Source: Natrinema sp. HArc-T2 (lineage in GTDB: Archaea; Halobacteriota; Halobacteria; Halobacteriales; Natrialbaceae). From it: DNA of 64,000 nucleotides. The DNA lies in assembly GCF_041821085.1 (NCBI RefSeq), contig NZ_JBGUAZ010000002.1:310001-374000 (forward strand). The letters run 5' to 3'. The position numbers and the translations under genes were made by a program. The notes beneath the pieces were generated by a model. That model was not told where the DNA came from and searched no databases. It saw only the letters and a program-made list of their open reading frames with translations. This document shows positions 1 through 64,000 of the stretch, piece by piece; within the stretch, counting starts at the first letter, position 1; each line of letters opens with the position of its first letter.

Positions 1-726
1 GTGCCGGTCAAGATCGCCCGCCAGACCTGTACGCGGTGTGGGCGGATCGCCGGCGACTACTACGCCAGCATCGTCCAGATCCGCGCCGAGGACCGGACAC
101 CGACGAGCGACGAGATGGATCGGGCAAAGGAAATCGCAAACCAGACCGTCGCGGACATGGAGGCCACGGGCGACCGCAACGCCTTCGTCACCGAGGTCGG
201 CGAGACCGACGACGGACTGAACATCAAGGTCTCGACGAACAAGATCGGCAAGAAGATCTCGAACAAGATGATCGAGGAATTCAGCGGCACCGTCAACGAC
301 GCCGAAACGCTCGTCACGGAAGACGAGGACGGCAACGAGGTCTATCGGGTCACCTTCGCCGTCCGCCTGCCACCGTACACGCCCGGCGACATCATCGACC
401 TCGACGACGACGACGGCGGCCCCGTCCTCGTCCGCAGCGCCCACGGAAATCTCAAGGGCATCCGCGTCACGACCGGCGAGCGCTACGAGGCGAGCTACGA
501 GGAAGGGAATTCGCCCGACGCACGGAAACTGGGCGACCTCGAGGACGCGACCGACGCGACGGTCGTCACGGTCGAAGACGACAACGCGGTGCAGCTCCTC
601 GACCCCGAGACCTTCCAGGCGGAAACCGTCGCGCGACCGGACTACTTCGATCCCGAGGCCGAGACGGTGCCCGTGCTGAAGAGCCGGGCCGGACTGCACA
701 TCCTGCCCGACGAGCGCGATGACTGA
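1..726 (+). CDS. NMD3-family ribosome export/biogenesis protein, 5' partial
   Basis: This is the C-terminal part of an archaeal NMD3 protein, a zinc-binding factor of the large ribosomal subunit whose eukaryotic relative is the 60S export adaptor. The reading frame is open from the first base, and the first visible motif is a CxxC pair (CTRCG, residues 10-14). The family has further CxxC pairs before this point, so the true start should lie upstream of the window. The rest has the mixed alpha/beta, acidic character of the family (for example YTPGDIIDL and LKSRAGLHIL near the end). It overlaps the downstream methyltransferase-like gene by 8 bases, so the two are probably co-transcribed. Confidence 0.85.
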   Translation: MPVKIARQTCTRCGRIAGDYYASIVQIRAEDRTPTSDEMDRAKEIANQTVADMEATGDRNAFVTEVGETDDGLNIKVSTNKIGKKISNKMIEEFSGTVNDAETLVTEDEDGNEVYRVTFAVRLPPYTPGDIIDLDDDDGGPVLVRSAHGNLKGIRVTTGERYEASYEEGNSPDARKLGDLEDATDATVVTVEDDNAVQLLDPETFQAETVARPDYFDPEAETVPVLKSRAGLHILPDERDD

Positions 727-1876
727 GGACGAAGACGATGGGGCCGCAAGCGAGACGGACCCCGACCTCGAGCCGGCAGCCGATGCCGTTCTCGAGCGAA
801 CGAACGCGGACGCGCCGCTGGCAGCGATCGTCGACAAACCGCGGACGGAGGCGGCCATCGAGTCGCTGCGCGCCGAGGGCGTCTACGACGAGTCGCGACG
901 CGTCTGCGAGGACGGCCCCGACAGGAACGCCCTCCCGATTACGGCACCGCCGGCAGAAACGCAGGTCCGCGAGGTCGTCCGGCAACTCGAGCCCGAACCC
1001 CGAAATCCGGATCTCGAGGACCTGCTGGCCGAGCGGGGCTGGAGCGACGACGACCTCGAGTCGGCCCCGGGTTCGTGGGCGGTGATCGGCTCGGTAATCT
1101 TGGTGACCGTTCCCGAGGACTGCCCCGACGAGGCGGCGGTCGGCGAAGCCCTGCTCGAACTCCACGGCGAGGCCGACAGCGTGCTGGCCGACGAGGGGAT
1201 CGCGAACGACGGCACAGCGGGCACCTACCGCGAGCCCCGCTCGCGATTGCTCGCCGGGAGCAGCGACACGGAGACGATCCACACTGAGCACGGAACGCGA
1301 TACGGCCTCGATCCCACGAAAGTCATGTTCTCGCCGGGCAATCAGGCCGAGCGCGCTCGGATGGGCGAGATCGTCGGCGACGACGAACACGTCTTCGATA
1401 TGTTCGCCGGGATCGGCTACTTTACGCTGCCGATAGCGCGGGCCGGCGCGCAAGTCACTGCGACCGAACTCAACCCGACGGCGTTTCGCTATCTGCTCGA
1501 GAACGCCATGCTCAACGACGTCGGCGATCGGGTCGACGCCTACATGACCGATTGTCGCGACCTCGCCGGCGACCTCACGGTCGACCGGGTCGTCATGGGC
1601 TACTACGGCAGTTCGGACGGCGACAGCGAGGACGACGGGACACGAACCGACGAAGCCCACGAGTTCCTCCCCGACGCGCTCGCGGCGCTGGCCCCCGGCG
1701 GCATCGTCCACTACCACGAGGCGACGCCGGACTCACGGCTGTGGGACCGGCCGCTCGCACGGCTCGAGCGAGCCGCCGACGCGGCCGACCGCGACCTCGA
1801 GATCCTCGAGAAACGCCGGGTCAAAAGCCACAGTGCCGGCGTCGCACACGTCGTCGTCGACGCCCGCTTCGACTAA
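719..1876 (+). CDS. taw2: Taw2-like tRNA wybutosine-synthesis aminocarboxypropyltransferase (Trm5/TYW2 family)
   Basis: A class I SAM-binding fold enzyme of the Trm5/TYW2 family that acts on guanosine 37 of tRNA-Phe. Residues of the SAM site are clear: VFDMFAGIGYFTLPIA, then the acidic TELNP motif and a DRVVMGYY motif. Trm5 m1G37 methyltransferases carry an NLP-type motif at that last site, whereas TYW2/Taw2 enzymes, which transfer an aminocarboxypropyl group, have a glycine-rich MGY-type motif followed by a histidine-rich strand. Here MGYYGSS and IVHYHEA fit Taw2 better. The acidic N-terminal extension is typical of haloarchaea. It overlaps the NMD3 gene. Assignment as Taw2 rather than Trm5 is inference from motifs. 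Confidence 0.8.
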   Translation: MTEDEDDGAASETDPDLEPAADAVLERTNADAPLAAIVDKPRTEAAIESLRAEGVYDESRRVCEDGPDRNALPITAPPAETQVREVVRQLEPEPRNPDLEDLLAERGWSDDDLESAPGSWAVIGSVILVTVPEDCPDEAAVGEALLELHGEADSVLADEGIANDGTAGTYREPRSRLLAGSSDTETIHTEHGTRYGLDPTKVMFSPGNQAERARMGEIVGDDEHVFDMFAGIGYFTLPIARAGAQVTATELNPTAFRYLLENAMLNDVGDRVDAYMTDCRDLAGDLTVDRVVMGYYGSSDGDSEDDGTRTDEAHEFLPDALAALAPGGIVHYHEATPDSRLWDRPLARLERAADAADRDLEILEKRRVKSHSAGVAHVVVDARFD

Positions 1877-1927
1877 GTGGTCCCTCCGGTCGTGACATTG
1901 ATACTTGCGGGCCTCTTGTCGTCGATT

Positions 1928-2014
1928 ATGGACAAGAATCAGGTCATCGCGCTCCTCTTTGCGTTCCTCATGGTGTCCTCGATGGTCGCCTGGGGCGCGA
2001 CGGCTATCTTTTAA
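1928..2014 (+). CDS. 28-residue single-span membrane protein
   Basis: A short open frame encodes 28 residues (starting MDKNQVIALLF, ending GATAIF) that are almost entirely one hydrophobic helix behind a short charged N-terminus. A TATA-like stretch (TTGATACTT near 1900) sits about 25 nt before the ATG, the spacing expected for a leaderless haloarchaeal transcript. I recall similar tiny proteins in haloarchaeal genomes, but no function is known to me. It lies alone between the Taw2-like gene and the divergently styled regulator gene, so neighbours give no clue. It could act as a small membrane subunit or modulator, which is speculation. Confidence 0.6.
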   Translation: MDKNQVIALLFAFLMVSSMVAWGATAIF

Positions 2015-2057
2015 GACGGGATCGTGACAGGTAGCCGTCAATCGTAAGGGTTTACTG

Positions 2058-2073
2058 CAGACTAGTCAGTCTG
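2058..2073. promoter_or_regulatory. 6-4-6 palindrome just before a regulator start
   Basis: The sequence CAGACT-AGTC-AGTCTG is a perfect inverted repeat with 6-bp arms and a 4-bp spacer. It ends 8 bases before the ATG of the HTH regulator at 2082. The pentamer ACTAG also recurs directly at 2061-2065 and 2077-2081. In a leaderless archaeal promoter this position covers the transcription start, so binding by the downstream protein would repress its own gene. Autoregulation is inference. Confidence 0.45.
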
Positions 2074-2081
2074 GTAACTAG

Positions 2082-2891
2082 ATGACCGACGAGTCAGCAC
2101 GGGCGCTCCGCTATCTCTCCGGCTCGACCGTCCGGCCCACTATTCTCGAGCGACTCGTCGATGGCTCCGCCCAGCCGGCTGAGCTGGTCTCGGTCGCCGA
2201 CGTCTCCCGGACGACCGTCCACCGGACGCTCTCCGAGTTGGGCAAGCGCGACTGGGTGCGACGCGTCGACGGCGGCTACGAAGCGACCGCGATCGGCGAA
2301 CTGGCGCTGCAAACCTACGAGCGCGCTCACAGTCGGTTTCAACTCCTCGATCGACTCGAGCCGTTCTGTGCTCACGCCGAAGCCATCGCTGCTGAACTCG
2401 ACCTCGACTGGCTGTGCGAGGCACGGCTGGCGACGCCGACCGAAACGAATCCCCAGTACCCGCTCGAGTGGTACGACGACCGTCTCACAGCCCTCGAACG
2501 GGCCGACGAGCACGCACGACTGTGCGTTACCACGCCGGTGCTCACTCGACAACTGCTGGCTGCCCACGACCCGATCGCCGACGCGGGAACGCCGATAGAA
2601 CTCGTCGTCGACGATGCGGCCCTGCGCGCCGTCGCGACACAATCACCAGACCGGGTGTGTACGTCGCTCTCGACCGACGCGTTCGAACTGTACGCCGTGT
2701 CGGACTCGCCGTCGATCGGAATGACACTCGGCGCGGAACGGACGCTCCTGCATGCGTACGACAACGGTCGTCTCGTCGTCGGCCTCGAGAGTACGAACGA
2801 TCGGCTTCGCGAGTGGGCGACCGATCGATACAGCCGACTTCGGGCTGACACACGGCAGGTGACCGGCGAAACGCTCGAGTCCCTGTCCTGA
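2082..2891 (+). CDS. Winged-helix transcriptional regulator, FilR1/DUF1724-like
   Basis: A 269-residue regulator. Residues about 15-70 form a winged helix-turn-helix of the ArsR/MarR type (ADVSRTTVHRTLSELGKRDWV, recognition helix and wing). The remainder matches in layout the FilR1/DUF1724 middle domain common in archaeal regulators, with the closing pattern of a stretch about accessory response (SIGMTLGAERTLLHAYDNG). No metal- or ligand-binding cluster is obvious. Length is normal for this haloarchaeal family. A palindrome lies directly upstream, suggesting self-control. The gene stands alone between unrelated genes, so targets cannot be read from context. Confidence 0.8.
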   Translation: MTDESARALRYLSGSTVRPTILERLVDGSAQPAELVSVADVSRTTVHRTLSELGKRDWVRRVDGGYEATAIGELALQTYERAHSRFQLLDRLEPFCAHAEAIAAELDLDWLCEARLATPTETNPQYPLEWYDDRLTALERADEHARLCVTTPVLTRQLLAAHDPIADAGTPIELVVDDAALRAVATQSPDRVCTSLSTDAFELYAVSDSPSIGMTLGAERTLLHAYDNGRLVVGLESTNDRLREWATDRYSRLRADTRQVTGETLESLS

Positions 2892-3077
2892 CGCACGCTC
2901 GGCAGTCGTCGGACGACTGGCCACGACCGGCGACCTGTTACACACTGTGCAACATGTTACGCGAGACAGATAATTACGCGCTGGCCGTCTCGGCTCAACC
3001 GACGGCAGTGTCGGTGGACCGGGGTCGAGGTCATGCCTATTCGTCCACGACGGGACTGGTCCACCGCGAATTGGCCG

Positions 3078-4916
3078 TCACTCGTCGGTATCCCAGACAT
3101 CCGCCAGCGGACTGGACCGGGACGATCGCCGCGACCGTCGCGATCGCGACGAGGTTCTATCGTCATGTCCGGCGTCCGCCTCACTGGCGCGGCTCGAGCG
3201 CGACGCACCCTCCGATCGTGCTGTCCTCGTAGCGCCGCCGAGGGCCGCCTGCGGATCGAACGCGGGGAGTTCGGGCCGTTCCATGCGATCGACCTGCGCC
3301 GCGAACCAGTCGGGCATGTCCGTCCGCGCGCGCTCGAACAGATCCACCAGACTCGAGTCCGCTAGATACGTCGCGCCGTAGTCGTCGGGCGCACGGACGA
3401 CCCGGCCACAGGCCTGAATGACCGTCCGCAGCGTCGTCCGGTAGTACCACGCCCACTGACCCTCCTCGAGTCGGTGGGCCACCCGCGAGTCGCCAGTGTT
3501 GAGGAAGGGAGCTTTACAGAGCACCTGCCACCGGCAGAGATCGCCCTTCAGATCGAGCGCTTCCTCCATTTTCACCGAGAGGAAGACGTCTGGTTCGTCG
3601 CTGGCTTTCCAGGCCTCGAGGGCGGCATCGCGACCGTCACGGTCGTGGGTCCGAATCCGTTCGCCGACGCCAAAGTCGACCAGCAGGTCGGCGAGGCGCT
3701 CCTGAATGTCGTAGGAGTGGGCGTGAATCAACCCCTTCTCGTCGGGGTGGTGGGCCATTAGTCGGACGATCGTCCGCGCGATCTTCGGCGTCGTCTCGTC
3801 GCGTTGTTCGTAGGTCATCTTCCCCTGTGTCACGTCATATAGCGGGCGATTCTCGACGGGGAAGGTGTGCTCGACGTCGACCAGCGCGACCCGCTCGGGC
3901 TCGAGGCCAACCTGCCGACAGAACGCGGCCTTGTTTAAGATCGTCGCCGACAGGAGCGCGAACTTGTTGCCTCGGTCCCAGACGGTGTGCTGGAGGTACT
4001 TCTCGGGGTTCATCGGCTTGATCGTCAGCGGCCCGCCTGCGGGGTCGTCCTCGCTAGCATCGCGATCGCGCGGCTCGGACTGGTCGACCAGCCACGTCGT
4101 CGGACTTTGCGGATCGCGGTAGTCAGAGACGAACCACTCGAGTTCGCCGATGAGTTCCTGTAAGCGATCGCGCTCGCGGACGTCGGCGGGCGAGAGCGTC
4201 TCCTGTGCGAGCAATTCGTCTTTTCGGCGTTCACAGGTCCCTGCCAGATTGTCGGCGTAGCGGGCAGCGCGCTCGACGGAGTCGACCTCGGGAACACGAA
4301 GCTCGTCCCAGAACGGGACGGTTCGCGGGCCGAGTTGGATCGTCGCGTACATCTCGGCCCACTCGGCGAGGCCGTGGGCCTCGTCGACGACGACGACGTC
4401 ACGCTTGCGAAAGACCTCGCTGCCGGCGGTCTGCATGAAGTAGGCAAGCGTCATCGCCGCGATCTCGCGGTTCGACGCGATCGCCCGGTCGGAGAAGTAC
4501 GGGCACCGATGCTTGACGGCACAGTCGTAGCCCCGTTCTCGCACACAGGGGGCCTGATTGACTGGCGTCTCGCGCTCGTCGGGCAGGATGCAGGTGTAGT
4601 TCGATTTGCCGCGGATGACGTTGAGGTCGGCCAGCAGGTCGTCGGTCGCGACGTCGTCCAACTGGGAGACCTGCGGGGTCGTGTAGTAGGCCCCCGTGGC
4701 GTCGCTGGGGTCGCCTTCGTCGGCCCGCCGGGCACAGCCAGCGACGGCGCGAGCGAGCAGGGACTTGCCGCTGCCCGTCGGCGCGCGAACGAGCACGACA
4801 TCGTTGCCGGCTGTGAAGGCGTCGCGGATGTCACGCAGTGCCTGCTCCTGTGCCCCGCGGTAACTCGGCGCGGGAAACTCCTCGAAGAGCCGCTCGGGAT
4901 TCACCGTTCGTCTCAC
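3078..4916 (-). CDS. ATP-dependent DNA helicase, Rad3/XPD-like with iron-sulfur cysteines
   Basis: A 612-residue superfamily 2 helicase. The Walker A motif APTGSGKS is at residues 45-52 and the DEAH box at 178-181. Between them lie four cysteines (109, 124, 132, 138) in the arrangement of the 4Fe-4S domain of XPD/DinG helicases, so it should be a 5'-3' iron-sulfur helicase for repair or structure unwinding. The C-terminal helicase half has SVKMEEALDLKGDLCR and QACGRVVRAPDDYGA motifs. A serine/arginine-rich tail of about 50 residues follows. The first start is GTG at 4916; a second GTG four codons in (VNPERLF) is possible. It is transcribed alone, away from its neighbours. Confidence 0.88.
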   Translation of the reverse strand: MRRTVNPERLFEEFPAPSYRGAQEQALRDIRDAFTAGNDVVLVRAPTGSGKSLLARAVAGCARRADEGDPSDATGAYYTTPQVSQLDDVATDDLLADLNVIRGKSNYTCILPDERETPVNQAPCVRERGYDCAVKHRCPYFSDRAIASNREIAAMTLAYFMQTAGSEVFRKRDVVVVDEAHGLAEWAEMYATIQLGPRTVPFWDELRVPEVDSVERAARYADNLAGTCERRKDELLAQETLSPADVRERDRLQELIGELEWFVSDYRDPQSPTTWLVDQSEPRDRDASEDDPAGGPLTIKPMNPEKYLQHTVWDRGNKFALLSATILNKAAFCRQVGLEPERVALVDVEHTFPVENRPLYDVTQGKMTYEQRDETTPKIARTIVRLMAHHPDEKGLIHAHSYDIQERLADLLVDFGVGERIRTHDRDGRDAALEAWKASDEPDVFLSVKMEEALDLKGDLCRWQVLCKAPFLNTGDSRVAHRLEEGQWAWYYRTTLRTVIQACGRVVRAPDDYGATYLADSSLVDLFERARTDMPDWFAAQVDRMERPELPAFDPQAALGGATRTARSEGASRSSRASEADAGHDDRTSSRSRRSRRSSRSSPLADVWDTDE

Positions 4917-5104
4917 GGCGCGGCCACGTCCTAAAAGCTGCGGACCGTCGCGTCCCGTGTGACTGGACCGGGTTGGCGCGGCTGCTCACCGCTGGTGAAA
5001 CCGGCGGCTACCCATCGGTATCAGCCGCCTACGGAACGGGAACGACCGACGGAAGACCGGTAGTCGACCGATTACAAAGATGAAATCCACCCTCGCACTG
5101 ACAT

Positions 5105-5196
5105 GCGGAAGGGTCGCTCAGCGGAAGAGCACCGCGGTGCCACCTGGCTCCGCGGCGGCACTTTGCCCCGTGGCGTTCAACTCCCACCCCTTCCGC
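5105..5196 (+). ncRNA. tRNA-like cloverleaf RNA or tRNA remnant
   Basis: The segment folds like a tRNA. Positions 5105-5113 pair with 5188-5196 (GCGGAAGGG with CCCTTCCGC, 9 bp). Then T8 (5114), a D-arm GCTC/GAGC (5116-5119, 5127-5130) with loop AGCGGAA holding the conserved GG pair, and a T-arm at 5170-5187 with loop TTCAACT and a G-C closing pair but one bulged C (5174). The central arm at 5132-5155 is CCGCGG/CCGCGG, which extends through GCC/GGC to a 4-nt loop, so no 7-nt anticodon loop exists. A short arm GGCA/TGCC (5157-5167) sits where a variable arm would be. It is either a degraded tRNA, a non-canonical one, or coincidence in GC-rich DNA. Confidence 0.35.
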
Positions 5197-5284
5197 TTGC
5201 AGTTGCTGCCGTGGTTGTAGCTGCGGTCGTGAGACCGCACGCAGTGTCATTGTCGTCACAATCGCATCCACACGCTTCCGTCAC
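5177..5284 (-). CDS. Possible 35-residue cysteine-rich peptide
   Basis: A GTG-started frame begins 7 bases after the stop of the CxxC protein gene on the same strand, an operon-like distance. The product would be 35 residues with the cluster CGCDCDDNDTACG near the N-terminus and a small Thr/Ala/Gly tail. Short CxxC peptides are common in haloarchaea. However, it overlaps the T-arm side of the tRNA-like element on the opposite strand, lacks an ATG, and includes a 6-bp hairpin (5223-5238). It may therefore be chance. I would not assign a function. Confidence 0.2.
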   Translation of the reverse strand: MTEACGCDCDDNDTACGLTTAATTTAATASGRGGS

Positions 5285-5291
5285 GACATTT

Positions 5292-5537
5292 TCACCGCGG
5301 CCCGAGTTGAGAGGCGTCGTCACCGACGCGTTCGAGCCGCTCGATATCCGCTGCCGTCGGATAGTCTGGCAGCGCCTCGAGACACGGATAACACAGTAGA
5401 TGCGAAGTGCCGTCCTCGAGGTCCAGCGTGATCGCGGTCCCGACGGTGCCGGCGTCGGTCCCGAACGACCAGAGATTGGCGATTCCGCCCGAAATCGTGA
5501 CCGTCCGGCCACAGCCGTCACAGGAGGCTTTCGACAT
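5292..5537 (-). CDS. Small CxxC protein, conserved in haloarchaea
   Basis: An 81-residue protein with two cysteine pairs, CDGC near residues 6-9 and CYPC near 49-52, separated by a beta-rich stretch (TISGGIANLWSFG). Such paired CxxC motifs bind zinc in many small haloarchaeal proteins. I chose the ATG at 5537 because the cysteine motif follows immediately and a much longer upstream extension would cross the divergent YkgJ gene. The divergent spacing to that gene is about 117 bases, room for two promoters. Function unknown; possibly a zinc-stabilised adaptor. I believe it belongs to a Halobacteria-only DUF family but could not check. Confidence 0.75.
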   Translation of the reverse strand: MSKASCDGCGRTVTISGGIANLWSFGTDAGTVGTAITLDLEDGTSHLLCYPCLEALPDYPTAADIERLERVGDDASQLGPR

Positions 5538-5654
5538 ACCAGAGCTTGAGTGTCGCACGGTGAAAGCCGTTCGCCCGAGCGGCGCTGGCTCGCTCGAGGC
5601 GAGGCCGCGAGTACCCGCATCACGATTATAGGCCACAGTGATGTAGCGCCGCAT

Positions 5655-6626
5655 ATGGAGGTGAACTGCGAAGGCTGTGCGGGCTGTTGTCTGGACTGGC
5701 GAGAACTGCTCGGTGATGACGACAGTGTCACTCGAGACGCTGCCGACGAACACGAGCACGAACACCGGCGGCACGACCCGTTCGCAGGCAGCGACGGGAA
5801 CGACTCGTCCCGCGACCCACTCGACGACGATCCCACGTTCGTGGCGCTGACCCGCGACAAGGTGCGGGCGTTTCTCGAGGCAGGGATGGCCGACGCACTG
5901 ACCCCGCGGTTCTGGTACGCCCGGGACGACGCGGAAGGCGTCACAATCGACAGCCACACCGTCGCCGCTGTCGCGGACAGGCCGGCTTTTTTCATCGGGC
6001 TCCGGAAGCCGCCGAAGCCAGTGGCCCCGTTCGAGCGCACGGCGCCGGCGTGGCTGCCGACCTGCGTCTTCCTCGATCCGACGACGCTGCAGTGTCGGAT
6101 CCATGGGGACGAGCTGTTTCCCGCCGAATGTGGTGCGTATCCGGAACACAACCTCGCACTCGCACAGGAAACCGAATGCAAGCGCGTCGAGTCGGCCTTC
6201 GGCGGTGATCGGCTGCTCGAGACCGACCACGACGAACCCGACGGCCTGTTACTCGGCTCGCAGGCGATCGGCGCGAAACTGTTCTGTCATCCGCGACCGG
6301 TCGACCTCGAGGGAATCGTCGAGCGGGCCACAGCCGGCGAACTCACCTGCCGGGACCGTGCTGAGACGATCGCCGTTGCCGCCGCCTCGAGCCCCGGAAC
6401 GCTCGCGATTTCCGACCATCACTACGAGCAGGCGAAAGCGACGATACTCGAGGACAGCGGTCCTGACTCGGAGTCTACAGCGGACTCGTGGGTTGGTCCC
6501 GCCATCCGCGACTGGTATGAGCGCTGCCGGGAGGCCGGCGAGGCGGTCCCGTCGCCGGCGGTCGCCGACGCCGTCGAACGCGAGCGCGGCGCACCCGAGA
6601 CGCCGGGCTGGGATACCCTCGAGTGA
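5655..6626 (+). CDS. YkgJ-family cysteine-cluster protein
   Basis: A 323-residue protein of the YkgJ/CxxCxxCC family, which binds a metal or iron-sulfur cluster through conserved cysteines. The N-terminus carries CEGCAGCC (residues 5-12). Further cysteines occur in the second half (LPTCVFLD, QCRIHG, PAECGAYPEH, KLFCHPR), in the family pattern in which C, H and P residues recur. A histidine- and acid-rich loop (residues about 30-55) is a lineage insertion. Start at ATG 5655 is set by the cysteine motif directly after it. The substrate of the family is unclear; some members are linked to flagellin lysine methylation, but nothing nearby supports that here. Confidence 0.8.
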   Translation: MEVNCEGCAGCCLDWRELLGDDDSVTRDAADEHEHEHRRHDPFAGSDGNDSSRDPLDDDPTFVALTRDKVRAFLEAGMADALTPRFWYARDDAEGVTIDSHTVAAVADRPAFFIGLRKPPKPVAPFERTAPAWLPTCVFLDPTTLQCRIHGDELFPAECGAYPEHNLALAQETECKRVESAFGGDRLLETDHDEPDGLLLGSQAIGAKLFCHPRPVDLEGIVERATAGELTCRDRAETIAVAAASSPGTLAISDHHYEQAKATILEDSGPDSESTADSWVGPAIRDWYERCREAGEAVPSPAVADAVERERGAPETPGWDTLE

Positions 6627-6656
6627 TGTTAAGCCCGTCCGGTCCGAATGGACGGT

Positions 6657-7610
6657 ATGCGCGTACTGGTAACGGGAGCGACCGGGTTCGTGGGCCGGCG
6701 GCTCGTAGCCGCGCTCCTCGCGGAGACGAGCCACGACGTGACGGTCCTCGTGAGAGACGCCGCGAGCTACGAGCAGCCCGACGGCGTCACCGTCGTGGAA
6801 GGGGACGTCCTCAAGCCGGGCAGTTTCGAGGCCGCGCTGGCGGACGTCGACGTCGCCTACTATCTGATTCACGCGATGGGAGCCAGCGGCGACTTCGCCG
6901 AGCGGGATCGACGCGCCGCACGGAACTTCGAACGGGCCGCGAGCGACGCCGGCGTAGAGCGGGTGATCTATGTGAGCGGGCTCGGCAGCGAGAGCGAATC
7001 GCTCTCGAGTCACCTCGCCTCCCGCCGGGAGGTCGAGACGCTCCTGCGGGCGGGCAGTGCCGACGTAACCGTCCTCAGAGCGGCGATTATCATCGGCGAC
7101 GGCAGCGCGAGTTTTCGACTGGTTCGCCAGCTCGCGACGCGGCTTCCGGTGATGATCACGCCACAGTGGGTCGACACCGACTCTCAGCCGATCGCGATCG
7201 ACGACGTGATCGCCTACTGTCTGGCAGTGCTCGAGCGACCCGAGACGGCTGGCGAAACGTACGAGATCGGCGGGCCGGACGTGCTCACCTACCGCGAGAT
7301 GCTGCTCACAACCGCCGAGATCGCGACCGGTCGCCGCCCGCTGATCATCTCCGTCCCGGTCCTGAGCCCGCGGCTCTCGGCACACTGGGTCGGGCTCGTC
7401 ACCGACGTTCCCAGGGAGGTCGCCTACCCGTTGATCGAAGGCGTCCGCAATCGCGTCGTCGTCACTGACGATCGGCTCGAACGGCTGGTCAACCTCGAGC
7501 TGACGCCGTTCGACGTGGCGGTTCGACGAGCCGTCGGTCGCGAGTCGGACGACACTGATGGCGTCGGTCGCGCCGAGACGACGGCCCCAGCGGAGCGAGG
7601 CGGGAAATGA
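6657..7610 (+). CDS. NAD(P)-binding protein, atypical SDR/NmrA-like
   Basis: A Rossmann-fold protein of the atypical short-chain dehydrogenase group. The nucleotide site VTGATGFVGRRL follows the start immediately, and the sequence continues with VVEGDVLKPGS and YLIHAMG blocks typical of NAD(P)H-binding YbjT/NmrA-type proteins. I prefer ATG 6657 over 6648 because an ATGTTAAG TATA-like element near 6626 is about 27 nt upstream, fitting a leaderless start. The stop overlaps the next gene by 4 bases (ATGA), so the two form an operon. Substrate unknown; related bacterial proteins act on quinones or as redox sensors. Confidence 0.82.
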   Translation: MRVLVTGATGFVGRRLVAALLAETSHDVTVLVRDAASYEQPDGVTVVEGDVLKPGSFEAALADVDVAYYLIHAMGASGDFAERDRRAARNFERAASDAGVERVIYVSGLGSESESLSSHLASRREVETLLRAGSADVTVLRAAIIIGDGSASFRLVRQLATRLPVMITPQWVDTDSQPIAIDDVIAYCLAVLERPETAGETYEIGGPDVLTYREMLLTTAEIATGRRPLIISVPVLSPRLSAHWVGLVTDVPREVAYPLIEGVRNRVVVTDDRLERLVNLELTPFDVAVRRAVGRESDDTDGVGRAETTAPAERGGK

Positions 7611-8344
7611 CGGGATCACTGGAGTACGGCGAAACGTGGGTCTACGAGAGTCTGCTCGGGACGATTCCCGGCGTTCACGTCTCGAGCCGGACGGCGATCG
7701 GCATCCAGTTTCTCGGCTTCGAGGCGGCGATCGTCGTCGTCGCGGTCGTGTATGATCTCTGGGCGGCGGTCGTCCCCGGCACGGTCGCCGTCGTCGTCGC
7801 GACGGTCGGCAGCTGGCTCATGCTGCGGTTCAGCCGGGCCGTTCGCGAACTGCCGACACCGACGGCGTATCGGCGATTGCTGTTCGGCTCGAGCATCGAT
7901 GTCGTCCTCGGCGTGGTCGCGTTCGTCGCACTCGTCACCTATCTGTTCGTCGTCGATCCACAGGGGAGCAAAGCCGGGTCGTCACTACTGGTTGATCTGT
8001 TCGGAGCCGACCCGCCGGCGCTTGCGATCGGCCTCGCGTTGCTCGTCCTCTGGGATGTGGTCTATCGGATCGGGACCTGCTGGTGGGCGAGCGTCGTCGG
8101 GTTGTGGCGAGCGATCACCTACGCGTTCGAGCCGGGCCCGACACGCGCGTACCAGCGCATCGACGCGATCAACGTCGGCTTCGCAGCGGTGCAGTTGCTG
8201 TTAGTGCCGCTCGTCGCGGATCACGAGGTGTTACTCGTCGCGGTTGTCGGTCACGTCGTCGCCGTTGCGGTCGTTGCGACGCTCTCGATCGTCGTTCAGG
8301 GACGGAAAGAAGCGAGGGGAGTGGCGTCTCCCGACCACCGTTAG
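7607..8344 (+). CDS. Conserved haloarchaeal multi-span membrane protein
   Basis: A 245-residue protein with about six hydrophobic segments (around residues 30-50, 53-72, 92-112, 138-156, 160-175 and 195-230). It starts inside the stop codon of the NAD(P)-binding gene (ATGA overlap), which implies translational coupling and a linked role. No transporter or enzyme signature is visible; the conserved-looking features are FELPxP-like loops and an arginine in the RIGTCWWASVVGLWR segment. It converges with the 57-residue gene on the other strand, whose stop lies 1-4 bases away. Function unknown. Confidence 0.72.
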   Translation: MTGSLEYGETWVYESLLGTIPGVHVSSRTAIGIQFLGFEAAIVVVAVVYDLWAAVVPGTVAVVVATVGSWLMLRFSRAVRELPTPTAYRRLLFGSSIDVVLGVVAFVALVTYLFVVDPQGSKAGSSLLVDLFGADPPALAIGLALLVLWDVVYRIGTCWWASVVGLWRAITYAFEPGPTRAYQRIDAINVGFAAVQLLLVPLVADHEVLLVAVVGHVVAVAVVATLSIVVQGRKEARGVASPDHR

Positions 8345-8514
8345 TTCGACTTGATCTGCTCGAAGGTATCGAGCAGGTCCTCGGCGGAGTCGCCGGCGTC
8401 GTACTCGACCTCGCCGTGATAGATCGTCCGCTCGTCGTCGAAGTCCGTGTCGACCGTCGAAGCCTGCTTTTCGCGGCGCTCGTGCTCGTCTTCGTCATAG
8501 GCACCCATTGACAT
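8341..8514 (-). CDS. DUF5786-like small acidic protein
   Basis: A 57-residue, highly charged protein beginning MSMGAYDEDEHERRE. I recognise this as the haloarchaeal DUF5786 family, small soluble proteins of unknown role that are very strongly conserved from the first residue; that conservation sets the start at 8514 rather than at the in-frame ATG at 8529. There are no cysteines or membrane segments. The gene is divergent from the DUF5784-like gene and convergent with the membrane protein gene. Confidence 0.8.
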   Translation of the reverse strand: MSMGAYDEDEHERREKQASTVDTDFDDERTIYHGEVEYDAGDSAEDLLDTFEQIKSN

Positions 8515-8693
8515 GGTAAGTAACAACATGGTACGGGCGTCGCGACTATTAATGTAACGGTCGTTCACACCCGGTGGCAGCTCACGTCGACCAGGGTGGA
8601 AACGAGTTACTCGAGTGTGAACCCGATCCGAGTGCATCCACGCAGGTGGGACACAGCGAACGATATATGCACCCGCACACTCTAGAGGTGATC

Positions 8694-9701
8694 GTGGCAC
8701 GGCCACTTCGCTTTCGTTACTCGCCCCAGTCCTGGAGCGACGGGCGCGTACACCAAGAGATCCTCCAACCGCTCCAGTCGAACATCGGCGCAGAATCCGT
8801 CACCCCCTGGTTCAAGATCGGCGGCGACTGGCGGGCACATCGCTTCGAGATGCAAAACGGCGATGTCGCTCTCTTTGCACACGCCAACGGCGACGCCTAC
8901 TGGATGGGCAACACCGAAACGCCCTCTACGTTGTGGAAAACAGACAAGTTCGGCTGGCGGGACGTCCCCCATCACGTCGCACGCTGGGCCAAGCGAGAAC
9001 TGACCGCGACGCTCCACGAGCGGTCCCCCTGGCTCGCGGACTACCCGCATCTCTCGTGGTTTTTCCTGCCCGTGTTCATGTCCAAAGACGGTCGCGACTC
9101 CACCCGCGCGTTCTTCCGCGACCACGCCGCGGGCTTTCCCGACGCCGACCACCGGGAGACGACCCGGTTTTTCGAGGAGTTCCTCTCGACCGGCGTCTTA
9201 GACGAGTATCGACACGTCATGTCGGGGAAACTCGGCACCAGCGACCACGTCGACCGCGTCCGGATGAGCGCCGCGATGGCCGAGTTCATCGCCGCGAAAC
9301 ACCTCACTGACGCCGGCTACGACGTGGTCCCCGAGATCGAGGTCACGACCGGTCACTCGCTCGATTTCCGAGCCAAAACCGACGACACCAACGTCCTCGT
9401 CGAGGTCACCCGACCACAGCCGCCGGGCACCCGCGCCGCCACCGGCCCCGTCGCCGCCGTCCGCGAGACTGCCGAGACTAAAACCAACGGCCAGCTGGCC
9501 GACCACGGCGGCGGCGCAACCCTGTTCGTCGACTGCTCGAGCTTCCGGGACGACGAGTGGGCTGCCGTCCGCGGCGAGCAACCCGACGTGCGCCACCGCC
9601 CCGCCGTCGTCTACCGCACCCGACCGAACGGCCACGTCGAAGGCTACCGAAAGGGAGCGGTTCCGCTCGAGTTGGACGACGTCCTGACGGTACTGGACTG
9701 A
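8694..9701 (+). CDS. DUF5784-like protein with a nuclease-like C-terminal half
   Basis: About 335 residues beginning VARPLRFRYSP, which I recall as the start of the haloarchaeal DUF5784 family. A TATA-like CGATATATG (8662-8669) lies about 27 nt upstream of the GTG at 8694, supporting this leaderless start; the open frame further upstream is unlikely to be coding. Residues about 240-275 contain a strand-turn-strand with LDFRAKTDD and LVEVTRP, resembling a PD-(D/E)XK endonuclease core (Asp then Glu-x-Thr). No partner methylase is nearby, so it is not an obvious restriction system. The nuclease idea is inference from the motif. Confidence 0.75.
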   Translation: MARPLRFRYSPQSWSDGRVHQEILQPLQSNIGAESVTPWFKIGGDWRAHRFEMQNGDVALFAHANGDAYWMGNTETPSTLWKTDKFGWRDVPHHVARWAKRELTATLHERSPWLADYPHLSWFFLPVFMSKDGRDSTRAFFRDHAAGFPDADHRETTRFFEEFLSTGVLDEYRHVMSGKLGTSDHVDRVRMSAAMAEFIAAKHLTDAGYDVVPEIEVTTGHSLDFRAKTDDTNVLVEVTRPQPPGTRAATGPVAAVRETAETKTNGQLADHGGGATLFVDCSSFRDDEWAAVRGEQPDVRHRPAVVYRTRPNGHVEGYRKGAVPLELDDVLTVLD

Positions 9702-9795
9702 TCGGGCGCGGCTCCCTCGACGCCTAGTCTCGCCACCTGTCAGCCGGTGAGGCGGGAAGACACGTATTTGTAATATGCTATAGTCACACATAGCC

Positions 9796-10857
9796 ATGCG
9801 CGCAGCAGTCCTCGAGGCACACGGCGAACCGCTCTCGATCGAAGACATCGACGCGCCGGATCCGACCCCGGACGGTGCGGTCGTCGAAGTCGAGGCCTGC
9901 GGCGTCTGCCGGAGCGACTGGCACGGCTGGCAGGGCGACTGGGGCTGGCTCGGGCTCGAGACCCAGCCGGGACAGATCCTCGGCCACGAGCCCGCCGGTC
10001 GGGTCGTCGCCGTCGGCGACGAGGTCGAGGAGGTCGACGAAGGCGACCACGTCGCGATTCCCTTTAACCTCGGTGACGAGACCTGTCCGCGGTGTCAGCG
10101 TGGCCACTCCAACATCTGTGAGAACGTGATGCCACTGGGGTTCATCGAGACGGTTCAGGGTGCGTTCGCCGAACAGGTCCACGTCCCCGTCGCCGATCAC
10201 AACCTCGTGACACTGCCCGACGGCGTTTCGTCGGTCGACATGGCCGGGCTTGGCTGTCGATTTATGACCTCGTTCCACGCGCTGGCCCACCGCGCCGACA
10301 TCGGTGCGGGCGACTGGGTCTCGATCCACGGCTGTGGCGGTATCGGGCTCTCGGCAGTGCACATCGCCGACGCACTCGGCGCGAACGTCGTCGCGGTCGA
10401 TCTCAAAGACGACAAACTCGAGAAGGCCCGCGACCTCGGCGCCGTCGAGACGGTCAACGCCGAAGACGCTGCCAACGTCTCCGGCGAAGTGCAGGCGATT
10501 ACGAACGGCGGCGCAAACGTCTCGATGGACGCACTCGGTATCGCGACCACCTGTCAGAACTCGGTGTCCAGCCTCGACGCACACGGCCAGCACATCCAGG
10601 TCGGACTCACGACCCAAGACGAACAGGGAATGGTCTCGCTGCCGACCGACGCGATGGTCATGCAAGAGATCGAGTTCATCGGCTCGCTTGGCATGCCGCC
10701 GACCCGCTACGACGAGATCTTCCGGATGGTCTCGACCGGCAAACTCGAGCCCGAGAAGGTCGTCTCCGAGACGATTGGACTCGAGGACGTCACCGACAAA
10801 CTCGAGGCGATGACTGACTTCGAGACGGTCGGCATTCCGGTAATAGACACCTTCTAA
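9796..10857 (+). CDS. Zinc-dependent alcohol dehydrogenase (MDR family)
   Basis: A 353-residue medium-chain dehydrogenase/reductase. The catalytic zinc site is CGVCRSDWHGW (residues about 36-46) with GHEPAGRV following. The structural zinc lobe is reduced: only CPRCQRGHSNIC is visible where four cysteines are usual, so the second zinc may be bound by three cysteines and an acid or be absent. The NAD(P) fold shows IHGCGGIGLSAVHIA. Length is standard. A TATA-like TAATATGCTATAG precedes the start. It is monocistronic, closed by a strong terminator hairpin. Substrate cannot be told from sequence. Confidence 0.88.
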   Translation: MRAAVLEAHGEPLSIEDIDAPDPTPDGAVVEVEACGVCRSDWHGWQGDWGWLGLETQPGQILGHEPAGRVVAVGDEVEEVDEGDHVAIPFNLGDETCPRCQRGHSNICENVMPLGFIETVQGAFAEQVHVPVADHNLVTLPDGVSSVDMAGLGCRFMTSFHALAHRADIGAGDWVSIHGCGGIGLSAVHIADALGANVVAVDLKDDKLEKARDLGAVETVNAEDAANVSGEVQAITNGGANVSMDALGIATTCQNSVSSLDAHGQHIQVGLTTQDEQGMVSLPTDAMVMQEIEFIGSLGMPPTRYDEIFRMVSTGKLEPEKVVSETIGLEDVTDKLEAMTDFETVGIPVIDTF

Positions 10858-10898
10858 ATTTTGCTCTGCGGGCCGCTTCGCGGCCCTCGGCAAAATTT
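10856..10898 (+). terminator. Long nested hairpin after the dehydrogenase gene
   Basis: Outer arms AAATTTTGC (10856-10864) and GCAAAATTT (10890-10898) are perfectly complementary, and inside them GGGCCGC (10870-10876) pairs with GCGGCCC (10880-10886). The structure starts within the dehydrogenase stop codon. The run of T at its left arm and A at its right arm would work in either direction. Confidence 0.65.
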
Positions 10899-10980
10899 AG
10901 TATAAAAGCACTCCTCCTTCCGTTCGCTCGCATTGCTCGCTCACATCAGTCGTCGGCCCGCTCGCTCACTACGTTCGCTC

Positions 10981-11007
10981 GCGGAGGTCAACAGTTGACA
11001 CCTCCGC
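10981..11007. repeat. Inverted repeat in the terminator cluster
   Basis: GCGGAGGT (10981-10988) pairs with ACCTCCGC (11000-11007), and the inner GTCAA/TTGAC (10987-10991, 10995-10999) extends the fold. It lies in a 270-base gap between convergent genes, preceded by a run of CGCTCGC-like words (10923-10982). It is probably a structural or transcription-end element. Confidence 0.5.
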
Positions 11008-11029
11008 CAGTGGAGTGCAAGTGGCTGTA

Positions 11030-11062
11030 CCGAGCGCGCCGTCGGCGCGCTCGGCCTTTTTT
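11030..11062 (+). terminator. GC hairpin followed by T6
   Basis: CCGAGCGCGCC (11030-11040) pairs perfectly with GGCGCGCTCGG (11044-11054) around a GTC loop, followed by CC and six T. This has the full form of an intrinsic-type terminator on the plus strand. A further hairpin GGTCGGCC/GGCCGACC follows at 11085-11103, next to the end of the convergent gene. Confidence 0.6.
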
Positions 11063-11124
11063 AATCGAATTTTTTTGCTCGAGCGGTCGGCCGGAGGCCG
11101 ACCCGAGAGTGAAAAACTTCGGTC

Positions 11125-11412
11125 TTAGAAGGAAACGGCGTCGGGCGAATACGGACTGCCGACCGGTGTCGGGTCGCGGTCACTATAGCCGACGCGGCCA
11201 ATGGCCTTGTTGCTGACCGCAGAGTAGACGGCGAGGCGCGCGTCTTCCGGGTGCTCGAAGGTTTCGGACTCGAGGCGGGCGAGTACGTCACCAACCGTTT
11301 CGGACCCGTTGGGGAGTTCGAGGGTCCGGTCCCCGTATTCGTCGATCAGTTCCTCGGTCGTTGCGGGGTAGTCGTGGTCGTCGATGACGTCGCCGGTGCC
11401 ATTGAGCAGCAT
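11125..11412 (-). CDS. DUF2795/DUF5789-like small protein
   Basis: A 95-residue acidic protein with the layout of the small haloarchaeal DUF2795/DUF5789-type proteins (DYPATTEELIDEYGD and a VYSAVSNKAIGR segment that ends in a conserved GYSDRDP). It is soluble, without cysteines. A TATA-like TTTATAATTA on the minus strand (near 11435) is about 25 bases before the ATG, supporting the start. No function is known. It faces the terminator cluster, which probably serves both convergent transcripts. Confidence 0.75.
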   Translation of the reverse strand: MLLNGTGDVIDDHDYPATTEELIDEYGDRTLELPNGSETVGDVLARLESETFEHPEDARLAVYSAVSNKAIGRVGYSDRDPTPVGSPYSPDAVSF

Positions 11413-11581
11413 TACGCCCTATCGTCCGTGAACGATAATTATAAACATTGTCCATGCATGTTTCCTAGTGTCACTAGAGACCTATTATGCCTAGTAGACA
11501 GCTAACAGACATGAAATTCGGACAACGATCGGGCACAGCCCCGGAGAAACGCCTTTAGGAGCGGCCCTGTTCGGGTACGGT

Positions 11582-12370
11582 ATGCCATACGCGGACTTAC
11601 ACGTCCACACCACGCGCTCGGACGGGAGCCTCCCACTCGAGGCAGTCCCCGAGGTCGCGGCGCGCGACGGCGTCGACGTCGTCGCAGTGACGGACCACGA
11701 CCGGGTCCAGCCGTTCGGCGGCCCTATCGTCGAACGCGACGGCGTGACGCTCATCCACGGGATCGAGTTGCGGGTCGGCACCGAGGCCTCCCAGCGGATC
11801 GATCTGCTGGGGTATGGCCTCGAGCCGAGTGCAGAGCTCGAGGCGATCCTCGAGTCGATCCAGGAAAACCGCATGGAGCGCGGGCGGGCCATCGTCGACT
11901 GCGTGGAGTCGCGGCTGGGCGTCGATCTCGGCGTGACGATCGACAGCGGGTTCGGACGGCCACACATCGCGCGGGCGATCGACGCCCATCCCGAACTCGA
12001 GTACGACTATCAGGGCGCGTTCGACCATCTCATCGGCTCCGACTGTCCGTGTTACGTCCCTCGCGAGGTCCCGTCGTTCGAACGGGGACTGGCGGCGCTG
12101 TCCGAGTCGTGTCGGCTCGTTTCGCTCGCCCATCCGTTGCGCTACCGCGATCCCGAGCAGGCACTCGCGTTGGCCGCCGATCTCGATGCCGTCGAACTCC
12201 AGTATCCGTACGGTCGCGAGGTCGATCGTAAGCCAGTTGAACGTGCGATCGAGCACCACGATCTGCTCGCCACCGGCGGCAGTGACGCACACGACGAGCG
12301 CCTCGGTATCGACGGGCTCTCCCGGGGGGCCTACGAGCGCCTCGAACTGACAGACAGCTTTACTAACTGA
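11582..12370 (+). CDS. PHP-domain phosphoesterase
   Basis: A 262-residue PHP-domain protein. The metal-binding motifs are complete: HVHTTRSDG (residues 7-15), VTDHD (36-40), a glutamate in HGIEL, then a histidine in LAHPLRY and the closing GSDAH motif (about 237-241). This set binds a cluster of two or three metals. The closest named group I recall is the nucleoside 3',5'-bisphosphate/RNase AM-like phosphatases, but the substrate is inferred. The ATG begins directly before DLHVHTT, which fixes the start. Transcribed alone, upstream of a small CxxC gene. Confidence 0.85.
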   Translation: MPYADLHVHTTRSDGSLPLEAVPEVAARDGVDVVAVTDHDRVQPFGGPIVERDGVTLIHGIELRVGTEASQRIDLLGYGLEPSAELEAILESIQENRMERGRAIVDCVESRLGVDLGVTIDSGFGRPHIARAIDAHPELEYDYQGAFDHLIGSDCPCYVPREVPSFERGLAALSESCRLVSLAHPLRYRDPEQALALAADLDAVELQYPYGREVDRKPVERAIEHHDLLATGGSDAHDERLGIDGLSRGAYERLELTDSFTN

Positions 12371-12414
12371 CCGCTAGCGGAGGGTTCAATGCGTCGTGGT
12401 CCGTACGGGCGAGT

Positions 12415-12579
12415 ATGAACTGCCACTACTGTGACCGCGAAGCTGCCTTCGCAGCCGAGTCCGATGGACTGAAAGTCGGCCTCTGCGAGGAACACTTCCG
12501 CGAGCGGTTACAGGAGCTCGCCGAAGCTGATGGGCTCGAGAGCCTCAAAGAGAAAGTCGACGTCGATCGAGCCGAGTAA
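12415..12579 (+). CDS. DUF6757-like 54-residue zinc-binding protein
   Basis: A 54-residue protein beginning MNCHYCDREA, with a second cysteine/histidine pair in GLCEEHFRERL. The Cx2C...Cx2H arrangement should bind one zinc. I recall near-identical short proteins annotated as DUF6757 across haloarchaea. It is separated from the PHP gene by 44 bases and may share its transcript. Its stop codon abuts the stop of the ferredoxin gene on the opposite strand with no gap. Confidence 0.75.
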   Translation: MNCHYCDREAAFAAESDGLKVGLCEEHFRERLQELAEADGLESLKEKVDVDRAE

Positions 12580-12951
<372 letters not shown>

Positions 12952-13041
12952 TCACTTGGAGTCCATCGGCACGTAAGCGGGCCAGCGGCCTCGGACGAGT
13001 ACGAACGCACTGCTTTTGCACGTTCCGTCAGTAAACCCGGT

Positions 13042-14049
13042 ATGGATCTCACACACCGTCCCCGACGGCTCCGGCAGGACCGGGTTCGCGACCTCGTCAG
13101 CGAGACGAGACTCGAGTCGACCGATCTGATCGCCCCGGTGTTCGTCGACGCGACGACCGACGAGCGCGTCCCGATCGAGTCGATGCCCGGCCACGAGCGA
13201 GTGCCAGTCGACGACGCCGTCGCCCGCGTCGAGGAAGTCCTCGAGACCGGCGTCGAGGCCGTGATGCTCTTCGGAATTCCGGAGTCAAAAGACCCCGAAG
13301 GAACCCGCGCCTGGGCCGACGACGGCGTCATCCAGGAGGCGCTACGTCGAATTACGAGCGAGACTGACGCCTACGTCATCACTGACGTCTGTCTCTGTGA
13401 ATACACCGACCACGGCCACTGCGGGCCACTCGAGGAGGAACTGCGCGGCGATGCGCTCGCGGACGGTCCCGCCTGCGAGCCGACGATGACCGTAGACAAC
13501 GACGCGACGCTCGCAGCCCTCGAGAAGATCGCTGCCTCACACGCCCGTTCGGGCGCGGACATGATAGCACCGAGCGGGATGATGGACGGCATGGTCGGTG
13601 CGATCCGATCGGCGTTAGACGAAGCGGGATTCGAGAATGTCCCCATTATGAGCTACGCGGCCAAGTACGAGAGCGCGTTCTACGGTCCCTTCCGGGACGC
13701 CGCCGACGGCGCGCCCTCGTTCGGCAACCGGCGACACTACCAGATGGACCCCGCGAACGCCCGCGAGGCACTACGAGAGGTTCGACTCGACGCCGAGCAG
13801 GGCGCGGACGTCATGATGGTCAAGCCCGCCCTGCCGTATCTCGACGTCGTCAGTGCCATCCGCCGGGAGTTCGATCATCCCGTCGCGGCCTACAACGTCT
13901 CCGGCGAGTACGCCATGCTGCATGCCGCCGCCGAGAAGGGCTGGTTAGATCTCGAGGCGGTGGCACTCGAGTCGCTGCTGTCGATCAAACGGGCCGGTGC
14001 GGACCTGATTCTGACCTACTTCGCGGAAGACGTCGCGCCACAGCTGTAG
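13042..14049 (+). CDS. hemB: Delta-aminolevulinic acid dehydratase (porphobilinogen synthase)
   Basis: HemB joins two 5-aminolevulinate molecules into porphobilinogen. The 335-residue protein has the zinc cysteines of the zinc-type enzyme (C117, C119, C127 in [13 protein letters not shown]) and both Schiff-base lysines (K208 in [12 protein letters not shown]261 in [10 protein letters not shown]). Length is standard. It stands alone, but hemL, hemC and hemD lie 12-17 kb further on, so this chromosome region holds most of the route to uroporphyrinogen. The start ATG is followed at once by the family N-terminus. Confidence 0.95.
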
Positions 14050-14524
14050 TGTGACGACTGGCGGCGGTACTGCTTTTGAATCGATCGTCTGTGAGCACTC
14101 GAGACCGGCATGTAGACGAATGTCAACATCCGATCGACCCGACAGCGTGCGGTGGCAATATCTGCCGCGCGCAAGCGACGGGACCCCGAGACGCCCCTCC
14201 ACAGCGGGCGATGACCGATAGTGTTCCCACAGAGACGTCGCATCGACGATCGACAGGGGTTGACAAACCCGTAGAATATAACTGCCGCGCGGAATCGTCC
14301 CCGTTGCTGAGTACCTTATACACATTATACTTGACTAAGCTTTGGGCGCATGAACCTATTACAGCCAGTATTCTGGACGAACAACAACGCTAATCCTTAA
14401 ATGGTACAAGAGCAACGAGTCAAAACGTGATTTGGAACACGAACGCGGTGCAGATTGCAGAAGAAAAGCACGATCGTCTGGTCGATAGGGGGCGCAGTGC
14501 GTGGAGCCACGAGGTGACCGCCTG
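14050..14524. other. 475-base gap before the ammonium transporter
   Basis: No convincing gene. It contains several TATA-like words (ATATAAC near 14275, TTATACACATTATAC near 14317, CTTAAATGG near 14395) and a 9-codon frame at 14401-14430 that could be a leader peptide but has no supporting feature. A GGGTT/AACCC mini-hairpin is near 14257. The region from 14300 to 14440 is AT-richer than its surroundings, as expected for a regulated promoter of the nitrogen-controlled gene downstream. Confidence 0.5.
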
Positions 14525-16180
14525 ATGGATGCGACGCTCCTGCAGGCCGAGACCGAGCTGCTGATGGAGTCGATCAACTACACGTGGATCCTGATCGCCA
14601 CGTTCCTGATCTTCTTCATGCACGCCGGCTTCGCCATGCTCGAGGCGGGGCAGGTGCGCTCGAAGAACGTCGCGAACCAGTTGACGAAGAACCTGCTGAC
14701 CTGGAGCGTCGGCGTGACGGTGTTTTTCCTCATCGGTGTCGGCGTCGAGGGCGTCGTCGCCGGGAGCGGCTTCACGCCCGGGTTCCAGAGCGACGCGACC
14801 GGCTGGATGGACTGGCTGTACGGTGCAGTCTTCGCGATGACCGCCGCGACCATCGTGTCGGGTGCCGTCGCCGGACGGGCAAAGCTCCGTGCGTACGTCA
14901 CCTACACGTTCCTGCTGGCGGCGGTCATCTACCCCGTCGTCACCGGGCTCACGTGGGCCGGCGGCTACATCGAGACGATCACTGGAACGCCGTTCGCTGA
15001 CTTCGCCGGCGGCATGATCGTCCACGGGATGGGCGGCATCGCCGGTCTCACTGCGGCGTGGGTGCTCGGCCCGCGTATGGATCGGTACAACAGCGACGGC
15101 ACCGCGAACGTCATTCCCGGTCACTCGCTGACCTTCGCGGTTCTCGGGACCCTGATCCTCGCCTTCGGCTGGTACGGCTTCAACGTCGGCACGTCGGCGA
15201 TCATCGACATGGAAAACGGCGTCTTCCTCGGCGACCAGCTCGGTCGCGTCGCGATGACGACGACGATCGCGATGGCCTGCGGTGCGATGGGTGCCGGCCT
15301 CGTCGCCTGGCTCAAGACCGGCAAGGTCGATACGCTGTACGTTGCCAACGGCCTGCTGGCCGGCCTGGTCGGTATCACGGCGATCCCCAACACCACCGCG
15401 TGGTGGGGCGCGTTCGTGGTCGGCGGCCTCGCTGGCGCACAGCTACCGCTGGTCTTCGAGTTCGTCGAACAGTACCTGAAGATCGACGACGTGTGTGCGG
15501 TCTTCCCCGTCCACGGCTCGGCGGGCATCCTCGGAACGCTGCTGTTCCCGTTCGTGGCCGCCCCAGGCGTCGTCGACAGCGTCGCGAACGCGTTCGTCGC
15601 ACAGCTCACCGGCGTCGTCCTCATCAGCGCCTGGACGATCGCGACCACGGCCACTATCTGGTACGCGTTCAAGGCGGCCGGTCAGGCCCGCGTCTCGGCT
15701 GCACACGAACGCGACGGGCTCGACGTCTCCGAACACGGCGTCGACACCTACCCCGAGTTCGGCCAGCCCGACGTCGCGACCGACGGCGGCAGCGCCGACG
15801 AGGTCATTCGTACCGATGGGGGCGAGCCGACCGACGGGCAGATCAAGATGGTCACGGCGATCGTCCGCCCCGACCGCCTCGGCCAGATCAAGACCGCCCT
15901 CGCCGACGTCGGCGCACCGTCGCTGACCGTCACCAACGTCTCCGGACGAGGCTCCCAGCCCGCCAAGAAAGGACAGTGGCGCGGCGAGGAGTACACGGTC
16001 GACCTCCACCAGAAGGTCAAAATCGAGTGTGTCGTCGCCGACATCCCGGCTGGTGACGTCGTCGACGCCATCCGCGGAGCCGCCGAGACCGGCGAACCCG
16101 GCGACGGCAAGATCTTCGTCATGCCCGTCGAGGACGCGATGCAAGTCCGGACTGGCAACACCGGCCCGGACGCCGTCTAA
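14525..16180 (+). CDS. amtB: Ammonium transporter fused to a PII signalling domain
   Basis: A 551-residue fusion. Residues 1 to about 400 form the eleven-helix Amt/MEP channel, with family blocks [17 protein letters not shown] and [14 protein letters not shown]. After a linker of about 40 residues, positions 440-551 form a complete PII (GlnK/GlnB) domain: [13 protein letters not shown], the T-loop with RGEEY (Tyr at domain position 51, the modified residue of bacterial PII), KVKIECVV, and [13 protein letters not shown]. Normally GlnK is a separate protein that plugs the channel. The start at 14525 has a strong GAGGTGA Shine-Dalgarno at 14511-14517; the GTG at 14501 would destroy that. Confidence 0.92.
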
Positions 16181-16288
16181 CTCGAGATCGCCGGGATCAC
16201 AGTCCGCTTTCCGGGCCGACTTCGGCCATCGAGCAGTACCACTCGACTCGACAGAGAGCAGGATCGCAATCGCGTACTGCGCCAGAAC

Positions 16289-16405
16289 TTACTGCAGATC
16301 CTGCAGTTGTCGTTCGAGTCGGCGCAACTGCCGCTGCATATAGAGTAGATACGCGAACAACACCACGAACACGGACCCGTAGCCGGCGAGGAGAAGAGTG
16401 TCCAT
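16289..16405 (-). CDS. ccmD: CcmD-like heme exporter small subunit
   Basis: A 38-residue protein made of one membrane helix (LLAGYGSVFVVLFAYLLY) followed by a basic, glutamine-rich cytoplasmic tail (MQRQLRRLERQLQDLQ). This is the usual form of CcmD, which attaches to the CcmABC complex and helps release holo-CcmE. It begins one base after the stop of ccmC on the same strand, so the two are translationally coupled. Identity rests on size, topology and position, because CcmD sequences are poorly conserved. Confidence 0.75.
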   Translation of the reverse strand: MDTLLLAGYGSVFVVLFAYLLYMQRQLRRLERQLQDLQ

Positions 16406-16406
16406 C

Positions 16407-17129
16407 TTACCGCACCTCTTCTTTCTGAAGGATGATTTTATCTTCGATTTCGTGGAGTCGGATACGAATCGCCATCACGTAGATGTAGAGCAACGCCAGC
16501 GCAAGAAACGAGATCCCGAGGATCAGCGGATCGATGTTCGCACTCACGCTCGAGTTCGCGATCGTCGGCTCGTGAAACGTCGGCGACCAGAGTCGACCGG
16601 CGGTGTACGTAATCGGGACCGTGACGAACGCGACGACGCCGTACACCGCGGCAAAGCGCTCGTCGCTTCCCCGTTCGGTCGAGGCATAGACGGCGAGATA
16701 GCCAGCGTAGATCAGCCAGACGATCAGAAACGTGACGAGCCGAATGTCGCTCCACTCCCACCAGGAGTTCCACACGACTCGTCCCCACATACTCCCGGTC
16801 GCGAGCGTCAGTGTCGCGAACAGAAAGCCGATTTCACCGCCGCTGTGTGCGAGGCGGTTCCAGAAGCGTCCCTCGTACCGAAGATACAGCAGGCTCCCGA
16901 TAAACGTCGTCGACAGCGCAAACGCGGTGAGAAACGCCAGTGGAATGTGCCAGTACGCAATGAGATTGATCCCGTGTTCGATACCGTACATGGTCCGGGA
17001 GGCGACGCCGAAGACCAGCGCAAGCGAGACCAGACCGAACGCAAACGCCCCCCACCTCACGACCCGACTCCACATAACCCAGTGAAACAGGCGGATGAGT
17101 GACGCGAGCTGTCGAGAGAACGTACGCAT
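16407..17129 (-). CDS. ccmC: Heme exporter/handling protein CcmC
   Basis: A 240-residue membrane protein of the CcmC/CcsA family with about six helices. The tryptophan-rich heme-handling loop is visible as WGRVVWNSWWEWSDIRL (residues about 113-129), flanked by histidines HIPLAF (about 61) and HEPTIAN (about 189) that should be the axial ligands. CcmC loads heme on to CcmE at the outer face of the membrane. It lies directly upstream of ccmD and downstream of ccdA on the same strand. Confidence 0.88.
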   Translation of the reverse strand: MRTFSRQLASLIRLFHWVMWSRVVRWGAFAFGLVSLALVFGVASRTMYGIEHGINLIAYWHIPLAFLTAFALSTTFIGSLLYLRYEGRFWNRLAHSGGEIGFLFATLTLATGSMWGRVVWNSWWEWSDIRLVTFLIVWLIYAGYLAVYASTERGSDERFAAVYGVVAFVTVPITYTAGRLWSPTFHEPTIANSSVSANIDPLILGISFLALALLYIYVMAIRIRLHEIEDKIILQKEEVR

Positions 17130-17172
17130 ACCGCAGTACTTGAAAGCGCCTGACTTAGTTTTTTTCCAGTCG

Positions 17173-17859
17173 TTATCCGACGAGCACTGCCAGAATCGCT
17201 TTGTCGAGTTCGAACAGCAGGCCGATGCCCGTCACGACGAGTGCGTACCCGCTCACTCGGCGGATCAACGCGGGCCGCTCGAGCGCGCGGACACGAGTCG
17301 TGAGCAGCGTACTCGCCCGTTTCCCGCCGTAAGCAACGGCTAGCAGCGGGCCCGAGAACCCGACACCATAGGTGAACAAAAGCGTCGCGCTCCGCGTTAC
17401 GTCACCGGACGTCCCAACGTATGCGAGAACACTGCCGAGGACGGGGCCGACACAGGGAAGCCAGATAATGCCGAGAAACAGGCCCAAGACGAAGCCACTG
17501 ACGAGTGGGTGTTGCGTGTTCTCGACGGACCTCGTCACTCGAGACGCCGGGCCAGTGATCCGTGAGGCAGCGGTCGTGTAGGCGTCGTGGAGGTCGTCGT
17601 CGGCCATGACCGCGCCGAACGCAATGATCAGGAGCACGAACGGCACTCTGAGTGTCTCCGGCGTCACGGCACTGAGCAGTGACGTGATAATGCCGAGTGC
17701 AGTAAACGAGGCGATACTCCCCGTGACGATCGACACCGGTCGCAGTCGGTGGCCAGCACTGCCCGCAAGAAGCGGCGGAATCATGGGGAGACAACAGGGC
17801 GTCAGCGCAGTCAACGTCCCTGCAACGAAGACAGCGACGAGTCCGGCCACATCGAACAT
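17173..17859 (-). CDS. ccdA: CcdA/DsbD-like thiol transporter for cytochrome c biogenesis
   Basis: A 228-residue membrane protein with six hydrophobic helices. The two redox cysteines of CcdA are present, one in LTPCCLP (residues about 20-26) and one in WLPCVGPVLG (about 131-140), each followed by proline as in the family. CcdA passes electrons from cytoplasmic thioredoxin to the outer face, keeping the CxxCH cysteines of apocytochrome reduced. It lies 43 bases upstream of ccmC in the same direction, and a thioredoxin-fold partner is encoded nearby at 19273. Confidence 0.85.
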   Translation of the reverse strand: MFDVAGLVAVFVAGTLTALTPCCLPMIPPLLAGSAGHRLRPVSIVTGSIASFTALGIITSLLSAVTPETLRVPFVLLIIAFGAVMADDDLHDAYTTAASRITGPASRVTRSVENTQHPLVSGFVLGLFLGIIWLPCVGPVLGSVLAYVGTSGDVTRSATLLFTYGVGFSGPLLAVAYGGKRASTLLTTRVRALERPALIRRVSGYALVVTGIGLLFELDKAILAVLVG

Positions 17860-17934
17860 GGCACGACGTTGTAATACGAGCCAAAAGAACGTGCTGGATC
17901 CGAGACCGACGGATCCGCGGCGACGATCGACGAT

Positions 17935-19110
17935 CTAACCGTCGATCGATTCGTTTCGAAGCGGCTGGTCGTAGTACTCGACGTCGTCGGGGATGTCGCT
18001 CTCGTTGAGCGATTCGGTCCCGGTCGGGATCCCAGCCAGCTCGAGTTTCTTGCGCATCGGGTTCATGTCGTAGCCGAGTTCTTCCTGCGTCCGCGGGTAG
18101 TAGATGCCTTCTTCCGGCGGTCCGGTCGTCGGGAAGTCCTGCTCTTTCTCGACGAACGCGGGGCGGTCGTGGCCGTTCATGTAGCCGGCGATATCCTGGA
18201 CATCGTCCCAGTCACTCACCGTATGCGGCGTGCCGTACGGCATCGACTCGCGGATGAACGACGCCGAGGTGTACATCCGGCTCATGCCGGCACCATCGTT
18301 GAACGCGTCCGGCCCCCACAGTGGGGGTGCAGTTCCCTCGATTCCCTGTCCATCATCGCCGTGACAGGAGGCGCAGTTCTCGAGGTAGAGTTCGGCACCG
18401 CGCACGGGGTTGACCTCTTCGATCGGTTTCTTCTCGTCACCCTCGGGCTTGTTCAGGTGTGACCAGTAGGGCTGGCCCTTCACTGGCACGCCTTCGCTCA
18501 GCCACTGCATGTACGCCTCCATCGCCTGCATCTCTCGGCTGTCGTAGGCTGGCGTCCCCTCGGGGGAGTCCTGGGAGTTCATACTCCGGTCGAAACAGCC
18601 CATCAGGCGCTGGCGCGAGTCGCGCATGCGGTCGCGTCGAGACGTCCACTCCGGCAGGTCCGCGTGGGTACCCACGAGCGGAATCATGTCGATATCCTGC
18701 CCGACCATCCCCTGTGTCATCCCATAGCGCGGGTCAGTGCCGCCGTGGCAGCTGGCACAGGAGAGCTCGTTGCCGACGTGTTCCGGCATCGCCTGGGAGG
18801 TGTTTTGCATGAGTTCACGCCCGTAGCGAACCATCTCGCGCTCCTGTTCGTTCGAGGGGAGCGTCGAGTCGTTCATCTCCTTGGGGGAGAACTGGACCTC
18901 GTCACCGGCGGTCGCGTTCCGGTACTCGAAGTTGTCTTTCGAGTCGCCTTCTCGGAGGTCTTCGTCGAGCACTTTCCGATCGGGCCACTCTTTGGGGAGT
19001 TCAGTCGTCTCGTTGGACTCTTGTCCGCCGGGTACCGCCGGCGCGGCACAGCCGGCGAGGGCGATTAAGACGACAACACCCAGTAGAGCGAGATGATTGC
19101 GATTTGTCAT
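17935..19110 (-). CDS. Diheme c-type cytochrome lipoprotein, TsdA-like
   Basis: A 391-residue secreted lipoprotein: hydrophobic signal and lipobox LAGC (Cys 21), an acidic linker, then two heme c sites, CASCH at 118-122 and CASCH at 246-250. Between them is GCFDRSMN (Cys 172). That block matches my memory of thiosulfate dehydrogenase TsdA, in which a cysteine acts as an axial heme ligand. The expected role is oxidation of thiosulfate to tetrathionate or another outer-face electron transfer. It is the obvious client of the surrounding maturation genes, and c-type cytochromes are rare in haloarchaea. The exact substrate is inferred. Confidence 0.85.
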   Translation of the reverse strand: MTNRNHLALLGVVVLIALAGCAAPAVPGGQESNETTELPKEWPDRKVLDEDLREGDSKDNFEYRNATAGDEVQFSPKEMNDSTLPSNEQEREMVRYGRELMQNTSQAMPEHVGNELSCASCHGGTDPRYGMTQGMVGQDIDMIPLVGTHADLPEWTSRRDRMRDSRQRLMGCFDRSMNSQDSPEGTPAYDSREMQAMEAYMQWLSEGVPVKGQPYWSHLNKPEGDEKKPIEEVNPVRGAELYLENCASCHGDDGQGIEGTAPPLWGPDAFNDGAGMSRMYTSASFIRESMPYGTPHTVSDWDDVQDIAGYMNGHDRPAFVEKEQDFPTTGPPEEGIYYPRTQEELGYDMNPMRKKLELAGIPTGTESLNESDIPDDVEYYDQPLRNESIDG

Positions 19111-19272
19111 CCCGCATCACCTCTGGTTGTGATCCACAACTGATTTCGTCTCTGCATATTGCCATATATAACAACTGATGATTAAACATTTATGGTCGGC
19201 AGAAATTCACGCTAGTGCTAGATTTCAGAACCACTGCAGCGAGTGCTGATCGAGACACAAGGGACAAGTAAA

Positions 19273-19752
19273 ATGTCAATCTCGCCGAGAAAGGTATTTA
19301 CTATCACGATATTCATCGCAGCGATCGGAATCGGCTACTATTCGATGAACGCGGCACCGGTACTGAGCGACGACTCCCACACGTATCACGGAGACACGGA
19401 GTGGCGAACTGATATCGACGACGCACAGCAGCTCGCTGCCGAGCAAGAGAAGCCGCTGTTGATCTACTTCTGGACGACCTGGTGTACGTACTGCGAAGAC
19501 TACAACGCGAACGCGTACTCCGATCCAGCCGTCCTCGAGCAACTCGACGAGTTCGTCCTCCTCGCAGTCAATCTCGAGGACAACAGTCAACAGGCTGGTG
19601 CGCTCCAACAGCAGTACAGCGCGAACTATCCGCCACAGCACGTCGCCGTCACGCCGGACGGCGAGGTCCTAGTCGAAATCAACGGCTACGCCGAGACGGA
19701 CGCGTTTCAGGGCTATCTGGATGAGGCACTCGAGGAGTGGGAACGCCAATGA
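19273..19752 (+). CDS. Membrane-anchored thioredoxin-fold protein (CcmG-like role)
   Basis: A 159-residue protein with an N-terminal membrane helix (residues about 9-25) and an outward thioredoxin domain holding the active site WCTYC (C71, C74). The cis-proline region is seen in YPPQHVAVTPDGE. By position it probably reduces apocytochrome cysteines with electrons from CcdA, as CcmG/ResA do; its domain resembles the SoxW/DUF255-like thioredoxins more than classical CcmG. The start at 19273 is favoured by MSISPRK directly before the helix. Its stop overlaps the ccmF start (ATGA), so the two are coupled. Confidence 0.8.
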   Translation: MSISPRKVFTITIFIAAIGIGYYSMNAAPVLSDDSHTYHGDTEWRTDIDDAQQLAAEQEKPLLIYFWTTWCTYCEDYNANAYSDPAVLEQLDEFVLLAVNLEDNSQQAGALQQQYSANYPPQHVAVTPDGEVLVEINGYAETDAFQGYLDEALEEWERQ

Positions 19753-22181
19753 TGGGTGGAACGCTCCTGATCGGCGCCGCGGTACTGTCCGGTCTCGCGG
19801 CGACGGTCCTCCTCTTTGCGAACTATCTCCGACGTGAAGAGCGGTATCTCGACGCCGTTACGCCACTGATCGGCACGACCGCCGGGCTGCTCAGTCTGGC
19901 GCTTGCCTATCTAACCTACCAGTTCGTGACCACCGATTACGCGAACGCGTACGTCTGGAACAATACTGCGAACTACATTTCGCTCTTCTATCGGATCACT
20001 GGTGTGTACGCGGGGAATCAGGGCTCGATTCTCCTCTGGGCAGCACTAACGGCCGTCGTCGCGTTCTGGGCCGTCGCCGTTCGCGGCCTCGAGCGCCGTG
20101 AGACGCGACTCGTCCAGGGGATCACGATGGGGGTCGTAACGTATTTTGCGGCGATGCTTGTGCTTGACAGTCCGTTCAAGCCGATTTCGTCGGAGTTCCC
20201 GGAGATGGATCCGGGATTCGTCCCGATCGACGGAACGGGACTCAATCCGCTGCTCATCGATCCGTATATGGCGATCCATCCGCCGATCATGTTCATCGCC
20301 TACGCGCTGTTGACGATGCCGTTTGCCATCGCCGTCACCCACTTCATCTCGACGGTTCGCGGGGAGGACGGCCTCTTCGAGGAGTGGATCGGAAGCGTCA
20401 CACGCTGGCTGCGCATCGCGTGGTTGTTTTTGACCGCGGCTATCACCCTCGGCTCGCTGTGGTCGTATCGTGTGCTGGGCTGGGGCGGTATCTGGGCGTG
20501 GGACCCCGTCGAGGTCGCCGTGTTGATCCCGTGGCTGTTCCTCACGGCGACGCTCCACGCGGTGATGAACTATCGCTCCCGGTCGACCTATGCGACGCTT
20601 GCGCCCGCGATGACCGGGGCGACGCTCGCACTCATCGTCTACGCCACGGCGATCGTCCGCAGCGGCGTGTTCCGGAGCGTCCATTCGTTCGCCGATGGCG
20701 GCATCGGCGCTGCACTGCTGGTGTTGCTGGCGATCACGTCGATTCTCGGCATCGGACTGCCGCTTGGATACTGGCTCCTCCGTGAGCCGGAGACGGCGTC
20801 TGAGACAGCGGCGGACACATCGCAGTCCCAGCAATGGGTTTCGCGTGTGAACCTGAAACACCTCGCGGTCCTGAGTATCGGGCTGCTCGGCTTCGTCTCG
20901 GTCTGGGGCCTGACGTTCCCGGTGCTCAACGCCTCCGTGACCGGCGTCGAAGTCGAAGTCGGCGGGCAGTACTACAACCTCTGGAGCTACCCGATCGTCC
21001 TCGGCGTGTTACTCGTCCTCGGGTTCTACATGGACTACGACGTCGAGGGCCGTCGGCGCGCGCTGATCTCGCTGGGGATCTTCTCGCTGTTGACCGTCCT
21101 TGCGGCCCTGATCGCACCCAGCGAGACGTGGACGTTGTCGAACGTCGATGGCAGCGACGCGCTGTTGTACCGACTCGTCGGGAACGCGAGCGCGCTGTCG
21201 ATTCTCCCGCCAGCAGCGTACGTCTGTCTGACGGTCATCAAGCGAACGCTCGAGTTCGTCCCCGGCAACCCGAATCGAAACTTCCAGCTCAAGCAAGTCG
21301 GGATCACGATGATCCACGTCGCCTTCGCGCTGCTCGTGGTGACGGTGACCTTCTCCTATCTCTTTACGGCCCAATCGTCGCTAGTCGTCGCCGACGCCGA
21401 CCGCGAAGCGACGATCGAGGGTTCGGCTGTCCACGAGGTCCCAGACTCCAACTACGCGGTCCAGGTATCCGACTACCGCTCGTATCAGCGTCCCGAAGAG
21501 CCGAACGTCGAAAATATGGCGCTCTCGAGCGAGCAGATCGTCTCTCGCGGACAGGAGATCCACGAGACGAGACAGCCGGTCTACGGCACGGCGACGCAGA
21601 TAAACACCGGGCCGAACGCAACTGTCATTCAGCTCGATAACTCGGGCATCTGGATCGGTGCGATGAACGCGAGTCAGACCGAACTCGGGATCTCAGAGGG
21701 CGATCAAGTCGTCGGCGTCGGCACCGTCATGTGGGACTTCCTGCCAAACATGCCACAGTCCGACGGCGTCGTCGTCACCGAGGCGGCAAACGTCGGCCCG
21801 GTCTCGAACCCACCGACCGCACTCGACCAGACGCGTGTCGAGGGAACTGCAGTCGGACTCACCGTGTACCAGAACGGCGAGCAGATCGCCCGCGGTAACG
21901 CCGGTCAGGAACAGTACCGCCAGCAGGGTGGGATGGAGGTCCGCGACGTGCTCGTTGACCGCGGCCTGACCCACGACACCTACGTCATCGCAGCGGTCGA
22001 CGATGGGACCGTATCGCTGACAGTCAAGCAGATCCCACTGATGACCGTGATGCGTCTCAGTGTCGGCGCCCTGCTGCTGGGCATGCTCCTCGTGATCGTG
22101 TTCGATCCCGCACACGGGCTCGCCCGACTCTGGCCACAGGTCACGCGCCAGCAAACCACCGCCGAAACTACATCAGACTAA
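19749..22181 (+). CDS. ccmF: Cytochrome c heme lyase subunit CcmF
   Basis: An 810-residue multi-span protein, the largest component of system I cytochrome c maturation, which moves heme from CcmE to apocytochrome. The signature heme-binding loop is WGGIWAWDPVEVAVLIPWL (residues about 253-271), and the YAGNQGSILLW block near residue 87 is also characteristic. A periplasmic-side beta domain of about 250 residues lies near the C-terminus before the last helix, as in other CcmF proteins. Start is the ATG inside the preceding stop codon. Confidence 0.92.
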   Translation: MMGGTLLIGAAVLSGLAATVLLFANYLRREERYLDAVTPLIGTTAGLLSLALAYLTYQFVTTDYANAYVWNNTANYISLFYRITGVYAGNQGSILLWAALTAVVAFWAVAVRGLERRETRLVQGITMGVVTYFAAMLVLDSPFKPISSEFPEMDPGFVPIDGTGLNPLLIDPYMAIHPPIMFIAYALLTMPFAIAVTHFISTVRGEDGLFEEWIGSVTRWLRIAWLFLTAAITLGSLWSYRVLGWGGIWAWDPVEVAVLIPWLFLTATLHAVMNYRSRSTYATLAPAMTGATLALIVYATAIVRSGVFRSVHSFADGGIGAALLVLLAITSILGIGLPLGYWLLREPETASETAADTSQSQQWVSRVNLKHLAVLSIGLLGFVSVWGLTFPVLNASVTGVEVEVGGQYYNLWSYPIVLGVLLVLGFYMDYDVEGRRRALISLGIFSLLTVLAALIAPSETWTLSNVDGSDALLYRLVGNASALSILPPAAYVCLTVIKRTLEFVPGNPNRNFQLKQVGITMIHVAFALLVVTVTFSYLFTAQSSLVVADADREATIEGSAVHEVPDSNYAVQVSDYRSYQRPEEPNVENMALSSEQIVSRGQEIHETRQPVYGTATQINTGPNATVIQLDNSGIWIGAMNASQTELGISEGDQVVGVGTVMWDFLPNMPQSDGVVVTEAANVGPVSNPPTALDQTRVEGTAVGLTVYQNGEQIARGNAGQEQYRQQGGMEVRDVLVDRGLTHDTYVIAAVDDGTVSLTVKQIPLMTVMRLSVGALLLGMLLVIVFDPAHGLARLWPQVTRQQTTAETTSD

Positions 22182-22184
22182 CCC

Positions 22185-23354
22185 ATGAGAAAAACAGTCC
22201 TCGGCTTCGTCGTCCTCGTATCGCTCCTGACCGTCCCCATGACCGCAACTGCCGCGTCGGTTTCGGGAACCGTAACCGTCGCCGACGGTTCTGCCGACGG
22301 TGAGACGGTCACGATCGCGCCACTGGACCCCAGTAACGAACTCGTCGGCAACGCAACCGAAACGACGGTCGAAGACGGCTCGTTCACCTACGAGTCCGTC
22401 GAGGGTGCCATCACCTACTTCATCGAACTCGAGCACGAGGGTACGACACACTACGCCCTCGTCGACGACGGTGAGCAACCCGCGTTCGTCCTGAACGACA
22501 CGATCTCGGGCGAACTCGTCGACGAGAACGGCACGCCGATTTCGAACGCCACCATCACCGTCACGAGCCAGCACGGTCCCGAGGTGACACAGGTGAACGC
22601 GACGGATGGCTCGTTCACGATCGGCCCGGTCCAGCCCGATCGAATGTACACCCTCGAGATCGAGGCGAACGGCGCCGACTACGAGCGGGTGGTTTCGACC
22701 GGAAACGACACGACGGACACGACCTTCGAGTTGCCGACGCCGACGACTGATCGAGACGCACTGACTCTCGGTGGTGGCCAACCAGTGAACCACCTCCTGC
22801 GTGTCGGGCCGACACAAAACGGGACCGGGCTGTTCGTCGTCGAGACGGTTTCCGTCGAGAACGGCGCCGATCGACCGTTCGCCGGCAACGTCAGCTTTGC
22901 AGTGCCGTCAGACGCAGAGGTCGTCACGGGAATGGTCGACAACGAACGCACCGCGGTCAGCCGAACGAACGACACGGCGACGGTCGAGACGACGATCGGC
23001 CCCCAGGAAAACGCTACCGTCGACGTGTTCTATCGACTCGAGGACCGGGCGTTCGAGAAACCGGTCGGCTACGACGTCGAGCAACTCGCGATCCAGTTCG
23101 CCGAATACGACCTGACTCAGGTCGAGGTCTCAGACAACCTCGTCGAAGCCGACGCGCCGATGCCGATGGTGACGAGTACGGGGCCGCTCGAGGCGGACGA
23201 CCAGATCTCGGTGAGCATCACCGAGTCCAATCAATCGGTCGCCAGCGATCAGACAGACGGCGGTTCGGGGACCGGCGAGTTCCCGCTCGGTCTGGTGAGT
23301 CTCGGCTTCGTCGCCGTCATCGCGATCGGATTGGCCGCGTATCGGTACCTGTAG
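22185..23354 (+). CDS. Secreted, membrane-anchored beta-sandwich protein linked to ccmF
   Basis: A 389-residue protein with an N-terminal signal peptide, two carboxypeptidase-regulatory-like beta domains (about residues 25-100 and 100-175), a further beta-rich region, a Ser/Gly/Thr linker and a C-terminal membrane helix followed by YRYL. It starts 3 bases after the ccmF stop, so co-translation with ccmF is likely. No cysteines are visible in the outer part, which rules out a simple CcmH thiol role. It may stabilise the heme lyase or hold the apocytochrome. That role is inference from position only. Confidence 0.75.
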   Translation: MRKTVLGFVVLVSLLTVPMTATAASVSGTVTVADGSADGETVTIAPLDPSNELVGNATETTVEDGSFTYESVEGAITYFIELEHEGTTHYALVDDGEQPAFVLNDTISGELVDENGTPISNATITVTSQHGPEVTQVNATDGSFTIGPVQPDRMYTLEIEANGADYERVVSTGNDTTDTTFELPTPTTDRDALTLGGGQPVNHLLRVGPTQNGTGLFVVETVSVENGADRPFAGNVSFAVPSDAEVVTGMVDNERTAVSRTNDTATVETTIGPQENATVDVFYRLEDRAFEKPVGYDVEQLAIQFAEYDLTQVEVSDNLVEADAPMPMVTSTGPLEADDQISVSITESNQSVASDQTDGGSGTGEFPLGLVSLGFVAVIAIGLAAYRYL

Positions 23355-23504
23355 GCTGACTTGCTACCGGCGGGGGACCAGCGACCGATTCACAGCGGTT
23401 GATTTCGTTCAGATTTTGCTGAACCAGCCAGTATGTAGCTGTGCGGATGCCGCACTGCCAATTACATCAGAAGTTATATAACTTATATTTATTAATAACT
23501 CAGT

Positions 23505-23939
23505 ATGGTCTCCGACCATACTCCCTCCAGCGAAGCGTTGTCACGTCGAAAAATCCTTGCATCCAGTGCAGTGATTGGTGCGACCGGGCTTGCAGGGTGT
23601 TCAAGTAATGCCAGTTCTGATTCCCCTGACTGTACGACAACCGCTCTCGAACACGGTGACGGAGATGTCCTACAGCAAGCGAGTGCTATGATATCCGATG
23701 AATCAGTTGCACTGCTGATCTCATTGCAGGAATCAGGTAACACACACCCTATTGAGTCAATTCTTCTCAAGAACTCTGAAGGCGATCTCCTAAACGAAAT
23801 CCCCACAACCGATGCTCGTGAATACCGTATCACTATTGGCTCACCACCACACCATGGTCGCCTCACACTACTCGCTAAAAACGACCAAAGCGACGAAATC
23901 GACTCAATGGAAATCGAATACCACTGCACTGATGAGTAA
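23505..23939 (+). CDS. Small Tat lipoprotein of low GC content
   Basis: A 144-residue predicted lipoprotein. The signal SRRKILASSAVIGATGLAGC has the twin arginine and lipobox, cleaved before the cysteine near residue 32. The mature part is a compact beta-rich domain with two remaining cysteines (SPDCTTT and EYHCTDE) that could form a disulfide. Codon use is clearly richer in A and T than the neighbours (AAT, AGT, TCA, GAT are frequent), as is the flanking DNA from 23390 to 24010. This suggests recent acquisition, inside the cytochrome island. I do not recognise the family. Confidence 0.7.
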   Translation: MVSDHTPSSEALSRRKILASSAVIGATGLAGCSSNASSDSPDCTTTALEHGDGDVLQQASAMISDESVALLISLQESGNTHPIESILLKNSEGDLLNEIPTTDAREYRITIGSPPHHGRLTLLAKNDQSDEIDSMEIEYHCTDE

Positions 23940-24041
23940 CTAATTCATCTGAGCTCTGCATTCGCTGGATTATGACTCCATCAATCAGTCGTTAGGAAAG
24001 TCACCACCCCTAACTGATTTGGTGAAACGGATCAAAACGGC

Positions 24042-24731
24042 CTATCGTTCGACGACGTACTCGAACAGCGCGATCCCGATCAGGAACAACACGCCGTCGT
24101 AGGCCAGCAGGAGCCGGAACCACTGCCACAGCGGCAGTCCTTCTGAGATCGCCCGCGTGAGTTCGACGCCGGCGAGCAACACCGGAATCACGAGCGGCAC
24201 GAGCAACAGCGGCAACAGGAGGTCGCTGAGCCGGGCTCGAGCCGTCATCGTCGCGATGAGCACGCCGGTCGCGGCGAAACCAAACGCCGCGAGGGCGATG
24301 ACGAGCAACAACAGCGGGACCGTGCCCGGCAGGATGGTAAAGTCGAGGAAAACGACGATACACCCGAGCGTGATGACGGCGACGGCCCCCGTGAACGCGG
24401 TGTTGCTCACGACTTTGCCGACGTAGATCGCCGAGCGATCCACGGGAACGAGCAACAGGCTGTCGAGGCCGGCGTCGGCCTCTTCGACGGCGACGCTCTG
24501 GCTCACGCTGAACGTCCCGGCGAAGACGAACGCGACCCAGAGCGCACCGCTCGCGACGACGTCGATGTTCGCGAACGTGCGGGCGAAACTGAACGCGAAG
24601 ATGATGACGACCAGCAGCGCGAAGACGGCTGCGGTGTTGAGCACCTGCTTGGAACGTAACTCGATGCGGAAGTCCTTGCGCGCGACCTCGAGGACGGTCC
24701 GCCAGTAGCTGACGGTGGTATTGTCGGTCAT
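24042..24731 (-). CDS. ccmB: Heme exporter permease CcmB
   Basis: A 229-residue membrane protein with six helices. The family N-terminus is recognisable: RTVLEVARKDFRIELRSKQ with the charged RKD stretch, then the SQSVAVEEADAGLDSLLLVPVDR cytoplasmic motif. CcmB forms the membrane part of the CcmAB ABC transporter that helps release CcmE-bound heme. The gene overlaps the ccmA stop by 4 bases in the same direction, giving the operon ccmE-ccmA-ccmB. Confidence 0.87.
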   Translation of the reverse strand: MTDNTTVSYWRTVLEVARKDFRIELRSKQVLNTAAVFALLVVIIFAFSFARTFANIDVVASGALWVAFVFAGTFSVSQSVAVEEADAGLDSLLLVPVDRSAIYVGKVVSNTAFTGAVAVITLGCIVVFLDFTILPGTVPLLLLVIALAAFGFAATGVLIATMTARARLSDLLLPLLLVPLVIPVLLAGVELTRAISEGLPLWQWFRLLLAYDGVLFLIGIALFEYVVER

Positions 24732-25432
24732 TGCAGGTTAGAGCGACCGACCGCCTCGAGATATTCGGTCTCGAACGAGTGGCGGTCGAGGTCGGTCAGC
24801 GAGACGGTTCGTTCCAGCGTGCCGTCGACGAGTACGAGTGCGCGGTCACAGTCGTCGACGGCCCGCTCGAGGTCGTGAGTCGCGATGACGACGGTTCGAT
24901 CGTCGAACCGCGTCAGGATCCGCTGGAGGTCCATCGCCGACCGCTGGTCGAGGCCGGCGTACGGTTCGTCGAGCAACAGGACCGTCGGGTCGTGCAACAC
25001 TGCACGCGCGATCGAGAGGCGCTTGGTCATACCGTGCGAGAAGTCCTCGACGCGGGTCGAGGCGTGCGTTCGGAGGTTCACGTCCTTGAGGACCCGTTCG
25101 ACGCGCTCTGTATCGACGCTTCGCAGTCGGGCGTGCAGTCGCAGGTTCTCGCGGGCGGTAAGCGTGCCGTAGACCATCGGTCGATGGCTGACGACGCCGA
25201 GTTTCGCACGAACCGCAGTCGCGTCCGGCGTCACGTCGTCGCCGTCGATCCGGATGCGACCGTCGTCGGGGGCGGCAAGCGTCGACAGCAGTTGCATCAG
25301 GGAGGTTTTTCCTGCGCCGTTGGGACCGAACAGCCCAACGTGCTCACCGGAATCGACGGTAAAAGAGACATCACGGAGCGCGGTCGTCGAGCCGAGCCGT
25401 CTCGTCACGCCATCGACGCTGATCGTCCCCAT
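24728..25432 (-). CDS. ccmA: Heme exporter ATP-binding protein CcmA
   Basis: A 234-residue ABC ATPase. Walker A is GPNGAGKT (residues about 36-43), the signature is SHGMTKRLSIARAVLHDPT, and Walker B is VLLLDEPYAGLD, followed by the switch histidine in VIATHD. SHGM replaces the usual LSGGQ, as is common in CcmA. ATP hydrolysis drives release of holo-CcmE from CcmC. The start at 25432 lies 4 bases past the ccmE stop; longer in-frame extensions would run through ccmE and are rejected. Confidence 0.9.
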   Translation of the reverse strand: MGTISVDGVTRRLGSTTALRDVSFTVDSGEHVGLFGPNGAGKTSLMQLLSTLAAPDDGRIRIDGDDVTPDATAVRAKLGVVSHRPMVYGTLTARENLRLHARLRSVDTERVERVLKDVNLRTHASTRVEDFSHGMTKRLSIARAVLHDPTVLLLDEPYAGLDQRSAMDLQRILTRFDDRTVVIATHDLERAVDDCDRALVLVDGTLERTVSLTDLDRHSFETEYLEAVGRSNLQ

Positions 25433-25436
25433 GTCG

Positions 25437-25841
25437 TTATGCCTGTTCGGTCGGTGGCATTTCAGTACTGTTGGTACTGTTTCCGTCACCGCCGCCTTCG
25501 TGGGCCCGAACGGAGAGTTCGGATGCGTCGACCGAGCCGTCCTCGACAGTTCCCTTCGCGACGACGATCCGGCCCTCGGCCATCGTCTCGGGCATCGCCC
25601 CGTCGTAGACGACGTCGACGGACGTGTTGTTATCCGTGACAGCGAACCGGATCTCGTTACCGTCTTGTTCGAGGTTGGCGACTTTGCCCTCGAGGTTGAC
25701 CCACTCGCCATCGTAGTCGCCGTTCTCGAGTGAGGTCGGCGTGACGAACTCCGCGGACGCGTTCATGACCGTCGTTCCGAGAACACCGAAGAGTAACACG
25801 ACGCCGACGCCGGCGAAAAGTAACTTACTCCTTCGTTTCAC
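25437..25841 (-). CDS. ccmE: Heme chaperone CcmE, variant lacking the conserved tyrosine
   Basis: A 134-residue membrane-anchored OB-fold protein: N-terminal helix (about 7-24), then beta strands EWVNLEGKVANLEQDG and VDVVYDGAMPETMAEGRIVVAKGTV typical of CcmE. In bacterial CcmE a histidine binds heme covalently within an HxxxY motif; some archaeal and other CcmE proteins use CxxxY. Here the histidine is at 114 (RAHEGGG), but the position four residues later is glycine and no tyrosine follows. The tail is a disordered Gly/Ser/Thr stretch. It heads the ccmE-ccmA-ccmB operon. Confidence 0.85.
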   Translation of the reverse strand: MKRRSKLLFAGVGVVLLFGVLGTTVMNASAEFVTPTSLENGDYDGEWVNLEGKVANLEQDGNEIRFAVTDNNTSVDVVYDGAMPETMAEGRIVVAKGTVEDGSVDASELSVRAHEGGGDGNSTNSTEMPPTEQA

Positions 25842-25888
25842 GTCCGAATATGTCTGATCGGACTATTTCAATCTTGGCGTGTGTTATA

Positions 25889-25964
25889 GTAGCCACTGAC
25901 AGTCAATGCACATCTGATCGCACGACTGCTGTGCGATCGGTGTGTAAACCGTTTCAGTTGTTAC
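25889..25964. repeat. 76-bp dispersed repeat, copy 1
   Basis: This 76-base segment matches the reverse complement of 54327-54402 at 68 of 76 positions, with no gaps. It contains a palindromic CACTGAC/GTCA-type left part and an 8-bp hairpin GATCGCAC...GTGCGATC (25917-25924 with 25932-25939, loop GACTGCT). The right end GTTTCAGTTGTTAC is nearly invariant. It lies between ccmE and hemL, which point away from each other, so it sits in a promoter region. Confidence 0.75.
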
Positions 25965-26122
25965 GATAGTGATTTCTGTTACATTCCCGTCGGACGATCA
26001 GCTCTCGGACGGACTGGCGTGAACCACGATCCCGAACGGACACGACCCGAACGCGGGCGACGGACGACGCGTCGCGACCCAACCTCGGTACTCCTTTCCC
26101 GTCCGACTCCGAAAGGGCGCGC

Positions 26123-27469
26123 ATGACCGACGACAACTCACGCGAGCTGTACAATCGGGCGCTGTCGGTGCTGCCCGGTGGCGTCAACTCCGCCGTTCGC
26201 GCGGCGATCGAACCGTATCCGTTCTTCGTCCAGAAAGGCGACGGCGGCCACGTCATCGACGCCGACGGGAACCGCTACATCGACTGGGTAATGGGGCTCG
26301 GCCCGCTGCTGTTGGGCCACGATCTGCCAGAACCCGTCCAGGCGGGCATCCAGCAGAAAGCAAGCGAAGGGCCGATGTATGGGACGCCGACGGAGATCGA
26401 AGTCGACCTCGCGGAGTTCGTCGTCCGCCATGTCCCGAGCGTCGAGAAGCTCCGCTTCGTCAACTCCGGGACCGAAGCGACGACCTCCGCCGTGCGCCTC
26501 GCACGGGGCTACACCGGTCGGAACAAGATCGTCGTCATGCAGGGCGGCTACCACGGCGCACAGGAGTCGACGCTGGTCGAAGGCGACGCCGACAACCCGA
26601 AACCATCCTCCGCCGGCGTTCCGCAGTCGTTTGCCGACCACACGCTTCCAGTACCGTTCAACGACGAGGAGGCCGTCCGCGACGTGTTCGAGAAACACGG
26701 CGACGACATCGCGGCCGTAATGACCGAGCCCATTCTGGGCAACTATGGCATCGTCTACCCCGAAGACGGCTATCACGAGTTCCTCCGTGAGATCACCGCA
26801 GAACACGGCTCGCTGCTGATCTTCGACGAAGTGATTACGGGCTTCCGCGTCGGTGGCCTCGGCTGTGCCCAGAGCGAGTTCGGCGTCACGCCCGATCTCA
26901 CGACGTTCGGCAAGATCATCGGCGGCGGCTTCCCCGTCGGTGCGATCGGCGGTCGCGCCGAGATCATCGAGGGCTTCGCACCGACCGGCGATGTCTTCCA
27001 GGCCGGCACCTTCTCGGGTCATCCAGTCACGATGGCCGCCGGCCTCGAGACGCTACAGTTCGCCGCCGAAAACGATGTCTACGACCACGTCAACGGGCTC
27101 GGTGACCGACTCCGCAGCGGCCTGACCGACATCGTCGCCGACCAGGCCCCCAGCTACACCGTCACCGGCACCGACAGCATGTTCAAGGTGATCTTCACGC
27201 GCGAGGGCCCAGGACCGGACTCGCTCGAGGAACAGTGCACCGCCGGCTGTCGGCAGGACCCGACCTGTCCGCGCTACGACACCTGTCCGAAAAACGCCGG
27301 CGACGTGAAAAACGCCGAGACCGAGCGCTGGCGGCGCATCTTCTGGGGCCAGATGAAAGACCAGAACGTCTTCCTCTCGCAGAACCAGTTCGAGTGTCAG
27401 TTCGTCAGTTACAGCCACACCGAGGAAGACGTCGAACGGACGCTCGAGGCCTACAAGGAAGCGCTGTAG
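26123..27469 (+). CDS. hemL: Glutamate-1-semialdehyde 2,1-aminomutase
   Basis: HemL converts glutamate-1-semialdehyde to 5-aminolevulinate, the first committed tetrapyrrole precursor in the C5 route. The 448-residue PLP enzyme has the N-terminal family block [10 protein letters not shown], the phosphate-binding [15 protein letters not shown], and the PLP lysine in [16 protein letters not shown] short cysteine-bearing insertion near the C-terminus ([18 protein letters not shown]) is a haloarchaeal addition and could bind a metal. It starts the tetrapyrrole cluster; HemA is not in this window. Confidence 0.95.
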
Positions 27470-27476
27470 GCGCTAC

Positions 27477-27851
27477 TTAGTCAGCCGCTTCGGCCGTCGC
27501 GACGATGTCGTCCTGGTAGCTCGCGACCGCCTCGAGGACTGCCTTCCGGTCGTCCTCGTCGACATCGAATTCGGCGAGCGCATCCCCAAGGTGGGTCGCG
27601 ATCACCTTGAACTCCGGGAGGGTGATCCCGAGCCCCTCGTGGGCGGTCTTCATATCGTCGCCCGTGTATTCGACCGGCCCACCGGCGACCGAACTGATGA
27701 ACTGGGCCTGATGGGCGCGCTGTTGCTGCATATCCATGTCCTCGAAGTAGTATGCGACCCGTTCGTCTGCAACGACGCGGTCGTAGAATTCGTCGACAAC
27801 TGCTTTGATTCCGTCTTCGCCACCGAGTCGTTCGTAGAGCGTATCGCTCAT
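27477..27851 (-). CDS. Group I truncated hemoglobin
   Basis: A 124-residue two-over-two globin. Tyr 23 at position B10 and the proximal histidine 71 (in KTAHEGLGI) are present, and the family starts (SDTLYERLGGEDGI) and ends normally. Group I truncated globins bind oxygen or nitric oxide and often detoxify NO. The gene is embedded between hemL and hemC, converging with hemL, so a supply of heme is made next door. A perfect CGAATATATTCG palindrome lies about 40 bases upstream of its start. Confidence 0.9.
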   Translation of the reverse strand: MSDTLYERLGGEDGIKAVVDEFYDRVVADERVAYYFEDMDMQQQRAHQAQFISSVAGGPVEYTGDDMKTAHEGLGITLPEFKVIATHLGDALAEFDVDEDDRKAVLEAVASYQDDIVATAEAAD

Positions 27852-27890
27852 CGCGAATAACCAGACGCCAGATCACTATGAATGAATGGA

Positions 27891-27902
27891 CGAATATATT
27901 CG
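27891..27902. promoter_or_regulatory. Perfect 12-bp AT-centred palindrome upstream of the globin gene
   Basis: CGAATATATTCG is self-complementary over all 12 bases. It sits 40-51 bases before the globin ATG on the minus strand and about 175 bases before hemC on the plus strand. It includes a TATA-like AATATATT, so it may be a core promoter, an operator for a redox- or NO-responsive regulator, or both. Confidence 0.4.
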
Positions 27903-28075
27903 CAGAACCAGAGGCTATCGGTAACGAGTTGCATGCCGATACGGACGGCTGTCAGTGGGTTCCGGTGACCGCTTCGTATTGACTTCTGTCCAGTCGTATA
28001 AGCTGCCAAACGGGTCGGCGGCCCCCTCGTCGAACAAGCGTGCGCTTTTCATACCCGAGGCACCCACTGACGCCT

Positions 28076-29209
28076 ATGAGAACGCGCGGGACGCTACGAC
28101 TGGCGACGCGGGGATCCACGCTCGCCCGGCGACAGGCCTCGCTGGTACAAGAGGCACTGGAGGACCGCCGGTACGAGGTGGAACTCGTCACCATCGAGAC
28201 GACGGGAGACCAGATCGAAGACGAGTTGATCCACCAACTCGGGAAGACCGGTGCGTTCGTCCGCGAACTGGACGAGCGCGTCCTCGAGGGCGACCTCGAC
28301 GGGGCGATCCACTCGATGAAAGACATGCCGACCGAACAGCCCGAGGAACTCGTGACCGCTGCGGTGCCCGAGCGCGGACGACCGGGGGACGTCCTCGTCA
28401 CGCCCGACGGATCAACGCTCGAGGAGTTACCGGACGGTGCAATCGTCGGCACCTCGAGTCTCCGCCGGCGCGCCCAGCTCCTCTCGGAGCGGCCAGACCT
28501 CGAGGTCGAGCCGCTGCGCGGGAACGTCGACACGCGCCTCGAGAAGTTGCTCGCACCCGCGCTGCAAGCGGAACACCAGCAGCGCTCGGAAGCAGACAAA
28601 GAGCGGAAGGGCAACACCGGTAACGAGGACTTCGAGGCCGAGTACGACCGCACCGTCGACGAGTGGTTCGACGACCTCTCGGAACTCGAGCGCCAGGCGC
28701 TGGGTCGGGAGGTCGAGACCGAGTACGACGCGATCGTCCTCGCCCACGCCGGCCTCGAGCGGAGCCGACTGGACCACTACGTCGACTATCAGGAACTGCC
28801 GACATCGACGTTCGTCCCGGCACCGGGACAGGGAGCGCTCGCGGTGACCGCCCGGGATGGCGAGACCGCCCGCGACATTCAGACCCTCATCGACCACCCA
28901 CGAAGCCGCGTCGAGACGACCGTCGAGCGGACGATCCTGGCCGAGCTCGGCGGCGGCTGTATCGCCCCAGTCGGCATCTACGCGGTCGTCCAGGGTGAGT
29001 ACGTCCACGCGACCGTCAGCGTCTTCGACAGCGACGGCGAGGAGTCGGTGACCGGCAGCCGGGACCTGCCGATCGAGAACCACGCCGAAGCCGCCCGCGA
29101 GTTCGCACGCGATCTCGCGGATCGCGGTGCCGCGGACCTGATCGACGCAGCCCGCGAGGACGATGGCGACAATGCGGTCTCCGAAGAAGATACGCCCGCG
29201 GGGAAATAG
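28076..29209 (+). CDS. hemC: Porphobilinogen deaminase (hydroxymethylbilane synthase)
   Basis: HemC links four porphobilinogen units. The 377-residue protein has LATRGSTLARRQA at the start, the IHSMKDMPTE active-site block, GTSSLRRRAQ, and the cysteine for the dipyrromethane cofactor in GGGCIAPVGIYA. An acidic insertion of about 60 residues between LEKLLAPALQAEH and EYDAIVLAHAGLERS is a haloarchaeal feature. ATG 28076 is favoured, with a TATA-like CTTTTCATA about 25 bases upstream. It is followed 14 bases later by sumT in the same operon. Confidence 0.95.
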   Translation: MRTRGTLRLATRGSTLARRQASLVQEALEDRRYEVELVTIETTGDQIEDELIHQLGKTGAFVRELDERVLEGDLDGAIHSMKDMPTEQPEELVTAAVPERGRPGDVLVTPDGSTLEELPDGAIVGTSSLRRRAQLLSERPDLEVEPLRGNVDTRLEKLLAPALQAEHQQRSEADKERKGNTGNEDFEAEYDRTVDEWFDDLSELERQALGREVETEYDAIVLAHAGLERSRLDHYVDYQELPTSTFVPAPGQGALAVTARDGETARDIQTLIDHPRSRVETTVERTILAELGGGCIAPVGIYAVVQGEYVHATVSVFDSDGEESVTGSRDLPIENHAEAAREFARDLADRGAADLIDAAREDDGDNAVSEEDTPAGK

Positions 29210-29223
29210 CGAGGACATACCGA

Positions 29224-30021
29224 ATGTCAGACTCCGCCATCGACGCCGAACCCGGCACCGTCTACCTCGTCGGCAGCGGCCCCGGCGACCCCGAGTTACT
29301 GACCGTGAAGGCGAAACGGCTGCTCGAGGCCGCCGATGTCGTCCTCCACGACAAGCTGCCCGGCCCGGAGATTATCGACCAGCTTCCCGAAGCGCGCCGT
29401 GAAGACGTCGGCAAACGCGCCGGCGGCGAGCGTACGCCCCAATCGGAGATCAACGAGCGACTGGTCGAACTCGCTCGCGAAGGCAAGTCCGTCGTCCGGC
29501 TCAAGGGCGGCGATTCCTTCGTCTTCGGCCGCGGCGGCGAGGAAGCAGAGTATCTGGCGGCCCACGAGATTCCCTTCGAGGTCGTCCCTGCAGTCACCTC
29601 GGCGATCGCCGCGCCCGCCGTCGCCGGCATCCCCGTCACGCATCGGGATCACGCCTCGTCGGTTTCGTTCGTTACAGGCCACGAAGACCCCACTAAAGAC
29701 GAGTCGGCCGTCGACTGGGAGGCCCTGGCGGCTACCGGCGGTACCATCGTCGTGCTGATGGGCGTCGGCCGCCTGCCCGACTACACGAAGGCCCTGCGCG
29801 AGGCCGGGATGGCACCCGAGACGCCGGTTGCGCTGATCGAGCGCGGAACCTGGCCCGGCCAGCAGGTCGCGACGGGAACCCTCGAGACCATCGTCGACGT
29901 CCGCGACGAGGAAGGGATCTCACCACCAGCAGTGACGGTGATCGGCGATGTCGCGGGCACGCGCGAGTCGATCGTCGACTTCCTCCGAACCGACTACGGC
30001 GCGACCGAGGGTGAGGAGTAA
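29224..30021 (+). CDS. cobA: Uroporphyrinogen-III C-methyltransferase
   Basis: SumT/CobA adds two methyl groups to uroporphyrinogen III to give precorrin-2, the branch to siroheme, cobalamin and the alternative heme pathway used by archaea. The 265-residue protein has the SAM-binding start VYLVGSGPGDPELLTVKA, the block RLKGGDSFVFGRGGEE, and VTHRDHASSVSFVTGH. Length is standard for a single-domain enzyme. It sits between hemC and hemD, in order of use in the pathway. Confidence 0.95.
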   Translation: MSDSAIDAEPGTVYLVGSGPGDPELLTVKAKRLLEAADVVLHDKLPGPEIIDQLPEARREDVGKRAGGERTPQSEINERLVELAREGKSVVRLKGGDSFVFGRGGEEAEYLAAHEIPFEVVPAVTSAIAAPAVAGIPVTHRDHASSVSFVTGHEDPTKDESAVDWEALAATGGTIVVLMGVGRLPDYTKALREAGMAPETPVALIERGTWPGQQVATGTLETIVDVRDEEGISPPAVTVIGDVAGTRESIVDFLRTDYGATEGEE

Positions 30022-30024
30022 TCA

Positions 30025-30765
30025 ATGAGTGACACACCCACAGTGGCCGTCTTCCGGCCCGACGACGACCGCCTCGAGCAGGCTGTCGCGTTCCTCGAGG
30101 ACCGCGATGCCGAGCCGATCCCCGATCCGATGCTGGCCGTCGAGGCGACCGACGCACGGCCCCGAACCGACGCCGACTACGTCGTCTTCACGAGCAAGAC
30201 CGGCGCGGAACTCATTGCCGAAGCGGGCTGGAAGCCACACGGCGAGACCGTCTGTGCGATCGGGCCGGCGACGACCGACGCGCTCCGCGCGGAAGGCTAC
30301 GCGGTCGACCACGTTCCAGACGAATACACGTCGAGCGGCCTCGTCGAATCGCTCGGCACTGCGGTCGACGGCGCACGCATCGAGGTCGCCCGCAGCGACC
30401 ACGGCAGCCCCGTGTTGCTCGAGGGGCTCGAGGACGCGGGCGCGTACGTCCACGAGACGATCCTCTACCGGCTCGTACGACCCACAAAGAGCGGCGAGTC
30501 GGCCGAAGTGGCCGCCGAGGGCGGGCTCGACGCCGCCTGCTTTACCTCGTCGCTGACCGTCGAGCACTTCCTCGAGGCTGCCGCCGAGCGGGGACTCCGC
30601 GAGGAAGCCATCGCGGGGCTAGAGGACGCCGTCGTCGGCGTCATCGGCGAGCCGACCCGCGAGACGGCAGCGGCACACGGCGTCGCTGTCGATCTCGTCG
30701 CGAGCGAGGCCACGTTCGACCGGCTGGCGACGGAAACCATCGACGCAGTGACCGACGACGACTGA
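30025..30765 (+). CDS. hemD: Uroporphyrinogen-III synthase
   Basis: HemD closes hydroxymethylbilane into uroporphyrinogen III with inversion of ring D. The 246-residue protein has the poorly conserved two-domain fold of the family with blocks DYVVFTSKTGAEL, CAIGPATTDAL and CFTSSLTVEHFLE. The start lies 3 bases after the cobA stop, so the gene belongs to the hemC-cobA-hemD operon. Sequence similarity in this family is low, but operon position makes the call secure. Confidence 0.92.
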   Translation: MSDTPTVAVFRPDDDRLEQAVAFLEDRDAEPIPDPMLAVEATDARPRTDADYVVFTSKTGAELIAEAGWKPHGETVCAIGPATTDALRAEGYAVDHVPDEYTSSGLVESLGTAVDGARIEVARSDHGSPVLLEGLEDAGAYVHETILYRLVRPTKSGESAEVAAEGGLDAACFTSSLTVEHFLEAAAERGLREEAIAGLEDAVVGVIGEPTRETAAAHGVAVDLVASEATFDRLATETIDAVTDDD

Positions 30766-30857
30766 TCGACCCCACCGGCGTGAGTCGAACCCGCGGACGA
30801 ACCGCAGTGAGCCAGTGATCCGCGGGTTTATGAGCGAAGCCGCCCCACGGTTTCTCG

Positions 30858-32336
30858 ATGGCAGGGCCGGTTCCCGAACTCGAGGATCGCGCGGTAACGT
30901 GCGCCAAGCGGCTATGCGAGGCCGATCGCGTGTTGCTCGCCTCGCATATCGACGCCGACGGACTCACGAGCGCCGCGATCGCCGCGCAAGCACTCGAGCG
31001 GGCGGAAATCCCCTTCGAGACGGTCTTCGAGAAACAGCTCGACGAGGACGCGATCGCCGCAATCGCGGCGACCGACTACGAGACCGTCCTGTTTACTGAC
31101 TTCGGGAGCGGCCAGCTCGACGTGATCGGCGAGTACGAGGACGCCGGCGCGTTCACGCCGATCATCGCGGATCACCACCAGCCCGCCGACCGTGACACAG
31201 AGTACCACCTCAACCCACTACTGTTCGGCATCAACGGGGCCTCGGAGCTGTCGGGTGCCGGTGCGAGTTACGTCCTCGCGCGGGCGCTCGCCGATGTCTC
31301 CGACAGTTCACCAGCCGCCGCAACTGATGGCGGAACCGCCGCCGGCCCAGCAGGGACGACAGTCCGCGCCGACAACCGCGACCTGGCCGCCCTCGCTGTC
31401 GTTGGGGCCGTCGGTGATATGCAGGCGTCCGGGGGCGAACTCCACGGCGCGAACGAGAGAATCGTCGCAGAGGGCGTCGAGGCTGCCGTTCTCGAGACGG
31501 GCAAGGACCTCGCACTCTACGGGAAACAGACCCGTCCGCTCCCCAAACTCCTCGAGTACGCCACCGACGTCCACATTCCGGGGATCTCGAACGACGCCAA
31601 CGGCGCGTTGCGCTTTCTCGACGGGCTCGAGCTCGAGTTGAAACGCGACGGCGAGTGGCGCCGGTGGGCCGATCTCTCAGGAGAGGAGAAACAGACCGTC
31701 GCCAGCGCGCTCGTCCGGAAGGCTGTCTCGAGTGGCGTCCCTGCGGCGAAGATCGACGAACTCGTGGGCACGGCTTACGTGTTGAGCGAGGAGCCCGTCG
31801 GTACCGAACTCCGGGATGCAAGCGAGTTCTCGACGCTGCTCAACGCGACCGCCCGCTACGAGCGCGCCGACGTCGGACTGGGCGTCTGTCTGGGTGATCG
31901 GGATGGCGCACTCGAGCGTGCCCGGCAACTCTTAGCCGAACACCGCCGAAACCTCTCGAATGGCATCGACCTCGTCACCCGCGAGGGAACGACCGAAGAA
32001 GCCCACGTCCAGTGGTTCGACGCGGGCGACGAGATCCGCGAGACCATCGTCGGGATCGTCGCCGGCATGGCGATGGGCAACCAGGGGATCAGCCGCTCGA
32101 AGCCGATCATCGCCTTTGCAGCAAAGAACGACGACGAACTGAAAGTCTCCGCACGCGGCACCCACTCGCTCGTTCGGCAGGGGCTCGATCTCTCGGTCGT
32201 GATGGGCGAGGCCTCGAGAGCGGTCGGCGGCGACGGCGGCGGGCACGACGTCGCAGCGGGGGCGACGATCCCTAGCGGCCACAAAGCGGCGTTCGTCGAG
32301 CGCGCCGACGACCTCGTCGGTGAACAACTGACCTAA
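30858..32336 (+). CDS. RecJ/GAN-like DHH-family single-strand exonuclease
   Basis: A 492-residue DHH phosphoesterase. The metal motifs are SHIDADGLTSAA (residues about 29-40), LFTDFGSGQ and the name-giving IADHHQPAD, with a further Asp in GAVGDMQ; the C-terminal DHHA1-type nucleic-acid domain ends with GGDGGGHDVAAGATIP. Archaeal relatives include GAN, a RecJ homologue associated with the CMG replicative helicase, and Hfx. RecJ proteins. Its stop overlaps that of the PHP gene on the other strand by 4 bases. Confidence 0.88.
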   Translation: MAGPVPELEDRAVTCAKRLCEADRVLLASHIDADGLTSAAIAAQALERAEIPFETVFEKQLDEDAIAAIAATDYETVLFTDFGSGQLDVIGEYEDAGAFTPIIADHHQPADRDTEYHLNPLLFGINGASELSGAGASYVLARALADVSDSSPAAATDGGTAAGPAGTTVRADNRDLAALAVVGAVGDMQASGGELHGANERIVAEGVEAAVLETGKDLALYGKQTRPLPKLLEYATDVHIPGISNDANGALRFLDGLELELKRDGEWRRWADLSGEEKQTVASALVRKAVSSGVPAAKIDELVGTAYVLSEEPVGTELRDASEFSTLLNATARYERADVGLGVCLGDRDGALERARQLLAEHRRNLSNGIDLVTREGTTEEAHVQWFDAGDEIRETIVGIVAGMAMGNQGISRSKPIIAFAAKNDDELKVSARGTHSLVRQGLDLSVVMGEASRAVGGDGGGHDVAAGATIPSGHKAAFVERADDLVGEQLT

Positions 32337-33082
32337 CGATCCATCGACGCTGGCACCGTCGGCAGCAACGGCGCACGCGAAGTGAACAGATACGCCGACT
32401 TGCGGACGGCCCCTTTTCCGTACTGGACGGCGCTTTTGTGAATCGGCGTCCGTTTACCGTAGATCTGTGTCCGGCCCTCGAGAATCGCCTCGATGAGGTC
32501 GTCGCCGTCGATATCGGCCTTTGTCGGTGTCGCCGTGTCGGGCGTCACGAGGACTTCGGTGTATGATTTCCCCACGTTTGGGAGGTAATGGGCATCACTG
32601 GCACCGATCTGGGGATAATCTCGTCGGCTCGCAAAGAGGCGCGCGCGCCGATTCCGATATCCCGTAAAGACCATCGAGTTGTAGGTCTCGATCGCGTCGG
32701 CATCGGCGATGTGGCGTTTCCGAACGCCGTGGCGGCTGCGCTGGAAGGGATGGGGGACGATCGCCACCCCACCGCGTTCGCGGACGGTTTGGACGGTGTC
32801 CATAAACGCCTGGCCGGGCTCCGGTCGGTCCTCGACGCCGATCGCCAGCAGGTGGCCGTGTTTGGTCGAGACCTCGACGCCGGGAATCCCGATCAGGCCG
32901 TACTCCGGTGCGAGGGAAGCAGCACGCAGCGATTCGTCGATCTCGTCGTGGTCGGTGATGACAACCCCGTCGAGGCCGATATCGGCGGTGTGCTCGAGGA
33001 TGAGTTCGACCGGCTCGTGACCGTCATACGAGTCCTCGGAGTGGACGTGAAAATCGATCGCAAACGGGATCTGCGTAGTCAT
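32333..33082 (-). CDS. PHP-domain protein
   Basis: A 249-residue PHP-domain metal-dependent phosphoesterase. Motifs are DFHVHSEDSYDGH (residues about 9-21), VVITDHDE, a glutamate in IPGVEVSTKHGH, the histidine in AIVPHPF and the final GASDAHYL. It is a different subgroup from the PHP protein at 11582, being closer to the DNA polymerase X-associated or tyrosine phosphatase-like PHP proteins. A basic C-terminal stretch (KRTPIHKSAVQYGKGAVRKSA) follows. Substrate unknown. Confidence 0.82.
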   Translation of the reverse strand: MTTQIPFAIDFHVHSEDSYDGHEPVELILEHTADIGLDGVVITDHDEIDESLRAASLAPEYGLIGIPGVEVSTKHGHLLAIGVEDRPEPGQAFMDTVQTVRERGGVAIVPHPFQRSRHGVRKRHIADADAIETYNSMVFTGYRNRRARLFASRRDYPQIGASDAHYLPNVGKSYTEVLVTPDTATPTKADIDGDDLIEAILEGRTQIYGKRTPIHKSAVQYGKGAVRKSAYLFTSRAPLLPTVPASMDR

Positions 33083-33215
33083 AGGAGGCCAAGCGATCAG
33101 TATACCGTGGCTGTCGCTACCACCAATAGCTTGTTATCCAGCATAAACACTGTGCTGCCGATCACGTCCCGCCGATGGGACGATTCAATATACCATTATA
33201 CGATTCATATTAACG

Positions 33216-33350
33216 ATGCGTTCAAAGGGAGACGACAGCGTGAGCGATCCGGAGAAGCCCGAATCGGCCACGACTGCCGTGAACGATCCGCAGCAGCCAC
33301 GTGCTGGGATCGACGACGTGGTCTGCCGACGAGGTATTAGGTTCGCCTAA
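33216..33350 (+). CDS. Possible 44-residue small protein
   Basis: An ATG-started frame with a TATA-like CATATTAA directly ahead. The product is acidic at its N-terminal half (GDDSVSDPEKPESATT), has one cysteine near the end and no membrane segment. Codon use is compatible with a haloarchaeal gene, but there is no recognised motif. Its TAA stop falls in the first iron-box-like palindrome. It could be chance. Confidence 0.22.
   Translation: MRSKGDDSVSDPEKPESATTAVNDPQQPRAGIDDVVCRRGIRFA
33337..33350. promoter_or_regulatory. Iron-box-like palindrome 1 (TTAGG-N4-CCTAA)
   Basis: TTAGG-TTCG-CCTAA is a perfect inverted repeat with 5-bp arms. Its core matches the operator type bound by DtxR/IdeR-family iron regulators, which occur in haloarchaea. 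It is centred 36 bp upstream of the second copy, roughly three and a half helical turns. Confidence 0.6.
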
Positions 33351-33371
33351 AATCCAGAGGACTTATCATGG

Positions 33372-33387
33372 TTTAGGCCAGCCTAAA
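33372..33387. promoter_or_regulatory. Iron-box-like palindrome 2 (TTTAGG-N4-CCTAAA)
   Basis: TTTAGG-CCAG-CCTAAA is a perfect inverted repeat with 6-bp arms, located just downstream of a TATA-like CTTATCAT (33362-33369) and 27 bases before the ATG at 33414. Binding here would block transcription start, the classic arrangement for metal-dependent repression by a DtxR-family protein. Confidence 0.65.
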
Positions 33388-33413
33388 GACATACGAACAT
33401 ACTGGAGGAATTC

Positions 33414-34328
33414 ATGGTCGGAACGACGCTCCGAGAGATTCGACAGTCCATCGAACGGCTGGCCAGCGACGACGGGGAGTACGACATTGTCTGCGCTCGC
33501 TCCGGCGAACAGCCCGTCCCAGTCGCCGGCCGGCAGTTCGCGACTCGGTCGGACGCAGCGGATGCTGCCCGCGCGACCGAACAGTACCGCGCCGCCCTCA
33601 GACGGTACGATCCACAGCTCCCGTTTTACGATCCGATCGTCCGGCAGACTCGAGCCAGTGCGGAGGGCCATACCTATGACGAGTCCGCGCGTTCGACGAC
33701 TGGTCTAGATCGGCGACGAGCTGTCGATCGGGCGCGAACTGTGACGAATAACAGCCCACTTATCGGATTCTGCCACGACGTCTCCGGCGCCGTCTTCGAG
33801 GCGCTCTCGAGTCACGATCACGAGCGCGTCGAACGTGCGATCATGGACACATATCTGGCCGCCGCCGAAGCGACGACAGATCGGAACACGCTCTGTCTGG
33901 TGTTACTCGAGACGATCGCAGCCGAACTCGATCGACACCTCGCGGCAGCCGAGCGGACCCGATTGCTACGGGCAGCGGCAGCGAACCTCTCACCGGTCGA
34001 TCCGGTCGACGATCCGGTCGCGACGAGTCTCGAGTATCTGGATTCGTTGTCGCTGATACGGGCATACGGGCTCACACGCGAGTCAGTCGAGACGACCGAC
34101 GAGAACGTCTGGACTGTCACGCTGCGTGGATACGCGATCGACAGCGACGAACGTCGGATTCCAACACTGCCGATCGGGATCGACATCCTTCGCCGGACGG
34201 CACCGTCGACGACGTCGGTGGGTGTGCGCGAGGTCACCGCACTCGGCGATGGAGACTGGCAGTTCGTGCTGACGACCGACGAGCAGACGCGCGGCGGCCT
34301 CGTCTGCACCCGAGCGGTGGACCGATGA
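33414..34328 (+). CDS. Haloarchaeal protein of unknown function, likely iron-controlled
   Basis: A 304-residue soluble protein. The N-terminal region (residues 1-75) resembles a small regulatory-like domain (TLREIRQSIERLASDDGEYDIVCARSGEQPVPVAGRQF, split here only for reference in shorter blocks such as VPVAGRQFATR), and the rest is helical with two cysteines (IGFCHDV, TLCLVLL). No catalytic motif is visible. A GGAGG ribosome site lies 5 bases before the ATG, unusual in a genome with many leaderless genes, and two iron-box-like palindromes precede it. It overlaps the next gene by 4 bases. I recall a similar gene pair near iron-regulated loci in other haloarchaea. Confidence 0.7.
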   Translation: MVGTTLREIRQSIERLASDDGEYDIVCARSGEQPVPVAGRQFATRSDAADAARATEQYRAALRRYDPQLPFYDPIVRQTRASAEGHTYDESARSTTGLDRRRAVDRARTVTNNSPLIGFCHDVSGAVFEALSSHDHERVERAIMDTYLAAAEATTDRNTLCLVLLETIAAELDRHLAAAERTRLLRAAAANLSPVDPVDDPVATSLEYLDSLSLIRAYGLTRESVETTDENVWTVTLRGYAIDSDERRIPTLPIGIDILRRTAPSTTSVGVREVTALGDGDWQFVLTTDEQTRGGLVCTRAVDR

Positions 34329-35128
34329 CGGACACGACGGCAGTCCACCGAGCGCTCGAGCACGTCGTCGAGGAGCAAGCCAGGATCGTAGATCGTGACG
34401 CGGCACTCGAGACGTTCGCACGGCGTGTTCGGGCAGTCCCGGCAGCGCAACCGACATCGATCCAGTCCCGGCAAGCAGCGATGCCCACAGCAACGGCGAC
34501 GCAAGCGATTCAGGGACGTGGGCCAGCCCCGTCGACGTCGGCTGACCGCTGTAGGACCGTCAGGACGGCGTTCGACGAAACCGTCGGGTCCCACAGCACC
34601 GGCGACTGTGCGGACGAATCACAGGTCGAGACGATGGCGGCGATGTTGACCGAAGACATCGCCGTTGCGCTCGCAACCGACGCCGGTTGGACGCCGCCGC
34701 TCAAAGCCGCGGTCCTCGAGGCAGTGTCGACCCGCCGCCGAGAACTCACGGTACAAGCGGAGCTCTTCCAGCAGGAACAGTCGACGCTCGAGGCGGCGAT
34801 CACGGAGATCGACGAGATCGTCGACTGGCTGCAGGCAACCGCAGACGAGTCGTTCCTGCAGCATGGCTTCGATTCGTTACAGGCCAAACACGAGCAACTT
34901 GAGACATATCGGGACCGCCTCGAGACCCGTCTCAGCCGGCGGCAAGCACAGCTTACCGGGTCGACGGATCGAGACGGGCCGAGCGGAAGACGGTACCGAT
35001 CGGTCGTCGAATCGATCTACGTGGGCGGCTCCGCTCAGTACCCGCTGTTATCGACCATGACACGGCTGTACGACGTCTGTACTGGGTGTCAGAGAGCGGT
35101 ACGAGCGCAGCTGACGCGGCGCGTCTAG
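34325..35128 (+). CDS. Haloarchaeal coiled-coil protein (DUF7260-like), second gene of the iron-box operon
   Basis: A 267-residue protein, mostly alpha-helical, with a probable coiled coil at about residues 135-205 (ELFQQEQSTLEAAITEIDE, KHEQLETYRDRLETRL). A Ser/Ala-rich linker lies near residues 50-75, and a CTGC pair occurs close to the C-terminus (YDVCTGCQRAVR). I associate this layout with the haloarchaeal DUF7260 family, without known function. The start overlaps the upstream stop (ATGA), so both are made from the palindrome-controlled transcript. Confidence 0.7.
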   Translation: MTDTTAVHRALEHVVEEQARIVDRDAALETFARRVRAVPAAQPTSIQSRQAAMPTATATQAIQGRGPAPSTSADRCRTVRTAFDETVGSHSTGDCADESQVETMAAMLTEDIAVALATDAGWTPPLKAAVLEAVSTRRRELTVQAELFQQEQSTLEAAITEIDEIVDWLQATADESFLQHGFDSLQAKHEQLETYRDRLETRLSRRQAQLTGSTDRDGPSGRRYRSVVESIYVGGSAQYPLLSTMTRLYDVCTGCQRAVRAQLTRRV

Positions 35129-35180
35129 TGGCGTTCCAGACCCTACCAAAGCGGTCGGGGATCGATTGTCACTCGAGACG

Positions 35181-35585
35181 TTACTCCGACCGGTGATCCG
35201 ACGCCGGAGAGACGCCGTCCGGAATGGGATCGGCAAGACTGGTATCCTCGAGTATCGCACCGACCGTAACTGGATCGTCAGCCTTCGAGAGGGTTGCGTG
35301 AATGCGTCGCATACACTCGAGCACGCTGTCGAGGGCGGCCTGACGCGTCGCAACGTGACCGATGGACCGAGAAATCCGAGAGTGCATCAGGTAGTACCGG
35401 TAGCGAATCGTCCAGCACCGACAGAGTCCGAGCCCCGGATGGGATTGCTCGGCGGACGCGCAGTCCGCGACCAGTTCGATCGGCGGTTTAGTGTGCCGGT
35501 AGACGAACTGATCGTCCCCCAACTCGGCCAGACCCCATCCCGGAGGCAGCGCCTCAGGAGGGAGAGGGTCCTGTGTCGTAACCAT
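35181..35585 (-). CDS. Haloarchaeal protein of unknown function, convergent with the iron-box operon
   Basis: A 134-residue protein starting MVTTQDPLPPEALPPGW. The first half has a small beta domain (GLAELGDDQFVYRHTKPPIELVADC) with a WxL/RYRYYLMHSR helix after it, and cysteines in VADC, GLCRCWT and VLECMRR that could bind metal. I chose ATG 35585 because the sequence before it (to 35651) looks non-coding. It faces the two-gene operon, 52 bases apart, and I recall this family as a usual neighbour of those genes. Function unknown. Confidence 0.62.
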   Translation of the reverse strand: MVTTQDPLPPEALPPGWGLAELGDDQFVYRHTKPPIELVADCASAEQSHPGLGLCRCWTIRYRYYLMHSRISRSIGHVATRQAALDSVLECMRRIHATLSKADDPVTVGAILEDTSLADPIPDGVSPASDHRSE

Positions 35586-35807
35586 GTTTTCGGTGTCGCC
35601 AAGGGTCGGAGTGTCCGTTCCGCTTGCGTACGCGGGTGCCTGTATAGGCACCCCATACAGTTTCAGCGGACTGGTACTGGCATCTTACTGGCGGGCGCCG
35701 TACTCGGCCCACATCATCCGTAAGACGTGCACAGACCGGAAGAAACCGGATCAATGTCGAACGAACCGATCGTCCGACTTTTGTCGCCGCTCTCCTTCAG
35801 TTCGGAT

Positions 35808-36125
35808 ATGGCCGACTTCGACCCCGAGCAGTTCGAAGACAAGTACGCCAACTACTTCCCCGAACTCCAGCAGGCGTATAAAAACGCGTTCAACCGGATG
35901 AACGACCAGTACGACTCCGAACTCGTCCACGCGATCGACCAGCAAGTGCTAAACGAGAGCGAGCCCTTCTACGAGGGCGACGGCGAGTTCCGCGTCGAGT
36001 TGCCGGACGATCCCCACGGGCGCCTCACAGGCGTGGTCGTCGACGAAGAGCGCTTCGAGCAGATATTAGAGATTCACGTCGAAGAGATCGAGGCCGAACT
36101 CCAGCGCGTGTTCGGGTTCGCCTAA
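35808..36125 (+). CDS. DUF5783-like acidic protein
   Basis: A 105-residue protein beginning MADFDPEQFEDKYANYF, which I recall as the conserved start of the haloarchaeal DUF5783 family; the 27 codons upstream in frame are not part of that family. It is highly acidic, with helices at both ends and the conserved-looking centre HAIDQQVLNESEPFYEGDG. No cofactor motif is visible. Function unknown. It precedes the NifU-like gene by about 80 bases. Confidence 0.75.
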   Translation: MADFDPEQFEDKYANYFPELQQAYKNAFNRMNDQYDSELVHAIDQQVLNESEPFYEGDGEFRVELPDDPHGRLTGVVVDEERFEQILEIHVEEIEAELQRVFGFA

Positions 36126-36207
36126 CGCGGGCTCAGCGCGTCGGTGACGCCGGCAGTCAAATAGGGATGACGGAAGGTTTAGGGGGGCTGATACCCAAGT
36201 GGGGTTC

Positions 36208-36570
36208 ATGAGCACCGAGACCCAGAACGACGGGGACGACCTCGAGGAGCGCGTGACGAACTTCCTGCGACGGAACTTCCCGCAGATCCAGATGCACGGC
36301 GGTAGCGCAGCGATTCAGGACCTCGACCGTGAGAACGGCGTCGTCAGCATCGCCCTCGGCGGTGCCTGCAGCGGTTGTGGCATTTCGCCGATGACGATTC
36401 AGGCGATCAAGAGCCGCATGGTCAAAGAGATCCCCGAGATCGAGCAGGTCAACGCGACCACCGGTATGGACGGCGGCGACGACATGGGCGGCGGCATGAG
36501 TCCCTCCTTCCCCGGCGAAACCGTCGACGACGACGGCGAAGCCGACGAAGGACCTGAGGCACCGTTCTAA
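36208..36570 (+). CDS. NifU-like iron-sulfur carrier protein
   Basis: A 120-residue protein of the NifU C-terminal domain type, an iron-sulfur cluster carrier or scaffold. The core MHGGSAAIQDLD and ACSGCGISPMTIQAIKSRM contains the cluster-binding CxxC (CSGC). The C-terminal 35 residues are a Gly/Met/Asp-rich haloarchaeal tail. ATG 36208 is preferred to the GTG three codons earlier. A single-gene unit. It fits the general iron-sulfur need of ferredoxins and the helicase, without a specific partner here. Confidence 0.88.
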   Translation: MSTETQNDGDDLEERVTNFLRRNFPQIQMHGGSAAIQDLDRENGVVSIALGGACSGCGISPMTIQAIKSRMVKEIPEIEQVNATTGMDGGDDMGGGMSPSFPGETVDDDGEADEGPEAPF

Positions 36571-36636
36571 TCCCCGTTTAGCGCGTTCGAACCGTCGGGT
36601 TCGGTATTTTGCGTCGACCGTGCCAGCAGCGACGGC

Positions 36637-37545
36637 TCACCGAAGGTCGCGACCCTGTTCCCACGTCCGGATCAACGCCGTGAGCGTTCGATTTGTCGGC
36701 ACCTCGAGCCCGTTCTCGACCGCCCGGTCGACGACGTACCCGTTGATCGCGTCGATTTCGGTGCGCCGCTCGCCCAGCACATCCTGAGCCATCGAGGACG
36801 TGTTCGCGGTCGTCGCCGATGCAACGGCTTCCATCGCTGCCAGTGCTTCACGATTCGACAGCGACACGCCACAGGCGCGTGCGACCCGTGCCGTCTCCCG
36901 GGTCGCGTCCCGTGCGAGGTCGGTCGCTGGCGCTTCGAGGGTCGCCCCATTTTCGGTGGCGGTCAGCGCTGTGATGGGGTTGATGCCTGCGTTAACAGCG
37001 AGTTTCTCCCACAGTCGGCGGGGCATGTCGTCGGCGACGGTCGTCTCGAACCCGACCGCGGTGAACGCCGCACCGACGCGGTCCGTAAGCGCCGAGGAGC
37101 CACCGTCCCGTGGCCCCAGTACGATCTCGCCGGAGCCCGTACATTCGACGTGTCCCGGTTCCTGGAGGATCGCGCCGTAGGTCGCTGTGCCAGCGAGGAC
37201 TGGCGCTCCGAGCCGCGCCGCGAGCGTCGATTCGTTCCCCATCCCGTTTTGCAACGAGAGGACGGCCTCGATCGAGCCCGTCCCGAGTGCGTCGGCAGCC
37301 GTGGCGGTGTCGAAGGCTTTGACCGTGACGACAGCGAGGTCAGCCTCGAGTCCCGTCCCATCAGTCGTCGCCACAGGAAACACACGGGATGGCCCGTCGT
37401 CGAAGACACCCTCGAGACGTAGTCCCGACTCATGAACGGCACGAGCGTGAGCCTCGCGAGCGACGAGCGTGACCTCGTGGTCGCGTGCGAGCAGCCCGCC
37501 GACGAGACTGCCGAGGCTGCCAGCACCGAAGACGACGATCTCCAT
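36637..37545 (-). CDS. panE: 2-Dehydropantoate 2-reductase (ketopantoate reductase)
   Basis: A 302-residue NAD(P)H-dependent reductase of the PanE/ApbA family, making pantoate for coenzyme A. The dinucleotide site is VVFGAGSLGSLVGGLLA (residues about 4-20), followed by LVAREAHARAV, QNGMGNE and the catalytic lysine/glutamate block PRRLWEKLAVNAGINPITAL. Length is standard. It stands alone, divergent from nothing and followed on the same strand by no close gene. Confidence 0.88.
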   Translation of the reverse strand: MEIVVFGAGSLGSLVGGLLARDHEVTLVAREAHARAVHESGLRLEGVFDDGPSRVFPVATTDGTGLEADLAVVTVKAFDTATAADALGTGSIEAVLSLQNGMGNESTLAARLGAPVLAGTATYGAILQEPGHVECTGSGEIVLGPRDGGSSALTDRVGAAFTAVGFETTVADDMPRRLWEKLAVNAGINPITALTATENGATLEAPATDLARDATRETARVARACGVSLSNREALAAMEAVASATTANTSSMAQDVLGERRTEIDAINGYVVDRAVENGLEVPTNRTLTALIRTWEQGRDLR

Positions 37546-37626
37546 GGCACGAGGTGGAGCGAGCGCGGTAAAAACGGTTGTCGTCCGCGACCGCAGTCTG
37601 ACGAACTGCGGTCATACAGACTACTA

Positions 37627-37920
37627 TCAGTCTTCAGTCCAGTAGTACAGTTCCTCTCGCTTGGCACCACAGGACGGACAGCTGTCGGGGAGGTCGTTCT
37701 CGAGTCGCCCGAGCTCGCCACACTCCCAGCAGCGCCACATGAGTTCCGCCTCGCCGAACTCGTGGCCCGATCGAACGTGTTCGACGCTCAGTCCCTCGAT
37801 TCCATCACGGAGCGTGACGTAGACGCCGTCCTCGTCGACACCGCGAATGCGACCGACTTTCGTGCCGTCCTCGGTGTAAACGACCGTTCCGAACCCTAGT
37901 TGTCGTTCTTCGGTTGCCAT
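37627..37920 (-). CDS. Zinc-ribbon protein with PRC-like N-terminal half, paralogue 1
   Basis: A 97-residue protein. The N-terminal half (FGTVVYTEDGTKVGRIRGVD) has the small beta-barrel character of PRC-type domains, and the C-terminal half is a rubredoxin-like zinc ribbon: CWECG and CPSCG separated by 18 residues, ending YYWTED. I recall this as the haloarchaeal DUF7130 family. The start MATEERQ is the shortest that keeps the domain. A close paralogue follows 200 bases away in the same direction, so the pair arose by tandem duplication. Confidence 0.78.
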   Translation of the reverse strand: MATEERQLGFGTVVYTEDGTKVGRIRGVDEDGVYVTLRDGIEGLSVEHVRSGHEFGEAELMWRCWECGELGRLENDLPDSCPSCGAKREELYYWTED

Positions 37921-38037
37921 GTGACTCACCACTCGTGAGCTACGCGCCCCGCCACAATAAACTCCAACGTGCTATATGAAATTGGTGTGCGCCGGCGTCG
38001 ACGAGGTCCGCGACCCCGACTCGAGCTACCGACTCAT

Positions 38038-38125
38038 ACGGACGCCTGTCAGTCAGTCAGTGCCGGTGGGACTGCGACCGCCCTGCGGGTGCACCGGGAC
38101 ATCGGTACAACAGACCGTATCAGTC
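38038..38125. repeat. Gene-end repeat element, copy 1
   Basis: The two ends of this segment match 48114-48198: the left ACGGACGCCTGTCAGTCAG and the right ACAGACCGTATCAGTC each differ at one to three positions, while the middle is diverged but contains a hairpin in both (here CCGGTG...CACCGG). The right end contains the stop codon of the adjacent minus-strand gene. It is a likely member of a small dispersed intergenic repeat family. Confidence 0.45.
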
Positions 38126-38458
38126 TTCGGTCCAGTACATCAACTCCTCGCGGTCAGCGTCACAGTTCGGACACTCCGGCGGAAGGTCGCCATCGATATG
38201 GCCCATCTCGCCGCAGTCGAGACAGCGCCACATGAGCTCTGCCTCGCCGAACGCGTGGCCCGAGCGAGCGTGTTCGACGCTCATCGCCTCGGCACCCTCT
38301 CGAGTCGTGACGAAAAAACCGCTCTGCTCGAACCCGCGGATGTGGCCGAGTTCGTTGCCGTCCTCGTCGTAGACCGTCTGCCCGAAGTTGAGTTCTCGTA
38401 CTTCCTCGACGGCTGCCTCCTCGCCTTCAGATGCCGGTGTCTCACCAGTGTTGACCAT
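38120..38458 (-). CDS. Zinc-ribbon protein with PRC-like N-terminal half, paralogue 2
   Basis: A 112-residue paralogue of the protein at 37627. After an acidic N-terminal extension of about 20 residues (GETPASEGEEAAVEE) it repeats the same plan: FGQTVYDEDGNELGHIRGF, the shared SVEHARSGHAFGEAELMWRC block, and the CLDCG/CPNCD zinc ribbon ending MYWTED. The two share the residues around both halves at clearly high identity. ATG 38458 was preferred to 38470. Their common role is unknown; a duplicated reader or redox adaptor is possible. Confidence 0.78.
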   Translation of the reverse strand: MVNTGETPASEGEEAAVEEVRELNFGQTVYDEDGNELGHIRGFEQSGFFVTTREGAEAMSVEHARSGHAFGEAELMWRCLDCGEMGHIDGDLPPECPNCDADREELMYWTED

Positions 38459-39037
38459 AGACGTGTCCACAGCCGCGACGGCGATAAAGCCACAGCGCGC
38501 AGTCGTCGGGTCCCGCTCGAGGACGTGAGAGACACGATCCTCGAACAGTCAGCGGCAGCACGTTGCATGCCCGCAATCCAAGCATTGCGAACGCAACGCG
38601 TCCGTGCAACGGAGACAGAGGGTTGACCGATACCAACCGCGAGCGACCGCAGGGGGCGAGCGGACCGACGACTGATGAGAAGGCCCCGAAGGGGCCGAAA
38701 CGGAGGACGGAGTGTCTTCGTGAGCAGTGCGAGACCATCGGTCTCGCAGGCCGTTCGCGTGGCGTTGCCGCGCGAAGACAGAGCGAACGAAGGCTCGGAA
38801 GGGCAGCCTGCGAGCGATAGCGAGCAGGGTCGTTTGCCGGTGGTTTTGATCAACACTAAGCGGGAGCTTTGCTCCCGCGAGGTCCGAGAGAGCTTGAGTG
38901 ATCGGGGTTTGGTTTGAAGACTCGTTTCGGAAGCGTTCGCTCGAGTCACCGGATTCGAATAGCGTACCGGTGTAGCCACGATTCAGAAGCGACGCAGACC
39001 ACTCAAGCTCTCTCGAACGACAGCGTAAAAGATTGGT
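38459..39037. other. 579-base gap with several perfect hairpins and no gene
   Basis: No frame here looks coding. It holds three short perfect hairpins: GGCCCC-GAA-GGGGCC (38682-38696), GCGAGACC-ATC-GGTCTCGC (38729-38747) and GCGGGAGC-TTT-GCTCCCGC (38860-38878). The right part is a 131-bp fold-back element. These may be transcription-end structures for polC, which ends at 39038, or folded RNA. Confidence 0.55.
38885..39015. repeat. 131-bp fold-back element with 16-bp perfect terminal inverted repeats
   Basis: Left arm 38885-38900 and right arm 39000-39015 are exact reverse complements over 16 bases (the left arm reads CGAGAGAGCTTGAGTG). The 99 bases between have no gene. It ends 23 bases from the polC stop codon. 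It resembles a small non-autonomous element, but no clear target-site duplication is seen at its edges. Confidence 0.5.
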
Positions 39038-42000
39038 TTACATGAAATCCTCGATCCCTGACTGTTTGTTCTTGTCATTCTCGAAGATGCTCTCGAGCGA
39101 CCGCTCTAGAACCTCGAGGCGCTGTTTCGTGTAGTCGCGACAGTCGTACTCATCGGCGACCTGAATCGCGGTCTGCATGTACTTGTTCACCGAGCCCTGA
39201 TGGACGGTGAGGTTGACCCGACCACCGCACTCGCGGCAGTCGCCGGTCAACGGCATCCGGCGGAACTTCTCGCCGCAGTCAAGACATCGGGTTTCCTGTC
39301 GCGAGAACGCACGGAGGTTTCCGATCAGATCTGGCAGGAAGTGGCCTTCGATGACCCGTTCGGCGACGTCAGTCTCGTCAACGGCGACGAGTTTCCGCGA
39401 GAGTTCGAGCTGAGCATCCATCTTGTCCATCATCGACCCCAGCGTCTTGTACGCCGAGAGGTCGGGCCCCATCGCGATGTCGGTGGTGTCGTGGGTGTGT
39501 TCGAAGCCGGTGTACTCCAGGTCGGTGCCGAGGTTCTCTTCGGCGATCTCGACGTCGACGTCCTCGGGGTCGGCCTGCTCGCGGGTCGCGAGATAGAACT
39601 CGCGGGGGTACTGGGAGACGACGTCCATGTTGTGGGCCTCGTCGTCGATCTCGGAGGGGTCGATCCGCGAGGACATGACCAGCGGGGCGTCCATCTTCCC
39701 CCCGCGCTGGTCGGGCAGAAAAGATTTACTAAAGTTGAGAAGTCCGTCGAGAAGTAGCATCACGCAATCTTCGTCACCGTCGCAGTTACGTCGTTTCGCG
39801 GCGTGAAAGTACGGATGTGCGTATCCGACGGCCGCACTCGTGAAACCGATCACACGCCCGACAGTTGCCGCCGACGTGTGCGGTGCCATCCCGAAGACGA
39901 GTTCGCCAACCAGATCCTGGCGGTCCTCGAACTCGTGGAACTGCTCGAGGCCATAGTACTGCTCCAGGAGGTCGTCGATGAAGTCGGCGGTCTTGAGCAT
40001 GTGCTCGGCTGCACCGTCCGAGAGGACGATGTCCTGGACTTTGAGTTCGACAAGCTGGTCTTCGTGGGTGAGTGGTTCACCGTGGATATCCTCCCCGTAG
40101 CCAAGCGCCTGCAGTTGACCGACGTCGATGTCGAGTTCGCTTGCTCGAACCGACGTGACCGGGAGGTCGGTCATGTCGTAGCGGACGGTGCCGTCTTTGA
40201 ACGCCGACACGTCGTGTTTCGCCCGGAGGATCCCCTTCTCGATGGGTTCGGGGATCTTGTTCTGTGATGACAGGCCCTTGACGCCTTTCAGGATCTCGAA
40301 GGCGTTCTCGCGTTCGCCGACGGACTCGAGGGCGTCGCGGAACTCCTCGTGAACGTCGATCTCGCGGGTCTCGACGCAGGTCCCCTCGCGCTCGCAGCGA
40401 TCGCACTCGACGCGGCCGGCGTCGTCGGGCTCGAGGCGCTGGTCGCAGTCGGGACAGCGGTAATCCGGCGTCGTCCGCTCGTTGCAGTCGGGACAGCGAT
40501 TTTTGAACGTCTCGGTACCACAGGTCTCACAGCGCTGCCGGCCGACCTGCAGTTCGACGACGCCGGGGGTATCGGACATCGTCTCGGCGTGGGTGGCGGC
40601 GTCGGCGACGTTGCGCTGCGTACCGCCGGCCTCGCCGATGGGAAAGAGCGTATGAACGGCAGGGCTCAGGTCGCGGCTCTCCGACTTCTCGGGACGGCCC
40701 ATCCGGTTGCCGATCCGGGTGGGAGCGCGCTCGCGGACTCGGAAGGGCGCGACCTCGTTGACCGCCTCGATGGCGTTGTCGCCGTCGGCCTCGTGGCCCC
40801 ACGTTCGCGCGCGCTCGGAGAGGTCGTCAGTAGACCAGGTGCGCTCGAGTTCGACGGTCGGCTCCTGTTCTTCGGGCTCGAGGGCCGCGCCGTCGGCGAC
40901 CGCTTGCCGAGGCTCACAGCCGAGCGTCCGGACGAACGGTCGCCAGTCGTCGACCTCGAGACGGTCCTCGTCGGGGCGCTGGCGGTGTTCGATGACGATC
41001 GTCTCGAGAGCGTCGCGGACGGGATCGGTATAGGCGAGGACGAGCGTGTCGTCTTCGACCCGGCCCTCCGCAACCGCCTCGGAGAGCGTACAGAAGGCGT
41101 CGACCGATAGGTCGTGCCAGAGGTAAGTGTACTCGGGATGGAGGGGTGCGTCGTATTCGGTTGCCCACTCGAGAGACTCCTCAGGGTCAGGGAACTCGAG
41201 GTCGATTCGAGGGTCGTCCTCGAGTGCCTGGACGTCCGCCCCCGCCGCATCGAGATCCTGGACCCACCACTCGTAGGTGTAAGCGGCGGGCGCGAGCGGA
41301 TGGTTGTTCTCGACGAACTCGCCGTAGTTGACCAGGTACTCGCCGAGATCGAGGATCTTCTCGATGCCGTTTCTGATCTCGAGTGCGTCCGCGGGGTCGT
41401 CGATCCGGCGCACGTCGCCGTTTGCCAGTTTGACGGTCGGCCCCTCGATGGAGTCGACGGGGACGACGCCGGCGGCCTTGCCGGGCCGTTCGGTCTTGAT
41501 CTGGGTCCCCGTCGCGAGGAAGTCGTCGACCAGGTGCATCGCGGCGGGGTGGACGCCGGCGGTCGCGAAGCCGTGGTTGCGCGCGCGACCGTAGCGCAGC
41601 CGGAAGCCGCCCTCGGCACAGGGATGGGAGAAGACGGGCCGACCAGCGATCAGATCCCGGAGGAACTTCGTGGATTCCTCGACGCGCGGAGGTCCCTCGG
41701 GCTCGTCGTCCGCGGCGTCTCCATCGGCGGCTGCGTCTTCCTCGTCGCCATCTCCCCCGTCGTCCCCGTCCGCATCGCTTCCCTCGTCTTCCTCGTCCGC
41801 AGCGTCGTCGTAGTAGGTCCCATCGATGAGATCCTGCAGCCACGGCCAGTCGATCTCGTCTAAGTTCCGGGTGTAGCGCTGGATCTTCGGTGCCTTCAGC
41901 GCGATCCCCTCCGCGAGGACCAGACACATGCCACCGCGGGCGCTGTTGGTGTCGACCCGCTCTAAGTCGCGAAAGCCAGAGACCTCCTCGTCGCCGGTGG

Positions 42001-42649
42001 CCTCCCCGTCGAGCATGATCGGCATATGCTCGGCGATGAACTTCGTCTCCTTGTCCTTGGGCGTGTACTGGAGGCCGGTCTCCTTGTCGTACAGCGAGAT
42101 TTCCTCGGCGTAGCGCTCGATCTCCTCGTCGCGGGCGTTGTACCCATCGATCCCAACGAGTGCACGGGTGTAGTCGGCGACGAGCACCGACAGCGCCTGT
42201 GCAGTCCCACCCGCCGAGCGGATCGGGCCGGCGTAGTAGACGTTGACGAACTCGGAGCCGTCGTCGTTCTGGAGGATTTCGACCTTGTCGATCCCCTCGA
42301 TCGGCGCGGCGACGACCCCCTCGGTTAACAGGGCGACCGCAGTACGCACAGCACCTTCGACCTTGCCGGCTTTCGTCTCGTAGTCGCCGACGCGGCCCTC
42401 GGCGAAGTCCTCCGCGAGCTCGAGGGCGGCCTCCTCTCTGCTCATCTGGCCTTCGAGTTCGCGGACCCGTTCGGCGACGCCGTCGATGCCCAGAATGTTC
42501 TCGACGCGGTCGGCCATGTCGCGTGCGGTCGGGATCTCGACTTCGGGCTTCGGATCGCCGCCGCGTTCTTTGGCTCGCTCGGCCACGTCGAACGCATCGT
42601 CTAACTGGGACTCGAGCCGTTCGAAGTAGCGTTCGTCTTCCGCCCGCAT
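39038..42649 (-). CDS. polC: DNA polymerase D large (catalytic) subunit
   Basis: A 1203-residue DP2 subunit of the archaeal family D replicative polymerase. It has the DP2 N-terminal block (YYAGPIRSAGGTAQALS), an acidic haloarchaeal insertion at about 300-345, the HP and RP core, and the catalytic centre AKRRNCDGDEDCVMLLLDG with the metal-binding aspartates. Zinc ribbons include CETCG/CPDCN/CPDCD/CDRC and CLDCG/CRECG. DP2 genes often carry inteins at the NCDGDED and other sites; none is present. Start is MRAEDERYF, one base after the PPC gene stop. Confidence 0.95.
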   Translation of the reverse strand: MRAEDERYFERLESQLDDAFDVAERAKERGGDPKPEVEIPTARDMADRVENILGIDGVAERVRELEGQMSREEAALELAEDFAEGRVGDYETKAGKVEGAVRTAVALLTEGVVAAPIEGIDKVEILQNDDGSEFVNVYYAGPIRSAGGTAQALSVLVADYTRALVGIDGYNARDEEIERYAEEISLYDKETGLQYTPKDKETKFIAEHMPIMLDGEATGDEEVSGFRDLERVDTNSARGGMCLVLAEGIALKAPKIQRYTRNLDEIDWPWLQDLIDGTYYDDAADEEDEGSDADGDDGGDGDEEDAAADGDAADDEPEGPPRVEESTKFLRDLIAGRPVFSHPCAEGGFRLRYGRARNHGFATAGVHPAAMHLVDDFLATGTQIKTERPGKAAGVVPVDSIEGPTVKLANGDVRRIDDPADALEIRNGIEKILDLGEYLVNYGEFVENNHPLAPAAYTYEWWVQDLDAAGADVQALEDDPRIDLEFPDPEESLEWATEYDAPLHPEYTYLWHDLSVDAFCTLSEAVAEGRVEDDTLVLAYTDPVRDALETIVIEHRQRPDEDRLEVDDWRPFVRTLGCEPRQAVADGAALEPEEQEPTVELERTWSTDDLSERARTWGHEADGDNAIEAVNEVAPFRVRERAPTRIGNRMGRPEKSESRDLSPAVHTLFPIGEAGGTQRNVADAATHAETMSDTPGVVELQVGRQRCETCGTETFKNRCPDCNERTTPDYRCPDCDQRLEPDDAGRVECDRCEREGTCVETREIDVHEEFRDALESVGERENAFEILKGVKGLSSQNKIPEPIEKGILRAKHDVSAFKDGTVRYDMTDLPVTSVRASELDIDVGQLQALGYGEDIHGEPLTHEDQLVELKVQDIVLSDGAAEHMLKTADFIDDLLEQYYGLEQFHEFEDRQDLVGELVFGMAPHTSAATVGRVIGFTSAAVGYAHPYFHAAKRRNCDGDEDCVMLLLDGLLNFSKSFLPDQRGGKMDAPLVMSSRIDPSEIDDEAHNMDVVSQYPREFYLATREQADPEDVDVEIAEENLGTDLEYTGFEHTHDTTDIAMGPDLSAYKTLGSMMDKMDAQLELSRKLVAVDETDVAERVIEGHFLPDLIGNLRAFSRQETRCLDCGEKFRRMPLTGDCRECGGRVNLTVHQGSVNKYMQTAIQVADEYDCRDYTKQRLEVLERSLESIFENDKNKQSGIEDFM

Positions 42650-42650
42650 G

Positions 42651-43070
42651 TCAGAGCCAGAGGTCGAGGTCGGTCGTCTCGTCGTGGTTGCGCTCGAGAG
42701 ACTCCTCGAAGACACGCATATGGACCTCGCCGGCCCAGACCGTCGCTTCGTTCAGATGGCCGGCAACCGCGTTGCCGTCCGGCCCCGAGAGGACGATGTG
42801 GGTGTGGGCGAAGCGGTCGCCGTCCAGTATGGAGACGTTCCCGACGCAACTGGCAACCTCGAGCGGTTCGTCGAATTCGATCGGCTCGTACTCGCATTCA
42901 TCTTGATCGTAGAAGCACAGTTCGGCGTCCTGGACCGCGCCGAGTGCGGTAAACCAGGCGGCATCGGCGTCGACCGCGTCGGCGAGGGACTCGATCTCGG
43001 CCCGCCAGTCGGCACCCGTCTCGAGGCGGGCGACGTACTCGTCGGTCGTCTCGACGGCGCGATAGTTCAT
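42651..43070 (-). CDS. PPC-domain (DUF296) protein
   Basis: A 139-residue single-domain protein of the PPC/DUF296 family, found in plants joined to AT-hooks and alone in archaea and bacteria. The diagnostic stretch is HTHIVLSGPDGNAVAGHL, whose three histidines could hold a metal in the trimer. Start at MNYRAVETTDEY fits family length; the 21-codon upstream extension is rejected. It lies one base upstream of polC on the same strand and is probably co-transcribed, a link seen in several haloarchaea as I recall. Confidence 0.85.
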   Translation of the reverse strand: MNYRAVETTDEYVARLETGADWRAEIESLADAVDADAAWFTALGAVQDAELCFYDQDECEYEPIEFDEPLEVASCVGNVSILDGDRFAHTHIVLSGPDGNAVAGHLNEATVWAGEVHMRVFEESLERNHDETTDLDLWL

Positions 43071-43171
43071 ACAGCTACTGTGTCGGCCGGCAGAAAAAGC
43101 CCACCGGTCGCGACGCAAGACTGCCACGGTCACTGATAAATTGACGCTCGCTACGGCGAGAGTCGCGACGC

Positions 43172-44404
43172 TCAGGCGTCGCCGCGGTCGCTCGAGCGGA
43201 CCCGATCGGCCGCCCCGAGCGAGAGTCGGAGGAAGATCGGGACCGTGACGAGGGCAATGGCGATCTCGAGGCCGCCGACGACGAGAAAGGCGAGATCGTA
43301 GCCGTAGCGGCTGGCGACGGTGCCGCCGAGGGCGAAGCCGCCGAGAAAGCCGAGGCTGCCGGCGAGGTTGAACCCGGCCATAGCGAGGCCGCGCTCGCTC
43401 TCGTCAGCCAGATCGGAGACCAGCGCCATCGTCGCGGGGGCGACTAGCGCACCGAGGACGCCGACGGCGATCATGGCGACCGCGGCAATCGGGACCGACG
43501 GCGCAGCGCCGACGGCGATGATGCCGACGCCGTAACACAGCGAGCCGACGACGATCGGGATCGTCCGCCCGATCCGGTCCGAGAGCGCGCCCATTGGATA
43601 CTGCAGGAGGGCGAAGGGCGCGAAAAAGCATGCCAACATGAGCCCAGTCAATCCGGCGTCGAGGCCGAACTGCTGTTGGAAGTACAGCGTCCCCACGAGC
43701 GCGAAGAAGCCAGCTGTGAGTCGGTCGACGAACCCGAAGGCGTACGGAACGGAAAGCATCGGCTGCCGGCGAATCCCGTCGACGAGTGCGCGAGCAGTTC
43801 GGCGCGTGTCGGGCGTGCGGTCGTCGACGCTCGAGACGGCGAGGCTCACGCAGACGAGCAAGCCGGCGGCGACGACCAGCGGCGCGCGCGGGTCGAGCTC
43901 GGTCAGTTGGCCGCCGACCGGCGCGCCGAGTGCGGCCCCGGAGCCGATGGCGATTCCGGCCGCGCCCATGTTCCGACCGTGGCCACCCTCCAGATCCATC
44001 AGCATGGTCATCGTCAGCGAGAACGCCCCGACGGTCATCGCCCCCTGGAAGACGCGAAGGGCGAGCACGCCCGCGAAGGGGATCGAGTCCAGCGTGGGGA
44101 CGGCGGCAAGAGTGGCGTAGCCGGCTGCGCCGGCGATCGCGCCGGTGACGATAAACGGCGTCCGCCGACCAGTCGTGTCGCTCACGATCCCCCAGACGCC
44201 GACGAACGCGACGTACGCCGCGAACTCGGCGATCAGAAACCACATACTCGCATCGAGCGCGCTCGCGGCAAAGGTTGAGGCCGCCTCGTCGGCCCCCAGC
44301 GTCGCGACGAGCGTCGACACGCCCGGATAGAGCAACAGCTGCGAGAACAACACCGCGAAGACGAGGACAGCGAGGACGACCCGATCGCGGTCACTCGAGT
44401 GCAC
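43172..44404 (-). CDS. Major facilitator superfamily transporter
   Basis: A 410-residue protein with twelve hydrophobic helices. The MFS loop between helices 2 and 3 is visible as GIVSDTTGRRTPFIVTG, and its repeat in the second half as GALSDRIGRTIPIVVG. An acidic residue-rich N-terminus and short C-terminal tail are standard. The substrate cannot be told from sequence; the nearest groups are drug or metabolite exporters. It is divergent from the metY-metX operon. Confidence 0.85.
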   Translation of the reverse strand: MHSSDRDRVVLAVLVFAVLFSQLLLYPGVSTLVATLGADEAASTFAASALDASMWFLIAEFAAYVAFVGVWGIVSDTTGRRTPFIVTGAIAGAAGYATLAAVPTLDSIPFAGVLALRVFQGAMTVGAFSLTMTMLMDLEGGHGRNMGAAGIAIGSGAALGAPVGGQLTELDPRAPLVVAAGLLVCVSLAVSSVDDRTPDTRRTARALVDGIRRQPMLSVPYAFGFVDRLTAGFFALVGTLYFQQQFGLDAGLTGLMLACFFAPFALLQYPMGALSDRIGRTIPIVVGSLCYGVGIIAVGAAPSVPIAAVAMIAVGVLGALVAPATMALVSDLADESERGLAMAGFNLAGSLGFLGGFALGGTVASRYGYDLAFLVVGGLEIAIALVTVPIFLRLSLGAADRVRSSDRGDA

Positions 44405-44558
44405 GGACAGCCGTTGGTGCTACGATCCTATGAAGCGTCCGTTCTGCATCGGACTGTCGTCGCGCCGACTGTCGGCAGTGGGTGTGTAGCATTCTCTAGC
44501 CTGCTGTTTTTGCCGTTACTGCGACGCATATGTGGCTAGAGCAGTATGCATACTAAAC

Positions 44559-45911
44559 ATGAGCGACGACGCGAGCGACGGGCACGAGGCCGACTCCGGC
44601 GCCGAGCGTGGCGGGCGCGGACTCGGCACGCGCAGCGTCCACGCCGGCCAATCTCCCGATCCGACGACCGGCGCGAGGGCACCACCGATCTACCAGACCA
44701 CCTCCTACGTCTTCGAGGACGCCGACACTGCCGCCGACCGCTACGCGCTCGAGGACGACGGCTACATCTACTCTCGGATCGCCAACCCGACCGTTACAGT
44801 TCTCGAGGATCGTCTCGCCGCACTCGAGGGTGGCGCGGGCGCGGTCGCGACCGGCAGCGGCATGGCCGCGCTCGACTCTGCAGTCCTGATCCTCGCCGAG
44901 GCGGGCGACAACATCGTCTGTTCGACCGACACGTACGGCGGAACATCGACCTACTTCTCGAAGACGGCCACACGGCGGAACATCGAGCCGAAATTCGTTC
45001 CCACCCTCGAGTACGACGCCTACGAGGAAGCCATCGACGAGGACACCGCCTTTGTCCACGTCGAGACGATCGGCAACCCCTCGCTCGTGACGCCCGACTT
45101 CGAGCGCGTTGCCGAGATCGCCCACGACAACGGCGTCCCCCTCGTCGTCGACAACACGTTCGCGACGCCGGCGCTGTGTCGGCCCCTCGAGCACGGGGCC
45201 GACGTCGTCTGGGAATCGACGACCAAGTGGCTCCACGGCTCGGGGACAACCGTCGGCGGTGTCCTCGTCGACGGCGGCTCGTTCCCCTGGGGCGAGCACG
45301 GCTACGACGAAATCGCCGGGCAAAACCACGCCTACCACGACGTCGACTTCTCGCGGGACTTCTCGGATGCACCGTTCGCCGCGACTGCCCGATTCCGGTC
45401 GCTACGTAGCCTGGGTAACCAGCAGTCGCCGTTCGACGCCTGGCAGACCTTACAGGGCCTCGAGTCGATGCCGCTCCGCGTCGAGAAACACTGCGAGAAC
45501 GCCGCCATCGTCGCGGAGTACCTCGATGACCACGACGACGTCGCCTGGGTCACCCACCCCGGCCTCGAGTCCCATCCGACCCACGACAACGCCACGGAAT
45601 ACCTCGCGGACTTCGGCGGGATGGTCGCGTTTGGGCTCGAGGAAGGCTTCGAAGCGGGCAAAGCCTTCTGCGAGGAGGTCGAGCTGGCTTCCTTCCTCGC
45701 GAACATCGGCGACGCGAAGACGCTGGTGATCCACCCCGCGAGCACGACTCACGGCCAGCTCTCACCGGACGAACGGGAGGAGGCCGGCGTCACCGAAGAC
45801 CTGATCCGCATGTCGGTCGGTATCGAGGACCCCGCGGACATCCTGGCCGACCTCGAGCAAGCCATCGAGGCCGCGACACAGGCCTGTCGATCCGACGGTG
45901 AGGGGCAATGA
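44559..45911 (+). CDS. metY: O-acetylhomoserine aminocarboxypropyltransferase/sulfhydrylase
   Basis: A 450-residue PLP enzyme of the cystathionine gamma-synthase group, converting O-acetylhomoserine and sulfide to homocysteine. The N-terminal [20 protein letters not shown] block, [14 protein letters not shown], and the PLP lysine in [12 protein letters not shown] are visible. MetY-type length and the following metX gene support the sulfhydrylase over cystathionine synthase. ATG 44559 is chosen over the upstream in-frame ATG. Its stop overlaps the metX start by 4 bases. Confidence 0.9.
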
Positions 45912-47116
45912 CGACAAAGGATACAGTCGATCTGGGCGAGTTCGAGTTCCTCTCGGGTGAGTCGATCCCGCGTCTCGAGGTGGCCTACGAGACCTACGGC
46001 GAGTTTACCGGCGACAATGCGGTGCTGATCTGTCACGCGCTGACCGGCAGCGCCCACGTCGCCCGTCGGCCGGACGCCGGCGACGAGACCGCAGGCCAGG
46101 CCCGCGCCTGGTGGGGCGACGTCGTCGGTCCCGGGAAGGCGGTCGACACGAGCGAGTACTACGTGATCTGTGCGAACACGCCCGGCTCGTGTTACGGGAC
46201 GACTGGCCCCGCAAGCGAGAACCCGGAAACGGGCGAACCCTACGGTACCGACTTTCCACCGGTGACGATCGGCGACTGGACCCGCGCCCAGCGGCGGCTG
46301 CTGGACGAACTGGGAATCGGCCGGCTGCACGCCGTCATCGGCGGCAGCGTCGGCGGCATGAACGTTCTCGATTGGCTCCGACGGTATCCCGACGACGTCG
46401 AACGGGCAGGTGCGGTCGCCACTGCCGCCAAGCTCGACCCACAGTGTCTCGCGCTCGATACAGTTGCCCGGCGGGCAATTACGTCCGATCCCAACTGGAA
46501 TGGGGGCCACTACTACGACGGTCCCGAGCCCGAAGACGGGCTGGCGCGCGCGCGCCAAATCGGCCACATCATGTACCTCTCGAAGGCCTCGATGGACCGG
46601 AAGTTCGGTCGCCGATCGGCGGGCCGGGAGACGGTTCGCGAGAAGCCGCCGGACCCCGCGGCTGCCTTCTTCCCCTACCGAGAGGTCGAGTCCTATCTGG
46701 ACTATCAGGCCGACAAGTTCACCGATCGGTTCGACGCCAACAGCTACCTCTACATGACGCGCGCGATGGACGACTTCGACCTCTCAGCGGGCTACGAATC
46801 CGACGCCGACGCGCTGGCGGCCTTCGAGGGCGAACTCCTCGTACTGTCGTTTACCGGCGACTGGCACTTCACCGTCGAGCAGGCCGAGTCACTGGCCGAG
46901 TCGGCACGCGAGGCTGACGTCGACGTCGCCCACCACGTCATCGAATCCGACCACGGCCACGACGCCTTCCTCGTCGAGCCCGAAACCGTCGGCCCGCCGC
47001 TGTCGGATCTGCTCGCGGACGGCCTCGGCGGCAGTTCGATCACTGACACGGCACCGGAACAACCCGACGAGACCGGAGAGTTCGCGCCCGTTCATACGAG
47101 TTTATTTTCCAGATAG
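45908..47116 (+). CDS. metX: Homoserine O-acetyltransferase
   Basis: A 402-residue alpha/beta-hydrolase-fold enzyme that makes O-acetylhomoserine. The nucleophile elbow [12 protein letters not shown] carries the catalytic serine; the start block [14 protein letters not shown]-like region ([12 protein letters not shown]) and the CHALTGSAH oxyanion block are typical. The catalytic Asp and His are in LSFTGDWHF and [10 protein letters not shown]. It is coupled to metY (ATGA overlap), giving a two-gene methionine module. Confidence 0.92.
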
Positions 47117-47252
47117 GATAGTATAGTTCCTGTCATATACGAGAGATATTTAGCCCTGGCAGTACGTTAAACACGTCCGCCTGCGGATTATATTTGAGCT
47201 CGTGACAAACTGTTCCGTAAATTATAATAACACGCTTACTTATGTGTTGGTA

Positions 47253-48068
47253 ATGTCAGACGGAGAGCAACTCGAGTACGAAGAGGAATCGGGCGAACAA
47301 CGGCACGTATCACAGTCAAGCGACAATGAGCTGCCGATCAAAGAGGGGGCAGTGTTCGGGGCGATCGCCGTGGTCGCGACGTACCTCGCGCATCTCCTGA
47401 TAACAGTCGTGGTCGCGGGACAGACATCACCGCAGACGTACATCGACGGGAACACCGAGAGCCCGACGGTCGTGGTGACGGACCTCGTCCCATCGTGGGT
47501 CGCAGCCGGATGGAGCTATCTCTCGACGTTCGGGATCGGATTCGAGGCCAGCGGAGAAGCCGCGACGCTCGGCGACGCGCCGAACAACGTCGCCGCGATA
47601 ACCAACTCCCCGTTCTTGCTGTCCGATACGCTGCTGTTCGTCGCCACGATCGGGTCCGTCGTCGCCGCCGGATACGCGGTCGCCCGCTACACCGGTGCTG
47701 ACGACCCCGTCGAAGCGGTCAAGGCTGCCGTGACGGTCGTCCCGCCGTATCTGGTGTTCGCAGCGATCGCCGCGTTCCTGATGACACACACCTACGCCGA
47801 TCAGTCCCTCGTGGGAACGATCGCCGGAGTGTCGGTCGAGAACGCCAACTCGATGAACGATCTGGGTACCGTGCCGGCGCTCGACGGCGGGCAGTTCATC
47901 AACGACGATGGCGAGATCACCGGGAGCATCGAGTTCGGTCCGTCGACGAACGATGCGATCCTCTTTGCCGGCATCGTCATTCCCGCCGTCCTCGCAGCCG
48001 TCGGCGGACTGGTAACCCAGTGGCGAGACGCGATCGATACGGCCGTCGCGAAGGTCAACGAGCGGTAA
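47253..48068 (+). CDS. Haloarchaeal membrane protein of unknown function
   Basis: A 271-residue protein with an acidic N-terminal tail of about 28 residues, then roughly five membrane helices (starting near residues 38, 80, 130, 165 and 232). A TATA-like AATTATAATAAC about 27 bases before ATG 47253 supports that start. There is no transporter or enzyme motif; I recall similar five-helix proteins restricted to haloarchaea. A run of six T at 48093-48098 after the gene may end transcription. Function unknown. Confidence 0.7.
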   Translation: MSDGEQLEYEEESGEQRHVSQSSDNELPIKEGAVFGAIAVVATYLAHLLITVVVAGQTSPQTYIDGNTESPTVVVTDLVPSWVAAGWSYLSTFGIGFEASGEAATLGDAPNNVAAITNSPFLLSDTLLFVATIGSVVAAGYAVARYTGADDPVEAVKAAVTVVPPYLVFAAIAAFLMTHTYADQSLVGTIAGVSVENANSMNDLGTVPALDGGQFINDDGEITGSIEFGPSTNDAILFAGIVIPAVLAAVGGLVTQWRDAIDTAVAKVNER

Positions 48069-48113
48069 GCGGCGACCGATCCGACGCTGCCGTTTTTTCG
48101 ATCCGCAACTCGG

Positions 48114-48198
48114 ACAGACGCCTGTCAGTTAGATTCGGTGCACCTACAACCCGTCATGCAGGTGTGCCGGTCACTTGTGACAGCAGACCGTCTCAGTC
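48114..48198. repeat. Gene-end repeat element, copy 2
   Basis: Counterpart of 38038-38125. The left end ACAGACGCCTGTCAGTTAG contains a GACAG-ACGC-CTGTC hairpin, the middle has GCACCT...AGGTGT arms, and the right end ACAGCAGACCGTCTCAGTC contains the stop codon of the adjacent minus-strand gene, as in copy 1. Confidence 0.45.
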
Positions 48199-48573
48199 AC
48201 CGGAGCCGTACCCGCCCTCGAGTGGAACGTACTGGTCTGCAGTCGAGCGGCCCGAGCGTCGACGAGTGATCCAGTACTGGAGATCGGAGACGAACAGCGC
48301 GAGGTTTTCGCGGGCGAGTACCTTCATCGAGACGCCCTGTGGCGAACGGAACAGCGCGATCAACGACCACATCGTCCCGGCCGCAAGCGCACCCGCAGCG
48401 GAGAAGGTCATCCCCAGCGTGAAAAACGTCGTCGCATAAACGAACCCGATGCCCATCGACGGCAGGCTCGTGCCGAGGGGGACACGCGCACTCGAGTCAC
48501 GCAGCGTCGGTGCGAGAAAGACGATCGAGAGACTGCTCCCAGCCATGAATACGAGGTCTTGCCACATCATCAT
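48193..48573 (-). CDS. Small membrane protein of unknown function
   Basis: A 126-residue protein with about three hydrophobic helices (residues about 5-20, 38-58 and 60-75) and a basic, glycine-ending tail. The motif PTLRDSSARVPLGTSLPS between the first two helices looks conserved in my memory of haloarchaeal relatives. Three ATG codons occur in a row, so the exact start (48573, 48570 or 48567) is open. A palindrome lies just upstream. Function unknown; the stop codon falls in a repeat element. Confidence 0.65.
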   Translation of the reverse strand: MMMWQDLVFMAGSSLSIVFLAPTLRDSSARVPLGTSLPSMGIGFVYATTFFTLGMTFSAAGALAAGTMWSLIALFRSPQGVSMKVLARENLALFVSDLQYWITRRRSGRSTADQYVPLEGGYGSGD

Positions 48574-48581
48574 GGCTACTT

Positions 48582-48595
48582 ACTCAATTGTGAGT
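48582..48595. promoter_or_regulatory. 5-4-5 palindrome at the start of a membrane protein gene
   Basis: ACTCA-ATTG-TGAGT is a perfect inverted repeat, 9-22 bases upstream of the minus-strand start at 48573. It lies where transcription would begin, next to the TTTTAAC TATA-like word, so it may be an operator. Confidence 0.35.
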
Positions 48596-48759
48596 TAAAA
48601 CTCTCTCGGTCGAGAAATGGGCAGTTAGCACTGAGAGTCAGCGATCACTGATGAAGCGATAGAACCCACGAGGAGAACGGGACGAGAGCCGCGTCGACCC
48701 GTCGTCGTGGGACCACAACAGGCTATTACGCGGGCTAAATACGGCTTAGTCTCGAGCGA

Positions 48760-49404
48760 TCAGGGCTCGGCGAGGACGGTCTCCTCGACCAGCGTCTCGC
48801 GGGCCTCGTCCATCGACGTGACGACGACGTCACAGTAGGGTTCGACCGCCGGTTTGGGTTCGAAGCCGATCGCCAGCCCGGCCACTTTGAGCATCGGCAG
48901 ATCGTTAGCGCCGTCGCCGACCGCCACGGTCTCGTCGAGGTCGACGCCGACATCGTCGGCGAGGTCCTCGAGCGCGTCGTCCTTGGTCCCCTCGATCAGC
49001 GGCCCTTCGACGTCGCCGGTGAGTTCGTCTCCCTCGATCGGCAGCCGGTTCGAGACGATGTGGTCGACGGACACGTCCTCTCGTTCGAGGGCAGCGGCGA
49101 CGCCGCGTTCGAATCCGCCGGTGAGGATGGCGGTCGTGACGCCGGCGTCGTTCAGTTCCGCGATGAGGTCGGCAGCGCCCTCACGGAGGACGACCTCGTC
49201 GAAGGCCGCTTCGGCCTCTGCTTTTGGGAGCCCCTCGAGCAGGGCCGCACGCGAGCGCAGACTCTCGGCGTAACCGATCTCGTCGTTCATCGCGCGCTCG
49301 GTGATCGATTCCATGTCGTCGGCGACGCCACAGCGGTCACCGAGCAGGACGGTCATTTCGGAGTCGGAAAGCGTTCCGTCGAAGTCGAAAGCGACGACTG
49401 TCAT
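48760..49404 (-). CDS. serB: Phosphoserine phosphatase
   Basis: A 214-residue HAD-superfamily phosphatase for the last step of serine synthesis. Motif I is AFDFDGTLSDSE (nucleophile Asp), motif II ILTGGFERG, motif III the lysine in TKDDALED, and motif IV VAVGDGANDLPML. Length and the SerB-type EGPLIEG region agree. The start MTVVAFDFDGT puts motif I at once at the N-terminus. serA lies 1.7 kb away, though not in an operon. Confidence 0.9.
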   Translation of the reverse strand: MTVVAFDFDGTLSDSEMTVLLGDRCGVADDMESITERAMNDEIGYAESLRSRAALLEGLPKAEAEAAFDEVVLREGAADLIAELNDAGVTTAILTGGFERGVAAALEREDVSVDHIVSNRLPIEGDELTGDVEGPLIEGTKDDALEDLADDVGVDLDETVAVGDGANDLPMLKVAGLAIGFEPKPAVEPYCDVVVTSMDEARETLVEETVLAEP

Positions 49405-49470
49405 TGCTCGCCGCTTGTGGGTCACCGGATAAACCAGTTCAGGTTTCGACTCGCGAAGCTCGACGATAAC

Positions 49471-49926
49471 CTACTCCTCACCCTCGACCGGCGTCTTGAC
49501 GATCGTCACCGGTCGTGTGGCCAGCCGCGCGACGCGGTCCGTGACGCTGCCGAGTAGTTGGCGGTACTCGCCGGACCGTTCTTTCGAGCCCATCACGAGC
49601 AGGTCGACGTCTGCCTCGTCGGCGTAGTCGAGGATCTGCTCGTGGGGCGAGCCATGTCTGACGACCGTCGTCGTCTCGAGTCCCGCTTCGGCGGCCGCCT
49701 CGGCAGCCGACTCGAGGGCGTCCTCGCCGACCTGTTCGAGGGCGGCCTCTAACCCTTCGAACTCGTGGACGTACTCGTCGCCGCTGTAGGAACTGTAGAC
49801 ATCGCTGTCGACGATGTACAACAGGTGAAGTTCGGCCCCGGCGTGTTCGGCGACGGCGATGGCGTGATCGGTGGCGAGTTCGGTTCCTTCCTCAGCATCG
49901 GTCGGCAGCAAGATGCGTTCGTACAT
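49471..49926 (-). CDS. Universal stress protein UspA family
   Basis: A 151-residue single Usp domain with an ATP-binding motif GSKERSGEYRQLLGSVTDRVARLA (a G-2x-G-9x-G(S/T) pattern) near the C-terminus. The N-terminal strand YERILLPTDA is typical. Residue start MYERILL is set by the family; the long upstream extension is rejected. It is monocistronic. Haloarchaea hold many paralogues, so no specific stress can be named. Confidence 0.88.
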   Translation of the reverse strand: MYERILLPTDAEEGTELATDHAIAVAEHAGAELHLLYIVDSDVYSSYSGDEYVHEFEGLEAALEQVGEDALESAAEAAAEAGLETTTVVRHGSPHEQILDYADEADVDLLVMGSKERSGEYRQLLGSVTDRVARLATRPVTIVKTPVEGEE

Positions 49927-50127
49927 GGGTACCACTACACGTTCCACACCGAAAACGTTGAGCAGAGAGTTCACGTCACGAGAACCCCGGATAGCATCGC
50001 CGACTGCGGACGGATATGGGCACGTTCCGGGCCCCAAACCGATATCGTAACGTTCTCGCCGCGCTACTGGAAACGCGTCCGACGTGTCCGTACAAGACGA
50101 CCGCCAGCAGCCTGCGGTGATCGACCG

Positions 50128-51024
50128 ATGACCGCGGCGACGCTCGAGGTCGTCGCGATCGCCTTAGTCCCGGCGGTTCTCTGGGGGTTCTCGCCGATCT
50201 TCGATAAACGGGGGATGGCCGCGGGCGGCGGTGCCGTGCAGGCGTCGCTGGTCGTCGTACTCGTCGACTCGACGTGTTACTGGCTCGCCATCGCGGCCCT
50301 CGAGGGTCGGTCGGCTATGGCGGGGCTGACCGGCGAGACGCTGGCCGTCTTCGCGTTCGCGGGCGTGGTCGGCACCGCAGTCGGGCGAATTACGATCTTC
50401 GTCGGCGTCGATAGAGTGGGCGCGAGTCTCAACAGCGCGATCCTCAGCGCGCGACCGCTGTTCGCGACGCTGATCGCGCTGGTCGCGCTTGGCGAACCGC
50501 TCGGGCCCGTCACCGGCGTCGGGATCGTCGTCCTCGTGGCCGGCCTCGCACTGCTTGCGACCGCTCGCGGCGGCGACCTCGCGGGGTGGACCACCCGCGA
50601 CCTGCTGTGGCCGATCGCCGCCGCAGCTACCTTCGCGGTCGCGAACGTCAGCCGCCGATACGGCATGCTCGAGACGCCGATATCGGCTCTCGAGGCGGTT
50701 GCGATAAACGAGACCGCCGGCCTGGTCGCCCTGTTGGCGTACGTCCTCGCCTGGGGTGGTCGTGACGCGCTCGCGAAACCGCGGGCGTCGTATCGCTACT
50801 TCGTGGGCAGCGGCCTGCTGACGACCGTCGCGATGCTTGCGTTGATGACCGCACTCGGCCTCGAGGGTGGCCGGATCGCCGTCGTCGACCCGCTGGTCGC
50901 AACCGCGCCGCTGTTTACCCTGCTGTTTGCTGCCGTCTTCCTGCGCGACGTCGAGCGAGTAACGAAAGGCGTCGTCGTCGGCGCAGCGTTGATCGTGGTT
51001 GGCGCTGCACTGATCACGATCTGA
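50128..51024 (+). CDS. EamA/DMT-superfamily transporter
   Basis: A 298-residue protein with ten hydrophobic helices arranged as two EamA repeats. The first repeat shows PAVLWGFSPIFDKRG and ends with VGASLNSAILSARPLFATL; the second shows AATFAVANVSRRYG and VDPLVATAPLFTLLFAAVF. Proteins of this type export amino acids or metabolites. ATG 50128 fits the family length; the earlier in-frame ATG would add about 121 non-membrane residues. It precedes serA by 71 bases, which hints at, but does not prove, a link with serine. Confidence 0.85.
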   Translation: MTAATLEVVAIALVPAVLWGFSPIFDKRGMAAGGGAVQASLVVVLVDSTCYWLAIAALEGRSAMAGLTGETLAVFAFAGVVGTAVGRITIFVGVDRVGASLNSAILSARPLFATLIALVALGEPLGPVTGVGIVVLVAGLALLATARGGDLAGWTTRDLLWPIAAAATFAVANVSRRYGMLETPISALEAVAINETAGLVALLAYVLAWGGRDALAKPRASYRYFVGSGLLTTVAMLALMTALGLEGGRIAVVDPLVATAPLFTLLFAAVFLRDVERVTKGVVVGAALIVVGAALITI

Positions 51025-51094
51025 GACAGCGGTATGTTTTGCCGGCCACGCGCACAACGGAAGGGTTTACGTGCTCCGCACGGTTTGCTCGCAC

Positions 51095-52681
51095 ATGAAG
51101 GTTCTCGTCACGGATCCCATCGCGGATGCGGGTCTGGACGTACTCAGAGACGCCGGCCACGAGGTCGAAACGGGCTACGAACTCGAGGGAGACGACCTCC
51201 TCGAGGCAGTCTCGGACGCAAACGGGCTCATCGTTCGCTCCGGGACCGAAGTCACGGACGAGGTCCTCGCGGCCGCCGAGGAACTGGTTATCGTTGGTCG
51301 AGCAGGAATCGGCGTCGACAACATCGACATCGACGCTGCCACCGACGAAGGTGTCATCGTCGCCAACGCCCCCGAGGGCAACGTGCGCGCAGCCGCCGAG
51401 CACACCGTCGCGATGACGTTCGCGGCTGCCCGCTCGATCCCGCAGGCACACATCCGCCTGAAAAACGGCGAATGGGCCAAAAGCGACTACCTCGGTGCTG
51501 AGCTCAACGGGAAGACGCTGGGCGTCGTCGGCCTCGGTCGCGTCGGTCAGGAGGTCGCCAAGAAACTCGACTCGCTTGGCATGGACATCGTCGCCTTCGA
51601 CCCCTACATCTCCGAGGAGCGCGCTGACCGCCTCGGTGCCGAACTCGTCGACTTCGAGCCGTGTCTCGAGCGCGCCGACTTCCTCACCATCCACACGCCG
51701 CTGACGCCCGAGACGGAGGGCATGATCGGCGCTGACGAACTCGATCTCCTCGAGGACGGCTACATCGTCAACGTCGGCCGCGGCGGCATCATTCAGGAGG
51801 ACGCACTCGCCGCCAAAGTCGAGGACGGCACGGTCGCCGGTGCGGCACTGGACGTCTTCGCCGAGGAGCCCCTGTCTGCGGACTCGCCGCTGCTCGAGCA
51901 CGACGACATCATCGTCACGCCCCACCTCGGGGCCTCGACGGAGGCCGCACAGGAAAACGTCGCGACCTCGACCGCAGAGCAGGTCAACGCCGCGATCGCC
52001 GGCGAGCCGGTCGCCAACGCCCTGAACGCCCCCTCGATCGACGAGAGCGCGTTCCCCCGCGTCGAGCCCTACATCGACCTCGCCGAAACCGCCGGCAAGG
52101 TCGCCGCGCAACTGCTCGAGGGCCGCATCGAGGATGTCGAAGTCGTCTACGAGGGCGAAATCGCCGACGAAGACGTCGAGTTCGTCACCGCGAGCGCGCT
52201 CAAGGGCGTCTTCGAGCCCCTCGAGTGGCAGGTCAACGCGGTCAACGCGCCGCAGATCGCAGAGGATCGTGGCGTCGACGTCACCGAGTCCAAGACACGC
52301 CAGGCCGAGGACTTCCAGAGCCTGATTTCGGTGACCGTCAGCAACGACGACGACGAAGTGTCCGTCGACGGCACCCTCTTTGCGGGTGACGACCCGCGGA
52401 TCGTCCGCATCGACGGCTACCGCGTCGACGCCATCCCCCACGGTCGGATGGTCATCACGCGCAACACCGACGAACCCGGCGTCATCGGCCTCATCGGCTC
52501 CGTCATGGGCGCCCACGACGTCAACATCGCCGGCATGTTCAACGCCCGCGAGACCATCGGCGGCGAAGCACTGACCGTCTACAACGTCGACAGCGAGGTC
52601 CCCGCAGAAGCGAAAGCGGAACTCGAGGACGACGAGCGCGTCATCGGCGTCAGCGACATCACGCTGAACGGACAGAACTAA
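51095..52681 (+). CDS. serA: D-3-phosphoglycerate dehydrogenase
   Basis: A 528-residue long-form SerA, the first enzyme of serine synthesis. The NAD site is LGVVGLGRVGQEVAKKL, the catalytic residues lie in NVGRGGIIQEDAL and TPHLGASTEAAQEN, then come the intervening domain and the C-terminal ACT domain (GVIGLIGSVMGAHDVNIAGM) that binds serine. Start MKVLVTDPIADAG follows a TATA-like GTTTACG. serB is nearby on the other strand. Long-form length is usual in haloarchaea. Confidence 0.93.
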   Translation: MKVLVTDPIADAGLDVLRDAGHEVETGYELEGDDLLEAVSDANGLIVRSGTEVTDEVLAAAEELVIVGRAGIGVDNIDIDAATDEGVIVANAPEGNVRAAAEHTVAMTFAAARSIPQAHIRLKNGEWAKSDYLGAELNGKTLGVVGLGRVGQEVAKKLDSLGMDIVAFDPYISEERADRLGAELVDFEPCLERADFLTIHTPLTPETEGMIGADELDLLEDGYIVNVGRGGIIQEDALAAKVEDGTVAGAALDVFAEEPLSADSPLLEHDDIIVTPHLGASTEAAQENVATSTAEQVNAAIAGEPVANALNAPSIDESAFPRVEPYIDLAETAGKVAAQLLEGRIEDVEVVYEGEIADEDVEFVTASALKGVFEPLEWQVNAVNAPQIAEDRGVDVTESKTRQAEDFQSLISVTVSNDDDEVSVDGTLFAGDDPRIVRIDGYRVDAIPHGRMVITRNTDEPGVIGLIGSVMGAHDVNIAGMFNARETIGGEALTVYNVDSEVPAEAKAELEDDERVIGVSDITLNGQN

Positions 52682-52780
52682 CCGCGAGAGCGAGGCGACA
52701 CACGCAGCATACGCGCTCTTTTTCGCCGAACGACAGCCGGTGGCAAAAGACCTATCGCTCGGACGACCAACGTCTCGAGT

Positions 52781-53149
52781 ATGACCGACGACGTTGCAGT
52801 CGACTTCGGCGAGGACGGGCTCGTCCCCGCCGTGGCACAGGACGCCGATACCGGCGAGGTCCTCATGCTCGCGTACGTCTCGCCGGAGGCGCTCGAGCGA
52901 ACGCGCGAGACTGGCCGCGCTCACTACTATTCGCGAAGCCGCGACGAGTTGTGGGAGAAAGGGGCGACGAGCGGCCACGTGCAAGACGTTCAGGAGATCC
53001 GCGTCGACTGCGACGCCGACACCCTGTTGTATCTGGTCGACCAGGAAGGCGGCGCGTGTCACACCGGCCACCGGTCGTGTTTCTACCGGACGATCGAGGG
53101 CGAGAACGTCGGCGAGCAAGTGTTCGACCCGGACGCCGTCTACGAGTAA
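52781..53149 (+). CDS. hisI: Phosphoribosyl-AMP cyclohydrolase
   Basis: A 122-residue HisI, opening the purine ring in histidine synthesis. Metal-site cysteines are visible in [14 protein letters not shown] and [14 protein letters not shown], and the block [19 protein letters not shown] is diagnostic. It is the single-domain archaeal form, without HisE. The next gene begins 3 bases after its stop, so they share a transcript; the rest of the histidine pathway is not in this window. Confidence 0.93.
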
Positions 53150-53152
53150 CCG

Positions 53153-54337
53153 ATGAGCGAGCGCGTCCCGCCCGCCGACGCCCGCTCCGACGCCAGCAGT
53201 AGCGACGACCCGACACCGCTCGAGACCCTCGAGGCCGCCCGCGACCGCCTCGAGACGATCGAGACGCGGATCGATGATCACGGCGCGGACACCGTCGAGG
53301 AGGTTGCAACCGCCTATCGAAACGCGACCGACCTACTCGAGGACTACGTCGACCGCGCGACCGGGACCGGCAAGGAGAACTTTCAGGCGTATATCGAGCT
53401 CGAGGGGAAATTCGACGGGCTGGTCTCCGAGCTCGACGAGGACCTCCCTGAGCGCGCGGCCTTCGAGGACGCCCTCGAGGCGATCGACAAACGCCGACTC
53501 AGCGAAACCGATTTCGAACGGGCCCACGACGCTCTCAAGCCGGCAGCAAAATACGCGGACATGCTCGACGAACGCGAGGCTGCCCGCGAGGCGCTGGCGG
53601 AGGCCCGCAAAGCCGCGAACAAACGGCTGCGAACGCTCGACGACGAGATCGACGAGCGCGAGCGGCTGCTCGAACTCGCGGATGCGGATCTCGACGCCCC
53701 GGTCGAGCGACTTCGTGAGCCGATCGAGGACTACAACGAGGCGATCCGCGAGGCGTTCGAAGCCTATCGCCTCGAGACGAGCGCCCGCGAGGTGTTCGAT
53801 CTCATCGAGCGAAGCCAGTGGTATCCGTTCGTGACCTACGAGCGCCCGCCCGACGACCTGCTGGCGTACGTCCGTGAGACGCCAGCAGGCGAGTACACGA
53901 TCCCCGAGTTGCTCGAGTACGCCGACTACTCCCGCTCGAAGCTCTCGCATTACGTCGAGAGCGCGGACGAGCTCAAACGCACCGTCGCCACACAGCAGAC
54001 CTACCTCGAAGGGATCGACGCCGGGGCGCTGACGGTCGACTGGCCGCCCGAGCCCGAGGGGGCCCTGCGATGTCGAACACGGGAGTACCAACCGTTCGTC
54101 GCACGCGTCGGCGACGAGGACGTCGTCGCAGCCTTACGCGAGGTGCGACTGCTCGCGACCAACCGCGACTACGACCGCTTGCAGACCGCAGCCCAGGCCG
54201 TCGCACAGCTGACGCCCACCGAACGCGAGCGGCTGGCCGACGGTCGCGTCGCCGACGAACTCGAGACGTTGCGGGCCGAACGGGAGCGACTCGAGGACGC
54301 GCTCGCGGTCGACGATCCGCTCTCTAGTAACAACTGA
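53153..54337 (+). CDS. Long coiled-coil protein of unknown function (DUF7118-like)
   Basis: A 394-residue, strongly acidic protein. Residues about 20-190 form long helices with heptad character (TLEAARDRLETIETRI, ELEGKFDGLVSELDEDL, EAREALAEARKAANKRL), and a globular part follows near 210-300 (SQWYPFVTYERPPDDL). It is consistent with a haloarchaeal DUF7118-type protein. It follows hisI with 3 bases between, an association I believe recurs in haloarchaea. Its last codons and stop lie in a 76-bp repeat, so its C-terminus (SSNN) is partly set by that element. Function unknown. Confidence 0.75.
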   Translation: MSERVPPADARSDASSSDDPTPLETLEAARDRLETIETRIDDHGADTVEEVATAYRNATDLLEDYVDRATGTGKENFQAYIELEGKFDGLVSELDEDLPERAAFEDALEAIDKRRLSETDFERAHDALKPAAKYADMLDEREAAREALAEARKAANKRLRTLDDEIDERERLLELADADLDAPVERLREPIEDYNEAIREAFEAYRLETSAREVFDLIERSQWYPFVTYERPPDDLLAYVRETPAGEYTIPELLEYADYSRSKLSHYVESADELKRTVATQQTYLEGIDAGALTVDWPPEPEGALRCRTREYQPFVARVGDEDVVAALREVRLLATNRDYDRLQTAAQAVAQLTPTERERLADGRVADELETLRAERERLEDALAVDDPLSSNN

Positions 54338-54402
54338 AACTGTTTACACACTGACCGCACAGCCGTCGTGCGATCAGGTGCGCACTGACGGTCAGTGGCT
54401 AC
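54327..54402. repeat. 76-bp dispersed repeat, copy 2
   Basis: The reverse complement of this segment matches 25889-25964 with eight substitutions and no gaps. It begins inside the last codons of the coiled-coil protein gene and supplies its TGA stop. The hairpin GTGCGATC/GATCGCAC-type core is less perfect here (GTGCGATC pairs with a GACCGCAC). Confidence 0.75.
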
Positions 54403-54471
54403 GATGGTAAGCGGTGCTGCGCGCGTTGCCGAACGGCATCGTATATATATCGCTGGGCCGTTCGCCCGACT

Positions 54472-55143
54472 ATGCGAACGACGCGGCGGTCAACCCTCGT
54501 TGCACTTGGTGGCACGCTCACGCTGTCGACCACGGCCGGCTGTCTCGGCGGTTTCGGCGGCGGATCGCTTCCCGACGACTGCGACGGCGAAGCGGTCGAA
54601 ACGGTCGATTCGCTGCCCCACCCGACACTGGGCCCGGAAGACGCCCCCGTCACCGTCGACGTCTTCGAGGATTTCGCCTGTGGCCACTGTGCGAGGTTCA
54701 CCACAACCGTCTATCCGCAGATCGAATCGAACTACATCGAGCCCGGAGACATCCGCTATCGGTATTTCGACTACCCGATCCCCGTCGATGAAAACTGGTC
54801 GTGGCGTGCTGCCTCGGCCGCCCGCGCAGTACAAGATCGAACCGACGCCGAGACGTTCTTTTCTTTTGCCAAGGGGATCTACGAGGAACAATCCCGACTC
54901 ACCGAAGACGGGTACCAGTTCATCCGGGAGGTCGCCGACGACAACGGCGTCGACGGCTGTACGGTCGCCACAGCGGCCAAAGAGGAGGCATACCAAGCAG
55001 TTGTCGAGGCGGACAAGCAGACAGGCGACGACCGGGGCGTCCCCGGAACGCCAGCCGTCTTCGTCGACGGCGAACTCCTCGAGAACTACGCGTGGGACAC
55101 TGTCAGCGCCGCGATCGACGGGCGACTCGAAGGCTCGAACTAA
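54472..55143 (+). CDS. DsbA/thioredoxin-like Tat lipoprotein
   Basis: A 223-residue secreted lipoprotein. Signal TTRRSTLVALGG has the twin arginine and the lipobox ends at TAGC. The mature protein is a thioredoxin fold with a DsbA-type helical insertion and active site CGHC (DFACGHCARF), and a cis-proline in GVPGTPAVFV. It should act as a thiol-disulfide oxidoreductase on the outer face. A TATA-like TATATATATC sits 30 bases before the start. It is separate from the cytochrome island, so it is more likely an oxidant for exported proteins. Confidence 0.85.
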   Translation: MRTTRRSTLVALGGTLTLSTTAGCLGGFGGGSLPDDCDGEAVETVDSLPHPTLGPEDAPVTVDVFEDFACGHCARFTTTVYPQIESNYIEPGDIRYRYFDYPIPVDENWSWRAASAARAVQDRTDAETFFSFAKGIYEEQSRLTEDGYQFIREVADDNGVDGCTVATAAKEEAYQAVVEADKQTGDDRGVPGTPAVFVDGELLENYAWDTVSAAIDGRLEGSN

Positions 55144-55190
55144 GCGGTCGCGAGCAGTCGGTTTATAAACGGGCAGACGAGTCACAGTGC

Positions 55191-55328
55191 ATGAGCGGGT
55201 CAGGACCGGGACGGCGGGACGTTCTCATCGCAACATCTGGGATGCTCATGGTTGCCGGCTGTACGGATAGCATGGCTACCACATCCGGCTACGGCGCGGC
55301 GTACGGAGACGCGTACGGGAGCGAGTGA
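55191..55328 (+). CDS. 45-residue Tat lipoprotein
   Basis: A tiny open frame with a complete secretion signal: GRRDVLIATSGMLMVAGC, which has twin arginines, a hydrophobic stretch and a lipobox with the cysteine at about residue 24. The mature peptide after the cysteine would be only about 22 residues, rich in Gly, Tyr, Ala and Ser (SGYGAAYGDAYGSE). A TTTATAAAC box about 25 bases upstream supports expression. It ends 2 bases before the next gene start. The Gly/Tyr repeat suggests a surface or adhesive tail. Function unknown. Confidence 0.6.
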   Translation: MSGSGPGRRDVLIATSGMLMVAGCTDSMATTSGYGAAYGDAYGSE

Positions 55329-55330
55329 GC

Positions 55331-56830
55331 ATGGTCGATCACACGCCACGTCTCGGACTCGGGACGTACGAGCAGGGCGAACAGTGGGACCACACCGATG
55401 CGGTCGAGGCGATCGACGCACACGCGATCGTCCGCGGGCCGATCGCCGAGCGACCGGCGACCGGCGAGTACGACGACGAACTGTATCACGCGACCGACCA
55501 GGGGATCACCTGGCGCTGGGACGCCGCAAGCGACGACTGGACCTATTTCAGCGGGCGCGGAAGTGATGAGCAGCCGGTCCCGGGAACGAGTCACTTCGAA
55601 GCTGCCCAGATCGCCCACGCTCGCACCGAAGAAACCCCCGTCTGGAACGTCGAGGCCCACGGCATCGAGGGCGACGGGACGACCGAAGTCGGCGATGCCG
55701 TCACCGACCTCCTCGAGACGGTCGCCGAAGCCGGCGGCGGGATCGTATATTTCCCGCCGGGGCGCTATCTGCTCGAGCGGACGCCGCTGATCGGCGACGA
55801 CACGATCATACTCGGTGCGGGCCGTGCGACCGTTCTCGTCGGGATCCGCCCCGACGGTGAGAACGGGCGGGCGCTGCTCTCGAATATGGGCTACGACGAG
55901 CCGGGATACGACGGCGCGTCGAACTGGGAGGTCTGCAACGTCCGGATCGATTCGCCGGAGTCGACGGGGATCATGCCCGCCCACGCGGAGAACGTCCGGT
56001 TAGAGCGGATCTACGGCGACCGCATTCACTACCACCACATCGACGTCGTCTCGTCGAAAAACGTCGTCGTGGACGGCTACTGGGCGACCCGCGGCGGCGA
56101 CGGCGACTCGGACGCGCCGGTGCAGTTCGACAGCCAGCAGCCGGGGACGGGCTGGAACAGTGTGTGGGACGGCAGCGACGACATGCTCGTCGCGGACGAC
56201 GGGACGCCGACCAGGAATTGTACGCTCACGAACTTCGAGATCGACCCGGCGAACGACCCGGACTACGGCGTCCACCTTCACCGCGGGACGAACGAGTCGA
56301 TTACCATTACGGACGGAACCATCACCGGCTGTCAGTACACGGCGATCAGAGCCGATCCGGACGAGACGGTCGCAGACCTGACGATCGATGGCGTCTCGTG
56401 TCTCGAGAACGCACGCGGGATCACCCTGGGACACGTCGCGGACGGTCGTCGGAGGTTGACGATCAGCAACGTCACGATCAGGACCACGGACGGCGATGTC
56501 GCCAGCGGCTCGGGGCTGTACGCAGCCGGCTTCGACGGCGCTGCGATAGCAAATGTCACCGTCGACGGGCCGTTTACGAACGCGATCATCTTCGACGACA
56601 TGGCCGACCTGAAACTCAGCGGCGTGACCGCGACGGGCGCGGACCACCAGTCGTTCCGATTCAGAGAGAACGTCGACGCGACGCTCACGACCGCTCGCGC
56701 AGCCGACTGTGGCACTGTAGGCGTCTACGTGGGTCCGGGAAGTCGTGTCGCGTACGGCGGCGTCACGTTCGACGACGTCGGGGATCGGGTCGTCGTCGAC
56801 GGCGAACTCAGAGAGTGGACCTCGTCGTGA
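55331..56830 (+). CDS. Right-handed beta-helix protein (pectate-lyase/GH28-like)
   Basis: A 499-residue protein. An N-terminal domain of about 90 residues contains ERPATGEYDDELYHATDQG and WRWDAASDDW, followed by a pectate-lyase-type start (GIEGDGTTEVGDAV, the family's substrate-access strand) and then a parallel beta helix of repeated Asn/Asp/Thr-rich rungs up to the C-terminus. There is no signal peptide, yet the neighbour is a lipoprotein; the pair could form a surface complex. Sequence and N-terminal part also resemble phage tail-spike adaptor regions. Activity on polysaccharide is inference. Confidence 0.75.
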   Translation: MVDHTPRLGLGTYEQGEQWDHTDAVEAIDAHAIVRGPIAERPATGEYDDELYHATDQGITWRWDAASDDWTYFSGRGSDEQPVPGTSHFEAAQIAHARTEETPVWNVEAHGIEGDGTTEVGDAVTDLLETVAEAGGGIVYFPPGRYLLERTPLIGDDTIILGAGRATVLVGIRPDGENGRALLSNMGYDEPGYDGASNWEVCNVRIDSPESTGIMPAHAENVRLERIYGDRIHYHHIDVVSSKNVVVDGYWATRGGDGDSDAPVQFDSQQPGTGWNSVWDGSDDMLVADDGTPTRNCTLTNFEIDPANDPDYGVHLHRGTNESITITDGTITGCQYTAIRADPDETVADLTIDGVSCLENARGITLGHVADGRRRLTISNVTIRTTDGDVASGSGLYAAGFDGAAIANVTVDGPFTNAIIFDDMADLKLSGVTATGADHQSFRFRENVDATLTTARAADCGTVGVYVGPGSRVAYGGVTFDDVGDRVVVDGELREWTSS

Positions 56831-56866
56831 TCGAACGGGTGTAACGACCCACGCACCCGAACCAGC

Positions 56867-58243
56867 TTATGCGTCGGCTTTCGCAGCGGTCAGCGCCTCG
56901 TACATGTCGCCAGCGAGGGTCTCGGCGCGGTCGCCGTCGCGGGCTTCGGCATAGATTCGGACGAGCGGTTCGGTGCCGGAGGGACGAGCCAGCACCCACG
57001 CGTCGCCATAATCCAGCCGGTAGCCGTCGCGGGTGTTGAGGTCGGCGTCGGCGGCCTGGGCCTGATTGGCCGCCGCATCGAGCATCGCATCGCGTTCGGC
57101 TGTCGACTCGTAATCGACGTTGTGACGGACGTTGACGTAGCCGTCGTAGGGCGCGACGAGTTCGCTGACCGGCTTCTCGGCGACTAACTCGAGGAAGCGC
57201 GCGGCCGTGTAGGCCCCGTCCCGCGAGAGCCGATAGTCGGGGAAGAAGATCCCGCCGTTGCCCTCGCCGGCGATCGGCACGTGTCTGCCGTTTGCCTCGA
57301 GTTCCTGAATGCGGGTGATGATGTTCGTCGAGCCGATCGGGGTGAGCTCGAGGTCGGCCCCGACGTCGGTGACGACGTCGACGAGCCGCTGAGAGACGTT
57401 GACCGCCGAAACGGTCGTGTCGCCAGCCTCGAGTTCGGCGGCTGCGAGCGCGGCGAGGGTGGCGTCGCCCTCGACGTATTCGCCGTGTTCGTCGAAGAAG
57501 ATAGCCCGGTCGGCGTCGCCGTCGTGAGCAACGCCGACATCGGCGTCGGTCGCACGGACGAGGCGGCCCAGATCGGTGAGGTTGTCGGGGACGGGTTCGG
57601 GATCGCGACCGGGGAAGTGGCCATCGGGCTGGCTGTTAACGGTGACGACGCGACAGCCTAATTTTCGGAAGAACTCGGGGCTGGTCAGCGAGCCCGCGCC
57701 GTGGCCCGGATCGAGTGCAACGGTGAGGTCAGCGTCGGCGATTGCCCCCCGGTCGGTCGCCGCGAGCAGTTCATCGACATAGGCCCGTCCGACGCCGTCG
57801 ATCTCGCGAACGCGTCCCGTCTCGTCCCACGGGGCGACGCTGAACGATTCGGCGAGCAGCGTCTCCTCGATCTCCTCAAGCGCCGCGACGGAGAGTTCGA
57901 CGCCGTCAGGGCCGACGAGTTTGACGCCGTTGTACGGCGGCGGGTTGTGCGACGCGGTGATCATCACGACCGGGACGCCCTCGCGCTCGGCGTAGGCCTG
58001 TGCCCCCGGCGTGGGGGCGATCCCGAGGCGATCGACATCAGCACCCGTACTCGCGAGCCCGCTGGCAGCCGCGTCGGCCAGCATCCGTCCGGTATAGCGG
58101 GTATCGCGAGCGATCCCGACCCGTCCCCCTCCGTGATCAGCTCCCCAAGCCGTCCCCGCCGCTTTCGCGACGCGGAGGACGAACGCGGGCGTCAGCTCTT
58201 CGTTGGCGACGCCCCGCGTCCCACTCGATCCGAAGACTTGCAT
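56867..58243 (-). CDS. glmM: Phosphoglucosamine/phosphomanno-mutase
   Basis: A 458-residue alpha-D-phosphohexomutase. The phosphoserine loop is ITASHNPPPYNGVKL (residues about 95-109), the metal loop is HDGDADRAIFFDE, the sugar-binding loop GEGNGGI and the phosphate-binding C-terminal loop RPSGTEPLVRIYAEA. It should interconvert glucosamine-6-P and glucosamine-1-P or mannose phosphates, feeding surface glycans. ATG 58243 starts the protein right at VFGSSGTRGV, better than the GTG codon before it. Confidence 0.9.
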   Translation of the reverse strand: MQVFGSSGTRGVANEELTPAFVLRVAKAAGTAWGADHGGGRVGIARDTRYTGRMLADAAASGLASTGADVDRLGIAPTPGAQAYAEREGVPVVMITASHNPPPYNGVKLVGPDGVELSVAALEEIEETLLAESFSVAPWDETGRVREIDGVGRAYVDELLAATDRGAIADADLTVALDPGHGAGSLTSPEFFRKLGCRVVTVNSQPDGHFPGRDPEPVPDNLTDLGRLVRATDADVGVAHDGDADRAIFFDEHGEYVEGDATLAALAAAELEAGDTTVSAVNVSQRLVDVVTDVGADLELTPIGSTNIITRIQELEANGRHVPIAGEGNGGIFFPDYRLSRDGAYTAARFLELVAEKPVSELVAPYDGYVNVRHNVDYESTAERDAMLDAAANQAQAADADLNTRDGYRLDYGDAWVLARPSGTEPLVRIYAEARDGDRAETLAGDMYEALTAAKADA

Positions 58244-58340
58244 CACGCGCTAGTCCGGCCGGACTCCTCAAAGGGATTCCGCAATACGACCTCTCGACTG
58301 AGGGCGGAACGTTTTCGGCCCATCCCTCTCACGTTCCTGT

Positions 58341-59222
58341 ATGCAATCGATCGAGGAAAAACGCGTCTACGGCGACCGGCAAGGGGCGATCACAGCCTAC
58401 GTCGCGAGTGCGATTGGCGTCGTTCGCGTCCGGGTCGCCGGCGACACCGTCGGCGAGTTCGGCCTCTGTGCACGCTGTGGGGCTCGAGACGTCGCAGCCA
58501 GCCACGAGACCGTCGCCGTCGCGACCGAAGACGACGTTCGCGTCCTCGCACTCGAGGAGGTCTCCGAATCCGACCGCGATGGCAACACACCGATCGTCAC
58601 CGACGACGAATCGTTCGTCGAAACGGGCTTCGGCCCGGCGGTCGCCGTCGGTTTCGACGACGGTACCCTGCTCGCAGCCGGGCCCGACGGTCGCGTCGCA
58701 CGCCGCGCGGTCGGGGACGGCGAATGGACCTTCCTCACAGACGACCTCGAGCCGACGGTGTGCGCGATCGACGGCGACCTCGTGGGCACCGACGACGGCG
58801 TCTACCGGGTCGGCGACGACGGTCTCACACACGCCGGCCTGTCGGCCGTGCGTGACGTCTCGGCCACCGGCATTCCCTTGGCCGCCACCGCGGACGGCCT
58901 CTACAAACTCGGCAACGGCTGGATGAACGTCTTGGAGGGGTCGTTCGAGACCGTTGCCGCCGATCCGCGCTCGGAGCGGGGTGAGCTCGTCCGCGCCCAC
59001 GCAGTCGCTGCAGACGGCGTCTACGAGTTCGTCGCCGACGAGTGGCACGAGATCAACGGCTCGAGCGAGCGAATCGTCGGCGTCGGCTACGGCGAGACCA
59101 CCTACGCCGTCACGGACGCAGGAGCCTTCCTCGCGTGGAGCGACGGGGCGTGGCGGACGCGAGCGTTAGGCATCAGAGACGTTGCGGGCCTCGCCGTGTC
59201 GCCACACGCCGAATCGCAGTAA
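58341..59222 (+). CDS. Haloarchaeal beta-propeller-like protein (HVO_0234 type)
   Basis: A 293-residue soluble protein of repeated beta motifs of about 40-45 residues, each with a GxYRVGDDG- or DGLYKLGNG-like turn (for example DDGVYRVGDDG, ADGLYKLGNGW, ADGVYEFVADEW). I recall this as the HVO_0234-type family. Two CxxC-like cysteines occur in GLCARCGARD. It is divergent from glmM. Function unknown; propellers of this size usually bind proteins. Confidence 0.75.
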   Translation: MQSIEEKRVYGDRQGAITAYVASAIGVVRVRVAGDTVGEFGLCARCGARDVAASHETVAVATEDDVRVLALEEVSESDRDGNTPIVTDDESFVETGFGPAVAVGFDDGTLLAAGPDGRVARRAVGDGEWTFLTDDLEPTVCAIDGDLVGTDDGVYRVGDDGLTHAGLSAVRDVSATGIPLAATADGLYKLGNGWMNVLEGSFETVAADPRSERGELVRAHAVAADGVYEFVADEWHEINGSSERIVGVGYGETTYAVTDAGAFLAWSDGAWRTRALGIRDVAGLAVSPHAESQ

Positions 59223-59341
59223 CCGACCCCGACCGCACGCCGTTCTCGTGGCAGTCGGGAGAGAGACGGAGACGTAAATCGGGTAGCCACGCGAGACGGA
59301 GCATACAAGAGTTAACTATACTGACTTACACACTTCGATAG

Positions 59342-59869
59342 ATGAGCGATCTCTCACGACGACGACTGCTGGCCACGACTGGCACCGTCTGTACCGGTGC
59401 AGTCGCCGGCTGTACGGGCGGCGGCGACAAAACTGATGAAAACGGAAACGAAGAGAACGATAGCGATGATCCCAACGATAGCGGCGGGAACGACGGAAGC
59501 GCGACGGTCGATACCGAGGGGGCGCGCCTCGGTAACATCACCGTCGACAACCTGTCGAACTCGGCCCACACGATCGACGTCATCGTCGAGTTCGACCGAG
59601 AGATCGAAGCGTGGGCGACCGAAGCACTCGAGGCCAGCGGCGGCATGACCCTCGAGCGAAACTGGCCGTCCGAGCCCGGACAGTTCCGCGTGACAGTGCG
59701 ATTAGATCAGGGCGAACCGGTCGAGGTAACGCCTGCTGACTGGAACGAGCCGTCGTGTCTGAATCTCTTCGTACGGATCGACCGAGAGGGGAAGCTGACG
59801 ATTCTCAGCGATACGAGCAGCGGCCCGTGCGGTGCCAGCAACGAGAGCAGCGACGGCACTGACGCGTAG
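59342..59869 (+). CDS. Tat lipoprotein of unknown function
   Basis: A 175-residue secreted lipoprotein: signal SRRRLLATTGTVCTGAVAGC with twin arginine and lipobox, an acidic Asn/Asp/Gly linker of about 40 residues typical of haloarchaeal surface proteins, and a beta-sandwich-like domain (NITVDNLSNSAHTIDVIVEFD) with two cysteines near its end (PSCLNLF, GPCGAS) that may form a disulfide. I do not recognise the family. It stands alone. Confidence 0.75.
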   Translation: MSDLSRRRLLATTGTVCTGAVAGCTGGGDKTDENGNEENDSDDPNDSGGNDGSATVDTEGARLGNITVDNLSNSAHTIDVIVEFDREIEAWATEALEASGGMTLERNWPSEPGQFRVTVRLDQGEPVEVTPADWNEPSCLNLFVRIDREGKLTILSDTSSGPCGASNESSDGTDA

Positions 59870-59962
59870 CCGGCTGCCACCAGACGACGGGTTCGACGCG
59901 CTCGAGGGGCGAGCGCAGGCGAGAACGAAAGCTGGTTTAGCCCCCGGAGTGTGCCACCGACT

Positions 59963-60820
59963 ATGATCGTCAGTGGATCCACGTCCCAGGCACTCGCCGC
60001 AGCGCTCGCTCGTGAACTCGAGGAACCGCTCGCCGCCGTCGAGTACGACCGGTTCCCCGACGGCGAGCTGCTCGCGGCCGCCCCCGGTGTCGCCGACGCC
60101 GACCCCGACCGAGCGGTAATCGTCTCCTCGACCGTCTCGAGCGACGCCCACCTCGAGGTACTCCAGTTGCAAGACGCCGTCCGCGAGGCTGGCGTCGAGG
60201 AGGTCATCACCGTTCTACCGTACATGGGCTATGGCCGCCAGGACAAGGCGTTCGAGCCGGGTCATCCCATCTCCGCGCGTGCGATGGCGCGGGCGATTTC
60301 GACCGGCGCAGACCGCGTGCTGACCGTCGATCCACACGAGGAGGCGGTCTGTGAGTTCTTCGAGCCGACGGCGACTGCCGTCGACGCCGCGGGCCGACTG
60401 GCCGAACCCCTGCCCGACGACCTCGCGGATCCAGTCTTCCTCTCGCCCGACGCGGGCGCGATCAACCTCGCCGAAACGGTCCGAGAGGCCTATGGCGAAG
60501 GCGAAACCGACTACTTCGAGAAGGTTCGTCACTCCGGGACTGAAGTCGAGATCACGCCAAGCGACGTCGACGTGACCGACCGCGACGTCGTCGTCGTCGA
60601 CGACATCATCGCGACGGGTTCGACGATGAGCGAAGCCGTCGGCGTCCTCCGCGAGCGATCGGTCGGTCGGGTCTACATCACCTGCGTCCACCCGCTGCTG
60701 GCTCGCAATGCCGTCACGAAGCTCTCGCGGGCCGGCGTCGAAGCGATCTACGGCACCGACACTATCGAGCGCGGCGTCAGCACCGTTTCGGTCGCACCGG
60801 CGCTCGCGTCGTACCTGTAA
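59963..60820 (+). CDS. prs: Ribose-phosphate diphosphokinase (PRPP synthetase)
   Basis: A 285-residue archaeal PRPP synthetase producing phosphoribosyl pyrophosphate for nucleotides and histidine. The PRPP-binding loop is DRDVVVVDDIIATGSTMSEA, the ATP-side block YMGYGRQDKAFEPGHPISA is complete, and the flexible Mg-binding LSPDAGAINLAE is present. Length fits the short archaeal class. ATG 59963 (MIVSGSTSQALA) is chosen over 59951. Confidence 0.93.
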   Translation: MIVSGSTSQALAAALARELEEPLAAVEYDRFPDGELLAAAPGVADADPDRAVIVSSTVSSDAHLEVLQLQDAVREAGVEEVITVLPYMGYGRQDKAFEPGHPISARAMARAISTGADRVLTVDPHEEAVCEFFEPTATAVDAAGRLAEPLPDDLADPVFLSPDAGAINLAETVREAYGEGETDYFEKVRHSGTEVEITPSDVDVTDRDVVVVDDIIATGSTMSEAVGVLRERSVGRVYITCVHPLLARNAVTKLSRAGVEAIYGTDTIERGVSTVSVAPALASYL

Positions 60821-60923
60821 GCAAACGGTTAAGTACTCGCCCACACGTGGCCTAGTCGTTAGCGTTTCGCACGGAACGGTATCGACCGTGCGAGCTGCGA
60901 CGACAACCCGCGAAACGGAGTCT

Positions 60924-61463
60924 ATGCACGGAATCGTCCACAAGACCCTCAAGGAGTACGTCGTCGACCGAACTGACGACGAGACCTGGGACACGATCGT
61001 CGACCGGGCCGGCCTCGAGCCGACGCTGTACCTTCCCGTCAGCTACTACGACGACGCCGAGATCGACGCCGTCCTCGAGACGCTATCGGGGATGGCAACC
61101 CAGGACAGACACGCGATCGAACGCGGCGTCGGTCGAACGCTCGCGCCTGAACTGCTCTCGACGTTTAGCGCCCACGTCAGCCACAACTGGACGGTATCGG
61201 ACCTGCTCGCCGAACTCGAGGGTGTCTACGACGACATCGAAACCGCCACCGACGACGCGTCGCTGCCTGCGATTTCCTCGCGTCTCGAGTCCGATCACGG
61301 GGTCGTCACCTACGAGACCCACCGCGACACCACCTACTGTGGCATGGCCCACGGTATTCTCGACGGGATCGTCGCCGCATTCGACGGCGACGCGACCGTC
61401 ACGGAGACGGCCTGCGTCCACGACGGGGCCGATGCGTGTCGGTTCCGCGTCGATTTCGAGTAG
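60924..61463 (+). CDS. H-NOX-like (heme NO/oxygen binding) protein with Tyr at the proximal position
   Basis: A 179-residue single-domain protein that starts MHGIVHKTLKEYVVD, the H-NOX family start. The YxSxR motif that holds the heme propionates is present as YETHR (Y130, T132, R134). However, the proximal heme ligand, histidine 102 in well-studied H-NOX proteins, is replaced by Tyr 102 (AELEGVYDDIE). The C-terminus carries two cysteines (ETACVHDG, DACRFRVDF) in a V4R-like pattern. It may bind heme through tyrosine, bind it differently, or sense something else. It follows prs by about 100 bases. Confidence 0.75.
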   Translation: MHGIVHKTLKEYVVDRTDDETWDTIVDRAGLEPTLYLPVSYYDDAEIDAVLETLSGMATQDRHAIERGVGRTLAPELLSTFSAHVSHNWTVSDLLAELEGVYDDIETATDDASLPAISSRLESDHGVVTYETHRDTTYCGMAHGILDGIVAAFDGDATVTETACVHDGADACRFRVDFE

Positions 61464-61500
61464 CGACGAAGGCGGACCCGCAGCCACCGATTGCTTCCTA

Positions 61501-63582
61501 TCAGTATTGGCGCGATCGCACCGCAACGATGAGGAGCATCGCAACGGCAATGAGCGCCGCCGGGATCCCGAAGCCGGGCACCGCCTCGAGCGCCGCAGCC
61601 GGCCCGCTCCCGACGCGTGCGGTAGCGGTTCGATCGCCGACAGCGATCTGGTATCGACCGGGTTCGTCGAAGCGAAGCTCAGCCTCGACCGTCCTCGAGT
61701 TACCGGCCCGGAGCGCCACCGGTCGCTCGGCGACGACGCCATCGGCGGTCCGGAACGCGAGGACAGTCGCTGCCGGGCGCTCGTCGGCGGCCTCGACCGT
61801 TGCGGTCACCGTCACCGGCTCGCCGGGCTCGACGCGCTCGGTTTCGACCATCAAATCGGTGACGGTCACGCTCGCAGCCGAGCGGACGACAGCGGTCAGT
61901 CGCTCGGAACCGACGCGGACCGTGTACTCGCCCGGTTCGGCAGGGGTCCACGAGAGGCGGTGGCGCGTCCCCTTGCCGGCTGCGAGTCGACCCTGGTGAG
62001 CATCGACCGGTCGGCCATCGACCTGCAGCGTCGCGTCGTACGATCCATCCCGGCTACCGACGTTGTCGACCGTGGCCGGAACCGACACCGGTTCGCCGAC
62101 CGGGACCGCGATCACGCCGCCAGATGCACCGGCGATCCCAGCCGTCCCTGAGGCGTTCCAGTGCGGCCATTCCTGGCCCGCTACCTCAATGGGGCCCGAA
62201 CCGAATCCGTACTCGAAGGCTGCGACTGGCTGTTCAAAGATCGCCGACTGCTGGCTCCGGGACCACATCTCCGGGGTCGCCTCGGTTCGTGTGTACCGCT
62301 CGGCAGCAGCCCGAACGTCGGCCCCGCCGTAGTCCTCGAGCGTTTGCAGGAAGTCGGCCTCGGTGATCGGGCCCTCCTGGGCGTTCAGCGCGCGGAAGAC
62401 GTCCGCGAGCGTCCGGTCGCCGTCGGTCGCGAGCCGCAGTCGGCGGTCGAGTTCGCCGTAGACGAGTGCCCCCTTCACGTAGTCGGTCTTCGGATCCGCC
62501 CATGTCGAGCGATCAACCAGTATCCCATCGGCGTACGGCGAGCGCTCGCCGCGCTCGAGGAGGTCGCTGAAGTCCCCGAAGTCGGTGTCACCGCGCTCGA
62601 AAGCGAGCAGCCCCGCGTAGTAGTCGGCCTGGGCTTCGACGAGCCACGCCGTCTTCGGTGTGGTGTCCGTCGCCGCACTCGAGAAGCGCTGCCGGACGTG
62701 GACGTACTCGTGGAGCCAGGCTGGGTTCGGCTCGTCGAGTGCGGCGTCGGCGACGACCCACGCGTCGGCGCGACCGTACTGGATCCCGCGTGGCCCCCAG
62801 TCGGCCTCGGTGGGCGCTGCGATCACGACCACCTCGTCGCGTCGCATCCCGACCTCGAGTCGGTCGCGTGCATCCGCCAGCGCTGTCAGGATCGCGTCCG
62901 GCGACTCCTCGAGACGGGCGGCCTCGGGAACGACCAGCCGGATCGTTCCACCGTTGGTCGCTCGCTCGTACGTCGTTACCCGACCGAAGACGGCGATATG
63001 GCCGCCGGTCGCGCCCGGTCCGTCGACGGTCACTGTCTCCTCGATGCCGACCGGGTCGGTCCGGCGCAGGGAGATGTTGAGCGAGGGAACCGCGACGATC
63101 CCCCAGTCACCAGTGTCGACGAACGTGTATCCCGTCTCAGACGAGCGCGTTCCGTACGTCTCGCCCTGCCGGTCGGCCGGCATCGTGTAGCGGATCGTCG
63201 GCTCGTCAGTCGCGTCGGTCCACGCGTAGGTCCGCTCGCCCGTTCGCTCGAGGCCCGTCACCGATTCGACGCTCGCACCCTGCTGGAGTTGGATCTCGAA
63301 CTGGGTGACGGCGTCGGGGACGTGAAACGTCGTCTCCGCCTCGAACACGTCGGTGTCGTCAGGACGATGGCGGAGGACGGTCGTCCGGTCGAACACGTCC
63401 GTGGAGCCAGTACTCGGTCCGACCGAGCCGAGCGTTTCGCTGTGACTCGCGGCCAGTGCTCCGCTGGGATCGGCAGTCCCAGTGGGTGTCGCCGCCTGCG
63501 CCGGCTCGAGGACGCCGACGCCGGCCGGCAGGCTACAGATGAGCACGACGACGAACGCAAGGGCGGGGATTCGGGCGGTCAC
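61501..63582 (-). CDS. Secreted zinc metalloprotease-like protein with PGF-CTERM tail
   Basis: A 693-residue exported protein with an N-terminal signal peptide, beta-rich lead domain (about 60-215), a gluzincin-type catalytic core (HEYVH at 291-295 and the third ligand E316 in WLVEAQADYYAG), then two immunoglobulin-like domains and a C-terminal PGF-CTERM signal: PGFG, a hydrophobic stretch and a basic end. Such tails are cut and the protein lipid-anchored by archaeosortase. The core resembles M1/M61 peptidases. It should be a surface protease; substrate is unknown. Confidence 0.8.
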   Translation of the reverse strand: MTARIPALAFVVVLICSLPAGVGVLEPAQAATPTGTADPSGALAASHSETLGSVGPSTGSTDVFDRTTVLRHRPDDTDVFEAETTFHVPDAVTQFEIQLQQGASVESVTGLERTGERTYAWTDATDEPTIRYTMPADRQGETYGTRSSETGYTFVDTGDWGIVAVPSLNISLRRTDPVGIEETVTVDGPGATGGHIAVFGRVTTYERATNGGTIRLVVPEAARLEESPDAILTALADARDRLEVGMRRDEVVVIAAPTEADWGPRGIQYGRADAWVVADAALDEPNPAWLHEYVHVRQRFSSAATDTTPKTAWLVEAQADYYAGLLAFERGDTDFGDFSDLLERGERSPYADGILVDRSTWADPKTDYVKGALVYGELDRRLRLATDGDRTLADVFRALNAQEGPITEADFLQTLEDYGGADVRAAAERYTRTEATPEMWSRSQQSAIFEQPVAAFEYGFGSGPIEVAGQEWPHWNASGTAGIAGASGGVIAVPVGEPVSVPATVDNVGSRDGSYDATLQVDGRPVDAHQGRLAAGKGTRHRLSWTPAEPGEYTVRVGSERLTAVVRSAASVTVTDLMVETERVEPGEPVTVTATVEAADERPAATVLAFRTADGVVAERPVALRAGNSRTVEAELRFDEPGRYQIAVGDRTATARVGSGPAAALEAVPGFGIPAALIAVAMLLIVAVRSRQY

Positions 63583-63840
63583 TACCCACCTCTGGTTAGT
63601 CAGTGCACAAGACCTTTGTGACGACGGTATCTTCCACTGAGAAATTATATTTGAGCGAGATAGAATCGGCTATGTTAGATTCGAACGGTCGCCCGTGTCG
63701 CTGTCCTCGTGAGCGGACTACGAGAACACGTCGTTCTGGGCGATATAAACGGCCATACCCATGACGGACCATCATTCGGTTTCAAATTGTGTGATTTCTG
63801 GAAGGAGTCTTTATGCTGAATGGTAACGTTTATCCTGGGC

Positions 63841-64000
63841 ATGGTCAAGAAACGAAATCTCGACGGGATGGTCGCGATCGTCACCGGTGCTGCAGGGGAA
63901 ATCGGAGGCGGCATCGCACGCGAATTGGCCGCTGCGGGCTGTGACATCGTCATCGCCGATATCGGCGTCACGGAGTCCGCAGCCAATGACGACTCAAAGC
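63841..64000 (+). CDS. Short-chain dehydrogenase/reductase, 3' partial
   Basis: The first 53 residues of an SDR enzyme, cut by the window end. The nucleotide-binding motif TGAAGEIGGGIA and the following IVIADIGV strand with an acidic NAD-selecting residue are visible. A TTTATGCTGAATGG stretch about 30 bases upstream could be the TATA element. The catalytic YxxxK lies outside the window, so the substrate cannot be judged. Confidence 0.75.
   Translation, partial: MVKKRNLDGMVAIVTGAAGEIGGGIARELAAAGCDIVIADIGVTESAANDDSK

Follow-up and report, generated by a model that had tools for sequence, protein, structure and literature searches.

Haloarchaeal TDH homologues (cluster-28) located beside CCM genes have been reported from five species (Kletzin et al. 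2015, PMC4429474), and therefore the core of the finding presented here is not new. As far as the account of those loci extends, they contain the same cytochrome family in the same operon-like arrangement as the island studied here. However, the corresponding part of that paper describes neither the CcmE motif, CcmD, the protein here called Ig3 nor the insertion site, and it covers neither co-occurrence across hundreds of genomes nor a link to 'Natronorubrum thiooxidans'. The same paper reports Haloferax volcanii as a species without ccm. The additions made here are the N. thiooxidans island, the RAH(E/D) motif of CcmE together with CcmD, the TsdA-specific Ig3 and the gene arrangement of genome G037.

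Bacterial TsdA (A. vinosum, 4v2k/4wq7; C. jejuni) resembles the haloarchaeal cytochrome in its two CxxCH hemes, the Cys ligand of heme 1, the Arg/Arg/Ser thiosulfate contacts and the Met at heme 2. The haloarchaeal proteins differ in being membrane-anchored (by a lipobox or an N-terminal helix), in extra N- and C-terminal regions, in a Ser or Ala preceding the heme-2 Met (Lys in A. vinosum, Asn in C. jejuni), in having their own ccm set and in the lack of TsdB in the island. The streamlined System I of M. acetivorans (PMC9084895) is similar to the haloarchaeal set in comprising CcmABCEF without CcmH. In haloarchaea, however, CcmD is present, CcmE carries RAH(E/D) and not CxxxY, CcmF is an unsplit single protein, and CcdA and a thioredoxin are encoded in the cluster.

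The island and its cytochrome

The genes named in a preliminary description of the window, i.e., the whole 64,000-nucleotide stretch of Natrinema sp. HArc-T2 analysed here, were all found where it had placed them (ccmD, ccmC, ccdA, the cytochrome, the thioredoxin, ccmF, ccmB, ccmA and ccmE), but a conserved 389-aa protein encoded 3' of ccmF had been left off that list. The features are as follows.

16185..26053: inserted segment of ~9.87 kb in the order amt, island, hemL, delimited by flank alignments to eight relatives
16289..16405, minus strand: CcmD-like protein of 38 aa, single TM (NCBIfam TIGR04391 CcmD_alt_fam, 35.7 bits, cut-off 24)
16407..17129, minus strand: CcmC, heme delivery to CcmE (PF01578, E=6e-19; W..W..W.WD)
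17173..17859, minus strand: CcdA, electron supply across the membrane (PF02683, E=2.5e-17)
17935..19110, minus strand: probable TsdA-type diheme cytochrome c lipoprotein of 391 aa (two CxxCH, LAGC lipobox)
19273..19752, plus strand: outward thioredoxin, membrane-anchored, WCTYC, CcmG/DsbD-C type role (PF13899, E=1e-12)
19737..22181, plus strand: CcmF, cytochrome c heme lyase (TIGR03145/TIGR00353, E about 1e-60; the match to TIGR00353, E=1e-58, is below the curated cut-off of that model)
22185..23354, plus strand: Ig3, 389-aa protein with a signal helix, beta-sandwich domains and a C-terminal TM helix
24042..24731, minus strand: CcmB, heme ABC exporter permease (PF03379, E=5e-29)
24728..25435, minus strand: CcmA, ABC ATPase (PF00005, E=3e-34; TIGR01189, 125.5 bits, less than the model cut-off of 131.6)
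25437..25841, minus strand: CcmE heme chaperone, GTG start, RAHE (PF03100, E=4e-13, 50 bits)

An open reading frame at 23505-23939 has a GC content of 49%; no relatives of it were found in other islands, and it was excluded as an island member for this reason.

The two CxxCH motifs of the cytochrome had been recognised in the preliminary description; what that description lacked, and what is supplied here, is its identity as a probable thiosulfate dehydrogenase/tetrathionate reductase of the TsdA type. In phmmer searches the 391-aa protein matched PDB 4v2k (E=1.2e-38) over residues 90-328, and it contains a SoxA-TsdA domain (PF21342, 115-210) and a PF00034 domain (237-312) with a CxxCH in each. 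R158, R168, C172, S176, G275, R278 and M290 are invariant in 23 aligned haloarchaeal sequences. The first six align to the catalytic residues of A. vinosum TsdA, i.e., R109, R119, C123, S127, G221 and R224 (PMC4423706). By this alignment, C172 is at the position of the Cys axial ligand of heme 1, R158, R168, S176 and G275 correspond to thiosulfate contacts, and M290 is at the position of the sixth ligand of heme 2, a Met strictly conserved across TsdA (PMC5146829). Conservation of the C-terminal region (~330-391) is limited to the haloarchaeal sequences and the close ones from halophilic Bacteroidota.

Maturation proteins and Ig3

Compared with the bacterial-type System I, CcmA, B, C, D, E and F are all present, and CcmC and CcmF contain WWD motifs and conserved His residues, while CcmH (PF03918) was detected in none of the 40 ccm-bearing haloarchaeal genomes and in four of 14 control genomes. 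The system I set had been called complete-looking, which is accurate for the archaeal CcmH-less form but not for the bacterial type; neither the lack of CcmH nor the unusual CcmE motif figured in that description. At least 95% of the 40 haloarchaeal CcmC sequences share the WWD motif and His61/His186. Conserved residues were likewise found in CcdA (C22, C23, C136), in the thioredoxin (C81 and C84 in 41 sequences, numbered from the upstream GTG at 19243) and in CcmF (WGGxWAWDPVE; His181, 202, 274, 316 and 527). TIGR04391 matched all 19 haloarchaeal CcmD sequences searched, and a similar small TM open reading frame lies 3' of ccmC in all islands that could be read.

CcmE departs from both published heme-binding motifs. 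The heme-motif region, LSVRAHEGGGDG, contains His114 without a Tyr four residues further, as HxxxY would have it, and the protein has no cysteine at all, which leaves no CxxxY. Therefore the covalent heme step of this CcmE is uncertain. His114 is conserved among haloarchaea, and so is RAH(E/D), with the exceptions of RAHN in L067 and KSHE in the divergent G346. A broken or truncated CcmE was ruled out, since the RAHE ending is common to other haloarchaeal CcmE; in-frame TGA codons in several CcmE matches were, in the readable cases, real gene ends where the aligner had overrun the stop into the tail. PF03100 and the AlphaFold model both fit the CcmE pattern of an OB-fold that is anchored in the membrane and ends in a flexible tail starting at the heme-ligand position. 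The best VIA matches of the model were 1sr3 (Z 13.6, rmsd 3.6, 90 residues) and E. coli CcmE 8ce8_E (Z=13.2, rmsd 1.3, 86 residues), and His114 adjoins E. coli His130. Since other OB-fold proteins reached scores as high as 12.7, the family assignment leans on sequence too.

Ig3 is present in all 26 TsdA genomes and in none of the 54 others. Its AlphaFold model (mean pLDDT 82.8) had no close match among PDB folds; generic beta-sandwich matches were returned with low TM-scores and were for this reason dropped as a guide to function. Genome G037 has two CcmF proteins, one with TsdA and Ig3 and one with MauG, and a single CcmC and CcmE; CcmABCE are encoded in the MauG island only, while ccmF is retained beside TsdA. 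This arrangement suggests that the TsdA-linked CcmF may be a client-specific lyase.

The E. coli NrfEFG proteins form a dedicated heme lyase for NrfA maturation. The possible likeness suggested by G037 is that of a second CcmF-like lyase that may be reserved for one client, with shared heme delivery, but in haloarchaea a CcmH-family (PF03918) protein was not found and the neighbour of ccmF encodes a beta-sandwich membrane protein. A tentative possibility is that haloarchaeal TsdA maturation could represent a third System I, in which a lone-His CcmE (RAH(E/D)) is combined with a client-specific CcmF-Ig3 lyase and Ig3 replaces CcmH/I in apocytochrome presentation.

Distribution, insertion site and rival readings

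Among 391 Halobacteria genomes, TsdA was found in 26, ccm in 40 and a MauG-type peroxidase in 14, and neither TsdA nor MauG occurred without ccm (Fisher p about 1e-30 for TsdA and ccm, phylogeny ignored). The single ccm genome without TsdA or MauG has multiheme cytochromes beside ccm, and two genomes (G319, G325) contain the whole TsdA island twice. These results support the proposal of a self-contained module for one cytochrome, as TsdA is always accompanied by ccm and the other clients beside ccm are only MauG and, once, multihemes; the co-occurrence search thus did not place ccm in most haloarchaea independently of the cytochrome. The island is also present in 'Natronorubrum thiooxidans' HArc-T. 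That name is credited to Sorokin et al. 2005, 'Oxidation of thiosulfate to tetrathionate by an haloarchaeon', in the relevant passage of PMC8530250, and the identity of the 2005 strain with HArc-T rests on this citation. In the literature searched, no paper was found that assigns a gene to haloarchaeal thiosulfate-to-tetrathionate oxidation or assays a haloarchaeal TsdA.

In the Natrinema lineage amt and hemL flank the island. Eight relatives, of which seven belong to the same genus, have these two genes as direct neighbours with no island gene separating them, and their flanks align up to 16178-16184 and resume at 26054-26082. This empty site indicates that the block was gained as one unit in the Natrinema lineage. 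Acquisition as a block, which had been raised as a possibility, thus gains support from the empty site, from the restriction of the island to three of 21 congeners sampled and from the agreement of the gene trees. In the tree comparison the island genes agreed better with each other (Spearman 0.70-0.96) than with HemL (0.49-0.65); the TsdA tree was similar but not identical to those of the ccm genes (0.77-0.88), and with HemL controlled for, the partial correlations between TsdA and the other island genes were 0.68-0.81. The insertion also explains why hemL adjoins the island: the adjacency noted earlier is real, but hemL is an insertion-site neighbour and was ruled out as a module gene. In other genera, the 20 kb surrounding each island yielded no hem genes. 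A 52%-identical tsdA is also encoded in Salinivenus and in a second Bacteroidota genome, which makes an exchange between halophiles likely, with either direction possible; no further island gene was detected alongside these tsdA loci, and their PF01578 genes are on other contigs.

The grouping of island sequences largely by family would also be expected if a haloarchaeal ancestor had already possessed the module and passed it on vertically, with losses in most lineages. This is improbable as a general account in view of the clean empty site in seven members of the genus and one other relative, the differing genomic places of the islands in other genera and the better agreement of island trees with each other than with HemL. 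Both could nevertheless be true, with a gain in the Natrinema lineage and older inheritance elsewhere. That the ccm set serves several cytochromes, TsdA being linked to it by operon convenience only, could be argued from the facts that one ccm set can generally serve many clients and that MauG islands use a homologous set. It is nevertheless highly improbable, given that TsdA never occurs without ccm, that two genomes hold the whole island in two copies, and that the only PF00034 (Cytochrom_C) matches in the Natrinema genome are two TsdA domains. In a CxxCHG pattern scan for more cytochromes, counts were lower than in the reversed control, and the scan was set aside as uninformative.

As to the function of the cytochrome, the most serious competitor is a tetrathionate reductase, as in Campylobacter, serving anaerobic respiration at the cell surface. 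TsdA enzymes are bidirectional, and heme 2 is probably Met-ligated without a neighbouring Lys, like that of the C. jejuni enzyme. Most haloarchaea, however, are aerobic, and one carrier is a haloarchaeon named, as far as the citing text goes, in connection with the conversion of thiosulfate to tetrathionate; a mainly reductive role is therefore rather unlikely, perhaps one chance among several. A SoxA/TsdA-fold protein acting on another substrate (thiol, sulfane) or in plain electron transfer could be suspected from the restriction of the match with characterised TsdA to residues 90-328 and from the lineage-bound region that follows it. This is very unlikely, as the thiosulfate-contacting residues are all invariant, including the Ser that is fixed in TsdA and missing from SoxA.

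Proposed mechanism and significance

With good confidence, the island is considered a horizontally gained module for making one extracellular membrane-anchored enzyme, the TsdA-type diheme cytochrome c. Since a twin arginine is missing from its signal peptide, apo-TsdA would probably be exported unfolded via Sec and held by its lipoprotein anchor. CcmAB and CcmCD would put heme on CcmE at the outer side of the membrane, probably via the conserved His114 of RAHE, while CcdA and the outward thioredoxin would keep the CxxCH cysteines reduced. Both hemes would then be attached by CcmF without CcmH, perhaps aided by the adjacent Ig3. In mature TsdA, the Cys-ligated heme 1 would be the site where two thiosulfates combine to give tetrathionate, and the respiratory chain would receive the electrons by way of the Met-ligated heme 2; a dedicated acceptor (TsdB or cytochrome c4) is absent from the island. 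The reverse reaction may also run, as the bidirectionality of the family and the Ser/Ala before the heme-2 Met make the direction unreadable from sequence. Of this scheme, the genes present, their homology, the catalytic residues of TsdA, the co-occurrence, the insertion as a block and the restriction of Ig3 to TsdA genomes were demonstrated, whereas the activities and their direction, the heme ligand of CcmE and the part played by Ig3 are inferred.

The haloarchaeal sets contradict published 'universal' statements that archaeal CcmE always carries CxxxY and that archaea are without CcmD, and therefore provide natural tests of which parts of heme attachment are essential. The arrangement in G037, together with an Ig3 confined to TsdA genomes, suggests a route to a one-client lyase without CcmH. 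Moreover, the island is a single candidate locus, amenable to direct test, in a strain named for its thiosulfate trait, so the gene behind the thiosulfate-oxidising activity is now directly testable.

Layout of the island and identity of its cytochrome

The host genome of the window (G000:C2:310001-374000) is haloarchaeal and 3.73 Mb in size, and every gene named in the preliminary description was confirmed between amt and hemL.

Features of the island and its flanks in the window
14501-16180 (+): amt, ammonium transporter, left flank of the island
16185-26053: island
17935-19110 (-): tsdA
22185-23354 (+): Ig3 gene
23505-23939 (+): small low-GC (49%) lipoprotein-like ORF
from 26123: hemL, right flank of the island

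Along the window the order is ccmD, ccmC, ccdA and tsdA (-), a divergent trx-ccmF-Ig3 group (+), and ccmB, ccmA and ccmE (-), where trx encodes an outward thioredoxin and Ig3 is a 389-residue protein whose gene had been missing from the original list. The description of system I as complete held for the listed ccm genes but not for CcmH, which is absent from the window island and was found in 0/40 ccm-bearing haloarchaea tested. The GC content of the island is 60.6%, versus 64.4% for the window. The small ORF between Ig3 and ccmB had no counterpart in any other island. The transporter adjoining the insertion site appears, from its translation, to be fused to a PII-like regulator.

The 391-residue cytochrome matched TsdA, the thiosulfate dehydrogenase of Allochromatium vinosum, across residues 90-328 (4v2k; E=1.2e-38); it also matched the SoxA-TsdA and cytochrome c domains of Pfam. 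The active-site residues R109, R119, C123, S127, G221 and R224 of A. vinosum TsdA (PMC4423706) have as counterparts R158, R168, C172, S176, G275 and R278, invariant in 23/23 haloarchaeal TsdA sequences. The heme-2 Met (M290) is likewise invariant in these 23; it is preceded by Ser or Ala, where A. vinosum has Lys. Since TsdA enzymes are bidirectional (PMC5146829), the sequence leaves the reaction direction unsettled. The window TsdA carries an LAGC lipobox, and its Sec-like signal lacks a twin arginine; about half of its relatives show an N-terminal hydrophobic anchor instead. Sec export would be consistent with extracellular heme attachment.

Association of ccm with client cytochromes

Among 391 Halobacteria genomes, CcmC/CcmF occurred in 40, TsdA (E below 1e-100) in 26 and the peroxidase-type cytochrome MauG (above the Pfam cut-off) in 14, with TsdA and MauG together in genome G037 only. 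Three weaker TsdA matches were fragments and were not counted. All 39 TsdA/MauG genomes fell within the 40 ccm genomes and none lacked ccm (Fisher p about 1e-53, kinship of the genomes ignored). The earlier finding is real, and its reading of ccm and cytochrome as a module is supported. Cytochrom_C (PF00034) matches in the window genome were limited to the two TsdA domains. The fortieth ccm genome, G346, encodes two multiheme proteins on the same stretch (L105) as ccm.

Multiheme cytochrome genes of G346
L105:6867-8654 (+): octaheme cytochrome (PF13447 Multi-haem_cyto)
L105:11184-12071 (+): tetraheme cytochrome

Haloarchaea were not known to have multiheme cytochromes, according to PMC4429474. 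With this pair and the 39 TsdA/MauG genomes, a candidate client is therefore present in every ccm-bearing haloarchaeon sampled.

Atypical maturation proteins and Ig3

CcmD has been described as uniformly missing from archaea, and archaeal CcmE as universally CxxxY (PMC9084895). In contrast to the latter rule, the window CcmE is cysteine-free, with the tail LSVRAHEGGG. The His was kept in 42/43 aligned proteins from haloarchaeal stretches, the exception (L106) being apparently no true CcmE, but these proteins do not conserve the HxxxY Tyr; the motif reads KSHEQ in G346. HEGEH occurs in many MauG-type CcmE sequences, and the second His is missing from the TsdA type. Allen et al. reportedly noted HxxxH in two halobacterial CcmE in 2006, with which HEGEH agrees. 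The predicted CcmE fold, of low confidence for the tail from residue 114, resembles E. coli CcmE (8ce8_E; Z 13.2, rmsd 1.3, 86 residues). Profile alignment placed R112 on E. coli K129, and His114 therefore lies one residue beyond E. coli His130. Every readable island encodes a CcmD-like protein next after ccmC, with a TIGR04391 match in 19/19 scanned, and the WWD motifs and conserved histidines are kept in CcmF and CcmC.

Ig3 was found in 26/26 TsdA genomes, in 0/14 ccm genomes without TsdA and in 0/40 genomes without ccm. Its gene lies directly 3' of ccmF, with which it co-varies (Spearman 0.96), and its predicted structure (pLDDT 82.8) consists of beta-sandwich domains between a signal helix and a C-terminal helix. 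G037 has two islands, L071 and L100 (TsdA and MauG): ccdA, tsdA, trx, ccmF and Ig3 are together at the TsdA site, and the mauG site holds ccmA, ccmB, ccmC and ccmE together with another ccmF, giving two CcmF, one CcmC and one CcmE genome-wide. This is most simply read as one heme-delivery set serving both cytochromes, with CcmF and Ig3 reserved for TsdA, comparable with NrfE for NrfA. One might guess that Ig3 stands in for CcmH/I; alternatively, it may dock TsdA or its electron acceptor.

Probable gain of the island and a possible link to thiosulfate oxidation

No island occupies this site in eight relatives (seven of the same genus and G370, whose own island sits elsewhere): their sequences align with the window up to 16178-16184 and again from 26054-26082, and nothing of the island was found between those flanks. 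Only 3/21 sampled genus members carry the island, and islands in other genera have different surroundings; the nearest named carriers are Natrinema hispanicum, Natrinema limicola and Haloterrigena sp. H1. Across the nine genes of the island that were compared, patristic distances correlated at 0.70-0.96 among themselves versus 0.49-0.65 with HemL, which alone is a weak proxy for the species tree, and TsdA correlated with each other island gene at 0.68-0.81 with HemL held constant. The greater mutual agreement of the island gene trees and the eight empty sites support the proposed acquisition as a block. Two genomes, G319 (L079/L082) and G325 (L085/L087), have two TsdA islands each. Salinivenus iranica and a MAG (L144, L145), both halophilic Bacteroidota, have a 52%-identical TsdA; no further island gene was detected beside either tsdA, and the PF01578 genes of these genomes are located elsewhere.

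A scan of genome contigs revealed the full island, with a TsdA about 80% identical, in 'Natronorubrum thiooxidans' HArc-T, a name credited in PMC8530250 to Sorokin et al. (2005), whose study, by its title, deals with a haloarchaeon that oxidises thiosulfate to tetrathionate. This link to phenotype is a correlation in one strain. No paper assigning a gene for haloarchaeal thiosulfate oxidation was found in the literature searched. The core of the finding is not new, because the association of haloarchaeal thiosulfate dehydrogenase homologues with ccm has already been published (PMC4429474); the present analysis adds to it the variant set of maturation proteins, Ig3, the site of insertion and a candidate gene for haloarchaeal thiosulfate oxidation.
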